Assembly (NCBI GenBank): GCA_011319805.1
Contig: SJRY01000048.1
Location: 116,341-180,340, forward strand
Length of the DNA: 64,000 nucleotides
Reading direction: 5' to 3'
Source: Macrocybe gigantea
Taxonomy: Eukaryota > Basidiomycota > Agaricomycetes > Agaricales > Callistosporiaceae
Made by a program: the position numbers and the translations under genes. Shown here in pieces: positions 1 to 64,000 of this stretch (position 1 is its first letter; every line of letters starts with the position of its first letter). The notes beneath the pieces were generated by a model. The model saw only the letters and a program-made list of their open reading frames with translations, searched no databases and was not told where the DNA came from.

Positions 1-1578
1 AGGACAGTTAGGACAGGCGAGGGATCAATGGACCGCCCAACACGGTGTTGGGAACGGTCAGTGTCGTTCGGTGAGAGGAACACCGACTCAGACGGCCGAT
101 ATTGATGGTAATGAAATACGGTATGGGAGCCCAGCGAGATCGTCGCGACGATAGGGTGATAAGCCGGACCATCCTGATGAGGCTGTATACGCACTTGCAC
201 TTCAGACGCTATCCCCACCAGAGCCATGATAATTCGTATACCATTATTCCTTGCCCCGGTAGATACTAATTGCATGGATTTCAGCCGGCCGACGCATTAC
301 AGCATTCTACGTACCTCGTTTATGATGACGTGATTCGGCGCACCGTGAGGCGACGAATCAAAGAAACCGCTGGCCTTGAGCCGTGTCATAATGTCGGGGC
401 TGCACAGAACATACCGTCACAAAGAACATTCCAAACTCAAGCTTCTTCGGCGTACTAGACAACCAAAAACGGGGGCAGTGCTTGAGTTATGAGGGTGTTC
501 TTGGCGGTGACTTCGCCTCCTAGCAGAAAACGTCTGTTAAAATCCCAGCGGTGACGTACGGCTTGAGGCGGCTGACCCCATATTTGAAGTCTGCGTAAGC
601 GTCAGCTTTAAGAGGTACATTTAAGAAAGGACACGTTACCTACCGACGATTCGACAGTCGTTTCCACTTCTTTTGGGGAGTCTCCCTTATCTGTTACGAG
701 CAGGGGTTCTGTTCATTCCGTTTTCGATGAGCCACTTTTGCTTACCTTGCGGATGAGGTATTCCTCTTCCTCTCTCTAGGGAGGGTGTTACTGTAGGTTC
801 TGGGAATACGAATGCCGTTTTACCGTCACAAAGTCTGGAACGTAAAAGCACTCGTGTTGGGGTATTCGGTGCTGGTCCAGTTCAATAATTACTGGTTCCA
901 TCCTACGTTTCGACATGGGACAAGTCGCTCAGATTACCTAATCGCCAACAAGAACTTCTTCCGGCGTATTCGGACGCCGTTAGGTCAGCGTACTGGTGTC
1001 TAAGCGCTGACGGCCTGCTGGCGATCGTTTCCCGCGTGAATAGACTCGTGAATCCGTTGCCTTCAACAGCGGTGCGATCATTGCTTCATATCGTACCGAA
1101 ATGATGAACTACAAACAGCACCGTCGCGAATAGATGTTAGGGCATCTCATGAAGGGCTTTTTTCAAGCTTGCCGTACTATGCACCGCTGATTAGGGCATT
1201 GAAACTAGACCGAATTCTTTTGCCCCTTCTGTACAAGTTCTTAGGGCACCCTGTTTTAAGCAGGAATTGAACACTGAAACGTGTTGACTATAGACGACAA
1301 CACGCGCATGATATTTCACAGGACTTCCGATGAAGAAAGGCAATTCCCTGCATTGTCGTCTTGACCTCGAGGCACAGAAAACGCACGGCGCGGCTGGGCT
1401 GGGGATCATTCGGATCGGCCATTGCCTGAGACCCTTGTTTGAACCTAGCAGATCTGACTGAAGCACGCCAGTGAATTGCAACTTATTGCCTAGCTCACAT
1501 ACTTGATGGCATATCAGAAGTCATAGGTATGCTACAAAAATAGATTACATCTACACGCTCCAGAATGGATCTGATACA
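1..1578. other. No gene recognised
   Basis: Only short chance-length open frames occur on both strands, without recognisable domains, simple repeats or transposon termini. Base composition is unremarkable. Nothing here can be supported as a feature. Confidence 0.5.
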
Positions 1579-1855
1579 TTACGAGAACGAATCACAGGTA
1601 CGGACGAGCCACTTGATAGTCGGTCTATTTCTGAGCGCTCCTGAAGGCGGAGGTAAGCTGTCTGCGTTGATAGTGACAGGAGCAACGAGGCCATACACAG
1701 GTGTATAAACACAAGGATAATTGCGTCGGTTACAATTTCCGCAGGAAGGCCGGCCTCCGTCGCATTTCAGTTTTCTTCCTAGTATAATCATAATTTCAGG
1801 ACAAATTCGGTGCAAAGTAAGAAGAGTCTTGACCTCGGCAGAACTGGCAAGCCAT
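1579..1855 (-). CDS. Zn(II)2Cys6 zinc-cluster protein, short, two exons
   Basis: Likely a fungal-type binuclear zinc-cluster DNA-binding domain. Exon 1 (1834-1855, or longer upstream) starts MACQFCR. A 55-bp intron (1779-1833, GTCAAG donor, CTAG acceptor) follows, and exon 2 runs 1579-1778. Splicing joins the halves into the exact family spacing C-x2-C-x6-C-x6-C-x2-C-x6-C, with the usual basic KLKCDGGRPSC core, so the intron is well supported. From the ATG at 1855 the protein is 73 aa and ends shortly after the finger. The frame also stays open upstream as a Pro/Arg-rich stretch (PRTPKRTP) to a possible splice acceptor at 1954, so more 5' exons may exist. No activator middle region is visible. 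Known role of the family: transcription factor in the nucleus. It is isolated in otherwise featureless DNA, so it may be a gene remnant. Confidence 0.7.
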
Positions 1856-1959
1856 GGGCGTTCGTTTCGGTGTTCTAGGGCTTTCAAACTGAGGCTTGGT
1901 GTTGGAGGAATTATTTTGATCATTTTCCTGTTGTGGAATCGTCAGGGAAAAGCCTAGTG

Positions 1960-4180
1960 TGTGTGAGTTTATTCGTTGCCTGTGTTGTCATCGTGAATGA
2001 GTAGAGCAGGATGCTAGACAACCTGTAGTGTGGGCTGGAAGTTCGTTAAGGACTGAAGCGAACGTGTCCGCCCATTTTATATGACTGAAAGGGTTGTCTG
2101 GAATAGGGTGTGGTCACCGTTGTGCACATTTCATTTCTCCCTTCCATATGTGGGTTTGCTCCCTTAATGAATATCTCGATATGAAGTCGCGGACAATGCG
2201 GTTTGTTAGACCCTGGCTTCGCGGGAATATGGAACATGGATTTCTTGGACATTCAAACGTGTCACCAGCCGATAATAAAGCACTAAAGGAAGATAGACTT
2301 TAGGTGTAAGCCGGGCTTTGGTCCACAGATCGGAGGACATGGTGAGGTCACGAAGATTTCCCGCATAATTAGAGAAAATTCACGGACACTGCGAAGTGAG
2401 ACGGGAAGTGCCTGTAAGGATATGATTCCCACATAAGTGAAACTCCCTGAGCATCTGGTCCCCGTTGCGTCGTTGGAGCTTGACATGTTGACATACAGAA
2501 CGGCCTCTCTAAAGGAGACTGTTGACAGTGCCTCGATTCCACGACCAGTCGTACTGGATCTTTGTGCTTACAATGGAGCGTTGTGGCCGTGTCCATCCTG
2601 AACTTGTAACGTACGGAGAACTGTGTTATTATCAGGGACCGTCCAAGGCCTGGAACAAAACGTAATTCATGTGAAGAGACTGACTCAGTGAGCAAAACAC
2701 ATCAGAGCATTCCACCGAATCCCCTGCGCAAAAATGTCTCGGGAACATGTTTTTACTTGGATATCGTCAGTCCATCCCTGTCGTGTTCTGGACAACGGCT
2801 AAGGACACAAACCCACAGAGTTTTAGTGTGGGATCGCTTGTACTTGAGCCCTGTCCATTGTCCCCGACATCTAGAATGTACAGCGCTTCGAATGAGCGTC
2901 CCCGGCTAGATTGTATAGGCTCACCCTCGGAATATCATATTTCATTTCATTGATGCCTTCTTTCATCAGAAATTGGAATTTGCGGCGGCGCTGATGAAGG
3001 TCCGTCCCACAGAATCGCCACAGCTTGGCATCGGGCATACGGTGCTAGATAAGGGCGCCCCGAATTTTACTGTATTGCACCCGTCGTACAAAGCGAAGGG
3101 AGAGCGACGTCTTTTCCTAAACTTCGCGAGGGTCAGATCAGGGACTGAAAAAGGACAGACGTACATCAAGATTTTCGCCACTTGCATGCCCGGAAAAGGT
3201 TAAATTGATCGACCTGCACTAAGGAAAAAGGTGTTGAATTTGTGCTGCTCGGTGGCTATGTTCGCGGACTCCTGACTGCATCACCCGGTCTCGAGATTAT
3301 GTTCAAGTGTCCAACGCCTGCAATTGTCATAGAAAACAGATCAGACGAAAGAGAAAACAAACCGGTTGAGATTTCCATGAGGCTGATAAACAAATTGGAG
3401 TTCTCCCACTTAGTGGCGAGTAGCTGTCTTGTAACTAACACCGACGTCTAAAACCGCTATGACCCAGGTTGCCCCCAAGTAATGGCAGCGCTGCACTCAG
3501 GCTTTGTACCCTATTGCTTTGTAGACAGGGAAAAAAAAGGAATGCAGCGCCAAGAGGCAGAGGGAATAAATTTACTTCCAGTTGCGTGCGTGATCATCTT
3601 ACAACAGGTGCCGCCAGAACGATCCGAAACCGCCATCTGAGTCATATTGCGATGGCGTATGCATAGTGGAGATGCATCCTCGCCACCAGCACGGGATTGT
3701 GATCCATCCATTTGGCACCTCAAAGTGGGCTGGCCTGATGAGAAGTATCTGATCGTATTTCGAAGACTGATCCAAAAGAACGTATCTTTCGTTCTAAGCG
3801 GGTTAGCTAGGCATGTTAGTAGACATGGGGGGATGTATGGAAAAGGAAACCGCCCAAGCCTCTCGTAGAAGGACAGACCACTTCCTTGTGGCGTCGATTC
3901 CTGGAATTACTGTACAATTTCATTCAATTCGTCAGTCACACATCACGGAGACCTCCGATTTGATGAAAAGTAACGCTCGTCACGCATAACGGAAGCAAAT
4001 GACGAAAATGTCTGTCAAGTCCGAGACCATGAATTTTCTTGCTCGTTCGACGATCTCCTCAGCTCTACGTGTTGATTTCAACATATCTCGAGGACAGGAA
4101 GGCATGAAAGTGTTCAAGATGAGTACAGATTGTGATTTATAACTCCTGAATTTTTACTTCTGCTCTGCTTCTGCCAGGGT
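1960..4180. other. No gene recognised
   Basis: Several open frames of 60-110 codons exist on both strands but none shows a domain, intron structure or homology I can name. It may contain upstream exons of the zinc-cluster gene, which I could not identify. Confidence 0.45.
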
Positions 4181-4190
4181 TCATTCCAGA

Positions 4191-5292
4191 TCATTCCTCG
4201 ATGTCAGAAGGCTCATTGTTGTTATGGCGCCAAAATGTGTGGGAGGAATATAACTTGTTTGGCCGCTTTTTCCTCTTCCCTTGCTCTTCTTCCTCTCTCT
4301 CTGCCTCCACCTTTTTTCCCTCGATGCTCGCTGGCACCAAGTCCCCCATTTCATCTGTGCGCACCTCCTCAACTTCGTCGGCACTCTCTGCAAGTGATTC
4401 AGATGAGAGTGTACCATTAGCAGATGGGATGAATCCCTGTGGTATGTTTCCACTGATCATGACATCAACCACTTTGCTGATGGGCAGCGCGCAGTCATCG
4501 TGGTCAACGTCCTCCAATTCCATGCCATCATCATGATCCTCAGGTACAGTCTCTGCTTCACTAGCAAGAGATGCTGCTTTTCCACTGACCAGCTCATTGT
4601 GGAAAATAGGGTCCTTCTCTTTCAGCTCTTGAAGTGCCTGTCGCACTTTGCGGCTTGTCAGGCATTCATAAGACAGATTCCAATCCTTGACAGTGCATAG
4701 CTCGAATGCCTGGGGATAGAATGAAGCCAGTTGCTCATAATTGTAAGTAAATTATATCTGCTCACCTTCATTATGAGCAACTGATTATTGATGGCATGAT
4801 AGGCATTCCACATCCACCACACACTCCAGTCATGAACTGTTCCGATCTGATTGTCAAGTGCACCAATCTTGTCCGTTGTCTAAAGAGAATGCATCATCTC
4901 ATTTACAATGTCTTTGTGGTAGGATCATCAAATTGATAGTTTCAATGGTCGCTGAATCCCAACATCACAGGGCTGATGTATGCTTGTACATCCTCCAGGG
5001 ATGAAGTCAAGAAGTATTGTTGGATGACTGTCCTTCAGAAAGCATCAGAATTTGGTCGAGCAGTGGACTGACCAGACGTCTATCTGCCACAGGCTCCTTT
5101 GTGATGGAGGAAGTCCGAGCTCTTGCTTTTTACCTTCAAAATATGGTGTGAGAATGTTGTCTATGAAACTTTGCATGGTCTTCTGATTTGACCAATAGGT
5201 TTGTATTCCCGAAAATTCGAGACAGAAACCAGCTGCTATGATGTTCTCGAAGTTGGGGGAATTTGATGATGGACAAGACCGGTCAGTCTCAA
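4191..5292 (-). pseudogene. DDE-type transposase fragment, 5'-truncated and decayed
   Basis: Minus-strand remains of the DDE-1-like endonuclease common in Agaricomycetes. In order: a stretch with FSGIQTYWSNQKTM, the conserved block WQIDVWSVH (first part near 5050-5170), then FIPGGCTSIHQPCDVGIQRPLK after an in-frame stop at about 5039, further stops, WNAYHAINNQLLIMK, and an intron at about 4709-4767. A last exon ends at 4191 with an acidic, Lys-rich tail. The DVWSVH and PCDVGIQRP motifs identify the family; the catalytic domain would cut DNA during transposition. Several nonsense codons make it inactive. The 5' part of the gene is missing: the frame stops at the inverted terminus of the Ty3-like element at 5293, and the other side of that element is KDZ sequence, not DDE. 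Confidence 0.8.
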
Positions 5293-5612
5293 CATGTGTC
5301 AGGGGACATCCCACGTTCCACCACCAAGTCCCCTCGACAACGCGACCCAAAGGTGCTTCACGCGACCGTCGTGCGCTTCGCGCCTTTCGCATCATGGCAC
5401 TCCTGAATAAGGCCGCTTATGCGCCTCATTTCCGCCTCACTCCCACCACGTGCCCACCTTGTGTAGTATAGTATATAGCTAGATAGTGCCCTAGAGGGGA
5501 ACCTTAGAGTATTCTCTTAGGTTTCCCCTCTAGGTGAGTCGGTGTACATATGTAGCTACCTCAAGAACTTAGGTTTTCCCTCTAGGTCCATCTGAGCCCC
5601 TCGTGCATATCG
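5293..5612 (+). repeat. Left inverted terminal arm of the gag-pol element
   Basis: About 320 bp that match, as reverse complement, the right end at 10275-10634, with small indels. It contains internal repeats of a CCTAGAGGGGAAACCTAAG-like unit in both orientations. The similarity runs past the arm into sequence that at the right end is the tail of pol, so the left arm looks like an inverted copy of the pol 3' tail plus terminus. Confidence 0.8.
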
Positions 5613-5786
5613 TGCGTCGCATTTAGGCTATCCTCAGCGGTTGCCCTAACAGTAGAATACTCTCCCCAACAGAGAGCTGAGCTCGCGGGTTGTGCCACAA
5701 TAGGCACCTTCGGAATCGACGACAGCGACAATGAAAGTCGCAGTTCCGCCTCCGCTGCCACTGCCCTCGACCTCCCCTCTCCTCAT

Positions 5787-7010
5787 ATGCCTCGAAGTGC
5801 GATGCCCGTGCCTGAACTGATGCCTGCCATGCTGATTTCGGTCGACGCGCCCGAAGGCGAAGGCCCCGCGACCTGCCAAGAGGTCCAATCCATTCGCGAG
5901 TCAGTGGAATCACTCTGCGCTCAATTAGCACAGGTCCTCCAATTGCTAGAACGTTCCAGACCCTCTTGCGCACCACCCGAAATGCATATGGACCCCCCAG
6001 GAGCTCACACGACTCCTGAACTGCCTGTCCCCAAAACTCCCACTACCGCATCACATAGCGCGACCTCTGTTAAACCCGCTGCCCCCAGCAACTTCAACAG
6101 CGACTACCAGAATGGTCGTTCATTCCTGAATTCATGCGAGCTGTACCTCGTGCTCATGCTGCAACAGTTCCCGCACCAAGTTGCACAAGTCAAATGGGCA
6201 ATGACATACATGAAAGGAGGGTGTGCTCACCAAGCTGTTGATTGCTGGATGCGCTTTGAGCGCACCAATGGTCACCCGAAGTTTGCGACGTGGAGCGACT
6301 TCGTCCAAGAGTTTCAATGCGAGTTCTGCATCCAGAACGAGCAACACGACGTGCTGATGAAGCTCGAAAGCACGTTGTATTATCAAGACAAGCAGACCAT
6401 CGATGAGTACACTGACGGGTTTCGTGACCTCATTGAACGCTCCGGATACATGGACAGACTTGGTATTGTCATCAAATATCGCAAGGGCTTGTGCGTGACC
6501 GTCCAGTCGCAAGTCACAAACATGCCAACCGGCCGCCCCGCTGACAATGATCCGGAAGCGTGGTATCATGCTGCGTGCACATGCGAAGAGAACCTTGAAG
6601 CAAACAAGATGTTCTCCGCCATCCACTCCGCACCCATGCGCATATCCGTGGGGCATTCTGCAACTGCCCCTGCACCCAAGCCTGCTCCGTTGCACTTCGT
6701 GATGAAGCCAAATCCAACTCCCCTCCCACCTGGCATTCCCATGGACATCGATGCCGCACGCTAGCACATGTGATCACCAGTTATCTGTCAGCGCTGCAAC
6801 CAGCCTGGCCACATCGCACCTAACTGCCCCCGCACGTTCGACGTATGCTACATGATGGTCGATGAAACCCGCGAAGCCGTCCAATCCATGCTCACAAAGA
6901 TCGACGTAGCGGACGGCCTTGCTGAAGACATTGCATCGGCCAAAGCGAATACGACAGAGGAGGAGGATTTTCAAATGCGCAGCGAGTGACCGACACGCCC
7001 TCGCTGCCCA
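5787..7010 (+). pseudogene. gag: Gag remnant with CCHC zinc knuckle
   Basis: A 325-codon open frame (5787-6764) has the Gag layout: variable Pro-rich N-terminus, then the conserved capsid-like segment with W..F...F and Y.....L motifs (for example TWSDFVQEFQCEF and TIDEYTDGFRDL). After a stop, the same product continues with a zinc knuckle CQRCNQPGHIAPNC at about 6790-6830. Gag forms the virus-like particle and binds the RNA. The stop between capsid and knuckle shows decay. Pol follows in the next frames. Confidence 0.8.
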
Positions 7011-7147
7011 CAACATTCATTTCGGACTCGGTCCATGTAAATAATGATACCTCTGATAATACAGAACCTGTCGTTACCGAAACACCTGAAGTCATGTCAG
7101 AAAAACCTAAAAAACCCGGACCGTGACCACACAAATGGGAACGCGCA

Positions 7148-10100
7148 GTGCCTCGCAAGTATTGCATTCACATGACAGACTCCAACTCCCTTTGCCTCAA
7201 GGTAGAGGTCCAAACAACGGACACTAGCGATGTCTTTTCGGTTGCCACACTCCTTGATTCTGGTGCAACCGGCCTCTTCCTCGATCGTGCATTCACCGCG
7301 AGGCATTGCATCACAACCCGACCCCTTACCCGACCGATACCTGTCCGCAACATTGATGGCACTCCCAACGAAGACGGCATGATTCGTGAAGTCGTGGATT
7401 TGGTGATTTGCTACCAAGGCCATACCAAGCATGCCATTTTCGCCATCACCGGACTCGGACACCAGGAGATGATTCTGGGCTTCCCCTGGTTAAAGTTACA
7501 CAATCCCAATATCGACTGGGAAAAGGGTACGATCAAAATCAATCGTTGCGAGCGCACCTGCCACACTTGCACGAACGATGTGAAAAGCGAATGCTTGCAT
7601 GAGTGAAAGACTGAAACCAGATGAAGGCCATGATTCGTGCTTGTCACATTGGCCTGATGCCACACCTCACCAATGTTGAGGACAAAGGTGAGGTCCCTGA
7701 AATGGGACGCGATCCGGATGAACTGACCGATGAACCCATTGAGGAGGGCGATCACCTCTTCATGATCCCCATGCATGATCCTCCAGCCGCATCCATTCGC
7801 ACGATGGTGAACATTTCGCAGCGTCTCATGGTAGCTCATGCAAAAAATAGCGAAGTGCACACCTTTCGCGACATGGTTCCTGATCACTTACACGAGTTCG
7901 AAGATGTGTTTGTGAAGTCATCATTCGACACACTCCCCGAATGTCGCACCTGGGACCACACGATCGAATTAGTGCCCAATGCGAAAGCGAGCCTGTGCAA
8001 GATCTACCCACTCAGCCTTGACGAGCAAAAGGAGCTCAATGCCTTCCTCGAAGAGCATCTTGCCACCGGTTGTATCCACCCGTCCAAGTCGCCCATGGCT
8101 GCTCCCTTCTTCTTCATCAAGAAAAAGGATGGCACCCTTCGTCCCATTCAAGATTATCATGCACTCAACGTGGTAACGATCAAGAACCGATATCCCATCC
8201 CTCTGATCTCGGATCTTGTCAATCAACTGTGAGGTGCGAAGTATTTCACGAAACTGGACATGTGATGGGGATACAACAACATGCGCATTCATGAAGGCGA
8301 TGAATGGAAGGCCACGTTCCACATGAACCATGGCTTATTCGAGCCGCTGGTAATGTTCTTCGGCATGATGAACTTGCCCGCAACGTTCCAGACCATGATG
8401 AACGACATCTTCCATGACCTTATCACGGAAGGCATGGTCTGTGTATACCTCGATGACATCCTGATCTTCACGAAGACGTGCGAGGAACACCATCACATCA
8501 TGCGCCTCGTACTAGAATGCCTTCACAAGCACAAGCTGTACCTCAAGTGGGAGAAGTGCGAATTCGAGCATACACATATCGAATACCTCGGTCTCATTAT
8601 CGAAGAGGGTAAGGTGTGCATGGATCCCATGAAAGTTGTGGGAGTTGTGGAATGGCCGACGCTACAAAACCAGAAGGAGGTTCAATCCTTCCTCGGCTTC
8701 GTGAACTTCTACCGCCGGTTCATCTGCGACTTTTCACATCATGCGTGTCTGCTCTTTGACCTTACCAAGACCAACGTATGATTCCATTGGGGCGAAGCTG
8801 AACAGATCGTGTTCGAGGCGCTAAGGTCCGCGGTGACCAGCGAACTGATTCTCATCTTCCCTGATGATGATCGCACCTACCACGTCGAAGCTGATAGTTC
8901 TGATTTTGTGACAGGTGCCGTCCTCTCACAGGAATCTCCTGACGACGGCAAGTGGCATCCGATTGCATTCTATTCAAAGAGCCTCTCGGATGTGGAACAC
9001 AACTATGAGATCCATGACAAGGAGCTGCTCGCAATCGTCCACACACTAGAGGAGTGGCGCCATTTCCTTGAAGGTGCGCATCACTCCATCGAGATCTGGA
9101 CAGACCACAAGAACCTCGAGTACTTCCGCATGGCTCAGAGACTCAACCGGTGCCAAGCGCGATGGTCGCTCTACCTCTCGCACTTCGACTTCTCGCTTCA
9201 TCACCACCCCGGCCACTCCATGGATAAGCCCGATGCACTCTCGCACCACGTGGATCATGGCGACGGGTCAGCTGACAATCGCGACATTGTGCTTCTCAAG
9301 CCAGAGCTTTTCGTGATTCGCACAACCGAGGCAATAGAGGTTGAAGGCCCAGAGAGAGGTTTGTTGCAGGAGATTCGGGCGAAGAATCGTGAGCAGGAGT
9401 TCGAAGAAGCCATCGTGAAGGCTGCATGAGATCTCGCACGCACTCGCGTGAAGGCCATTCACAGTTCCGACTGAACCAAGACCGATGGACTACTCTTCTA
9501 CCGCGGCCGCATCTACGTACCCCGTGACATGGATCTATGACAATGCATTATCGAATTATATCATGATTCGCGCGTCGTGGGCCATCCCGGCCATTGGAAG
9601 ACGCTCGAGCTGGTCAGTCGCAATTATTGGTGGCCCTCAATGTCATGCCAAATCAGACTCTACTGCAAGACATGTGACATGTGCCTCCGAATGAAGATCC
9701 AATGCAATGCGCCACAGGGAGAGCTCCACCCCCACGAATTCTGCCGTCGCGCTGGCACACCATCAGTGTCAATTTCATCATGGAACTCCCAGAGTCAAAG
9801 GGGTACAATGCGATCATGGTCGTGGTCGATAAACTCTCCAAGCGTGTGCACTTCGTTCCAATGCACACCACATGCACTGTGATGGGCACCGTGAAACTCT
9901 TCCTCGAACATGTCTGGTGACACCACGGCCTCCCGACTTGCGTCATCTCAGATCGCGGCATGCAATTCATCGCAAACTTCACGAAGGAGTTGTACGACAT
10001 CCTTGGTATCGAACATGCCATGTCAATGGCTTATCACCCTCAGACCGATGGCCAGATGGAGTGCGTGAACCAGGAACTTGAACAATACCTCCGCGTCTTC

Positions 10101-10313
10101 ATCAACGAGTGTCAGGACGACTGGTTTGACCTAGTCCCAATGGCCGAGTTTGCATACAACAACCATGTCCATAGTGCGACACAACACTCACTGTTCTATC
10201 TCGAGTCCGGCCACCACCCGTGCATGGGATTCGAGCCTCATGCATCCGAAATGGCCGAAGGAGCGAACAAGTACACGATGCGCAATATGCGTGAGGGGCT
10301 CAGACAGACCTAG
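7148..10313 (+). pseudogene. pol: Pol remnant: protease, RT, RNase H, integrase
   Basis: Segments in order: aspartic protease with LLDSGATG (about 7252) and ILGFPWL; reverse transcriptase with the YLDDIL catalytic box (about 8446) after a broken WGYNN block; RNase H with VEADSSDF (about 8884) and DHKNLEYF; integrase with GHPGHWKTL, CKTCDMC, ISDRG and YHPQTDGQ, ending at 10313 with a stop just inside the right terminal arm. Stops at 8230, 8263, 8779, 9427 and 9918 interrupt it; several fit a CGA to TGA change at an expected Arg, such as before WGYNN and before HHGLP. Not functional. The C-terminal part of Pol is absent. Confidence 0.85.
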
Positions 10314-10634
10314 AGGGGAAACCTAAGTTCTTGAGGTAGCTACATATGTACACCAACTCACCTAGAGGGGAAACCTAAGAGAATACTCTAAGGTTCCCCT
10401 CTAGGGCACTACCTAGCTATATACTATACTACACAAGGTGGGCACATGGCGGGAGTGAGGCAGAAACAAGGCGCATAAGCAGCCTTATTCAGGAGCGCCA
10501 TGATGCAAAAGGCATGAAGGGCGCAATGGCTCATGCGACAGGTGCAAACATTGCGCGATGGTTGCATGAAGCATCTTTGGGTCGCGTTGTCAAGGGGACT
10601 TGGTGGTGGAACACGGGATGTCCCCTGACACATG
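10275..10634 (-). repeat. Right inverted terminal arm of the gag-pol element
   Basis: Inverted counterpart of 5293-5612. The first 40 or so bases are still pol coding sequence; the remainder is the terminal repeat ending CCCCTGACACATG. Confidence 0.8.
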
Positions 10635-12391
10635 GTGATTCAGCTCAACAAGAAAGGCTCTCTCACCGCCATGGCTCTTGCCACACCGATGCACTTCCAA
10701 ATCTATGATACACCCCTTGCATCCTTCTTTGACCAAGCTTGACTTTGCTGTTCCCTTGCCTGTTGAGGTTGTGAGTCATCGAACAGTGGCTGAATGTCAG
10801 CTGCATCAAGCACAGGGAATTTCAATTCGATGTCAGTGATCTTCAGATGCTTTGCTAGTGAACAAATGGCACGTTGAGCGTGCTGATACCTGGTAGATGC
10901 TACATGAATTTTTGCCTGCATGCAATTGAGCATTCCAAGTGACTGTATATTACTTCGTTGGCCATGCTGGAACTGGTCTTTGTCCAGATGGATATGGCTA
11001 TGGAGCCGAAGTGAATCTCTAAGCTTTCACAGAGCATCTTGAGCTTGAGCTTTATAGAGCTCAAACTTGATAGATAGTAAACAGTGGTTGCAGGCCACTT
11101 GAGGGTACTCTAATATCACTGAAGGCAAATAGAGTTGGATTTCAGAGACGGGTATTTCTGGCATGCTATTCTCCTGCTGGCAAATGCAATAGAGTGCAAG
11201 GATGTAAAGATGCTGGATGTTGATCCAGGCACAGATGCTTTGGCACAGTTGGTTTTCACTCTCTGACATGGATGGGTATAATTTACTTCTATCCCTAGTT
11301 TCGAGTGCCAACTTGCACCTGGATATTTAACGTCAGATATCCAGTCAGGTCTGAGATGGCAAGCAACATACTGTTGATCCTCGAAATCCAGTCCTATGCT
11401 GATTAACCAGGATGCTGAGATGCTATCATGAAGAATGTAGGCAGTACCCTCCTTGGCATCATCATCAGCCAAATGTTTGCATACCTCATTCAGCGTGACA
11501 ACTAGCAGGGATTAGATGTAGGACAATGCCATATGAAGTCACTGCACTTTTAAATTGCTTTTCCAAGAGACTTAGCAATGAGTGGTTCTTCTCCCATGCA
11601 GATAGGGATTGCATCCAACTTGCTTGTTGTTGTGGCAGTATTCACTGCAACCAGTCAGTATAATATTCCCAGTATTTAGATGCCTCAGAAATGGCATTCT
11701 TTAACTTCTTTGCCAAAGATATACCTGTAATTGAAATGTTAGCAAGTATAGGAAATCACTAATGGGGACACAGACTAATATTTTTCCAATTGTTATCACC
11801 GTACTTGTCATCCTTGATGTCACAATGATGGCCAGTCCCATTTCAGTGGTGCTGTGGGCATCACCATTCTCGTTCACCCACCCTTGCTCAGGTGCCTCGC
11901 CATTGCCGTTACCAACCCTGTAGGTGTAGTTGAAGGAGAAGTTGGTCTGACATTTGAGGATATGAGCTGTTAAATGAAATTTCAGCACCAGAAAAACAAA
12001 GTCTTTGTTTTTGTTGTTGACATGTAACCAGGAAGGATACTAGGCTATTCTCTGCCAAAGCTTGATCCACCACTGGCAAGCAACATCATATGAGATGACT
12101 ATATAATGCAGGAGTAGAAGGTAAGGCATTGCGAGATTGAAAAAGACCAGGAAGTCAATGTTGATATATCTAGTTACCCATTTAAATCAGAATATGAGCA
12201 TAAGGAAGCAATACAATACTGACTGTTTGCTCTTATAAAGGTCACCGACAGCCAAAGGACATTTTATATCATGCCTTGAACAATCCACGGCTGCTACCCC
12301 TGTGATGGTGAGACTCTTACCTGCCCCAGAGTGCTCAGCATTGACTGCAGTGTGGTTTGAGCAGGTGCTGCACTAATGTTGCTGTGAGACA
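10635..12391 (-). pseudogene. KDZ-family transposase fragment, decayed
   Basis: Minus-strand remains of a Kyakuja-Dileera-Zisupton (KDZ) transposase, read from 12391 down. They include a block with TGVAAVDCSRHDI (after an intron near 12300), a degraded SYDVACQWW block near 12060-12090, FHLTAHILKCQTNFSFNYT with GEAPEQGWVN (11800-11990), SWLISIGLDFEDQQ (about 11400), SICAWINIQHLYI and SEIQLYLPS (about 11140-11250), RYQHAQRAICSLAKHL (about 10860), and a C-terminal SWIW-like tail that stops at the gag-pol element terminus (10635). Order and motifs match the C-terminal two thirds of KDZ proteins. The N-terminal part is cut by the chromovirus LTR at 12392. Frameshifts and stops are frequent. Confidence 0.8.
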
Positions 12392-12711
12392 TATTAGGCT
12401 AGACGAATCTCAGAAGGACTCGGGCAGACTAAGTGTGAGAGTGGTCTTGAGATGATGGCAAAAGGAATATTAAGCCTAGCGCTACTGGTACATCTGGGAG
12501 TCCTTATATACATTACAGTACTCGAGCACAGACCATGGGCTGCGCAATGCTGTGGACTGCGGATGAGTAAGACTGGAAGGAGATGACTCAGGATGACTGA
12601 GAAAGTGGAATGACTCGATGGCTGTGCACTGCACAGCATGACGGGGAAGATAAGGGATGTGGGAAAGATAAGATAAGAAAATGAATGGTCCTTTGGGCGA
12701 CGTCCATAACA
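12392..12711 (-). repeat. 3' LTR of chromovirus copy 1
   Basis: 320 bp, begins TATTAGGCTAGACG (family consensus TGTTAGG) and ends CCATAACA in plus-strand reading. It belongs to the sequence variant with TCTCAGAAGGACT and GACTGGAAGGAGATG, shared with the solo LTRs at 21822 and 43277. Confidence 0.9.
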
Positions 12712-12763
12712 TCACCCTCTCTGTAGATTCGCATCCTCATGAAAAACCTTAGTCCAGCTGTCC

Positions 12764-13147
12764 CTACCCAGTATTGGTCTCCCAGGCAGTCACAGCACAT
12801 GGGGCCCATGTATGAATGAGCTCTTCATTATAGGTGCGGATGTGATGGAGTGTGGTGGCGAGGAGTTTAAGTCGCCGGTTTTCTGTGCGAAGCATTTCCA
12901 TTGCCTCGCGAAGCGCGATACATTTGGCTGCAGTGGGGCCGGTCCCATCAGGGGTTCGCCCGGTCCAGAGGTGCATGCGGACGGTCATAACATAGTGCAT
13001 ATATGCGCCAAGTGTGATGGTGAGGGGGTCCATGTAGTCACTACCATTGAGAATCCTTGCTAGATTCTCATAGTCAGTTGGGCGGTTGGGGGTAGGTGCG
13101 CAGCTGTCGTCACTGCTGTTAATGCTGATGGGAGCGTTGGTGGTCAT
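12764..13147 (-). CDS. Small third ORF after pol, chromovirus copy 1
   Basis: 127 codons starting at 13147 with the product beginning MTTNAPISINSSDD. The start overlaps the expected pol end in the arrangement ATGA, which is open and exact in copy 2. It has a Ser/Asp/Pro-rich N-terminus, a middle hydrophobic stretch (ITLGAYMHYVMTV) and a predicted helical Arg/Leu-rich segment (ALREAMEMLRTENRRLKLL) that looks coiled-coil-like. It is conserved in sequence and position in the second copy (33001-33398), which argues it is a real part of the element. I recognise no function. It lies between the pol 3' end and the polypurine tract. Confidence 0.65.
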   Translation of the reverse strand: MTTNAPISINSSDDSCAPTPNRPTDYENLARILNGSDYMDPLTITLGAYMHYVMTVRMHLWTGRTPDGTGPTAAKCIALREAMEMLRTENRRLKLLATTLHHIRTYNEELIHTWAPCAVTAWETNTG

Positions 13148-13148
13148 G

Positions 13149-16100
13149 ATGTGCGATTTTTGGTCTTCTTTCCTCTTGTCATGATCCTTTTATCCTGATT
13201 CGCAGTCTTCTTTAGGAAGTGGTCTAGAGCTTGCTGTGCATTCCCCAGTTCCTTCTCTTTGATCCATGTGTTCTCTTCGTGTCCATATCCTTTCCATTTG
13301 ACCAGGAATAGCATCCCCTCCCTTGTTTCTTCCTTTTTAGGATCTCTTCTATCTCGTACTCTTCTTCATCATTTATGATTTCAGGGGGTGGTGGTGATGG
13401 TCGCTCTTGTATCTTGAAATGGGGTCCTTTGTAAGGCATGAGCAGTGTTTCATTGAACACGGGGTGTATCAGCTGCCATAATGCTAGGAGTTCCAGGCGA
13501 TATGCTGAGGCCCCTTTCTTTTCAACCACCTTGAACGGTCCATATCGGAGTGCCGATAACTTCTTTGATGGTCGATTGACTGTGATATTAGTGGCTTCTA
13601 GCCATACTCTATCCCCTTTCTTGTATTCGTGGGCTGGTCTTTGCCTCGCATCGTAATTATCTTTGGCTCGTGTTTGTGCATACTGTAGCACAGCATTTGC
13701 TTCCTTTCATATTTAGTTCATTCTTTTGATGAAGTCCTTTGCTGTGGGGTTATTCCCTTCTGTCATCTGTGGCTCTCCCTTCCAGGGGTGCATTCCGTAG
13801 TTGAGGTAGAATGGTGTCTCCTTCGTTCCCTGGTATGCTTTGTTGTTGTACTGGTACTCTGCGATTGCTATCCATTCTGCCCAATCATCCTATAAGTTGT
13901 TTGTGAAGCTTCTGAGGAAGGCTTCTGTTTCTTGGTGGGATCGTTCCACCTGTCCATCTGTCTGTGGGTGATAGGCCATTGATAGATTTTGCTTTGTTCC
14001 GAGTAATTTTAGAAGTGCTGTCATGAATTGTGCTGCGAACTGGGGTCCTCGATTACTGATGATCTTTCGTGGGATTCCATGAAGCCGCCACACATTGTCT
14101 CGGTATAGTCATGCGAGACCTTCTGCTGTGAGTTCAGTCTTTGTAGGAACTAGGTGGATCATCTTGGTCAGGCGGTCTGTGACTGCAGCGATGGCATTAA
14201 AGCCATTCAAGCTGGGTAGCGGTCCTATGAGATCTACTCCAATATCTTCCCATGGTTGCTGTGGGACTTCGTGCAGGTGTAGGGGTGTGTGTTTCTTTTG
14301 TCGGATGATTTTGTTTCACTGACATGTTTCGCATCCATTGACATACTTCTTGATGTCTGTTAGCATTGATGGCCACCAATAGGTGCAGTTTATGAGCTTG
14401 TGCATGCGGTATTGTCCTGGGTGTCCTCCGATGGGTGTGTTGTGGTGTTCAAACATGATGTCTTCCTTCAGTTTGTTGTCTGGAGGAACATAGATTTTTC
14501 CTCCTATGTATACAATGTGGTCATCTTCTGTGAACCAGTATGGTTTTTCCTTCAGTCCTGTTGTTACGATCATCTCCCTTCATGTGCATTGTCAAATTTG
14601 TTCTATCCTTGAGGATTCGATCATTGTAATTCCTCTTGTTTGTATTGTTTCATTATTTTCTGCTTCTTCTTTCCGTAGGTGTTCATCCTCGAACATCATA
14701 AATTCGAAGTCTCATTCATTATTCTCTTCCAGATGTCGAATGAATGCTGCTTCTTTGATCATTTGTATGTCGTCCTTCTCTGCTAGGTTTTCTTCATATC
14801 CTGCCATCCGTGACAGGACGTCCGCTTTTCCATTCACCTTTCCTGGTATGTGTCGTAGTTCGTAGTCATATTCCTGCAATTTCAGGTACCAGCCAATCTG
14901 TCTCGAATTGAGTCGCTGTGGCTTCCGGAAGTATGATAGGTTTTTGTGATCTATCAATATTTCGAACTTCTCTCGAGCTTTGAGGAGGTATTGTCTCCAT
15001 GTCTTTAGTGCGACCATTATCACAAGAAGTTCCTTGTCGTAGATTTCGTAGTTTTGCTCTGCTGCGGTCATGCATCTTGAAATGAATGCGATCAGATGCC
15101 ATAGTCCTTTCTGCTGTTGTGATAGTACCGCTCCAATGGCATATCCTGAGGCATCCGTTTCGACTCAGAATTTTCCTTCTGTTTGTGGTAGTGCTAGAAT
15201 GGGTGCTGAGGTTATATGTCAGATCAGCTCTTTGAAAGCGTCCTGTTGCTTGTCTGTCCACTGGAATGCTTTGTTTCCAGTCAACTCCATCAGGGGTTTA
15301 GCGACCTTTGCATATCCTTTGATGAATCGTCGGTAAAAGTTTGTGAATCCCAAGAACTTTTGTAGTTCTTTCTTCATCTTTGGGGTTGGCCAGGATTGTA
15401 CAGCTGTGATCTTTTCTGGTTCCATTTCTACCTTCCCTTCTCCTATGATATATCCTAGTACTGGGACTTTTGATGATTCCCAGATGCATTTCGGTCCTTT
15501 GATGAACAGGTCATTCTTGTTCAGTATTTCCATGACTTCTATGGTGTTCTTTTGGAGTTCCTCTCGTATTCGTCCGATGATTATGATGTCATCCATATAG
15601 ATTATGCACACTCTCCTTCGTATTTGGTCTTGGAAGAGGTTCACCATCATTCAGCTAAAAGTGCCTGGTGCGTTGCACTGCCCAAAGTACATGACTGTCG
15701 GTTCGAAGAGTCCTCTTGCTGTTAGAAAGGCTGCCTTCCATTCATCCCCTTTCCGGATGCGCACATTATTGTATCCTCAGATAATATCGATCTTGCTAAA
15801 GTACTTTGCTCCTTATAGTACGTCGAGGAGCTTGCTGATGCGTGGTAGTGGGAACTTGTCCTTGACCATATATTTGTTTATTTTCTGGTAGTCCTGGATG
15901 AGTCGTTTGCTTCCATCCTTCTTGTTGCGAAAGAAGCAGGGTGCTGTGTAAGGCAATTTCGATGGGCATATTTTTCCTGTTCGTAATCCTTCTTTGATGA
16001 AGGCATCTAGTTCCTCTAGTTCTTTCTGTGTCATCGGATAGACCTTGCTCGGTATCGTTTTGGGTGCATCCTTTGTTAAGTTTATTTCATAGTCCCATTC

Positions 16101-16830
16101 TTTGTGGTCTGGTAAGCAATCAAAGTTCTTCTCCTTGAAGAGGTGTTTGAATCTGATCAGATATGGGGGTATCTGGGTTCCTGTCTTGTCGCTGGCTGTG
16201 GTTTTCGCTGGTTCAGCCACCTTCTGTATCTTAATCGTCTGGTGGTTTATTTTGCATGTTTTGGGGCATCTGTCAAAGACAATTTCTCCTGTCCTCCATT
16301 TGATTGTTGGGTTGTGGTAGACAAGCCAGTCATGTCCTAGTAGCATGTCGGTTTTTCTGATGTCGAGTACAATGGCTTCCATGTGCTCCTTGTGTCCTTT
16401 AATGTCGATGTGGACCTCCGCTACTCGGTCTGCTATTTTCTGGCGGTTGGGTGATCCATCTGCATTTATGATGGGAATCTTCTTGATTCATCGTATCTTC
16501 AGTCCTATTTTCACTACTATTGCGGTGTTGATGCAGGTCCTATCCACTCTGCTATCGATTTCCAGTGTTATCGTTGTGATTCCTTTTCACATTCATATCC
16601 TCGCTGGTACTGCGAGTTCTTTCCTCTTTGGTGGTTTGTCCCCTTGGATGGTTTTCCTTGGTGCTTCAGATCGCTTGGCAGGAATGGTGTATTTCAGAGT
16701 ATGGGATGATCTACATCCGGTATCAAAGCGAGTCTGTTTCAGTTGTATGGGTCGCGATTTAGCACCTCTTAGTCAGACCCTTCGGCAAAACCCTCTTTGT
16801 CAGAGCTTTCTTCATCCTTGTCTTCTTCGT
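13149..16830 (-). pseudogene. pol: Pol of chromovirus copy 1, decayed
   Basis: From right to left: protease remnant, RT with KIYPMTQ-like and PSKLPYTAPCFF blocks, the RT box YMDDIIII (about 15570), RNase H (about 14900-15200), integrase zinc finger with [11 protein letters not shown] and CETCQ, ISNRGPQF (about 14050), YHPQTDGQVERSHQE (about 13960), and the C-terminal region with a chromodomain remnant (YEIEEILKRKKQGRG, then KWKGY-like in another frame, about 13280-13370). Multiple stops and frameshifts. Nearly every block has a better preserved counterpart in copy 2. Confidence 0.85.
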
Positions 16831-16894
16831 CCTCTCCTTCTTCCTCTTTCACTTCTCTGACCCGGGATTTTCCTTTCTTCTTCTTCTTACAGTT

Positions 16895-18477
16895 TCATGC
16901 ATAGTGTCCCTTTAAGCCACAATTGAAACATGTGACATTTGCTGCTCCTTTTCGTGGTTCTGGGCAGTTTTGTGAGAGGTGTCCTGGTTTATTGCAGTTG
17001 AAGCAGTTATTGCTTCGTACTTTGTCGACTTCCATGGCCTGTCCCGCTCCTCGGCTTGGATTTCCGGTCTTGTGCTGATTGCTTGTGAATTCTCCTCTCA
17101 TCACATTTCTGTGTTCATTGATGTTTCGTCCAATCGCTCGGACTGTCTTGATATATTCATCTCCATCTGTTGGAAGTGTGGAGATCGAGTGTACGGCTTC
17201 TGCTGTCCTTCGGTTTAAGCTCTTCTTGAGTAGGAAACGAGGGGCTGTTCCTGTCATTCCTGCTTTCCCTGCGAGGTCTACGAATTCATCCAGAAATTCG
17301 TCAATGGGTCAGTTTCCCTGTCTGATATTGAATAGTTTGCTTCCTGCTTGTGATGGCGACATGACATTGCTGAATCGTGTCTCTATTTTGGTTATGAAGT
17401 CAGCCCATGTGCTTTGGTTGGTAGTGGTATCAATCTTCTTTGACGCCCAGTGGGCTCCGGGTCCGTCGGTCATTCTAGACAGGACCGCTCCAATCTTCTG
17501 TGTATCTGTGAGGTCTCCATGTGCGGTTATGTAAAGTTTCATCTTCCTCCACCAAATATTGAAGGATGTTCGATCTCCTGTAAAGGATTTCGGGTCAGGG
17601 ATGATTCCCTTGTATTCTGTCGTCATCCTTTGGGGGGTTTCTTTGTCGTTCTCTTGGTCTTGGTTTTCCTGTTCCTAGATCTGTTGTTCTTGGGTCTGTT
17701 GTGCTTGTACTTGGGCTTGCTGTTCTTGGAGCTGTTTCTGTCTTTGCTCCTCTCTCTGTTCTTTCCAGTAGTCTAGGTCGACTCCTGCGATTCTACAAGC
17801 TTGTTCAAAATTGGCCTACTCTGTGGCGGTCAGTCTGTTTGTCTTTGGTAATCCTTTTCGCTCCCTCCACCGATAGTATTCATCCCAGTCACTGTTGCTT
17901 ACTTTCGCCACGGTGATGCGATTCTTTCCTTATGCAGTGCTTCAGCAGATTGGTCCTCTGAAGGGGTTCGGCAGTTTCGTTCCTGTGTGTCCTTGACTCT
18001 GGTGTCGTTCTCATTGGTTCTGTTGTACGCGCTGTGCGTCGTGTCCTCTCTGTATCAGTATGTCTTCCTCCTGTATTCGGCGATTATAGTTCTCGATCTG
18101 TTGTCACCTAAAGTCTCAGGCTTGTGTTCGTTCTTCTCTCGTTTTCTTGCGGATGGGTTCATCCTCTTCTTCAGCAAGAAGATTCTGGTCTGACCACAGC
18201 TCTTCTGGGCTTATCCCATATTCTCCTTCTAGGAAGAGTTCTGCAATGAGTTGTGCTGCTCCTTCACTGAGGATTCAGCAGGCTCATCTGTGGTGGTGAA
18301 GGCAAACTCTCTCAGAAATGCCTGCTCTTCATTGTCGCTACTTGGTGTAGGCGTGCGCTCTCTCTTTCGTTTGTTTGGATTGCTAGTGTCTCTGCGGGTG
18401 GTGTGGACTGTCTCTGCAAATGGCGTGGACTGCAATGCCTGGTCTACTTCTCTGAGCCAAGTGCTCTCATCGCTCAT
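16895..18477 (-). pseudogene. gag: Gag of chromovirus copy 1, decayed
   Basis: Core open frame 17309-17626 (MTTEYKGIIPDPKSFTG, capsid-type), continued after a stop by 16895-17257 with PRFLLKKSLNRRTAEAV and two zinc knuckles (CFNCNKPGHLSQNC and CFNCGLKGHYA, then a stop in place of Gln). A preceding long N-terminal extension (MSDESTWLREVDQ at 18477, then KRKRERTPTPSS) is open for 82 codons and then broken. The ATG at 18477 is ACG in copy 2, so it may not be the ancestral start. Confidence 0.75.
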
Positions 18478-18591
18478 GCTAGTGCTCGCTGGGTTGGCAA
18501 CCGCTTGTCATCAAATGTTGATCAAGTCTTTGATAAAGCGTGACGTGGTGTGTGTGTGAGTCTGAGCGAGTCTCGACGAGGCTTAATATCT

Positions 18592-18913
18592 TGTTAGGCT
18601 AGATGAATCTCAGAAGGACTCGGGCAGACTAAGTGCGAGAGTGGTCTTGAGATGATGGCAAAAGGAATATTAAGCCTAGCGCTACTGGTACATCTGGGAG
18701 TCCTTATATACATTACAGTACTCGAGCACGGACCACGGACTGCGCAAATGCTGTGGACTGCGGATGAGTAAGACTAAGGAAGAGATGACTCAGGATGACT
18801 AGGGAAGTAGAATGACTTGATGGCTGCATGCTGCGCAGCATGACAGGGAAGATAAGGGATGTGGGAAAGATAAGATAAGAAAATGAATGGTCCTTTGAGC
18901 AACGTCCATAACA
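18592..18913 (-). repeat. 5' LTR of chromovirus copy 1, mosaic
   Basis: 322 bp, TGTTAGG to ATAACA in plus-strand reading. Its outer parts match the variant of the partner LTR at 12392, but the middle (ACCACGGACTGCGCAAATG, GACTAAGGAAGAGATG) matches the other variant, found at 32643, 38821 and 20333. The two LTRs of one element should be identical at insertion, so this points to recombination or gene conversion. Confidence 0.85.
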
Positions 18914-19709
18914 ACAGTGTTCTGCCATGATCATGAATGCAATGAAGTGATGGAAATTTATGCCACTCCAACCATCACATTGGATTATTGCCAAAGTCCC
19001 TGCAGCATCTCTCTTTGCAATATCTCCATATCATTCAACTTTCTGTGGGATCTATCGGTTTGCTAATGCCTTACGAAAAAGTGGACTTGCACCTGGGATC
19101 CACTCAGAGCAGAACTTGATCCATTGAGGGTTTTCAACCCAGGTGTACAGAAATCTACATGATATCATTACTTGGGCAAGACCTCTTGCAAATCACGCCT
19201 GATGGTCCTCAGTCCACACTGGTCATTCAGGTGTGGCCGTATAACTTGCTAAGCATGCATGTTTTGCTGATCATCTTAGGCCTTGATCCTGAAGTTGAGG
19301 TGTGCCCAAGCATGATGGATTAGTACTGGCTGAAAATTGTAGCAGTGTATAATTCAGTGAATCTGATAAGGGAGTTTAATTATTATGACCAGCATGATGG
19401 ATTAAGATTGAATACATACACAGAGTAATTGCTGGGGAGATCTGTGGAGAGCTCAAGTTGATCAGAGACAACTGGTGAGTTGGAGGAACTGTACGAGATG
19501 GGCCCACAGCTGATATGTGGGGACTTGATACACCCTGGCCAAAAAACTGGCCGATCAGTGACGGACCTGCACTGAGAGTAGAAAATGAGCCTGTTGAAAA
19601 TGTGGAGAGGTGCAGAGGCAGTGATGTGGGTGGCACTATATAAGCATGTGGTGAAAAGGGCATGGTAGTGGTTTGCGATAATGGAAGAGTTTGATTGGTA
19701 CGAGAGCTT
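18914..19709 (-). pseudogene. hAT transposase relic A, middle part
   Basis: Minus-strand frame with the hAT core signature CDGWSGINFHHFIAFMI (about 18940-18990), preceded by WVENPQWIKFCSEWIPGA and RKALANR (about 19020-19150), and upstream by a Pro/Ser-rich region (19376-19663). The Asp of the CDGW block is the expected first catalytic acidic residue. The gene continues upstream on the far side of the inserted hAT element (24260 onward) and is cut downstream by the chromovirus LTR at 18913. Stops and frameshifts make it a relic. Confidence 0.75.
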
Positions 19710-20332
19710 GTTGCACCTAGTGTTGGACAATGGGTATGAGATACCCAGCAGGTATGCAGGTTGGGTTGGCATGGGTATGGGTATGGATACAGATTTCAGT
19801 GTGCATCACCGACCTGTACCTGCATGTGCCTTAACCCGCACCTGCTGGTGCGGGTTTGCTTGAATTGGAAATTATGCGGATGCTGCCAGCGCTACCATTA
19901 CAAGCTATACAGTAGACTAAACAAAGGAAACATTGGAGGCGGGCACCCATTGTTCTGTCATGGCCAGGGATGAAGTGGACCCTGCTAATGTGATTGCAGA
20001 ACCCCGGAAATGAAAACCTAGTACCAAGTCCTACTACAAAGACAATCTGTCAGGGGATAGCAGGCCATATGTAAAAAAAGTCAAATGGACTGCAAATCCT
20101 ACCCCTGGTTAGTTATCTTGCTCGATTTGCGACCGATATGATAATAGCGCCTTGTAGATGCCTCAACATCAAACTCAATGAGGCAATCTGCTGCCTGATC
20201 CACAGATCACTGCTATTCAGTAACCGTGGAAGATGTCGAGAATGAAAATGCCCAATCATATAAGAATGTCCCTCCCCGGGACCCTCAACACATCCTCGAG
20301 CCTTCCGATGAGGAGTCCGATGCTCCTGTATG

Positions 20333-20652
20333 TGTTACAGACGCCGCCCAAAGGACTATTCAATTTCTTATCTTATCTTTCCCTCATCCCTTATCCTCCC
20401 CATCACACTGCGCAGCGCGCAGCCATCGAGTCATTCCACTTCCCTAGTCACTCCAAGTCATCTCTTCCTTAGTCTTACTCATCCGCAGTCCACAGCATTT
20501 GCGCAGTCCGTGGTCCGTGCTTGAGTACTGTAATGTATATAAGGACTCCCAGATGTACCAGTAGCGCTAGGCTTAATATTCCATTTGCCATCGTCTTAAA
20601 CCACTCTTGCACTTAGTCTGCCCGAGTCCTTTAAGATTCGTCTAGCCTAACA
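20333..20652 (+). repeat. Solo LTR of the chromovirus family
   Basis: 320 bp, TGTTACAGACGCC to GCCTAACA. Flanked by the exact 5-bp duplication GTATG (20328-20332 and 20653-20657). Sequence variant as in chromovirus copy 2 (CTTAAACCACTCTTGC). A solo LTR forms by LTR-LTR recombination of a full element. Confidence 0.95.
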
Positions 20653-21821
20653 GTATGGCCCACGACTTCGTCTTCTAATGCCCGAGCCAGGTGCCAAGCT
20701 CAGTCTCCAATGATCGAAGAGATGCCTGACAAAGACACTTACCCACGTGGTAATATCCCTCCCAAAAATCCCCAAAACATCCTAGAATCTTCGGACAATA
20801 ACAACGATGTCCCTGTGGCATCAACCGAATGAAGAAGGCCAGTAAAGACAAAGAAGCCGAAACCTAAAAGAACATCAGATGATGACTGGGACACAAATGG
20901 ATCATCACGTACACAGAAGACCTCATACAAGTCTGCCCGGGCCAATAAGCATCACAAGACCTCCCGACGTGATGACAGTGATACCGACATTGAAGTTATT
21001 GAAAAACTGAAAGATCCTAAAAAAGAGCTTGGTGAGTGTTAACTCAGTGCATATTGCTCAGAATGGCTTACAGGGGCTTATTGATGGCCAGAAAACCTCG
21101 TGCAGACATGGACATCCCCGATGTATGGATTTTTTGAACCACGGCCAAGAATCTCGGTCATTGATGGTCGCCCATGCCACGAGTTTATTTGTAGTGCACC
21201 TAACTGCAAGGGAAAAGGCTCAGAGCCTCGAATCGTGTGCCACTTTCTTGATACCAGAGACAAAGGATCCACCAGCAACATGCGCAAGCATGCAAAGATC
21301 TGCTGGGGAGAAGAAGTCATCAGACAAGCTGACAAAAGCAAAGAATCTGGTGGACTTAGCATTGACGATATCCAGAAGGCCCTCACATCCACCACAAAAA
21401 TGAAAGACGGCACAATCACCGCGTTGTTTGAAAGGAAGGGTAAAGGCAAAGTTACATTCATGGCCCGGCAGCATACCTACAAAGAAGCGCAGTGAGTTAT
21501 CCAGATGCACATGCCAATGATAACAACTCACCGATGCCTCAGCGTTGAATATGTGCATTGGTGTGCCAAGAGCATGCGCAGTTATAAAATTGTTGACGAT
21601 GCTGGCTTTCACTGCTTGATGAAGACAGAGCATCCACATATTCGGATTCCGTCATCCTGCACTGTTGCTCGTGATGTCCATATAGTCTTTAGGAGAGTGA
21701 AGGATCGCATCAAAAAAATGCTGCAGGTCAGTCTTTGGCATGTCTCATTCAATATGGTGCTCACCAACCAAACTAATTAGGAGTACGATGGATGTTTGAA
21801 CTTCGCTACTGATGCATGGAC

Positions 21822-22141
21822 TGTTAGGCTAGATGAATCTCAGAAGGACTCGGGCAGACTAAGTGCGAGAGTGGTCTTGAGATAATGGCAAAAGGAATAT
21901 TAAGCCTAGCGCTACTGGTACATCTGGGAGTCCTTATATACATTACAGTACTCGAGCACGGACCATGGGCTGCGCAATGCTGTGGACTGCGGATGAGTAA
22001 GACTGGAAGGAGATGACTCAGGATGACTAGGGAAGTGGGATGACTCGATGGCTGCGTGCTGCGCAGCATAACAGGGGAGATAAGGGATGTGGGAAAGATA
22101 AGATAAGAAAATGAATGGTCCTTTGGGCGACGTCTGTAACA
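21822..22141 (-). repeat. Solo LTR of the chromovirus family
   Basis: 320 bp, TGTTAGGCTAGATG to TCTGTAACA. Flanked by the exact 5-bp duplication TGGAC (21817-21821 and 22142-22146). Removing the LTR and one duplication rejoins the hAT core as DAWT followed by LPNNWAF in frame. Variant as in LTR 12392. Confidence 0.95.
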
Positions 22142-24259
22142 TGGACCTTGCCCAACAACTGGGCATTTGTCACAGTGACTATGCACTTCGAGTACGAAGG
22201 GGAACTAGTCGCTTTGCTCCTCGATATTATTGAGGTGGTGCAATCCCATTCAGGTGCCAATCTTGCAGCGGCGTTCACTAGGATTCTGGCAGACTACGGC
22301 ATCTCCGACAAGGTGAGTAAATCCTGATGACGATGATACTGATTCTGACCACTCATCAAGGTTCTCGGGGTAACGTGCGACAACGCGTCGGCCAACGATG
22401 CGATGATCGACGCTCTTGCCACCATACTCAGCCAATTCCCAGGACGTGCTGGCCGGGCTCGCTGTCTGGGGCATATCATCAATCTCGTATCAAAACTCGT
22501 CTTGCATCAGTTTGATGCACCAAAGCCAAAGAAGAAATTGCCCACTGACATAGCTACGAGTGACAGCACACTACCAGAGGCAGAAATCTATGCAGCGGCG
22601 AAAAAGGTCAAACCTGTGAGGCATGTGCTTTTCAAAGTAAGTGCATTTTGCATCTTCACTCTTTCACACCGTCTAACAATGCCCGCACCTTGCCGTCACC
22701 ATGTGGCCCTTGCCACGCATGCGCTCTTCTTACTTGGGCTTCTCACCATTGCCGACCGGTGCTCTACCATCACCCACTCCCTCCCCTTTCAATGACATCC
22801 TCGGCTCTCTCCCCATGGCTGACCGCTCTGCTCTCCCTTCATCCACCTCCTTTACTTCAACGACGTTCATCACTCCTAGCTCAGCAAATTGGCCAACCTG
22901 ATCAAGAACTCATCGACGATCCTTCTACCATGATGGAAAGAGATTGTAGGTGAACTGGCTGCATTGTTGATGAAGATGATAGGATCACTGGCAATCGGGC
23001 AATGAAGTTGAGGGACTTGGAATTGTCGGAGGGCGAATGGGAAGTTGTGAAGCAGCTACATGATTCACTCAAAGTAAGTTTTGTGCCTACACCTCATAAT
23101 TTCAATGCTAATAACTATCCAGATTTTCAAGACAGTGACACTCGAGTTTTCGAGTGATACACCATGTGCTGCGGCTGTCATACCCGCCATAGACAGGATG
23201 CACGCTGACCTCACTGCAGTGGCTACGAACACCGCTTATTCCTCTTTGCTGCGCGCCACCCTCGAGCTTGGAAATTCCCTTTTAAACAAATACTACTTGC
23301 TCACAGACGACTCCGAGGTCTACTGAATTGCAATCGGTAAGTGCATGAATAGTCACATTGCTGAGGGCCAAAGGCTAACCAAACTCATTAGTTCTGCATC
23401 CCAGACATAAACTCAAGTATTTCAAGAAGCAGGGGTGGGAGAAGAATTGGATCACAACTGCCGAGAAGATTGTGAAAAAGGAATTTCAGTGAAATTATGC
23501 GGAATACAGACCCCACAAGTCGAAGCCCTCACAGTCATCAAAAACGAAGGTTAGTATTTGTGAACTACCCATTAAACATTTATTGATATGTTAATAGGTC
23601 ACCAACTCATCTGACAACAGTAGCTCATCAGATGAGCACTCATTTTCCAGCTCTGAATCTAACGATGAAGATTTTGCCAATGAACTCAATCACTATTTGT
23701 CTGCTGGCCGCATCAAAGGCGTCATGGACCCTCTGAAATGGTGGCATGAAAACAGAGTGAGCTACCCTCATCTATCCCGCATGGCACGGAATTATCTTGC
23801 AATTCCTGGTATGTATTTCGTGTATATTTTTTGTCTATCTCAACGAAGGCTTTTTAGCTGTATTGGTCTCTGTCAAACAGGTCTTCAGTAAAGGCCGTCT
23901 CATTCTCTCCCATATCCAAAACCGCCTATTGGCACAATCAACCCGTGCCCTTTTATGTCTCAGAGCATGGAGTGGGTTGGGATATGTACAATTAGGTGAT
24001 TTGAAGGCCATGGCAGCTCTGCCTGATGCAAAGGCGGATGAGACATGGTTTGATGATGAATGGGGAAAGGTTTTAGAATAATATACATAGTCTATGATAA
24101 ACCCGACCCATACCCGCTGTATTGCAGACCCATACCCATATCCGCACCAACAGGTGCGGTAACCCGTACCCCTGCTGATGGGTATGGGTTGTCGTGGATA
24201 TGAGTATGGGTATGTACAAATATACCCATAGGTTACCCATGTCTTTCACTAGTTGCACC

Positions 24260-24810
24260 TCCCATATATGTCTTTGACTCAGCCTCTGCAAGCACTCGTT
24301 CTTTGACAATGTTGGGTTGATAAGGACAGGACTTGAGATGGTGAATCAGGGTTTCTCTGTGACCTTGTAGCCACAAAACGGGCATATGAGTCCAGACTAA
24401 AAATAGTCTGAATCCATTGCTTCAAACATAGAAATAAAAAAATAACATATGAAAGTTTTGCAACTCATCACCAGAACAAGGTGCCTGGCATTGTTCTTGC
24501 TGAATTTTGACATCATCCATCTGTCGCTGAGCTTCTAAATTCTTGTCTCAATATTGTTTGCAAAAAACCTTTGGATGATTGCTGCTGCACATAGTGCTCG
24601 GGTCTTTCAGGTGAAGGAGAGGATGATTCCAGAAGAGAGAACGTGGCCACTGGTCACCAGAATCCATGGTTGTGGATGGGGAGTGCAGAACTCATTGTTG
24701 TTCATCAATAGCCCATCTGCATACTTATAGACATTGTTGTGAGATGTATAGGAAGTGCATGATAACATTTGTGATTGGTCCACCTTGCAGTCCATGCCTA
24801 GTATGTGCAC
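24260..24810 (-). pseudogene. hAT transposase relic A, N-terminal part
   Basis: Minus-strand remains upstream of 18914-19709, separated from it by hAT element B. A zinc-finger-like segment (CPFCGYK, then after a frameshift LIHHLKSCPYQP) lies at about 24270-24390. Further upstream is a short segment KVFCKQ and LEAQRQMDD (about 24510-24570), as seen at the N-terminus of this kind of hAT protein. The reading continues through VKERVLAEAESKTYMGGAT into 19709 when element B is removed. Broken by several frameshifts. Confidence 0.6.
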
Positions 24811-25162
24811 TTTTTGTTAGCTGTAAGAACATGTGTAATCAGCACGATCAGAACATGTTTCAAAGACTAGGAGTCCTCACCTTCACCACCATCGGAAATG
24901 CGACTTTTATTGGCACTCAAATCATTCATAGCATGTCTTCGCCATCCAGCCATTGGATCATTACACTCATATATGTAATTCATATAGTCACAATGTTGGA
25001 TAGTAATTTCGAGCTCCATGAAAATGTGACTGTCATATACACAATGGTCATCGATTCTCATGTAGACAATGATCGTTGACCATCATAGCGGCAGTATTAA
25101 CTTTTTTGGAAAGCTGGAAAAAGCTGGTCACATTTTCCTATGTATCTATCACATCCATATCC
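24811..25162. other. No gene recognised; upstream flank of hAT relic A
   Basis: AT-rich sequence with no supported gene. It is continuous with 32359-32642 once the cargo hAT element (25171-32350) is removed, because ATAGCCAC is duplicated at both junctions. Confidence 0.5.
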
Positions 25163-25170
25163 ATAGCCAC

Positions 25171-25330
25171 TAGTGTTGCCGCGGCTCGGCTAACCGCAAG
25201 TCGGCTCTGGTGAGCCGCGACTTCAGGTCTGACTCGGCTCAGCGGGTAAAGCCGAGCCGATTTATTCAGCTAAGCCTGTTTGGGCCGACTAAACTGGTCA
25301 CCAAGCCGGCTCTCGGACCTGTTCAGCGAC
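25171..25330. repeat. Left TIR and subterminal repeats of the cargo hAT
   Basis: 17-bp TIR followed by repeated short motifs: CGGCTCGGCT, AAGTCGGCTC, GTGAGCCGCG, GACTCGGCTCAG, AAGCCGAGCCG, AAGCCGGCTC. GC-rich against an AT-rich flank. Confidence 0.85.
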
Positions 25331-25447
25331 AGCAAAATGCTGTTGAGGCACATGCGTCGTCATCGTTCGGCTTATGTGGGGAGTCGAAATGTGCTGGTGT
25401 AGTGTAGAAAAAGTAACCTGTATTTCGTTCGTGTTAAATAGACAATA

Positions 25448-28400
25448 TTAGTTTGTTTCGTTCATCTCCTCGTCATAATACTGCCCCGTCATTCGTAAAA
25501 TGTCATCCATGATCGATGAATCAGCATCACCAGCCAGTCTGGCAAGCAAATCGCCGTCACTAGGCATCAAGTCCGAAATCGGAGTAAGGAGGCCTTGCGT
25601 GAAATTGATGCGATCCTTCTTGTATGCGAATTTGAGTAACTGAAGGGCTTCCATAAGCGCTGGATGAATGCGATTGCGTTTTTTTGTGTCCGTTTCGCTG
25701 GCCGATGAGAATATTCGCTCTGACGGAACAGCTGAGGCGGGTACAGAGAGATAGTCGAGTGCCATAGCGTAAAGGGTAGGAAAGACCGTTTCGTTCGCCT
25801 GGATAAATTCATGAGAGGTCATTCGAATATTCAATATTTATCAACTTACCTGCCAAAATCGAAGTGGAACAATTTCACCTATATTATGCAATGGGCCCAT
25901 GACGTACCGTTGAAATTCTTCCTCGACGCTCTGGGTTCCGGTCGAGATGCCACGTCCTTCTGTCACCTTCAACGTCAGTTTCTGCCAGGCGAGTTGTCGT
26001 GGAGCGACGCGACGTGGCTCAGCAGGGGCATTGCTCGCGATCCGCGTGACTGGTTGATTACGCCGATATTCCATCATCTACTTGAATATCAGCAGTCGAT
26101 CAAATAGAAACACAACCGAACGTACTGTTTCCTTGATCGCTTTCTCAGCCTCGTCAGCGTATTCCCGTTCCCAGTGGACTCGAAACCACGACATCCGCAC
26201 AGTCGGATTTAGAACTAGACAATGCTGTCAGTAAATGTCCACGTCACAATGGGCTACTCACATAATGCGATTGCATAGGCTCGGGTATCGTCGATTTTTC
26301 GGTAGTACTTGATAGCGTAGTCCAAACCGACATCAATGAAAGGACCAAGATGCGGTTTCTTCTCGCGGAGCTCTTCCCAGAGAGTCATGAATGTCTCTAT
26401 GGCAGGGATTGTATCACATAGTGTAGGTACCCGCTCAAACGATAAGACATTGTACACGTTATGTGGCACCTAAGGAGGAATAAATGAAAAAAGTCTGTTA
26501 ATAGAATGCTCCAGCTACAATACCTCGAGGATGCTCTTAATATCGACCAAAACCTGCCATTCACATGACGTTAAACGTAGTTTGTGAAGAGCTTTCTGTT
26601 CCGGCAACGACAAAAAGACTTCGATCGGCTATTTGGGATTCATTGTAAGACTGTGAATCCATGACCAAGTTGGATTGGTAATACATACCTGACGGAGATA
26701 AAGGAATCGCTCAACCATTAGGAACGTTGAATCCCATCGTGTCCTGACATCGAGGAGAAGCTCGTAGACGGTTAATAATAGGCCTTCGTCGTCCTTGAAT
26801 CTTCCGCGTGCGATGCCATCTTGAATGACTTGAAAGAACGCTTCTTTTCGTTGACCAGATGAACGCACAGCACAGCAAACATTCCGGACCAAGGCGAGCG
26901 GATTACGAGCCACGGCTTCCTCATACGTTTGACGAGCTTCGTTATCCCAGCTAGGAGGGGGTGGAATGGAGTGCAGAATACTCTCATCGAAATCTTGGTC
27001 GTTACTTGGATCTGAGGTATCCAAGAAAACGTTCGGGATCGCGGATGCGTCAAGGGGAATGGTAAAAGCATCGGATGTTGACGGTTCAATACAAATGTTG
27101 GCGCGTTCTTCTGGTTTGCTCGAGAACATCTTAATGACATGTGTCACACAAATGTGCACAACATGAGGAAAGCATCGTATACGATTCTCTCGGTGGTGAA
27201 ATGGGATATCGCGTTGTCGGAGGAGGGACTCGAGATGTTGAAGAGTAGTCACGTTGTTGGACGCGTTGTCAAGAGTGAAAAGTCCAACCTACTTAAATGT
27301 TAGAGCTAGCACTTCTTGTATGTAAAATGGCATTACCTTGACGGTTACTCCGACGCGGTCCAAAAGAGGGAGGACGACTCTAGCAAGACGTTCTCCGGAG
27401 TGTGTGCCACGCAGGTGATGAAAAGCAATCAGGGAACACTCGAGACTGAGAGCACGACTGTCACTGTCGCGGCTTATCCAATGCGCTGTGATAGCCAAGA
27501 ACGGGCGTAAAGATGACGAGGACCAAATATCCATCGTGAAGTTCACTTTTCCGGGAGCGTTCTGAAAAATCTGATGAATAACAAGACGGAAATATGTAAA
27601 TCAAAAACAAACCGCAAAGTTCTGCCTTAATTCAGGTAGAAGACGGTGTACTCGCTGCATAATCGATTCCCTTATCTTTGTCCGATGAGGAATGTCCGCA
27701 TCGCGCAGTGCTTCCCGCAGAAGGAGGAGCAGCGTCCGGAACTCTGGGCATTCAACGACGCTGATGGACTAAACGGGAATAACAGTCAGTGTCAGGCTGT
27801 CATGTACAAACTATGGGCCTACCTGATCATCGACGACGATGAATCTGACGAGATACTCATGAAACCTCTCGAGCGTGAAAGGTAGTCTGTTGGCGTCTAG
27901 TGCTGATAAGGCTGGAGCGTTCCTTGTATCGGCACTCTGAACTTTCCATCCCTTACTTGCGCAAACATTGAGGTACTCGTCCCGGTGCTTGCTGAACAAG
28001 TGGTCGCGAAGGGGAGAGTTCGAAGTCGTGGAACTAAAGACCTTGTTGATTCCGTTCTTCCTACAATATGGCAAGCATTAGGGAGATGAATTCAGGGCTA
28101 TTGAGATCGACTTACTTGCACAAAAGGCACACGGTGCCTACGGTCTTGTCCGATTTATCGAAGAAGTGTTGTATATCGTAGGCGATATTTCGTCCTTTGG
28201 ACTTCGCAGGGCCCGTGAAATTGACGACTGGAAGGGGTGAAGAGCCGGCTTCGGTTGCCAGACTCTCTGACGGTGGTGGCGCATTAGTAGAACCTTCATC
28301 GTCGCTGTACCGCTGGCCATCAACGCCTCCATAGTCGAACTCCTCACCAGAGGAAAGGTCGGGGGGAGATGCAGCTTGGCGTCTAGTGGGACGAGGCAGC

Positions 28401-28684
28401 AGAAGGGTCTGAGGCGGAAAGATCTCAGGCGGAATAGGACGCGGAGTGGGATCCGCTGAGGAAATCGTAGAAGGCTGGAGAGAATGTGGAGCAGACTGCT
28501 GGGCTGCCAGACGAGTGGTGGGGTGAGTTGGCCGTGAAGGGATAGCCCGCTGTCTCCTTGTCTTTATTCCAGCGCCACCTTCAGTTTCCGGAGTGTAAGG
28601 TTCGGGTGTAGAATCGATGGGAACTGTTGGTGGAGCATCCGTCGATGGCTCTGTAGTCGCTTGGCGTCGTGGTTTGCGAGGCAT
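25448..28684 (-). CDS. hAT-family transposase, ten exons, intact
   Basis: Exons: 28116-28684, 27823-28060, 27613-27768, 27337-27570, 26689-27288, 26524-26628, 26262-26469, 26126-26214, 25850-26077, 25448-25798. All introns are 42-60 bp with GT-AG ends; the total is 2,778 nt, giving 925 aa with no stop. Start chosen at MPRKPRRQ (28684); the frame is also open further upstream. Domains: Pro/Thr-rich N-terminus (1-170); BED-type zinc finger (TVCLLCKKNG ... LRDHLFSKH, about 186-220); hAT core with FTMDIWSS (Asp about 335) and LFTLDNASNN (about 402); CFPHVVHICVTHV (about 430); RTRWDSTFLMVERF (about 585); C-terminal dimerisation region FPTLYAMALDYLSVPASAVPSERIFSSAS (about 815-845). It should cut and paste the element by binding its TIR and subterminal repeats. 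All key blocks are present. Confidence 0.92.
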
Positions 28685-29091
28685 TACTGACTGGGTGGAG
28701 ATGGCACAAGTCCGAAACGCTCGCCTGGTCATATAAGGTGGAACATGCCACCTGATGACGCGGACGGGAGGGATTGAATGCGGTATGCATGCTACATCCT
28801 GCATGGCAAAGATAAGAGGCTCGATTACGTTTAGAGAGTATGCTGGCAAGGGACGTACTTGAATGTTCCCCTCCTCGAGGTCCTCCCTAAGCTGCATGTA
28901 TGGTGGTGCTTTATCATCATGCGTTCGGGTTATCTGACCTACTTGGGCGTCATTGACCCATTTATCCTCCTCATTGTCCGTTAACTTCTCAGACAGTCAC
29001 TTCATTTCATGACATTCAAGTTACTCAGGTACTATCTAATGTAAATCGACGCCTAACTACAATGGGATGGCAACTTGGTACACTATGAGGA

Positions 29092-29304
29092 GGGATGGTG
29101 GTGGTAGCGGACGAGGAGTGGAAGCGTGCGAAAGCGGAGTTGGGCGGCATCATAGGGTAGTGGGAAGTTGAAACGTCGGGTATTGCCCGAGTCGGGAACT
29201 CGGTCCCGGGCAATACCCGACGTTTCAACTTCCCACTACCCTATGATGCCGCCCAACTCCGCTTTCGCACGCTTCCACTCCTCGTCCGCTACTACTACCA
29301 TCCC
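29092..29304. repeat. Palindrome with 98-bp arms between the two cargo hAT genes
   Basis: Left arm 29092-29189, right arm 29207-29304, 17-bp loop. Only two mismatches are apparent, both at the outer end (GGTGGTGG against GGTAGTAG). It lies between the divergent starts of the transposase (28684) and the SPT5-like gene (29547). It could form a cruciform in DNA or a long hairpin in RNA. Being symmetric, it gives both genes the same upstream sequence. Confidence 0.95.
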
Positions 29305-29546
29305 CCTTCGTGGTGTGGTCGTCCACTCCCGGTAAGTCAACGTTCGTTCTAGTAGTCAGTAAATAGTTATTGCAATGAAAATGAGTGAGAAAAAAAATGA
29401 AAGGCAAAGAAGAATGCGTGAAATCAGTCATTGCACGACGTACGCGTCGTTCGCAATGATCATTGCCGTCGTTTTACCCATCGGTTTCGTGCGGCAGGAT
29501 GCTGATAATGATTCTTAGCCTCTACGCCGCACTCAAAGTTGCCGCA

Positions 29547-32052
29547 ATGCCCCGATACGTTTCAGACGCAGCTTTACGATTCTTCGACGTTGAGGCGGAG
29601 GTGGACGACCAAAATGACAGTGATGATGAGGAGGAGGACGATCTTGGTGAGCTGGACTGACTCTATGAAATGACACAAGATAACTATTCTATCTCCAGAC
29701 GACTTCATAGACGATACGATCCCTGATGTGCAAACTGGTCCCTCCGCACGCCGGTTACCGGAGGACAATGAAAACGAGGACGGCTTTGAAAGCCTGCTGT
29801 CGCGCATCGCACAGTACGCGCATCAACCTCGAAATACGTCTCTGTGTCCGCTGGACGAAGAAATCAGTGTGGGCGTTCCGTTGGAGGGCATATTGAAAGA
29901 CGATGACTATCCATTATGGCGTATTCCTTGCCGCGTAAGTGGACCTTAAGCATTTCGATGGCTACTAACGTTCTCTGTGTAGATTGGCGTGGAGGATCAG
30001 GCGTTGATGTCGTTATTCCTGGCAGCCAAACCTGAGCATCAACTCCGTGCTGCTTTCCATAGGGGTCTACCTCGCGGCTCCATCTATGTAGAAGCAACGA
30101 TGAATCAAGCCCTCCGCCAGCTCCTCAAAATAATCCCAGGTGTTTCTCATCGTACCCTGGAAATCAACGCAAAGCAGATCGACGTAAAGGATTGGCAGCG
30201 GACCTTGACGGTATTGGAGCCTGTGGATACTCCTACAGTCGGGTCATGGGTGAGGGTTCTCCGGGGCCGGTACAAGGGCGACGTAGGCTTAATCCGCAAC
30301 TGTGCCGGCCCCTTCGTAGGTGTCTTGCTGATACCTCGCCTGACTTTCAACGATCCGCCCCACCCGAAGAAGAGGAAACGATCAACTATTCCTCCCGTCC
30401 CCAAGCTATTCGATCCCTCCGCTCTCCCCGAACGCTTACACCTTCGGCTCAGGCACATGGAGGAGGATCAAGTATTCCAGCTTTGTGGTGTGAATTTGGA
30501 ACACGGACTCCTGTTGAAGGACTTCGACTCTCATTCCGTGACTCGTGCTGACGTTCACTTGTCCAGTGAGGCGTTTCTGACATACCATGTCAGCGGTCAT
30601 CCGGCGGTCCAGACTGCCAAGTTCATATGTCCCGCAGAGTGGAAATTTGCAGAGCAGGAAATTGTCGACGTCACATCCTCAGGCAAGCGAGGAACTATTC
30701 GCTCTCTTTCTGAGAATGGCGTTGAAGTAGATTTGGAAAATGGGGAGGGCTTGGTCAACGTTCCCTGGCGTGATCTTCGCAAAGCGATTGTGGCAGGAAA
30801 TTTCGTTGAAATGACGGGCGGACCACGTATAGGCCAAAAGGCGTGGGTCGTGGGCGTGGTTGATACAACTGTGCACCTTCTTGAGCAGCCGGATGGCCTG
30901 GCACAATCCATGGGGAGCAACTTAGTTGTAAGGACGCCTGCGATATTTCTATCACTATTTCTGATATCTTTCCCAGTCGTATTCCATGCACATCAATTGC
31001 CTAAGGATTATTGAGCCAGAAAATCTGCTAAACCCGCCACCGCCGCGCGAAACGACGCAGGACCGAGAGTACATTCCATGGAGGGGACGTGAGGTGTTGA
31101 TAACGAAGCAGCACCACTCCATGAAGGGCGCTCGCGCTATGGTCCAGGACGTCATATGCGATGAATCTACTGCAAGCGGCATCAAATTAGTTGTCCAACT
31201 TCTGCGCTTCAATCCCGCCGCCCCATTTCAAAACTACATGTTCGATTATGATGACGTGGTTGATCCACCGTAAGTTCTGGTTGCATTGGCATAAGTCCTT
31301 GCTGATTCGAATCTAACAGGTCCGGTCAAAAACTTTTCACCTGCCTTCCACATGGCAATCCTCGATTTAAGCCTCGCAATCACCCCGAGGCATCAAGCTC
31401 TTCTCATTCACTGGCCCCACCCACACTTGGGATGACAGGTGGTCAAACACCGATGCCAAACTTTGGCTTGTCGAGCCCAGCCTGGAATCCCAGCGCGTGG
31501 ATGCCCTATTCACCTCTCCCTGCACTGACTCCGCGACAACCTGCTCCCAGCCTGCATCCCAGTTCCACAAGCCAACAATCCGAGGCGCAGCATTTTTTGC
31601 TCGATCCACGTCTTGTCGGTCGTATGGTACGGGTCAAGGTGAACGGCGGCGGATACAACAAGAAGCTGGCAATCTCGATTGTATCCGATGAAAACGGCAA
31701 TGTCTCTCTGCGACACCAGCACTACAAAACGTCGGAAAATATCCCAACGCAATGGGTTACGGTTGAACCGGCTCATCCAACTCGCGACAACGGTCTTTTA
31801 GTGGTCGTGAGAGGCGAGCACCGAGGTAAATACGTGCGTCGCATCCATCACCGGTATGATGATGACACGGCAATCATCCGGTGCGCCGTCATGAACCGAG
31901 ACGAGAGCGGCGAGGACAGCCTGTCAGGAGAGATAGTCGAGTTGACTTCTGCGGACTTATGCCAGGGTTACGAGACGCCAGAGCAAAAAAAGATTAACGA
32001 TGGACTTATGCAGGCAATGCGCACCGAAGCTCGAAAGTTACGTGCCAAATAA
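29547..32052 (+). CDS. SPT5-like NGN/KOW protein, five exons, intact
   Basis: Exons 29547-29646, 29699-29934, 29983-30927, 30977-31269, 31320-32052; introns 48-52 bp, GT-AG; total 2,307 nt, 768 aa, no stops. Start at MPRYVSDAAL (29547) because the following FDVEAEVDD...DDFIDDT matches the acidic SPT5 N-terminus; an in-frame codon further upstream is possible. Domains: acidic start (1-50); NGN-like domain (PLWRIPCR ... FHRGLPRGSIYVEA, about 105-165); first KOW (GSWVRVLRGRYKGDVGLI, about 199-217); a Lys/Arg patch HPKKRKR; further KOW-like segments near 340-375 (GKRGTIRSLSENGVEVDLE), 470-500, and 630-690 (VRVKVNGGGYNKK, RGEHRGKYVRRIHHRY). A Pro/Ser-rich linker lies at about 545-610. SPT5 is the universal RNA polymerase II elongation factor; this is a divergent paralogue carried inside a transposon, not the housekeeping gene. 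Its role in the element is unknown. Confidence 0.88.
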
Positions 32053-32199
32053 TAGCTGTCAATACTACATCTAATTTCTAGGACTACGATACCACGACAT
32101 TTAGTATTACCATAATTCTTGGAAGTATACACGTAATCTAATGTGCATTTTTACTTTTTCTTCTCTGGAATGCCCAGCTCCATCAGTTCAGCGGCTGTA

Positions 32200-32350
32200 G
32201 TCGACTCCAACCGACTTGGCAAACGAGCCGCGGCTGTTCGGTTCCCCTGAGCCGACGTTAGCGGTTATTGCCGATCCGGCTCGGCTTCGGCTTGGCCCCA
32301 ACTCGGCTCCGGTTCTTAGTCGGTTCCGAGTTGGAGCCGCGGCAACACTA
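32200..32350. repeat. Right TIR and subterminal repeats of the cargo hAT
   Basis: Repeated GAGCCG, CGGCTCGGCTT, AACTCGGCTCC and GTTGGAGCCGCGG motifs, ending in the 17-bp TIR at 32334-32350. Mirror of the left end in motif content but not in exact order. Confidence 0.85.
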
Positions 32351-32358
32351 ATAGCCAC

Positions 32359-32642
32359 TTTCCTAGTTTATATATGTACATGTAGATATCCACAATTTTT
32401 TACACATGGACTGGCTGAAATCCACTGGCTCATCCAACACTGATTTGCACTGCCTAGTCCAAGATGGTAGGGACTCAGCATGTTTTCTAAATCAATTGCA
32501 AGTTGCATCAAGCAGTTCCAATATGATACAATCATTGAGCCTTCCTGAGAGATACTTGGTGGCTTGCTTGCACTGCTTGCTTGACTTCAGTCTGGCTTAT
32601 TGTACTTGTATTCATCTTTCCAGAATTTCAGACAAGCAAAAT
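32359..32642. other. Continuation of hAT relic A upstream flank; no gene recognised
   Basis: Becomes continuous with 24811-25162 after removal of the cargo hAT element. Cut on the right by the chromovirus copy 2 LTR. Confidence 0.5.
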
Positions 32643-32962
32643 TGTTAGGCTAGACGAATCTTAAAGGACTCGGGCAGACTAAGTGCGAGAGTGGTTTAAG
32701 ACGATGGCAAATGGAATATTAAGCCTAGCGCTACTGGTACATCTGGGAGTCCTTATATACGTTACAGTACTCGAGCACGGACCACGGACTGCGCAAATGC
32801 TGTGGACTGTGGATGAGTAAGACTAAGGAAGAGATGACTCGGAGTGACTAGGAAAGTGGAATGACTCGATGGCTGCGTGCTGCGCAGTGTGATGGGGAGG
32901 ATAAGGGATGAGGGAAAGATAAGATAAGAAATTGAATAGTCCTTTGGGCGGCGTCTGTAACA
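32643..32962 (-). repeat. 3' LTR of chromovirus copy 2
   Basis: TGTTAGGCTAGACG to GTCTGTAACA in plus-strand reading. Variant with TCTTAAAGGACT and GACTAAGGAAGAGATG. Confidence 0.95.
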
Positions 32963-33000
32963 TCACCCTCTCTTTAGATTCACGTCCTCGCGAAAAGATC

Positions 33001-33398
33001 CTAGTCCAGCTGTCCCCACCCATTATTGGTCTCCCAGGCAGTTGCGGCACGTGGGGCCCACATACGAATGAGTTCTTCATTATAGGAGCGGATGTGGTGG
33101 AGCATGGTGGCGAGGAGTTTAAGTCGTCGGTTCTCTGTGCGAAGCATCTCCATTGCTTCGCGAAGCGCGATGCGTTCAGCTGCTGTGGGACCGGTTCCAT
33201 CAGGGTTCGCCCAGTCCAAAGGTGTGTGCAGACGGTCATAACATAGCGCAGATATGCGCCGAGTGTGATGGCAAGGGGATCCATGTAGTCGCTAGCGTTG
33301 AGAATCCTTGCTAGATTCTCGAGGTCGCTTGGGCGGTTGGGGGTAGGTGCGCGGCTGTCCTCGCTGCTGTCGATGCTGATGGGGGCGTTGGTGGTCAT
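33001..33398 (-). CDS. Small third ORF after pol, chromovirus copy 2 (frameshifted)
   Basis: Starts at 33398 in the ATGA overlap with the pol stop codon, MTTNAPISIDSSED. The sequence follows copy 1 closely through LAITLGAYLRYVMTV, then loses one C in a CCCC run near the HLWTG block. The rest of the ancestral product (ALREAMEMLRTENRRLKLL ... WETNNGWGQLD) continues in the next frame at 33001-33219. A 4-bp stop-start overlap suggests translation by termination-reinitiation. Function unknown; a hydrophobic stretch and a coiled-coil-like helix are visible. Confidence 0.65.
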
Positions 33399-36300
33399 GA
33401 TGTGCGATTTTTGGTCTTCTTTCCTCTTGTCATGGTCCTTTTATCCTGGTTCGTAGTCTTTTTTAGGAAACGGTCCAGAGCTTGCTGCGCATTCCCCAGT
33501 TCCTTCTCTTTGATCCATGTGTTTTCCTCGTGCCTGTACCCTTTCCATTTGACCAGGAATAGAGTTCCTCTTCCTTGTTTCTTTCTTTTTAGAATTTCTT
33601 CTACCTCGTACTCTTCTTCATCATTTATGATTTCAGGCGGTGGCGGCGATGGTCGCTCTTGGATCTTGAAACGGGGTCCTTTGTAGGGTGTGAGTAGTGT
33701 TTCATTGAACACGGGGTGTATCAGCTGCCATGATGCTGGGAGTTCTAGGTGATATGCTAAGGCGCCTTTCTTTTCGATCACCTTGAACGGTCCGTATCGG
33801 AGTGCCGATAACTTCTTTGATGGTCGATTGACTGTGATATTGGTGGCTTCGAGCCATACTCCATCTCCTTTCTTGTATTCACAGGCCGGTTTTTGTCTCG
33901 CATCGTAATTGTCTTTGGCCCGTGTTTGCGCATACTGCAGCGCAGCATTTGCTTCTTTCCGCATTTGGTTCATTTTTTCGACGAAGTTCTTTGCTGCGGA
34001 ATTGTTCCCTTCTGCTGTCTGTGGTTCTCCCTTCCAGGGGTGCATTCCGTAGTTGAGGTAGAATGGCATTTCCTTTGTTCCCTGGTGTGTTTTATCGTTG
34101 TATTGATACTCTGCGATTGCTATCCATTCCGCCCAATCGTCCTGTAGGTTGTTCGTGAAGCTTCTGAGGAAAGCTTCCGTCTCTTGATGGGATCGTTCCA
34201 CCTGTCCATCTGTCTGTGGATGATAGGCCGTTGATAGGTTTTGCTTTGTTCCAAGCAGTTTTAGAAGCGCTGTCATGAATCATGCTGCAAATTGGGGTCC
34301 TCGGTCACTGATGATCTTTCGTGGAATTCCATGAAGTCGCCACACATTGTCTCGGTATAGCTGTGCGAGGCCTTCTGCTGTGAGTTCAGTGTTTGTGGGA
34401 ATCAGGTGGATCATCTTGGTCAGGCGGTCTGTAACTGCGGCGATGGCATTAAAGCCGTTCGAGTTGGGTAGCGGTCCTATGAGATCTACTCCAATATCTT
34501 CCCATGGCTGTTGCAGAATCTCATGCGGGTGTAGTGGCGCATGTTTCTTTTGTCGAATGATTTTGTTTCTTTGACATGTTTTGCATCCATTAACATATTT
34601 TTTGATGTCTGTTAGCATTGATGGCCACCAGTAGGTGCAGTTTATGAGTTCATGCATACGATATTGTCCTGGGTGCCCTCCAATGGGAGTGTCGTGGTGT
34701 TCAAACATGATGTCTTCCTTTAGTTTGTTGTCTGGAGGGATGTAGATTTTCCCTCCTGCATATACGATGTGGTCTTCCTCTGTGAACCAGTGTGGTTTTT
34801 CCTTCAGTCCTATTGTTACGATCGTTTCTCTTCGTGTGCATTGTCGAATTTGTTCTATTCTTGAGGATTCGATCATTGTGATCCCCCTTGTCCGTATTGT
34901 TTCATTATTTTCTGCTCCCCCTTTTTGCAGGTGTTCATCCTCAAACATCATAAATTCGAAGTCTCGTTCATTATTCTCTTCCAGATGTCGGATGAATGTG
35001 GCTTCTTTGATCATTTGTATGTCATCCTTTTCTGCGAGGTTTTCTTTGTATCCTGCCATTCGTGATAAGATGTCTGCTTTTCCGTTCGCTTTTCCTGGTA
35101 CGTGTCGTAGTTCATAGTCGTATTCTTGTAATTTCAGGTACCAGCCAATCTGTCTCGAATTGAGTCGCTGCGGCTTCCGGAAGTATGATAGGTTCTTGTG
35201 ATCCGTCAATATTTCAAACTTCTCTCGAGCTTCTAGGAGGTATTGTCTCCATGTCTTCAGTGCCACCATTATTGCGAGCAGTTCTTTGTCGTAGATTTCG
35301 TAGTTCTGCTCTGCTGGAGTCATGCATCTAGAAATGAATGCGATTGGGTGCCACAGTCCTTTCTGCTGTTGTGATAGTACCGCTCCGATGGCATATCCTG
35401 AGGCGTCCGTTTCAACTCGGAATTTTCCTTCTGTTTGTGGTAGTGCTAGGATGGGTGCCAAGGTTATATGTCGAATTAATTCCCTGAAAGCGTCTTGCTG
35501 CTTGTCTGTCCACTGGAATGTCTTGTTTCCAGTCAGCTCCGTTAAAGGTTTAGCAACCTTTGCGTATCCTTTGATGAATCGTCGGTAAAAGTTTGTGAAT
35601 TCCAAGAACTTCTGTAGTTCTTTCTTCGTTTTTGGGGTTGGCCAGGATTGTACGGCCGTGATTTTCTCCGGTTCCATTTCTACCTTCCCTTCTCCTATGA
35701 TATATCCTAGTACTGGGACTTTTGACGATTCCCAGACACATTTTGGTCCTTTGATGAATAGGTCGTTCTTGTTCAGTATCTCCATGACTTCTATCGTGTT
35801 CTTTTGGAGTTCCTCTCGTGTTTGTCCGATGATTATGATGTCGTCCATATAGATTATGCACACTCTTCTTCGTATTTGGTCTTGGAAGAGGTTTGCCATC
35901 ATCCGGCTAAAGGTGCCTGGTGCATTGCATTGCCCAAAGTACATGACTGTCGGTTCGAAGAGTCCTCTTGCTGTTAGGAAGGCCGCTTTCCATTCGTCTC
36001 CTTTTCAGATGCATACATTGTTGTATCCCCAGATAATGTCGATCTTGTTGAAGTATTTTGCTCCTTGTAACACATCGAGGAGCTCGCTGATACGTGGTAA
36101 TGGGAACTTGTCCTTGACTGTGTATTTGTTTATTTCTCGATAGTCTTGGATGAGTCGCTTGCTGCCATCCTTCTTATTTCGAAAGAAGCAGGGTGCTGCG
36201 TAGGGTGATTTTGAGGGACGTATCTTCCCTGTTCTTAATCCTTCTTCGACAAAGGTATCTAGCTCCTCTAGTTCCTTTTGTGTCATCGGGTAGATCTTGC

Positions 36301-36950
36301 TCGGTATCGTTTTTGGTGCGTCCTTTGTCAAGTTTATTTCGTGGTCCCACTCCTTGTGGTCTGGTAAACGATCGAAGTTTTTCTCTTTAAAGAGGTGTTT
36401 GAATCTCGTCAAATATGGGGGTATCTGAGTTCCCATACTGTCGCTGGCTGTGGTCTTCGCTTGTTCGGCTACTTTCTGTATTTTGATCGTTTGGTGGTTT
36501 ATCTTGCATGTTTTGGGGCATCTGTTAAAGGCAATCTCTCCCATCCTCCATTTGATTGTTGGGTTGTGATAGACAAGCCAGTCATATCCTAGTAGCATGT
36601 CAGTTTTTCCGATGTCGAGTACGATGGCTTCCATGTGTTCTTTGTGTCCTTTAATGTCGATGTGGACTTCCGCTACCCGATCCGCTGTTTTCTGGCGGTT
36701 GGGTGATCCATCTGCGTTTATGATTTGAATCTTCTTGATTCGTCGTGTCTTCAGTCCTGTTTTTGCTATTATGGCGGTATTGATGCAGGTCCTGTCTGCT
36801 CCGCTATCAATTTCTGGTGTTATCATTGCTATTCCTCTTCGCATTCGTATCTTCGCTGATACTGCGAGTTCTTTTCTTTTAGGTGGTCTATCACCTCGGA
36901 TGGTTCTTCTTGGTGCTTCAGGTCGCTTTGCGGAATGGTGTATTTCGGAG
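33395..36950 (-). pseudogene. pol: Pol of chromovirus copy 2: PR, RT, RNase H, IN, chromodomain
   Basis: Frames 36005-36844 (open further upstream to about 36950), 34280-35944 and 33395-34276 together give one Pol broken by two TGA stops (about 36003 and 34278). Protease: EIDSGADRTC (about 36815) and [54 protein letters not shown] (about 35840). RNase [16 protein letters not shown] (about 35420), [16 protein letters not shown]. Integrase: [57 protein letters not shown]-terminus: YEVEEILKRKKQGRG ... VKWKGY.HEENTW, a clear chromodomain, which in chromoviruses directs integration to modified histones. The first stop replaces an expected Arg (CGA to TGA) after NNVCI. Confidence 0.9.
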
Positions 36951-37019
36951 TATGGGATGATCTACATCCGGTATCAAAGCGAGTCTGTTTCAGCTGTATG
37001 GGTCACGATTTAGCACCTC

Positions 37020-38700
37020 TTAGTCGGACCCTTCGACAAAACCCTCTTTGTCAGAGCTTTCTTCATCCTTGTCTTCTTCGTCTTCTTCCCCTTCTTCTTT
37101 CACTTCTCTGACCCGGGATTTTCCCTTCTTCTTCTTCTTGCAGTTTTGTGCGTAATGTCCTTTTAAGCCGCAATTGAAGCATGTGACGTTTGCTGCTCCT
37201 TTCCGCGGTTCCGGACAGTTTCGTGAAAGATGTCCTGGCTTATTGCAATTGAAGCAATTGTTGCTTCGTACTTTGTCAACTTCCATGGCTTGTCCTGCTC
37301 CTCGGCTCGGGTTCCCAGGTTTGCGCTGGTTGTTTGTGAACTCTCCCCTCATCACATTCCTATGTTCATCGATATTTCGCCCGATCGCTCGAACTGTCTT
37401 GATGTATTCGTCTCCATCTGTTGGAAGTACAGAGATCGAATGTACGGCTTCTGCTGTCCTCCGGTTTAAACTCTTCTCGAGTAGGAAGCGAGGTGCTGTT
37501 CCTGTCATTCCCGCTTTTCCTGCGAGGTCTACGAATTCATCTAGGAATTCGTCAATGGGTCGGTTTCCCTGTCTGATGTTGAATAATTTGCTTCCTGCTT
37601 GCGACGGTGACATGACATTGCTGAATCGTGTTTCTATTTCGGTCATGAAATCGGCCCATGTGCTTTGATTAGTCGTGGTGTCAATTTTCTTTGACGCCCA
37701 GTGGGCTCCTGGTCCGTCGGTCATCCTGGATAGTACTGCTCCAATTCTCTGTACATCGGTGAGGTCTCCGTGTGCGGTTATGTAGAGTTTCATCTTCCTC
37801 CACCAGATGTCGAAAGCTGTTCGATCTCCTGTGAAGGATTTCGGATCGGCGATAATTCCCTTGTATTCTGTCGTCATTGTCTGCGGAGTCTCTTCGTCAT
37901 TGTCTTGGTCTTGGTCTTCCTGTATTTGGGTCTGTTGTGCTTGGGTCTGCTGTTCTTGAATCTGCTTTTGTCTTCATTCTTCTCTCTGTTCTTTCCAGTA
38001 GTCTAAGTCGATTCCTGCGATTCTACAGGCCTGTTCAAAATCGGCCCACTCTGCGGCGGTTGGTCCGTCTGTCTTTGGTAGTCTCTTTTGCTCCCTCCAC
38101 CGATAGTATTTGTTCCAGTCGCTGTCGCTTACTTTCGCCACGGTGGTGCGATTTCCTTCTTATGCTGTACTTCGGCGAGTCGGTCTTCTGAAGGGGTTTG
38201 GTAGCTTCGTTCCTATGTGCCCCTGACTTTGGTGTCGCTCTCGTTGATTCTGTCGTACGCTCTGTGCGTCGTGTCCTCTCTGTATTAGTATATCCTCTTC
38301 TTGTACCCGGCGATTGTAGTTTTCAATCTGCTGTTGTCTGAAGTTTCGGGCTTGTGTTCATTCCTCTCTTGTCTTCTTGCAGATCAGTTCGTCCTCTTCT
38401 TCGGCAGGAAGATTCTGGTCTGACCACAGCTCTTCTAGGCTTATCCCGTATTCTCCTTCTAGTAAGAGTTCTGTAATGAGCTGTGCTGCTCCATCACTGA
38501 AGATTTCAGTGGGTTCGTCTATGGTGGTGAAGGCAAACTCTTTCAGGAATGCCTGTTCTTCTTCGTCGCTACTTGGTGTAGGCGTACGTTCCCTCTTTCG
38601 TTTGTTTGAATTGCTAGTGTCTCTGCGGTTGGCGTGGACTGTCTCTGCGAATGGCGTGGACTGCAATGTGTGATCTACTTCTCTGAGCCAGGTGCTCTCG
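37020..38700 (-). pseudogene. gag: Gag of chromovirus copy 2
   Basis: The core is intact: 285 codons at 37020-37877 beginning MTTEYKGIIADPKSF, with the capsid-like region (FDIWWRKMKLYI, WASKKIDT, PIDEFLDEFVDLAGKAG), two CCHC knuckles (CFNCNKPGHLSRNC, CFNCGLKGHYAQNC) and an acidic Lys/Glu tail. Upstream is a long Gln-rich and Ser-rich extension (AAEWADFEQACRIAGIDLDYW near 38000-38060; KRKRERTPTPSSDEEEQAF near 38580) that is interrupted by stops. The place matching the ATG of copy 1 (18477) is ACG here. Confidence 0.8.
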
Positions 38701-38820
38701 TCGCTCGTGCTAGTGTTCGCTGGGTCGGCGACCGCTTGTCATCGAATGTTGATCAGGTCTTTGATAAAGCGTGATGTGGTGTGTATGAGTCTGAGCGAGT
38801 CTCGACGAGGCTTAATATCT

Positions 38821-39140
38821 TGTTAGGCTAGACGAATCTTAAAGGACTTGGGCAGACTAAGTGCGAGAGTGGTTTAAGACGATGGCAAATGGAATATTAA
38901 GCCTAGCACTACTGGTACATCTGGGAGTCCTTATATACGTTACAGTACTCGAGCATGGACCACGGACTGCACAAATGCTGTGGACTGCGGATGAGTAAGA
39001 CTAAGGAAGAGATGACTCGGAGTGACTAGGGAAGTGGAATGACTCGATGGCTGTGTGCTGCGCAGTGTGATGGGGAGGATAAGGGATGAGGGAAAGATAA
39101 GATAAGAAATTGAATAGTCCTTTGGGCGGCGTCTGTAACA
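38821..39140 (-). repeat. 5' LTR of chromovirus copy 2
   Basis: Partner of 32643-32962. Differences between the two (CTCGG/CTTGG, GCG/GCA, CACGG/CATGG and similar) are mostly CpG transitions. Confidence 0.95.
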
Positions 39141-40020
39141 AGATTGAGCCCATGTGGTCCGTCGATGTTGCCATGCTAAACGAACCCATGTGTCCTGTCT
39201 GACGTGTGTTTTTTTCCTCCTCACATACATCCAACATTGACTGGGATTCTCAGCATCATATCTTACTTCCCCATTGCACAGGTACAGGTTTCACTAAATG
39301 TCTGATGTATTCACCATGCAAATGAACAACAATGACTGGCTCCAGCTCTAGATCCACACCAGGGGCATCAAAGTTGATACCAGGTGGTGCGATGTATCGA
39401 TCCAAAGGACAGCCTGGCATGCGAATGGCTCGCAGTGAGAACAATTGAGCAAAGACTCAGAAGACTCTGAGGTACTAGGACTCGACAAGATGAGCTCTCT
39501 AAGATTGTATTCTCCTTGCAGGACAGGCCAGCAGTCTATGCGACAAGCCAGCAAGGTAACGTCCATCCACTCTCTCATTTCTCCCTACTCACATGCTACA
39601 TCCAGAGCTGCAGACACGTATCGCACCACACACGGCCTTGCCAAGCATATATTCTGCAATGCGCTCTGCTGGTCCAAGTGAGCATGCTTTGCCATCATTG
39701 TCGGTAGAGGGGACAACCATAGTGTGAGTCCTTTTTCTTCTCGCTAATCGTAGTTTGGTGACTGACTGTACAATGTGGAATGCAACGCATTTTTCTATGC
39801 TTACAGATGGTCAACTTAGCTTTTTTTTTTTTATGGTTTCAGTCATCTCATACTCTCACATTTTTCATTTGATATGATAAATGTTGAAAATCTTGTTGAA
39901 TAAAATTAGACAGTTATTTCCACAGCACATGAGCATGTGATCATAAATGATAACATAACCCTGTTGACCGTGGCGTGATTGTGCTATCATTCTAGCACCT
40001 ATCAATTCAGCTCAATGCCA
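39141..40020. other. No gene recognised
   Basis: Open frames of 60-80 codons on both strands show no recognisable domain. An AT-rich stretch with a T run lies near 39820. Possibly the upstream region of the kinase-like relic. Confidence 0.45.
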
Positions 40021-42194
40021 CCATGCCTTGGTCTAATAGATCAACTCAGGCCACGGGTTCAGCTTCTCAAATGATGTGCATTATCCACTCACAAACTGCC
40101 TGCCTCTAGCCTGCACAGGCTACAGCACCACAACAGCCACAGGATCCAGCACCGATTGATATCAACTGGCTATTCTTCGACAAGTCATGCTGGCCAAAGT
40201 GTCTCCAAGTACAGATACCTCAAAACCTTTTTAATCAGCCTGTGCAATATTCTTGGGCTCTATTTGTGGAAGGGCTTTCCAACGAGCATGGCTTTCAAGC
40301 TGCCTTCCACTCAATAAGGTTCTGGAAAGTAAGTCACCACTTCACATTCTTCATGCTATATTTCTTAAAGCGTATAGCCAAATGAACAGATTCCTATTGA
40401 CATATTTGACAAAGATGAATGGCCAGAGACTTTTACCGATGTAAAAGCCATTGCCAAGAGAATCCAGGGAGCAAAGTACCTCTGCAATATGTTCCAAGGA
40501 GAACTGGATCATCAGCTGGTTCATTTAATTGTCACCGCAGAAAGAGCAGTCAAAACACATGAGAAAGCCCAGGATGAGATTACTGGCCTTCCAGAGATCA
40601 TCTGTGCATATGTATTTTTTAGTCTTCCTTTCACTTTACTCAATCAAAAACAGATTTCCATAAGAATATCGACTACAAGGGACCCTCACCTTCAAAGGGT
40701 GCAAAATCACAAAACTATGTCGAGATCTAGTGAAAATCTGTCAGTGCCATCTATAATAGTCAGCACCCACATGACGGCAATCCCACCACCGCTGTGCCCA
40801 TCAACATCTTCCATCCTGTTTTCGAGGCATTCGTCTGCTGTCTCCAGCATCCCAAACAGCTGACGCATAAATACCTAAAGTCAGTGAGGAAGCTCATGGA
40901 TGTGCTGACACAAATTCACTGCCCAGAGTTGAGATGAAGTAGCAAAATTTGCAAGGCACTGCAGGAGCTCCTTCACTGGACATTCTTCTTGGATGCAAAT
41001 GATGATAACACTCAAATGGATGGCAACATTGTCATCATCATCAATAGAATTCACATCCGTTTGTGCTTCATAGAGCTAAAGGTCGAGGTTAGTGAAGGGG
41101 GCTGTGATGCTTTGACCCAAGTGGGCTTGAGTGTCAGAGCTTTCTGGGTCAACCAAGAGAATATGAGCTGAGCTCTTCGTATCTTTTGCAACACTCTGAC
41201 TGATTGCCCATTTAACAGTTTTTCCCAATTCGTGACAAAACATGCTGCCCAACACTAGTCCTTGCAGGTGGTGGTGCATGGCTAGCCATCCTCGGTGCCA
41301 TCTTTATGGATAGGCCCATCGTTCAGTGACTTACGGACATGTTGTGGATGGAAAATTCGATGACTCACAGGGAGGACCAGCTGTTGCATCTTGCACATGT
41401 CTTTCTCACTCTCTGCACTGGCATTAATGACCTGAATACCTATTACACAGATGTTGGCAATAACACAGCATTGCAACCAGTTGACATGAAGTCGAACGAC
41501 CCTCATCCCTGTTTCTTTCCCCTACATCACCTCTGTCAATGCACCAATGGGCCGTATCGAATTCAAATACCTTGGCAGGCTCCAAGATGATGCCTCCTGT
41601 GTCACGTTTCACATGAAGCAAACAGATAATTCCAAAGGTATCATTGTCAAGTTTGTTACGACCTATAATGTTCAAGTGCATGAGCTGCTCCATCAGAACA
41701 GATATGCACCCACTCTTCTTTATCATGGCCCCATTCCGACTGCTGGCACCATCCTTGAAAAGATACCCCTTCCAGATGACACGGGCACCTGATTCCAGCA
41801 ATTACTTCCATTGATGAACATGGTCATCATGGATTATATTGAACTAGTTGCATGGCCAGCTAGTCGGGAAGATGCTCACGAACAATTGATGGCTGTGTTG
41901 AAGTTGTTGCATGATGAAGGATATGTCTTTGGTGACCTCCAACAACCCAACATGCTGTTTACAAAAGAAGGCCATTTGAACCTGATTGATTTTGATTGGG
42001 CAGGACTGTTCAAGCAAGGTTCACCAGATGGAAATGAAAATAGTCCTGTGGATGACAAATACGCACATTATCCGGCTGGCTTATCGAAGAATATCAATTG
42101 GGCCAAGGGGGTTGATGACTTCATGCCAATATGTCCTGAGTACGATCAACAGATGATGAATCAACTTTTGGATGCAGTTTATCCAGTGCATTGA
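40021..42194 (+). pseudogene. Fungal kinase-like protein (FunK1-type), decayed
   Basis: Plus-strand exons of a large Agaricomycete kinase-like family. The N-terminal part (about 40140-40610, with an intron at 40330-40390) carries YSWALFVEGLSNEHGFQAAF and WPETFTDVKAIAKRIQGAKY. Further on come LVLAGGGAWLAILGAIF (about 41260-41310) and MLWMENSMT..EDQLLHLAHVFLTL (about 41340), then the kinase lobe: MGRIEFKYLGRLQDD, VTFHMKQTDN, LHDEGYVFGDLQQPNMLFTKEGHLNLIDFDWAG (catalytic-loop-like GDLxxPN and metal-binding-like DFDWAG, about 41900-42005) and the C-terminal NINWAKGVDDF. In-frame stops and shifts occur (for example at 41331 and 41790). The canonical HRD is replaced by FGD, as usual in this family. 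I infer a relic of a recently duplicated member. Confidence 0.7.
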
Positions 42195-43276
42195 CTCATT
42201 GTATTCGAAGGTTCCAGTCTATGCTACAACATGTATAAGACTTTAGCTTAAATGGATAATACCAACTCCACGTATCAGCAAGAGTGATATGACACATTTC
42301 CGATTGGGACTAGGTAGCGTGTTTTGCCCACACTTCAAGTCCGAAATCGAGTTAGCATCGGACCATTGGTATGTTGTTTATTATACCGTGTATCACTCCT
42401 GATTCCCATACAATGTGAATGTGATGATGTGGAACTGAGAGTTGGGTTTGATACCTTTTTCACCTTTTCGAGGTCCTAGTCATCAAGAATTCCAATCGTT
42501 GAACAGTCATGTCATCTTTTCGTGGAATTGATCATTCCTGCAGCACAATATTCATTCGACGAGACTCCATTTCCTCAATGAGATGCCATGAATTATCTGT
42601 ATTCAAGGGGTTTATGGTCTCGAGGAGAGTCCTACTAAAAGGAAGCTCATTTCAAAAAAAGACAACAAGAATGAGGATGAAGCACCTTCACTGTCATCCT
42701 TGACATGTGACGTCTTGAGTCACCCTGCCTTCCTCGCCTTGTGTGTACTCCACCACATGACTTCACATCCGCACTGCACCAATGCATTAATCGTCTACCA
42801 GCACATCACAGTATTGTGCACTCACTGGTCCTGCATCGAATGGCAAGATGCAAAGCCACCATTGCCCATGTCTGAGTCATCCTCCACTGAACTCCGTCTG
42901 TCCTAAGTGTACTGCACTGTGCCCTTGAGCCCAGTCCAGCCAACTTGAACAGTTCCATCAAAATTTCACTTAAAGCATTTAGTATCAGAGCCTCCACCTT
43001 CTCGATTTTCTTTATGTCTACAAGGCAGATCCAAACTACTTGGACCATGTCATCGACAAATGGGTCAAGCATGCCTGCTAGAATTGCATTTTCAAATTAA
43101 CCTTTCCTAATCTCTACCGACATACGTCCCATATGGATACCATAATAATTATAAGAAAGCATACGATACATCATTCTGAAAGTCCAGATTATCGAGAAGA
43201 AGTGACTGCAGTCAAAACTTTGAAAACGTCATCCTGCCTCTCCTTGAATGCACTCAGCTTGGTCATGCCAAGGCTC
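42195..43276. other. No gene recognised
   Basis: An 88-codon minus-strand frame (42806-43072: DDMVQVVWICLVDIKKIEK, ALHLAIRCRTSECTIL) is the only notable one. It has a protein-like texture but I cannot name it. The rest shows nothing. Confidence 0.4.
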
Positions 43277-43596
43277 TGTTACAGACGTCGCCCAAAGGAC
43301 CATTCATTTTCTTATCTTATCTTTCCCACATTCCTTATCTCCCCTGTCATGCTGTGCAGCACGCAGCCATCGAGTCATCCCACTTCTCTAGTCATCCTGA
43401 GTCATCTCCTTCCAGTCTTACTCATCCACAGTCCACAGCATTGCGCAGCCCATGGTCCGTGCTCAAGTACTGTAATGTATATAAGGACTCCCAGATGTAC
43501 CAGTAGTGCTAGGCTTAATATTCCTTTTGCCATCATCTCAAGACCACTCTCGCACTTAGTCTGCCCGAGTCCTTCTGAGATTCGTCTAGCCTAACA
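43277..43596 (+). repeat. Solo LTR of the chromovirus family
   Basis: 320 bp, TGTTACAGACGTC to GCCTAACA, with exact 5-bp duplication GGCTC (43272-43276 and 43597-43601). Variant as in LTR 12392. It lies three bases past the stop codon of the gene at 43600-44458, so it probably supplies its 3' untranslated region. Confidence 0.95.
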
Positions 43597-43599
43597 GGC

Positions 43600-44458
43600 T
43601 CAGAGCATTGATCCAATTGACAAACGTGACTGTGCATCCTTCGAGACTCCTTCGAGACTGCCCGAGTCCTCCTCATCAGCAGAAGATGCAGAGGAAGATG
43701 TGCTGGAGCGTGGGCGATACACATAACTGACACTGCCTTTGAGCATCTTGTCAACCTTCTCCATGTGCGATGTGCCAGAGGGGATGTGCTTGCTGCGCTG
43801 GAGGTACTTGATGGTGATGGACGAATCTTCCTCCTCTATCTGGTGAGCCTCCCTGCCGATGAGTGTGAGCTCACACATGAAAGGCTGAAGCTCGACCGGG
43901 CAGCAGGCAAGGGTGAGTTGCTGGCCGAGAACACCAGTGATAAATACAGCAGCATTGAAATCATGGTCATTGACATTGTCTGTGGGTAGAGAGAGGGACG
44001 TCATGGAAACATAGAGAATGGCACATGCGACAGCAGCAAAATAGGTGCGAGGACGGTCGGATTTGAGGATGTGGGCTAGCAACTTGTGTGATTCGAGAAC
44101 AGTGGCTAGGGCAGCATAAAGGGTTTCACAGATGAGGTCGATGGTGAGGGTGTTGGGATCGCAGAGGGAGGAGGGGCTCGGTGGTGTCTTGGGCCGGGAG
44201 GAGCTTGAGAGAGGTGATGGAGCGAGTTGATTGTAGTTCTGCGGCTTTGGCGGCAGCGGTGGAGGTATATCTGAAGCTGACACCGACTCTTCGAACGATG
44301 TTCTGGGGGACAACTAAGGAGAAGGGTCATACATGGGTTATTGGAGACTTTGTAGGGAGGAGTAGGGAGCAAAATTTACCTGGATGAGCTAGGGAGGGCT
44401 TACGTGGTACGGCTGGTTGGCTAGGGTTTTTGCTACTTGCACTGTAGAACCTGGACAT
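43600..44458 (-). CDS. Uncharacterised fungal protein, 5' structure uncertain
   Basis: The main exon (43600-44313) is open for over 230 codons: LSPRTSFEESVSASDIPPPLPPKP, then a folded-looking part with LICETLYAALATVLESHKLLAHIL, RTYFAAVACAILYVSM, VLGQQLTLACCPVELQPFM and LTLIGREAHQIEEEDSSI, and a Ser-rich tail. I recall this as a conserved but uncharacterised basidiomycete protein and give no function. An upstream exon starting MSRFYSASSKNPS (ATG at 44458) with a GTAAAT donor at 44379 is plausible, but joining it to the CTTAG acceptor at 44314 is one base out of frame, so either another donor is used or the gene is broken. The promoter and first exon are duplicated at 55829-56046. Confidence 0.6.
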
Positions 44459-44592
44459 GAAAATTTTTGGAAACATCTTTTGCATTTCACAATATTTTGT
44501 ACAACATAAAATTTGTTCCCCTCTCATATGGGGAATGAACAATGATAATATCAAAAAAGCACAGTTGTGAGTAACTTTTAATGTAAATAAAA
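44334..44592 (-). repeat. Promoter plus first exon segment, copy 1
   Basis: Matches 55829-56046 in direct orientation: part of intron 1, the exon coding MSRFYSASSKNPSQ, and AT-rich upstream sequence (AAAATTTTTGGAAACATCTT). Copy 1 carries about 38 extra bases near 44527-44565. Its far edge abuts the truncated end of the USP relic. Confidence 0.85.
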
Positions 44593-44599
44593 GTTTGCA

Positions 44600-46719
44600 T
44601 GGATAACAAGGACATCAGGGAAAGATGCAAATTTCACTCACCTTGCAACAAGCAGTGAATTGTCAGTGCAGGATGGACAGGTTTTTGGCATGATGGGCAA
44701 TTATATTCCAGTGCTTCGACGCTCAACAAATTCTCCAGACAGCGAGCAAGTAAAACCTCTTCGTACACCAGTTTGCCATCGTTGGTCCTACTCTTTTCCT
44801 GAGCAGGTACTGCGACGCTAACGACATCCATTGTATCGACCCGATATCTGACCTTCCTGCAATCTCTGCATTCCAAGCGTTGTTCCATCCCATAGGAGAA
44901 TATGGTCGTCGGATCTTTGTGAACTCGTCAGAGAGTGCGAACAAAGGTATTCCTGTAGTTAAAGGCACCATTATTAGAGCAATCCTTGTGTTTATGCATG
45001 TCCTGCCTCAGCGTGGTGAGAAGATACGTAAAGAACTCTTCTGAGTCTTGTTGGCACATAGTCGAAAACTCTTCGTGCCCATGACTGATCAGTGCTTTGA
45101 ACCCACTTGGTTTAATCCCAGCTTGGAAAACTGGAGTAGGCGAGGGATGGTGCAGAGTTTCCAGAGGCAGGTTTTGTAATGCGTTCGTAGAATGGGATGA
45201 TGCATAGTTGGCGGCGTGCGAATATCGTCCGCTGAGCAAGCCGTCTGCTACTTTGTGCATCTGACATTCGATACAATCGGCCGGCAATGGTTGAGTGCAC
45301 GCTTCGGCGTGGTTTTTCACAAGTGTCTCATATCGGTTCTGGAATGCCGGTAAGGAAAATACGGTCTGTAGGACTGAGGACATGTAACAGCTTGGGTGGT
45401 TGTTGAGCGAGAAACAACTAGCGAAGATGAGGAGGTGTACCTGTTATCCAGGTTGGCGAGTCTGGTGAGGGCGGGTCCAAAAAGCGGCTCAAGAGCTTTC
45501 CTATCCTCGCTGGTGAGGGAAAAGTCGTATTTGAGATTATGTTCGATTTGCTAGGGACAAAATCAGGAGATAGATGCAGGGATGATGTAGAATGCTGTAC
45601 TAATTTGGTCATACTCTTTTCAGTCTTTGTGAGCGACTGTACATTAATATCAAATGCGCTCAAATGCTCGGCGAGGTTGGAGTCGAGTCTGGAATCATTG
45701 CAGATATAACAGTAGACATCTTGAGAAAGGGGCACGAGTCAGACATGTCGAGTAGCCGAATCTCGACTCACCTGTGTTGCCTTCAGGGGTGATGGTTCCC
45801 AATTTTATGCTGATGCCATGACTGGTCGTTTCATAGTGCTTCAATCCATGGCCATTACCGCCAACGCCTCCATACTGTTGCCTTCCGCAACCAAGATTTC
45901 CACAAAGTAAGCAAAGCCAAAGGTTTTCCTTGAGATCGCAAGCTGAACAATGGGCTAAACCTGGGATCAAAAGTCAGTGTTAGGACAGATAAGCTAGCAC
46001 GACAAGCATACCGGATGCTGAGATAGGACATGTTTCCAGTGGCTGTAGAGTCAAGGTGTGTTCACATGGGATGATCTCTTCTTCCCAAGCCTTTACTTCG
46101 GAGCAACGAGCTGATGACATTGAGGTCATGATGCCGTTGACAAGCGATTTCACCTAGACTTGCTCTAGTCGCTGAGCTCTTTATCCGGATCAGAAATATG
46201 AGAACCTTTGGATTGTCTGCGGCGCTTGACAACTCAAGACCGGACTCGGGGGCACTTCCAGCATTTGATCATTGTTACGTGTTCATACTTGTCCTCGTCA
46301 CGCTCCTCGACGATTGCAAGCTTTTTCATTTTTGCAGGAGGCTCTTCATCTTCTGACTGAGTAGAACATTCAATCAACACATCCGATCCTCAATAGCAAT
46401 CGTCCTCTTACGCATTGTGAGGAAGGCTTAAGTTTTCGCTTGACATTTAAAGTGAATGGATGTCCTGATTTCTGGGAATGGGTTCATGCGTGGTGTTTGG
46501 CTTGTTCAGGACATCCTCCATTAAAGCAACTCAGGCACACTTCTATGCCGCTGGGTCCATCCTGAGCCAGTATGAAAACAGAGGATGAGCGGGCTATTTG
46601 GTCTAAAAGCGAACCTGATTGTGGAAGCACTGAGTACATTCTTCACGATTCACTGCCTGGGACAACTGCGGGGGCTGTAGGTGGGCCAAGAGGGTGAGAT
46701 GAGTACACTGTTCAGACAT
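44600..46719 (-). pseudogene. USP5/Ubp14-type ubiquitin hydrolase, decayed and truncated
   Basis: Known role: USP5/Ubp14 disassembles free ubiquitin chains. Minus-strand blocks from 46719: MSEQCTHLTLLAHL ... REECTQCF (variant first ZnF-UBP), GIEVCLSCFNGGC (about 46490-46570), HPFTLNVKRKLKPS, MTSMSSARCSEVKAWEEEI (about 46090), the main ZnF-UBP (AHCSACDLKENLWLCLLCGNLGCGR, about 45870-45960), the Cys box SCYMSSVLQTVFSLP (about 45370), CIECQMHKVADGLLSGRYS, GIKPSGFKALISHGHEEFS, QQDSEEFF, and MEQRLECRDCRKVRYRVDTMDVVS (about 44810-44888). After SFPDVLVIHA (about 44610) homology ends at the duplicated promoter segment, so the C-terminal catalytic His region and UBA domains are missing. Stops interrupt the N-terminal part (near 46495 and 46230). 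Introns of 50-60 bp remain visible. Head-to-head with SSZ1. Confidence 0.8.
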
Positions 46720-47008
46720 CGAGCGGGTTAGGAGTGTAGTTGATCTGGACGAGAGTTGTGTTTTCAGACTCCGACTAAACAAGAACAAGCATTATCTGTA
46801 CGTGAAAGCGCGCCGCCAGATCATCGTCAAATACAACATGTTGTTCTGGTCAGCTATTCCGAACTGCCAACATATCTAGGCTACGCTCGGGTGGTAGTTT
46901 CATCGCAAGATCTGGAAAGGCACGTGATCGTACAGCGTCCTAGCACGTGCCTAGTATTTTTTTTTTTTTAATCAAACGCCCTTGCAGATCAAGCGTTCTG
47001 CTCTAAAC
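46720..47008. promoter_or_regulatory. Shared upstream region of USP relic and SSZ1
   Basis: 289 bp between divergent start codons. It contains a T run at 46957-46970 and no other supported motif. Inferred as a bidirectional promoter from position only. Confidence 0.4.
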
Positions 47009-49137
47009 ATGCCTCCTTCAGCCATGCCGAATGGCAACGCAGAAGATCGCGTCGAGACATTTACTCTCCCTTCCGTCGTCAGAATAAATTTTGGAAACAC
47101 ATACGCCTCGATCGCCGTCTTCACAAAGGTCCAACTCTCCGTTTTTCTATTCGTTGCGGAATAGACGATTGACGTACATCGGAATGCAGGAAGGCGTCGC
47201 AGAGTGCATTGCAAACGAGGATGGAGAGCGCCAGATCGCGTGCGCCGTGTCCTTTAACGGCGAGGAAGTTGTGAGTTGACCCGTTTCTGCGACTTTGATT
47301 GTCGATTCAACGTGTATCACAGTACATCGGCAACCAAGCCACTCATCAACTCGTGAAAAACGCCAAAAACACCATCATCGGATTCAGAAATCTCCTGGGC
47401 AAAAAGTGAGATACCACCGACGAGCCGTGTATTTATTACTGATGGGACTCTCAGGTTCTCCGAAATCTCCTCATCGTCATCATCGGCGTCTCGATCTGCC
47501 CCCGTCATTCAACACTCCGATATTCCAGACGAACCGGCTTACAAAGTTCAAATCCTTCAGCCGGCACCGTCTCCGATTCCCACCTCGCACTCAAATACGC
47601 CTTCGAACATGACAACTCCCGCCGCCTCACATGCCCCAACACCAAAATCCGAACCAATCCCGGCTGAACGCGTTCTTACCGTCTCCGAGGTCGTCACCAT
47701 GTTTCTTCGTTCCTTGCTGGATTCCGCCGAAGACTTTTTGGGCAAAAAAGTGACGGGCGCCCGATCACCGTTCCGAGTTCCTTTACCGCTGCCCAAAAAC
47801 ATGCTCTAGAAAAGGCAGCAGCAGACGCGGGGGTTCCCGTCCTCCAGCTTGTCGACGAGGCTGGCGCGGCGGCTGTCACCACCACGAGTCAGAGCTCTGA
47901 CTCGTGGACGACCAGCACTCAGCTCAACCCTGACCGGACTCAACTCGTCGTTGACCTCGGCTCCTCCTCGCTCTCCCTTTCTCTGCTTTCTATCCGTTCC
48001 GGACTAGCGTACGTCTTGGCATCGTCGTTCATTCCCAATATCGGAGGGGAACAGATTGACGAGAAGCTCATCAAATTTTTCGCTACCGATTTCACTAAAA
48101 AGACTAAGGCCCCTCTGACGGTCCGCCCCTCCACTGAACCCGCAGATCGACGCGCCGAAGCGAAGCTTCGCCTCGCCATAGAACACACAAAACGGACGAT
48201 CAGTGCCTCCCCGGGAGCAGCTACTTGCTCCGTCGAATCTCTCAAGGACGGCCTCGACTACACCGGTTCTATCAACCGAATGCGCTTCGATATGGTTGTT
48301 CGGTCCGTCTATGTCGCCGTCGCGGATGCAGTGACGGAGCTCCTTCAAACTGCCGCTGTCGACTCGCACGATGTGGATGAAATCGTCTACGTCGGAGGGA
48401 ACGCCTCCCTGCCTGGCCTTGACGAGAATGTCTGTCTGACGTGTGGGTTCCGCGAGGACATTGAAACGCCGTTCGCTCGTGGCACGGTGGTTGGCGGCGG
48501 AGTCGGAGATCCTACCACCATCCTGGCTCGGGGATGTGCCATCCAAGCAGAGCTCATCTCATCGATTCCCGACGACGAGCAGCACCTAGAGCTGCGCAAA
48601 GCATACGGCAAGGAGGCAACCCAAAACAACCAGGTTCAGGCTACCAGCAAAACCGTGGGCATACTCTTCCCTGACCCTTCCGCCGGCGAACTTGGCGGCG
48701 TTTGGATACCAATCGTTCACAAGGAGACTGCCTTGCCAGCGAGGCGCACCGTAAGGCTCGATGTCGAGCTCCCAGATGCTTCAAAGAATTTTGCGTTCGA
48801 GGTTTGGCAAGTCAGCGAATCGATATACGTCGAGAAAGTCAAGCCTCCCAAGCCCGAGATGATCGACGGCGAAGAGCCAACAGGAGATGAGGACGAGGAG
48901 GAAGAGGAAGAAGTCAAACATCGCCTTGTCGTCAAAGACACATACCTCGGCACCGTCGAGGCGGAGGCGTTGCTCGGTATCAAGGCCAAGGGCAAGAGTA
49001 AGGATGCCGGAAAATGGACGACTTCGATAGAGGTACAGTTCGTAATTGACGTTGAAGGTGGCTTGCGAGTGGACGCGAATGAAATCGGAGAGGGTGGTGC
49101 ATCTGGACATCTCACTGTTTCTCCTCAACCGTCATAG
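47009..49137 (+). CDS. SSZ1: SSZ1-like ribosome-associated Hsp70, with one frameshift
   Basis: Atypical Hsp70 of the ribosome-associated complex, which with zuotin stimulates Ssb on nascent chains. Exons 47009-47128, 47190-47270, 47323-47405 and 47455-49137. Blocks: VRINFGNTYASIAVFTK, EGVAECIANEDGERQIACAV, YIGNQATHQLVKNAKNTI; after the frameshift, VPSSFTAAQKHALEKAAADAGV, LVDLGSSSLSLSLL, FIPNIGGEQIDEKLIKFF, YVGGNASLPGLDENV, RGCAIQAELIS and a short SSZ1-type C-terminal part ending at 49137. It lacks the long Hsp70 lid, as expected for SSZ1. At about 47762 the expected GA-V-ITVP reads GCC CG ATC ACC: one base is missing and the frame changes, although both sides are well conserved. This is either a real null mutation or a sequence error. 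Start chosen at MPPSAMPNG; an earlier in-frame ATG exists. Confidence 0.88.
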
Positions 49138-49340
49138 GCACGCTCTCAAATCTGTCCTTTTTTGTTTCATTGGCATATACTATAGAATTATACACTTTGC
49201 ACCAGTTGGAACACGGAGAAAATACTCGCTAGTGAACAACCGCTGGTTATGTGACGCAGCCCCATGATGGACGACGGCGACGACGACGAGGATGATGAAG
49301 AATAACAAAATATCAGTGTTGAAAACAAATCCACATTGTC

Positions 49341-50202
49341 ATGTGGTGTCGTGTCATGTCCACATTGTCCTCGACGCTTTCCTCTTCAGAAGGCTTTCAT
49401 CCGATGCTCAGAACGACCGTGTACATCGACAATCCTTCAAATTCTGAGCGATGCTCTCTCTACGTTGCTTACGTGCCTTCATCGCTCATCTTCGTCGACC
49501 CATACGAGCTCGCAATGCGCAGTGAATCCTACCTCGTCAGGCACCGCGTCCTCGGCGACCTCCGCGTCGCAAGCCTCGAGCTCCCCATCGTCGCGCTTCC
49601 GCCAGAGGCGACATCCACGATTGTCCTGGACTTGAATCTTACCCACTCGTCATGGCCGGATAGAGAAACAGCGCAGTTTGAGCTAGTCGTGGACGTGCCG
49701 CTGCACCTGCGGTATGGCGATCCTGCGTTGCGCTCGCACCCACAGCAGATGTCGGCTGCTAAGATCAGTCACTACGCGACCTTGCCTTGGCCAAAGGGAT
49801 TCTGGAGGTGTCCCCGTACCGCAGGTGAGGAACAATACATTTGACTTTGAAACCTAACCTTCTTTTTTTGGTATGTTTTCAGCTCAAAGAACACTGACGG
49901 GAACGGAATGGGAGTCCATCAACCTGGGCTTCCCAATCGAACTTTCTTCTTTATTGCTTTCGACCAACTCACCCTCCTCGTCCGACTTTGTCCTCGTCCC
50001 AATCTCATCATCAACATCACGCGACAGCGATCTCCATCCGCACACTCTGAGCGTACATGTTCCGATAGGTAATCTCGCAGATCTGCGTTATGTCGAGGGC
50101 GGCCTGGTCGCATGTGTCCTCCTCACATTTGTATGGCTCCTTCGTGCGTCTGCCGCGACGGCGCGGAGACTCGAACGCCATGAGGACATCAAAATCTGCT
50201 GA
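49341..50202 (+). CDS. PIG-X / PBN1 family, GPI mannosyltransferase I subunit
   Basis: Two exons, 49341-49824 and 49883-50202 (58-bp intron); 804 nt, 267 aa, intact. PIG-X stabilises the PIG-M mannosyltransferase that adds the first mannose to the GPI anchor in the ER. Visible: an N-terminal lumenal part with YVAYVPSSLIFVDPYEL, RHRVLGDLRVASLELP, the family block FELVVDVPLHLRYGDP (about residues 115-130) and PWPKGFWRCPRT, then one C-terminal transmembrane helix (GGLVACVLLTFVWLL) followed by a short basic cytosolic tail. Size and topology fit the family. Host gene downstream of SSZ1 on the same strand. Confidence 0.75.
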
Positions 50203-50501
50203 TTACCCTTTTGGAGACGGACTTATTTTTGGTCATTCGTAGATACCTCGTCTCTGGATGAGTTGCGCACATCCCATAGTTCACGTACCTGATCTCTGAT
50301 GCACGGTTTCCCTAGTCTAATGCGACGACCCCTGTTAATTTTAAAATCGATGCTAAGTGGTGGTATGAATGCACATGGAACAGTCGGAGGATGATCCAGG
50401 TCACTGCGCGATGGTATTTTTGCATGTCATAGCATACATACTGTATTGTCAATGAGGAAACGAAAGGAATGATATCGTGGATGGGGTCTAAAGTTCATCC
50501 T

Positions 50502-51864
50502 TCAGAAAGGTGTCAACTGTGTCTTCGAAGAGCAGGGGAAAAGGAGGCTTACATCCACCGAGTGTTCGTAAACGAAGGCAAAGCACTGCGTCAGAAAACG
50601 ACGATCCTGCGATTCAATCTGCTTGCTCATAACCGCTGTCCTGATCTCCGGCTCGGTAGCTGTGTGCGCACTGCGATTTCCTTCCCGGCGGATGTTGTTG
50701 AAAGAGCAAAGGAATTCAACAGTGTCTCGCGGGAGACGGTGCTTGCTGTTTGACTGTGCAAGCGCCAGCACAATCATGTCCGTCAGCTGCTGCATGTTGC
50801 GCTTGCCGCACAAGTCATCCCAAGAGTCGACGTTCATGATCTTGAGGACTTTCTCGCGAGAGAGGTCCAGCAGGACGCGAAGATGGAGAGGTATCAACTT
50901 GACAGTGAGCTAAGGAGCAAAGAGGACCATTAATAGGATGTCAGCGAATTTGGATGAGCTCGCACCTCAGTAATAGTGTTGATGCCCTGCTGGCGTTGTT
51001 CCCTTTCCTCCCTGAGTGCTCTCTTCTGCTCCTCGATTTCCTTCGCCTGTTCCTCGAGCTGTGCTCCTTGTAGTTCCACCTCCTTTTCCAGCTGTTTTCG
51101 TTCAGATCTTTCCTTTGCCAGAGCGTCCTTCTGCGATGCCAGAGCGTCCTTCTGCGATGCCAGAGCGTCCTTCTGCGATGCCAGAGCGTCCTTCTGCGAT
51201 GCCAGAGCGTCCTTCTGCGATGCCAGCAATTCCTTCTGTGATGCCAATTCAGCTTGTTGTTGTCCTACTATCATTCGCAAGCCCTCGATAGCTCCCAAAA
51301 TGCCATGAAGATCTTTTGCTGAAACGCGCTCCTCCCCTGTTTCTACTCATGACCGCATTAAACAAAGCTCCTATGACAACTAACCTATGACGCACCTTTC
51401 ACGGCGCTGGGGCTGTCACCAGCGTTCTGTGCATCAGCGAGTGCTTTGGAGAGCCGCAAATTCTCATTTTTGAGCTCCTGATGCTCCTCTTTCAATTTAT
51501 TGAAATGATCCTTCACTGTGGCGGCATGTGGACCTGGTTGGACGAGGGTGATGAGACCAACGTCAGCGAGGACAGAGATCTTGTCCTCTGGCTTAGCCGC
51601 TAGCATGATGATTGAAGATCAGAGAAAACGAGCAAAGCAGGGTCGCTCACCTGTCGGAAAGCACTGAACTGCCATCTCCTCCCAATTCAGTGGCGGCGTA
51701 AATGAGAACTCATCGTTGACCTTGCTGACGACGTCCTTTGTCAACTTTCTCACGACCTGATTGACTGTAGCTATGCCGGCTTTCGTAGAGCCTCCAATGG
51801 TCGTACGGGGGTCGACCCATATGCCTGTTACTCTCACCTTTTCCTGGCCTCGAGATTCGCTCAT
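50502..51864 (-). CDS. Uncharacterised coiled-coil protein, 400 aa, four exons
   Basis: Exons 51651-51864, 51396-51599, 50966-51342, 50502-50909; all GT-AG, introns 51-56 bp; 1,203 nt, no stops. Start at MSESRGQEKVRV (51864). Order: an N-terminal part with VTGIWVDPRTTIGGS and FTPPLNWEEMAVQCFPT; a first coiled coil (KDHFNKLKEEHQELKNENLRLSKAL); a long second coiled coil built from ASQKDAL heptads and Glu/Gln/Arg-rich helix (residues about 150-265); a C-terminal globular-looking part (LHLRVLLDLSREKVLKI, DDLCGKRNMQQLTDMI, FNNIRREGNRSAHTA). I do not recognise a family. It is intact, unlike its neighbours. Confidence 0.8.
51119..51245 (-). repeat. 21-bp coding repeat, ASQKDAL heptads
   Basis: Five exact or near-exact copies of a 21-bp unit (agagcgtccttctgcgatgcc in plus-strand reading), then a diverged sixth. 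Each encodes one heptad ASQKDAL, so copy number changes keep both frame and coiled-coil register. Confidence 0.95.
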
Positions 51865-52150
51865 GCTGGTAAGTTGAGCAGTGAGAATGTCTGTCCGAAT
51901 AGCGTTGATGGACGATTCTCGATTATCGGGCACGTTTTTTTGTCTCCCACGAGCATCTGATAGTGACCTCCGTGATTTTCAGAGCTTGGCAGTATGTGCT
52001 ATTCGTTCCTCTACACTCCTCAAGTTCGAGAACATCATGCTGCTTGATGATGGTGGTGATAGCAGTAGTGCAGCCAGAAAGCCCCCGGACCACGCCGACA
52101 TTGTTGTCAATGCAAACGTCAGTGCATTTAGCGGTGTAAACACGTGAGGC

Positions 52151-53930
52151 ATGGAGAAGGAGCCAGACGCGGCGAGCGGCGATGGCACTGGCAGTGGTAG
52201 CGATGAGGAGCAGGATGAGCGGGAAGGCCAAGATGAAGGCGAGGAGCGGGACGCGGACGAAGAAGAAGACGAGGAAGAGCAAGATGAAGAGGAGCAGGAA
52301 GAGGAAGGCGAGAATGAAGGAGAGGATGTGGAGGAGCAAGGCAGCAAGTCTGGTTCGCCCCCGCGTGAGCTGATCGTCGTCGATGAAGCCATGAAGGACG
52401 CTGCGGTCGTCATCGTGTCCGTGCCCGTGAAAGATGCGCCATCCTCGGTGGGCCGCATCGCAGATGTGGCCACCGCCACGACCACCACGACCTCTGACAG
52501 CACCAAGCCGAAAAACTCCAAAACCAAAACCAAATCTTCTCCACCGGATATGACCTCCCAAATTCAAGTTGCCCACTCGAATCTCGTCCTCAGCAACAAT
52601 GGCATTCACACAAAGTGAGCTCGACATTAAGTAATAAACCATCGTCGTTCCTCATCATCATCAATAGTGCAGAAATGGCTGTCAACGAACCCCTCGAGCA
52701 CACACCATAGCTCTATCTGCTTGTGCCTACCCAATTCACCATCACCACAGACACCGAACATCCATCTTACGCTCTATGACCATCTGTCATCTCAGTCGCT
52801 CACCACCCTAGAGCGCTTGCTCTTGCACCCACTCTCTCACGAACCTGTGCCCGTCATCCGCCGGAAGAGTGTCAACACCGTCTGTGACATCGCGAACCAC
52901 GGCATGGTATGCAGAAAACCTTGGCATGCCCTCCAGGCACAGGTCTTCAGCATGTCCCAGGCTCAGGGAGGCAGCGGCGGCACTGGTGGTGCAGGCCAAC
53001 GCGAGAGCGCCTATCGCGTTTTTGCTGGATGTCCCAACCTTGTCAAGGACCTCCAGACTGACGTCGTCATCAACGTCTTCCAGCGCAGTCTACAGGATGG
53101 ATGCAGCATCGACGTAGGCCTGTGTTTTTCCTGTTCTCTGTTCCAGATTCTCACACGCGCTATCGCAGGTCCGCCATGCGGCATTGCTGGCCTCTGTGGC
53201 CTACCTCACAGCTGCCGATCCCACACAAATATCCCAGGCTCGCTCTCTTCTGTATCCCGTGCTAGACACGCTCCCTCAATTTGCCCGAAACTTGTCTCAG
53301 CCTGCCAACACGTCCTCCTGCTCCTCGTTCTCAAATTACCACCACCTCTCGACTTTTCTCTCGGAGCTTCTTCCTCTTTGCTCCGCTCATCCGACCTTGT
53401 TTGAACCTCACCTTCCTGCCCTTCTCAGTTTTCTCCCCTCTCTCGTTCTTGCACCCGTCGACTGTGGACCCACCCCCACCGTCGGCAGACCCTTCCTGAC
53501 CTCGGACGGGAGCAACGGTGCTCGACCGGGCGCGTTCGTGTTCCCCCCTCTGTCGCCCACCAACACGGCCTCCACATCCTCGCAAGCTTCGTCTTTTCAG
53601 ACTCACGATAGCGAAGAAGAAGACCTGCGGCAGACTCTCCGTCTCAACGCCATGGAGTTTATGATCACCCTCTCCGAGGCCAGGCCAAATATGGTTCGGA
53701 AGGTTCCCGGTTGGGTAGAAATCATCATCCGTTCCTGCCTCGAGGCGATGGGTGAGATTGACAAGGAAGAGTCCGGTGGCTTGGAGGGCTGGCTGAAAGA
53801 AGACGTATGTTCAGCCCTCATTTATCGCAGATGCGAGCTCATGCCCTATTCTAGCCCTCTGCGAATTCCACCTCATTCTACAGAAATCAAGATTAAAAAT
53901 CGGAGGTTATCCTACCGTTCTGTTGAATAC
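52151..53930 (+). pseudogene. Importin-5/Kap121-like fragment, broken
   Basis: Karyopherin of the importin beta-3 type, a HEAT-repeat nuclear import receptor. Recognisable: MTSQIQVAHSNLVLSNNGIHT (about 52550-52612), an intron to 52668, AEMAVNEPLEHTP then TAG, LYLLVPTQF; a gap of about 50 residues; then LYDHLSSQSLTTLERLLLH (about 52770), VPVIRRKSVNTVCDIANHGM, RESAYRVFAGCPNLVKDLQTDVVINVFQ, an intron (about 53115-53167), HAALLASVAYLTAADPTQ, LLPLCSAHPTLFEPHLPALLSFLPSLVLAPVD, LRLNAMEFMITLSEARPNMVRKVPGWVEIII, and GGLEGWLKED followed by an intron and a short tail ending by about 53930. The remaining two thirds of the protein are absent. An acidic Glu/Asp-rich frame (52151-52540) precedes it and may or may not belong. 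Confidence 0.75.
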
Positions 53931-54340
53931 TTACTTGAAATCGGCCGCCAAAAAGACTCGACATAATGTAAGTAACATGCAAGTTAATAACCCTAACTTG
54001 AAAATAACCACGCAACCCGCCGTTCCAATGAATGGAATGGCGATTTGTACATCTAGGGTTATAAGTAAACCGCCATTCCCCAATCGTGAATGGTGGCATT
54101 CTGCTCCTTACTCGCACCGTCGTTCTCCACTGGTGTACTCCACTGACGCTGGCCATGTGACCATCTGATGATTCGCTGTGCAGACCCGTACGAGGCAGCA
54201 GCCTCATCATCTATCATTGCCGTTGCCGTTGTGGCTTCCAAGCCAGCTGTTGAGCTCGTTCCTAGTCATCATCGTAACCTCCTGATGCAACACTCTCGCG
54301 TTTTTCCACCTTTCTCCGTTTCTTTTCGCTTTTCTTTATT
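53931..54340. other. No gene recognised; short inverted CCCTAA-like motifs
   Basis: Contains AATAACCCTAACTTG near 53989 and the inverted CTAGGGTTATAAG near 54055, about 60 bp apart, which could be the ends of a tiny non-autonomous element. Nothing else is supported. Confidence 0.35.
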
Positions 54341-55828
54341 CTCTGTTCGATGATTGGTGTGGCAAACGGAAGCAGTAAACGGCAGAGGGGGGCGAGTAAT
54401 GACTTTTTTTTTACCCTTCAGGTGCTAACGGACTTGCTGCTCGCTGTCCAGAGGTATTCCCCTCCAAACCACTTCGTCAGGCCTCCGCGCCGTCTTCTTC
54501 CCTCCCCGTCTTCTCCGTCTTCCCTCGTCTCCTACGCTCGACGACTGGCGCGGCCAACGGCAGCGGGGCAAGTTCCCAGGTGAGTAAACCTTTTTCCTTA
54601 CGTGCACTGACTTCCCGCCCCCCGTCCAGTGCCAGCGGCCAGCGTTTGGCCGCTGCCTGCCGCCTGCCACGGCTCTCCTTGCCAGCGGCGACCGTTTTGC
54701 CACCGCGTGCGACCCTCACCGCCCTACCAACGTGCGACCGCCTCCCGCCTTCCGCCCTCGGCCTCCCGCGTCGCTGGAGGCCACCGCATGCTCACCCAAT
54801 CAGCCAACGTTCACCACCGCTTGCATCACCCCCTCCATGCACCTCCCCGTGCTGCCGCTTTGGACGCTGGCGCCGGCGGGCGCCTTTCTCAACCGTCGAC
54901 CATCCAACCTACCTTCAACCCCCTCAACCCCCAACTCCTCAGCCCACTTCGTCAGGCCTCGGCGCCGTTTCCCTTCTTCTTTGCCACCTTTTCTCCTCCG
55001 TTCGATCCTCCGTTCGATGATAGGTGCGGTAAACAGCAGCCGGGGCGGTTAACCCGGTGAGTACTCTTTTTTTTTTGTCTTTCTTGCCGTATGCTGACTT
55101 GCCGCCTACCTCCAGTGCCAACGGCCACCGATTCGCTGCCGCCTGCCGCCTGCCACGGCTCCCGTTGCCAGCGGCGAACGCTTTGTCACTGCCTGTGGCC
55201 GTCGCCCCCTTGCCAACGTGCGACCCCCAACCGCCTTCCGCCCTCGACTTTCCCGGTTCGATGGAGGCCGCCGTTTGGCCGCCGTCGATCGTCCAGTGCG
55301 GCCAGCTGTCGCCGTTGGTCAGCCCCTCCCGCCTGTGACCGCCCTCGTCTGCCAGGCTGCTGCCTAACCCCCCTTCCAATCCACTGCGTCAGGCCTCTGT
55401 GCCGTTTCGCCGTTTCTTTTCTTCATACGTTCGGCGATTGGTGGGCGCAAGGGCAGCGGGGCTCGTTCCCCAGGTAAGTCAACATTTGTCGTTCGCCAAG
55501 TAACGACTATGCCGCCTCCCCATCTAGCCTGCCGCCTGCGACGCACACACGTCTCTCGCCACCTGCGACGGCCGTTGTTGCCAGTGGCCCGCCTCCCTGT
55601 CTCTAGCCTGCCGACTTCGACGCACTCGGTGGCCACACCTGTCTCCTCTCGCATCTGCGATGGCCGTAGCTGGCAGCGCCCAATCTTTAGCTGCTGCCTA
55701 CCTCACGCAAACGTCGATCGTGGCCAGAGGACCGTCCCCCGCCTTTGCCAGCCATCTGCAATGGCTGTCATGGCCTCACGCCGGTCTCACGCCTCCCTCT
55801 CTCTAGGCCGCCTCCTTCAACATACTCG
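54341..55828. repeat. Degenerate tandem array, units about 190-480 bp, GC-rich
   Basis: A marker sequence of the type CGTTCGATGATTGGTG..GGCAAACGGCAGCGGGG recurs near 54345, 54535, 55013 and 55431. Each is followed by a GGTGAGTA- or GGTAAGTC-like stretch and then CCGCCTGCCGCCTGCCACGG-type sequence. Long Pro/Arg-rich open frames occur on both strands in all phases, a by-product of composition; I do not call genes. Confidence 0.7.
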
Positions 55829-56046
55829 GTTATTGGGGACTTTGTAGGGAGGAGTAGGGAGCGAAATTACCTGGATGAGCTAGGGAGGGCTTAGGTGGTA
55901 TGGCTAGTTGGCTAGGGTTTTCACTACTTGCACTGTAGAACCAGGACATGAAAATTTTTGGAAACATCTTTTGCATTTCACAATATTTTGTATGACATAA
56001 AATTTGTTCTCTTCTCACAGTCGTGAGTAACTTTTAATATAAATGA
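55829..56046 (-). repeat. Promoter plus first exon segment, copy 2
   Basis: Direct-orientation copy of 44334-44592, including the exon with start MSWFYSASSENPSQ and AT-rich upstream sequence. It is not followed by the rest of that gene, so it is an orphan promoter/exon copy. Confidence 0.85.
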
Positions 56047-56154
56047 AAGACATGCTGCTATTCTGGGACCACAACTGAATATTGATATTGAAGACAGCTT
56101 GAATCAGAGCATAAAGAACTTAGGGTTAGTGATGGATAGCAATACCAAGGGAGA

Positions 56155-56640
56155 TGGAATGTGGAAGAAACCTCCATCAATGACGGACAAGGATGGCAGG
56201 ACGGGATGGGACTAAAAGGGGCGACTATTGATGATGGATAGTGACGACCAGGTGATACCAGACGTGAATGAAATGAGTGTCAATGATGGCTAGTAGACAT
56301 CAAGTCATACTAGCAGACAGCCCGACAACATGTCAGGACCGTCAAAGACGAAATCACGCGACTTCAAGTCAGCCCGAGCTTGTGACAGAGACGAGAAGCA
56401 GAGCAGGAGGAAGATAAGATTGAGTTGGTTGCCGGGCATTTGTATTGCATTATTTGCACTCTTTGTCAGCAGTGCGTCCTTTGTTTGCACTGACTTGATG
56501 AAATTTGGCCAAGTCTGTTCCGTCACTCCCTTCCGCTCTCTCTGCTCCTCCTCGCTCCTCCTCTCTCCCTCCCGCTTCTCTTCTGCTCACCTCACCGCAC
56601 CTATTATTGGAACAGCAACCTTAGGTTATTAAGACTTGCT
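56155..56640. repeat. Dispersed repeat R, CpG-poor copy
   Basis: Direct-orientation relative of 62195-62800 (shared: CTAGTAGAC.TCAAGTCATAC, GACAACATGTCAGGACCGTC, TTTGTCAGCAG.GCGTCC). Many CG positions of the other copy are TG or CA here, for example ATTGATGATGG against ATCGACGACGG. Confidence 0.8.
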
Positions 56641-56659
56641 AGGGTGGACTAGGGTGGAA

Positions 56660-56765
56660 AATTCTGGCCACTAGGGTGAGCTAGGATGGGCCTTTTGGAT
56701 GGCTAGGATGAGCTAGGATGAGCTAGGATGAGTGGTTCCTGTAGCTAGGATGAGCTAGAACATGT
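56660..56765. repeat. Short tandem repeat of GAGCTAGGAT
   Basis: The 10-mer gagctaggat recurs in tandem and with small gaps between about 56675 and 56755. Confidence 0.8.
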
Positions 56766-56941
56766 ACTTTTTACTGCTAAACAGCTTTTCTGGCAGTACG
56801 TCTGCTTCATGACTTTCTGTTACTCTGCGTTACCTTGGCTTCCCTGCCATTACTTTGACTTACATTTGCTCACACATTTTGGTGGCCGTCTTAGACGCCT
56901 GTGATTTGACTTGATGACTTGCATAGCATGCTTGAATCTGT

Positions 56942-57093
56942 GGCCTCATAGACGCCATTGATTTCAGGTGCCATGGCAGTCATGTGATCCATGGCGTCTA
57001 AGAGGCCTTGGATTTCTGATGCTCCATGGCCTTGCAGGCAACATGGATCATGTGACTGCCATGGCACTGGAAATCAATGGCGTCTGCGAGGCC
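56942..57093. repeat. Inverted repeat with 52-bp arms, built of CTAAGACGC-like motifs
   Basis: Arms 56942-56993 and 57042-57093 match as reverse complements with about six mismatches; a third, direct, partial copy lies at about 57088-57140. The arms contain tRNA-like pieces (CATGGCGTCTAAGAGGCC). Confidence 0.75.
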
Positions 57094-57115
57094 ATGAATT
57101 TCTGATGCCATGGTA

Positions 57116-57194
57116 GTCACATGATCCATGGCATCTAAGACGCTCTTGATAGAATAGTTATGGGAGGCCTTGAGTTCAAGTCCCACTCATGACA
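57116..57194 (+). pseudogene. tRNA-Leu-like relic or tRNA-derived SINE fragment
   Basis: 3' part reads TTGAGTTCAAGTCCCACTCATGACA followed by TTTTT, resembling a T arm, acceptor strand and pol III terminator. The upstream TCTAAGACGC resembles the tRNA-Leu D arm TCTAAGGCGC, and GTCACATGA could be a mutated 5' acceptor strand. The stems do not pair properly, so it is not a working tRNA. Confidence 0.4.
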
Positions 57195-57296
57195 TTTTTA
57201 TATTTTGCTCAAATCTTGTCCGTCCTAGACGCCCTCAGATTCAAGTCATTACTCTTTGCTCAATTTATGTCCCTCTATAACGCCTTGTATTTTTAT

Positions 57297-58861
57297 TTAT
57301 ACATGTTCATTCATACCATAGCCTGTCTCTTTGCCCCATCCCTTTGGCTTATCCCGCAAGATCTCAAAGCTGCGCTCTGGAAAGAAAAAAACCGAGCTCA
57401 TACGCCCAGGCGTCAATGTATCATCACTCTCCCTCATTGGCATTTCAAATGGCGCAACTTCATGGTATATGTCTGCTGCATAAAAAAGGCAAACATGCCC
57501 AGGACGATACCTAAGTCCTTTGTAAATAATTAGACTAAATTATTAAAATTATGACTTACGAAAACTTGATGTTAAACTGAGGTACGACCATTTCACCTCC
57601 TCTAAAATTGCCGCACGGAAAACAGGCTGAAGGACCAATATCTCGGTCGTCTATATGAAGATCGCCTTGAAGCTTGAATATTAATGCGCGGCCTAACCAT
57701 GGACCGGGATCTTCTGAATACCAGACGCCCGCCTCGAACGCTTTCTTGTATTCTTCGTAGACTCCAGGAAAGAGAACTTCGAACATCGTTGCGAGAACAA
57801 GAGCGGTTGGTCGTGTTAATCGATAGTATTGAACGATAGCCATGGTTGAGATGCCACTCTTAGTAAAAAGCGAACACAGGTACAATCCCTGTCGAATTCG
57901 TTAGTAGTTTTTTTTTTGATGTTAATATTGGGCTTACCTGATTCTCTTTGCCTCGCTGAGTCCAAGCGTGTACGAGGTGCATGAGACCTTTTCGCTCCTT
58001 CATGTTTTCCATTGTCTCTGTATCCGTATACCTATTGATCCGCGGGTTTTCGTCATCCAGGTCCCATTCATGGCGCTTTTCGGGTTGGTTCAGAGTTGGT
58101 TGTATGTGAGAAAATAATTTCTGCATTTGTTCGGCATAACTTTCTAGTAGATTGCTCTAAAAAAATTCCTCATTAGTGTTAAGCATTAATAAATAGATAA
58201 AAGAGAAGTGACCGTCAAACCGTCATGAAGAATATTCCTCTCTGTGTCAGATTTTGATTTGTCGTTAACCTCCTCCGCTTCTAATCTTGCTAGAGAACGC
58301 TCCGTTAGCTGAGCGTCAAAGTTGCGTTGGATATTATTCGCCGCATCCTCCTCTACGAGCTCAAGACTGACTTGAATGTCTGTCTTCAACCGATCGCCGA
58401 GGTAAAAAAAAATTGGCCGCCCGCTGGCATCATAATATTGAGCGGAAAATGGTCGCGAAGGGACGTCCGCTGCCAGAAGAGATACGCAATGATCCTGCAG
58501 TTGATCTTTAGTACGCCGATCTTTGGAAATATTCCGAAGCTCTTCCAACGTAAATGGTAAGCGATACTTGTCCGAATATTTTAGAAAATTGAGAGCTCTT
58601 CTCTTAGCTCGTGCGATCGTCTCTTTTAGACGGACGTTTTCACTCCGAGTAGAGCCAGTGTTCGACATTAGCGGATCCGTTGGAATACCGTCAATAAAAA
58701 TGGGGGGAGGAACAGCCTGGTCATCTTCGTATGGCTAGAAATTGATTAATATTAGTACGTATGCGCAATAATAATAATAAAAAAAATACCGCAAGCTCGA
58801 GTTTTTGTTTTTTCTTATGGGAGGGTTTTGCATCGGGGGAGCTATCAGCTTGACGGCGGTT
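57297..58861 (-). CDS. TET/JBP-like 2-oxoglutarate/Fe(II) dioxygenase, 5' end uncertain
   Basis: Exons 58790-58861, 58213-58734, 57938-58156, 57560-57888, 57297-57510; introns 49-56 bp; 1,356 nt with no stop, so at least 451 aa. The first exon lacks an ATG (it begins NRRQADSSPD), so one more 5' exon is expected beyond 58861. Domains: a basic, disordered N-terminus; a helical middle (RAKRRALNFLKYSDKYRLPF, EMNN-like charged linker); the C-terminal dioxygenase fold with WLGRALIFKLQGDLHIDD (H-x-D iron ligands), ACFPCGNFRGGEMVVPQ, YRPGHVCLFYAADIYHEV (distal His) and TPGRMSSVFFFP (Arg that would bind 2-oxoglutarate). Family knowledge: fungal TET/JBP-like enzymes oxidise 5-methylcytosine and are expanded in basidiomycetes together with KDZ transposons. 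Substrate here is inferred. All ligand residues are present. Confidence 0.75.
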
Positions 58862-58967
58862 CTAAAGATAGAAAAAGTGAGCGATATTGATATAATCAAG
58901 GTGCAATGCACTTGCGCTTTGCATTGGAAGAGATTGGGCGTCGTTGAGTCCCGGACTAGCCAGCAAA

Positions 58968-59096
58968 AGAAGGCGGCTTTATAGGGCTTGAACCATGTGT
59001 TGATCTTGGAGCGCACTGCATGGCAGCGTCGTAGACGCTGCCGAGCAATCGCTCCCTGATCAACACATGGTTCAAGTCCCTAGAAAGCCGCCTTCT
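58968..59096. repeat. Three-tier hairpin between the two minus-strand genes
   Basis: Outer arms 58968-59005 and 59058-59096 (about 38 bp, few mismatches); middle stem GGAGCG 59008-59013 with CGCTCC 59050-59055; inner perfect 9-bp stem GGCAGCGTC 59022-59030 with GACGCTGCC 59034-59042 and a 3-nt loop. It lies just upstream of the dioxygenase gene. Confidence 0.9.
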
Positions 59097-59250
59097 CTTT
59101 TTTGAAATGAATCTATCAATCAATATGTGATCGTCACATTTGCAGGCTTTCTCGGACACGCTTCACGTATTACAGAAATGAGGCAAAGGTTTTTTTTTTC
59201 ATTCGTCGGCAGGGGAGGGATGTTGTAATACAGGCGTTGTCCGTTCGTAT

Positions 59251-61488
59251 CTAATTAGTCGGATAGAGGCGGTGAGGTATTTGAGCGGCACGTCCGAAAT
59301 AATCGTAAAAGGTCTGCGTATAAAACTTTGCTACCGTGAACTCCAGCTCAATTGCCTGCTCATCAGAAATGTCCCGAGGAGATCGGTTTGATAAGACAAA
59401 TATGGAGGGAGACCCTCTCCACGATCGGAGGATACGGCTCATAGCGATGATGTATGGAAGTCGATCCCTAATGTTATTAGCGGCGAGGCCTTGATTTGAT
59501 CGGGGAATGATGGGCAATATAAACGGATTATGCACGAAGCAGTCCGAAATGAGTTCCTGACGGGAGAAACGATGACCTGCATTTGATGTGTTGAAGTCCA
59601 CGCAGGCGCGAAGATCCAAGGAGAAAAATTCGTGGGCAAAGTTGAGCTCGTAAAGCTCCCAGACGATCTCTTGAATGACGCGAACAGGCGGTAGTCGCTC
59701 TGGCAGATACTCGGCACCTTGCCACATGATAGGTTCGCCATAGCTGTTGCGGGCTTGGAGGAGTTGTTCGCCAAAGCTTCCGGACTTCGGTAGCATAGTA
59801 TCCACCATAGCTCGGTAGTGTTTAGCTCCTCGCGAATCTCCTTGGACATCTATTTTAAGACCCGTGGCCAGAAAGTCACGCCATGATTGACTTGACATGG
59901 CCAAGTGCTTCTCTGTCTTGATGCGCATGAGCCAGAAATGACGCGCTCGTAACCAAGACGTGATAAACTTAGCCTTTCTCTCGTCTTTCGTGCTGCTAAT
60001 CAAAAGACCGCCATCGGGAAAAGTGTAGTGGGCTGTCTTGGATTTAGATTGAATAGGCCGAACGACCTGTCGAAGGGCAGAGCTCCATGCCGAAATAGAA
60101 AAGGGTGCGAGGGCATTCTCGAGAGGGGAAAAAGAATCGCGTCCACCCGTTTGAGATTTCTGAGACTTGGACGCTAGAGATTTACGTCAGAAATAAATTC
60201 GCAAGAGCAAAAGAAGTCTTTACGATAGGTTTCCTTCACTATATTTTGTCTCTGCTCTGTCGTGATAGTTGAGGAGGGGTGGGACTGGAAAGAGAACGCA
60301 TTGCGGGGATGAGTTGCTAGAGTACCGGATGACTGAGAGGATGTATCGTTTGCAGAAGGAGCAAGGTTATCTCCGAACGCATCCTGGTATGTCAGCCATT
60401 GTCGACAGTAAAGATGGATAGCCTCGTGTTTGTGGGGGCTCATTGAGCTGCCAGAATAGATGGTCGGAAAGGGCGGATTATGGGGTTCGACGCAAATCAG
60501 ACTAGGCGCATATGAAACAGGGACAACTTCCCAGATATTGCAGTTGAACCCAGTTGACGCGAAGAGTTTTGTTTCCCGAATAAGCCAGACTGGCAGTCCA
60601 GCGGTGAACAAGTCTTCGGCGGTGCGGACAATGTTTGTGAAAGCACCAATACAGTTAGCAATATCCGTTGCGGGAGGGAGTCTACCGTCCATTCGAGGCT
60701 TGTAGATTTGAAGGTAATCCAAAAGCCCGTGCATTTCGAGGTAGTGGCGTTGAAAGTCCGTTACGCCGAATCGCATCTGTTCATATGTTGTGTAGAGAGA
60801 GCCGAGGCGAACGCATGCGTAATGCATTGTGCGCTCTAGAGTAAGAAGGAAAGTGTTCGGATCTGGTGTAGATGACTTATATTGTCCGATGCGACGCTGC
60901 ATCTCCCGTTCCATCCCTTCAAAAACATCGAATTTCGTTTTCACAAGTTGGCCGAGGCCATTCACAAGGCCACCCGTTAAAGGCAAGAAGTCGGCAGGGG
61001 TAGGATCCCACCACATGATGGACAGCGGATCATTTGAATTTAATGGTTTTTTGGGGATCGCACCAAGATGAGGATACGGCCGGACCCAAGGCTGGGGCCA
61101 AAGAGTATAGTCATTGAAACCAAAACGAAAGTCTTTGCCAAGGGAGACATCAATGTTCTCCAATTGCGGGCGGTATATTAGATTCTGATTAGGTGTTGTG
61201 CATACAAATCGCCCTCCTCCAACAAAAGCCGCAACTTTTCCATCATAAGCATTGAGAGGTTCTGGAAATGTCATCAGAAGAGTATTACTAAGGGACGATT
61301 GTTGGCATACTGTATAAGTTTTTTCCACCCAAGAGGTCGATATCATTTTGCAACATTTCTGAAGAGGATTGTAGGAGGCTCTATCTTTGTAAAATTGACA
61401 GTAATCCAAGAGAAAAAAGGCGATTAGTTGTACAGAATTGATCAAGAGAATCGTAGACTCACCAAAAAAAAAGAACTGCACTACCGTC
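59251..61488 (-). CDS. Agaricomycete orphan-family protein, 5' end uncertain
   Basis: Exons 59251-60173, 60224-61384 and a short 5' exon ending at 61463 (to about 61488); introns 50 and 78 bp; about 700 aa with no stop. I recognise a large Agaricomycete family of unknown function, often found among transposable elements. Family blocks: DFRFGFNDYTLWPQPWVRPYPHLG, LSIMWWDPTPADFLPLTGGLVNGLGQL, FGVTDFQRHYLEMHGLLDYLQIYKPRMDG, ANCIGAFTNIVRTAEDLFTAGLPVWLIRE, then further down AKFITSWLRARHFWLMRI, SSQSWRDFLATGLK, and a C-terminal part rich in aromatic residues ending PHRLYPTN. No catalytic signature is evident to me. An ATG is not visible in the first exon (it begins near a CTTCTCAG acceptor), so the start may lie in the repeat beyond 61500. 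Confidence 0.75.
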
Positions 61489-61499
61489 TGAGAAGACAC

Positions 61500-62194
61500 G
61501 GCCGTCAGTGACGGACAAGGACAGCAGGGTCATATGAGTACAAAGAGTTGAGAGGGAGGCATGATCGGACGTGGAGAAAATGACCGTCAATGACGGACGA
61601 GATAACGGTTAGGATGGCAGCAAGGCAATGCAGAGGTGGACGGGCAGGCGTCAACGACGGACGGCCAGAGCAGCCAAGGCAATGATGGGAGATGGTGGCA
61701 AGGCAAGACGTGCGTAGAAGAAGCGGGCGTCGAAGACGGAGGGGAGTGGCAAGACAATTCAGGTGTGCAAGAGGTGGGCATCAAGGACGGACGGCAAAGG
61801 TGGGATGATACAGTCAAGGTGACGACGGAGGGTGGTGGCAAGGCAACGTGAATGAGAAAGAGGCGGGCGTCAATGACGGAAGGCAACGGAAGCCAGGGCG
61901 ATGATGGAAGATGGCAGCAAGGCAAGACGTATGTGGAAAAGGCGGGCGTCGACGACGGACGGAACGGTGAGGCGATACGGTATAGAAGAAATCGAGGTGA
62001 TGGTGGAGAGTGGCAGGTGTGGAAGAGGCGGGCGTCAATGACGGACGGCAAGGTGGGATGATGCAGTCGAAGTGATGGCGGCAAGGCGATATGGGTGCGG
62101 AAGAGGCAGGCGTCAACAATGGATGGCGAGACCGGTATAGAAGAGGGCGCGGCGATGACGAAAGGCGAGCGTCGGTGACGGATAGCAAGGCGGA
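61500..62194. repeat. Degenerate minisatellite, unit about 80 bp
   Basis: The core GCGGGCGTCRAYGACGGACGGCAA recurs near 61645, 61725, 61770, 61864, 61941, 62027, 62107 and 62165, mostly 77-86 bp apart. The same GTCAATGACGGACAAG core begins repeat R. Confidence 0.8.
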
Positions 62195-62800
62195 TGGGAC
62201 CATGAAAGAAACAACCGTCAATGACGGACAAGAACGGCAGGACGATACGGGAATAGAAGGGGCGGCCATCGACGACGGATAGCGATGGCAAGGATACCGG
62301 ACGTGAAGGAAATGAGCGTCAACGACGGCTAGTAGACGTCAAGTCATACCAGCAGACAGTCCGACAACATGTCAGGACCGTCAAAGACGAGCTCGAGCGA
62401 CTTCAAGTCAGCCCGAGCTCGCCTAAACGTCGGAGGGAGGGAAAGGGAAAAGAGAAGGGGGGAGGACTTACTTGGGCACCGAGGGTTGAGGCGAGAACAA
62501 TGAGGCGGCGAGAAGGCGACGAGGAGGCAAGAAAGAGGCGACGAGAAGCGGAGGAGGAGGAAGATAAGATTGAGTCGGTCGGCCGGGCGTTTGTGTTGCG
62601 TTGTTTGCACTCTTTGTCAGCAGCGCGTCCTTTGTTTGCACCGACTTGACGAAATTTGGCCAAGTCCCTCCTACCTCCGTTCCGTCATCCGTCTTCCCTT
62701 CCGCTCTCCCGCTCTCCCCGCTCCTCCTCGCTCCTCCCTCCCCCTCCCGCTTCTCTTCTGCTCACCTCACCGCGCCTATCGTTAGGACAGCAACCCTGAC
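62195..62800. repeat. Dispersed repeat R, CpG-rich copy
   Basis: Relative of 56155-56640, with about 140 extra bases (62410-62550) and far more CG dinucleotides. Together the two copies bracket the dioxygenase and orphan genes. Confidence 0.8.
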
Positions 62801-64000
62801 TTGATGTCGGGTTGCTTCCAGGACATGACTTGACGTCTGTCCTTGATTGAATGACTGGACGTCTTCGATCTCGACGATCATCTGGATCAAGACCCGCACT
62901 CCCGTTGTCTCCTCGTGCTAATCGCCGGACGCTACGACCTGGACTTGTATTGACAGTTCATTCGGTAAGCTCTTCGATCTTTATCCCTAGAACTTCGCCT
63001 GACCGCATCCATTTTATACGCTGCCTACGCATGCTAACGCCAGACTTTCCCCTCAACGTTCTGGGAGTTCATCTCTTACGCCACCCGGGCATTCGACGAA
63101 CTGTTCTATCGCTATTAAGGTGAATCGCAGTTCTACATACAGTCGTGACCCAGATCTTTTTTTCCTTCTCTTTTTGGTTTCTTTTATATCGTTCTGCCGA
63201 ATGACCTTAGAGCACGATTTCTCCATAGTTGGTCGTGAGGCCTTTTCCTTTTCTGTTCCAATAGACTGGCAGTTTCTTTTACTTTGCCGCGTCGGTATTG
63301 CGTTTCACGTGAACGAGATGAAAATGTCCTGTGCATGTGATCTATTACATAATCCTATATTAGACTTTTGGAAAACATACGAGTTGGCGTTGATTTTCTG
63401 ATTCCGGTTGACTGGGATAAAGCGCTTCATGATCAGCATCTTTTCCTTCCTTATCGACACCAAACTCGTGACAAGTAAATGATCTAATGGCGGCATTTAC
63501 TCGTCTTTCACTAGGTTCAAGAGGTCCGGCTCCTCATATTCCTGCGAACACCAAGCCTATCCGGATTTCGAACAAGTAAGCATTCTCTGACTTTGCATTT
63601 GAAACAGTCCAACTGACGACTAAGCAGCGACGATTAATTTATTTTGCTGCGTCTATTCACATATTGCTTATAGTCAAGTTGTAGATGATAATCCATCCGA
63701 TTTATCACGAAATATTATCTTGCGAGAACTATATATATAATCGATGCGGGCATTCGAATTCAAGCGCATACTTTATTCGGCAGCAAGGAAATCGGTACGG
63801 TTTTATGACAATGCATAGCAACAGGTCGTCAAGGACAATACTAAATATCAGAGGATTACTGACAGTTTTGATTCGGCCATAAATCTTAATCAACCTACCA
63901 GTAGACTATTAAACAGTAACAGTTACGGTACAGTACCATTATCAACAAAACAGATGGTTGGGATTTGCCTAGGGCAGTCGAAGATGTCTTAGGTAGTTGC
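62801..64000. other. No gene recognised
   Basis: Short open frames only. A few possible splice-like signals (for example CAG/GTAAGC near 62962 and GTAAGCATTC near 63575) could belong to a multi-exon gene running off the window, but no domain is visible. Confidence 0.45.

What the first reader, a model, noticed from the sequence alone, without database searches (positions are those of the whole stretch)
25171..32350. hAT transposon carrying an intact SPT5-like gene as cargo
Seen: perfect 17-bp TIRs, exact 8-bp duplication ATAGCCAC, and two complete spliced genes inside (925-aa hAT transposase, 768-aa NGN/KOW protein), both divisible by three after removing 9 and 4 short introns. Known: SPT5 is a core elongation factor, and hAT elements normally carry only a transposase. 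Inferred: the element captured or co-evolved with an SPT5 paralogue, perhaps to keep its own transcription going through chromatin or silencing. An intact cargo gene in a low-integrity neighbourhood suggests it is under selection for the element.
Basis: partly seen in the sequence, partly recalled or inferred. Interest (0 to 1): 0.92.

Follow-up and report, generated by a model that had tools for sequence, protein, structure and literature searches.

The report
Jumping genes carrying their own SPT5
A jumping gene found in about a dozen near-identical copies in what is likely a mushroom genome carries, next to its own jumping enzyme, a diverged version of SPT5, a core helper of the cell's gene-reading machine; a second, unrelated family of jumping genes in the same genome carries a sister version, and the protein likely helps these elements stay active against the host's silencing.

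Summary
In detail: window 25171-32350 is a complete 7,180-bp hAT element with perfect 17-bp TIRs, an 8-bp TSD, a 923-aa spliced transposase and a divergent 768-aa spliced SPT5-like gene. It is not a unique fusion. Eleven complete young copies were found, this one included (99.4-100% identical; 10 of 11 with exact TSDs, 9 distinct sites), and the SPT5-like gene is present at 16 of 17 loci with the transposase (the 17th runs off its contig). A separate candidate housekeeping SPT5 lies on another contig. Main new result: a second set of SPT5-like genes sits head-to-head with Plavaka (CACTA-like) transposases at 10 of 21 Plavaka loci. Both versions share a five-exon layout and an upstream palindrome of about 210-240 bp between the two divergent genes. 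They are sister proteins in a deep SPT5-paralogue clade and diverged under strong constraint (omega 0.125). So an SPT5-like cassette is shared by two transposon superfamilies, as TET/JBP genes are reported to be. Copies decay mostly by CpG-to-TpG change, as expected if methylated. I infer an elongation or anti-silencing factor; that function is untested.

The parts
25163..25170 (.). left target-site duplication ATAGCCAC
25171..25187 (+). left terminal inverted repeat, 17 bp, perfect
25171..32350 (.). complete hAT element, 7,180 bp
25448..28684 (-). hAT transposase gene, 923 aa, 10 exons: 28116-28684, 27812-28060, 27613-27760, 27337-27561, 26689-27288, 26524-26628, 26262-26469, 26126-26214, 25850-26077, 25448-25798
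29088..29307 (.). palindrome (220 bp by BLAST, about 237 bp by local alignment; arms about 91-93% complementary) between the two divergent genes; also present in the Plavaka element (about 208 bp) and, shortened to about 103 bp, in the C40 relative
29332..29518 (+). possible 5'-leader intron of the SPT5-like gene (GTAAGT donor conserved in the hAT, C40 and Plavaka versions); prediction only
29547..32052 (+). SPT5-like cargo gene, 768 aa, 5 exons: 29547-29646, 29699-29934, 29983-30927, 30977-31269, 31320-32052
32334..32350 (-). right terminal inverted repeat, 17 bp, perfect
32351..32358 (.). right target-site duplication ATAGCCAC

Best explanation
The window holds a complete, multi-copy hAT transposon that carries a divergently placed SPT5-like gene next to its transposase, and that gene's protein likely works for the element by joining host RNA polymerase II and would help the element's genes to be transcribed through methylated, silenced chromatin. 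Shown: the element, its copies and TSDs; the gene at every found locus that reaches it; a sister gene beside Plavaka transposases with the same exon layout and a like palindrome; strong long-term constraint; decay of copies mostly by CpG change. Inferred from domain content: the protein keeps an acidic N-terminus, the NGN domain (the part of Spt5 that holds Spt4 and the polymerase clamp, recalled), KOW domains, one CTR-like SPAWNP/TPAWNP motif and a KKRKR basic stretch, so it would enter the nucleus and compete with or stand in for host Spt5 on Pol II. Inferred: the palindrome acts as a shared two-way promoter, so that transposase and SPT5-like protein are made together. Inferred: the cassette (palindrome plus gene) passed between hAT and Plavaka lineages because it raises the fitness of whichever transposon carries it.
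Against: No expression, methylation or binding data. Several canonical Spt5 parts are not recognised (KOWx, KOW4 and CTR matches found by Pfam in Coprinopsis SPT5 P0078 but not in the cargo), so it may not act as a normal elongation factor. The structure model is of P0092 (33% identical), not of the window's protein. dS of 2.68 is near saturation, so omega is rough, and some of that history may predate capture. Within young copies, the share of amino-acid-changing CpG changes in the cargo is not below the neutral expectation (15 of 27 against 0.64, p 0.23). Young copies do suffer CpG decay, so the factor does not abolish methylation. The CpG share was not compared with other transposons of this genome. 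The same constraint would be expected if the protein limited transposition.
Confidence: 0.5

Rival explanations
1. The SPT5-like protein is a brake or decoy: a shortened Spt5 that would occupy Pol II or Spt4 on element copies and lower transposase expression, keeping copy number tolerable.
For: It lacks recognisable KOWx, KOW4 and CTR-repeat matches, as a dominant-negative variant might; long-term constraint fits equally.
Against: A brake is hard to select in elements competing for copies, yet two superfamilies hold it and both show near-identical copies.
Confidence: 0.17
2. The SPT5-like protein aims transposition: riding on transcribing Pol II it would steer the transposase to open, transcribed chromatin.
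For: NGN and KOW domains for Pol II binding are kept; the gene is paired head-to-head with transposase in two superfamilies.
Against: hAT and Plavaka transposases belong to different superfamilies, so one adaptor would need to serve both; no test of insertion-site preference was made.
Confidence: 0.12
3. The gene is a passive passenger: captured once, carried along without benefit, and copied simply because the element copies itself.
For: Resident copies show neutral-looking CpG decay in the cargo; TET/JBP transfer between transposons has been called passive (PMC12730594).
Against: omega 0.125 over 754 codons with both reading frames open, presence at 16 of 17 loci found and in two superfamilies.
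Confidence: 0.08
4. It is a host silencing factor in the manner of plant SPT5L/KTF1 that was trapped in, or spread by, transposons and still serves the host.
For: Sequence match to a solved 'RNA-directed DNA methylation 3' chain (E 2.9e-10), though spt5 chains match better.
Against: No run of GW/WG AGO-hook dipeptides: 0 in the hAT version, 2 in the Plavaka version. 27 of the 33 SPT5-like loci counted have a hAT or Plavaka partner or a hAT TIR (16 hAT, 10 Plavaka, C40); the other six were not resolved.
Confidence: 0.06

Closest known systems
TET/JBP-carrying DNA transposons of fungi (hAT7, Plavaka, Kyakuja and others; PMC12730594: abstract, passages, section 20 and part 1 of section 24 seen)
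   Same: A captured epigenetic gene carried beside the transposase, shared between unrelated transposon superfamilies including hAT and Plavaka, kept mostly open, with CG methylation in Agaricus bisporus almost restricted to transposons
   Different: Cargo here is an SPT5-like elongation-factor paralogue, not a dioxygenase; the main text of that paper has no spt5, kow or ngn. Here TSDs are 8 bp, not 7, and the cassette is headed by a palindrome, whereas that paper reports no palindrome at the ends of the homologous stretches it compared (passage)
Canonical Spt5 (fungal housekeeping)
   Same: Acidic N-terminus, NGN, KOW1, KOW2-3, a CTR-like motif
   Different: Shorter (768 aa; most fungal SPT5 hits are about 1,000-1,150 aa), 21-29% identical, KOWx, KOW4 and CTR repeats not recognised; separate deep clade; mobile and multi-copy
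Plant SPT5L/KTF1 (RDM3; papers seen in a search listing only)
   Same: A diverged Spt5 paralogue linked to transposon chromatin
   Different: The plant protein works for host silencing and carries AGO-binding GW/WG repeats (recalled); such a run is absent here
VANC anti-silencing proteins of Arabidopsis VANDAL transposons (PMC10398659, PMC5735166; starts of abstracts seen in a search listing)
   Same: Element-encoded protein that counters host silencing
   Different: VANC is described as sequence-specific; this protein would act through the polymerase and is untested
Plavaka transposons (PF18759, CACTA-like)
   Same: The second carrier in this genome; PlavakaB-like right terminus
   Different: The window element itself is a hAT, not a Plavaka

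Membership tests
hAT superfamily | 8-bp target-site duplication | tested here: met
   exact in 10 of 11 young complete copies
hAT superfamily | short terminal inverted repeats | tested here: met
   perfect 17-bp TIRs
hAT superfamily | hAT dimerisation domain in the transposase | tested here: met
   PF05699, E 9.2e-15, 54.6 bits v cut-off 21.4
hAT superfamily | RNase H-like catalytic core and BED zinc finger | tested here: inconclusive
   hAT-like_RNase-H only E 0.16; no BED hit at E up to 1
hAT superfamily | actual transposition | not testable with these tools
   near-identical copies at 9 distinct TSD sites imply recent activity
Spt5 family (as a paralogue) | NGN domain | tested here: met
   PF03439 23.0 bits v 22.4, 31.2 bits in the Plavaka version; fold of relative P0092
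Spt5 family (as a paralogue) | KOW domains | tested here: met
   met on the sister protein: 33.1 bits v 22.3 in the Plavaka version; in the window's own protein only 19.6 bits, below the cut-off; KOW1 and KOW2-3 folds in P0092
Spt5 family (as a housekeeping orthologue) | KOWx, KOW4 and CTR matches in Pfam | tested here: not met
   over cut-off in Coprinopsis SPT5 P0078, not in either cargo; so it is filed as a paralogue, not as SPT5 itself
Plavaka (for the second carrier, not the window element) | PF18759 transposase | tested here: met
   over cut-off beside 10 SPT5-like loci
Plavaka (for the second carrier) | termini CATCA..TGATG and short TSD | tested here: inconclusive
   right end TGATG seen in two copies; left end not found in the DNA held
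TET-carrying transposons | TET/JBP gene in the element | tested here: not met
   the genome search gives only two PF12851 matches, both under cut-off, on C37 and C244, contigs with no SPT5-like match
SPT5L/KTF1-type silencing factor | GW/WG AGO-hook repeats | tested here: not met
   0 and 2 dipeptides

The most novel reading that the evidence does not exclude
A new class of transposon weapon: a palindrome-headed cassette that supplies a transposon-owned Pol II elongation factor, traded between hAT and CACTA-like (Plavaka) transposons, so that mobile elements bring their own SPT5 to keep transcribing through host DNA methylation.
Probability: 0.42. Interest if true: 0.92.

Novelty: new variant of a known kind. 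Interest (0 to 1): 0.8.

Why it matters
SPT genes got their name as suppressors of Ty transposon effects in yeast (recalled), yet a transposon that owns an SPT5 did not turn up in the paper searches made here (open-licence PMC library only). If the inference holds, host silencing would be countered at the polymerase, not at the methyl mark, a second tactic beside transposon-borne TET/JBP. The natural set of intact, decayed and two-superfamily copies makes the question of why transposons carry transcription factors directly testable.

Tried and rejected
Rejected: unique fusion or assembly chimera (11 complete young copies); housekeeping SPT5 swept up at its own site (separate strong NGN match at C50:437708, not fetched). 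Rejected: the N-terminal peptide readable from the palindrome's arm is real coding sequence; the hAT and C40 versions start with ATGATG in that frame, but the Plavaka version has no ATG there and a different donor phase (read by eye), so I treat it as leader DNA.

Led nowhere: an empty allele of this insertion (joined flanks matched only the two flanks themselves); the left end of the Plavaka element; a match of the C-terminal extension of P0094 to these elements (none); the third gene of the Plavaka element (ORF model only, whose second half, the Plavaka transposase model, failed by recursion limit and was not repeated); selection within young copies (not significant). Without L011 the amino-acid-changing CpG changes were 5 of 12 (p 0.10) in the cargo and 11 of 13 in the transposase: too few to use. 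A first splice run on the transposase stopped at 412 aa because its donor threshold was too strict; one search is the model used.

Paper searches: searches returned 0 papers; one search returned 3 and one search returned 1, unrelated by title; one search matched 3,486 papers on 2 of 3 terms, of which 20 were listed; one search found 11 papers with Plavaka, 10 listed, of which I looked inside four (spt5: 0 occurrences in each; the one 'kow' in PMC11244446 is an author's name). What I saw: PMC12730594: abstract, outline, found passages, section 20 and part 1 of section 24. PMC8290104, PMC9674265, PMC11244446: found passages only. VANC and SPT5L papers: search listing only. The founding report on Plavaka and TET/JBP is recalled, not held.

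Dropped rows: six short DNA-only SPT5 fragments (C317:40192, C324:77668, C324:27806, C314:13294, C129:78080, C65:85678) are not in the locus counts. The tree used 30 of the 94 database proteins then held plus the two cargo proteins; P0095-P0097 came after it. It is a quick tree (SH-aLRT, no bootstrap); P0091 fills 43% of the columns, and seven rows, four of them of this clade and its Dendrothele sisters, have odd letter make-up. The structure alignment A2 used 35 of those 94 proteins plus two window exons. In one search the C40 palindrome gave only 27-39% arm identity to the others, because its detected palindrome is half as long; it is left out of the between-element figure. Genome searches score only the best candidates, so locus counts are lower bounds; one search scored 7,993 candidates only.

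Full report
What is there. Window 25171-32350 is a 7,180-bp hAT element: perfect 17-bp TIRs, the 8-bp duplication ATAGCCAC on both sides, and subterminal CGGCT/AGCCG motifs packed into the outer 200 bp at either end (9 and 9, against 0.29 per 200 bp inside). Two genes run away from each other: a 923-aa transposase on the minus strand (10 exons; PF05699 at E 9.2e-15) and a 768-aa SPT5-like gene on the plus strand (5 exons). The window is part of G000 contig C48, a 41.2-Mb genome without a name; the nearest named relatives of the cargo are in mushroom fungi, so a mushroom host is likely, not shown.

It is a mobile family. The TIR, at up to 2 mismatches, has 33 matches in the genome against 7 for the reversed pattern. 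I fetched 20 stretches; 17 hold the element. Eleven are complete young copies of 7,177-7,180 bp and 99.4-100% identity, this one included; 10 of the 11 have exact 8-bp TSDs, at 9 distinct sites (L016 and L017 share one and may be one insertion assembled twice; L018 has no TSD). Two more are full-length at about 96% identity (both on C218), and four are cut by contig ends or truncated (L020, L023, L024, L025). Of 17 transposase loci, 16 carry the cargo, whole or in part; the other reaches a contig end before the cargo. None of the 17 shows a copy without it. Other hAT lineages exist in the genome; apart from a fragment adjoining this element, none of the matches outside this family lies within 10 kb of an SPT5-like locus (read by eye). 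The cargo reading frame is open in 10 of the 12 young copies that cover it (L010 with a 3-bp deletion counted as open; L011 and L013 have 1-bp deletions), the transposase in 5 of 12; four of the seven transposase lesions are one G5/G6 run at 28361, which may be a sequencing matter.

The same cassette rides a second transposon superfamily. DNA and protein searches show a second set of SPT5-like loci at 63-65% nucleotide identity. Beside them, head-to-head and about 1.5-4 kb away, lie Plavaka transposases (PF18759): by reading together, 10 of 21 Plavaka loci have an SPT5-like partner, and 10 of 16 SPT5-like loci outside the hAT type and C40 have a Plavaka partner (of the other six, C274 and C66 sit at contig starts where the partner would be off the contig; C234, C269, C205 and C259 showed none). 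Three such elements are about 99.8% identical over 6.5-8 kb, so this family is mobile too. Its right end is ...GCTGATG, matching the CATCA..TGATG termini given for PlavakaB in PMC12730594; I did not find the left end. The Plavaka-borne gene in L048 is open, 770 aa, with the same five-exon layout. A third relative, on C40, is 74% identical to the hAT version, keeps the right TIR with 3 mismatches, is full of stops, and is joined at the palindrome to ORFs that look retrotransposon-like by eye.

The homology between the hAT and Plavaka elements runs from the outer edge of a palindrome to the cargo's stop codon (element positions 3924-6883 against L047 2065-5020). The palindrome lies between the two divergent genes. 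Its arms agree at about 91% (hAT) and 94% (Plavaka) within one element but only about 64% between these elements, so they evolve in concert. Copy L014 has the palindrome's centre flipped, which points to arm-to-arm exchange or inversion. The RNA hairpin would be -226 kcal/mol against a mean of -81 for shuffles. A GTAAGT donor just after the right arm is kept in all three versions. A shared two-way promoter with a leader intron is my reading; it is untested.

Selection and silencing. Between the hAT- and Plavaka-borne genes (754 codons, 56% aa identity; codon-position identities 0.68, 0.76, 0.40) a codon model gives omega 0.125 (dN 0.33, dS 2.68; 2dlnL 335 against omega = 1). dS is near saturation and the lineage may have lived partly outside transposons, so this is strong but rough. 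In a 32-row quick tree the two are sisters (99) within a six-row clade of three named agarics' proteins and one metagenome protein (99) that joins two Dendrothele proteins (100), apart from 21 fungal SPT5 rows. Later hits add Laccaria amethystina, a second Panaeolus papilionaceus protein and a third Dendrothele protein. Whether those relatives lie in transposons was not seen. Inside the genome, copies decay mostly by CpG change: 81 of the 100 differences summed over the 13 young copies (summed by me; shared changes counted more than once; L014 has only 1 of 11, because of its flipped centre), and 231 of 296, 233 of 300, 75 of 99 and 167 of 198 in the four older ones. CpG observed/expected is 1.09 in the consensus and 0.69-0.74 in three old copies. 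That is the signature of cytosine methylation, short of the hypermutation that PMC12730594 says is not detected in Agaricomycotina; the same paper notes CG methylation nearly confined to transposons in Agaricus bisporus, and a section heading of PMC9674265 ties active mushroom transposons to low methylation. PF00145 matches lie on four contigs and no TET/JBP match is over its cut-off. Within young copies the cargo shows no significant deficit of amino-acid changes, as expected for resident copies that are already silenced.

Reading. The best explanation is a transposon-owned elongation factor that likely keeps element transcription going in silenced chromatin; brake, targeting, passenger and host-silencing readings are listed as rivals. 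The passenger reading is the one most hurt by the data. What is secure is the anatomy and the sharing between superfamilies; what is inferred is the job of the protein and of the palindrome.

Novelty. The kind is known: fungal DNA transposons that carry captured chromatin genes and pass them between superfamilies (TET/JBP, PMC12730594). The cargo and the palindrome-headed cassette did not turn up in the searches made; that library misses most subscription papers, so prior mention cannot be excluded.

Noticed in passing
window 23682-23813 (C48:140022-140153, +): A match to the first half of the hAT dimerisation domain, from a hAT outside this family, lies about 1.4 kb left of the element; similar half-domain matches recur at C48:82628, C205 and C252.
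   Followed up: no
window 32762-33440: A minus-strand ORF just right of the element resembles one beside the palindrome in the C40 locus L046 3913-4326 (the CYRRRPKDYS..SYLIF stretch, by eye), where retrotransposon-like ORFs follow; perhaps parts of one retrotransposon family.
   Followed up: no
L048 reverse strand, about 4533-7736: The Plavaka element seems to hold a third, long gene of unknown kind on the far side of the SPT5-like gene.
   Followed up: partly
L014 (C217:49242-57018), centre of the palindrome: The palindrome's core is inverted relative to the window copy: a natural flip inside a long inverted repeat.
   Followed up: partly
L016, L017, L020 (C322, C323, C324) and L015, L024 (C243, C242): Different contigs share the same TSDs (ACTGGGGC, TCGCCTGG), so parts of the assembly may be haplotype or segment duplicates.
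   Followed up: no
P0094 (Panaeolus cyanescens, 1292 aa), residues about 746-1292: The SPT5-like protein carries a long C-terminal extension of unknown origin with no match to the window or to L046-L050.
   Followed up: partly
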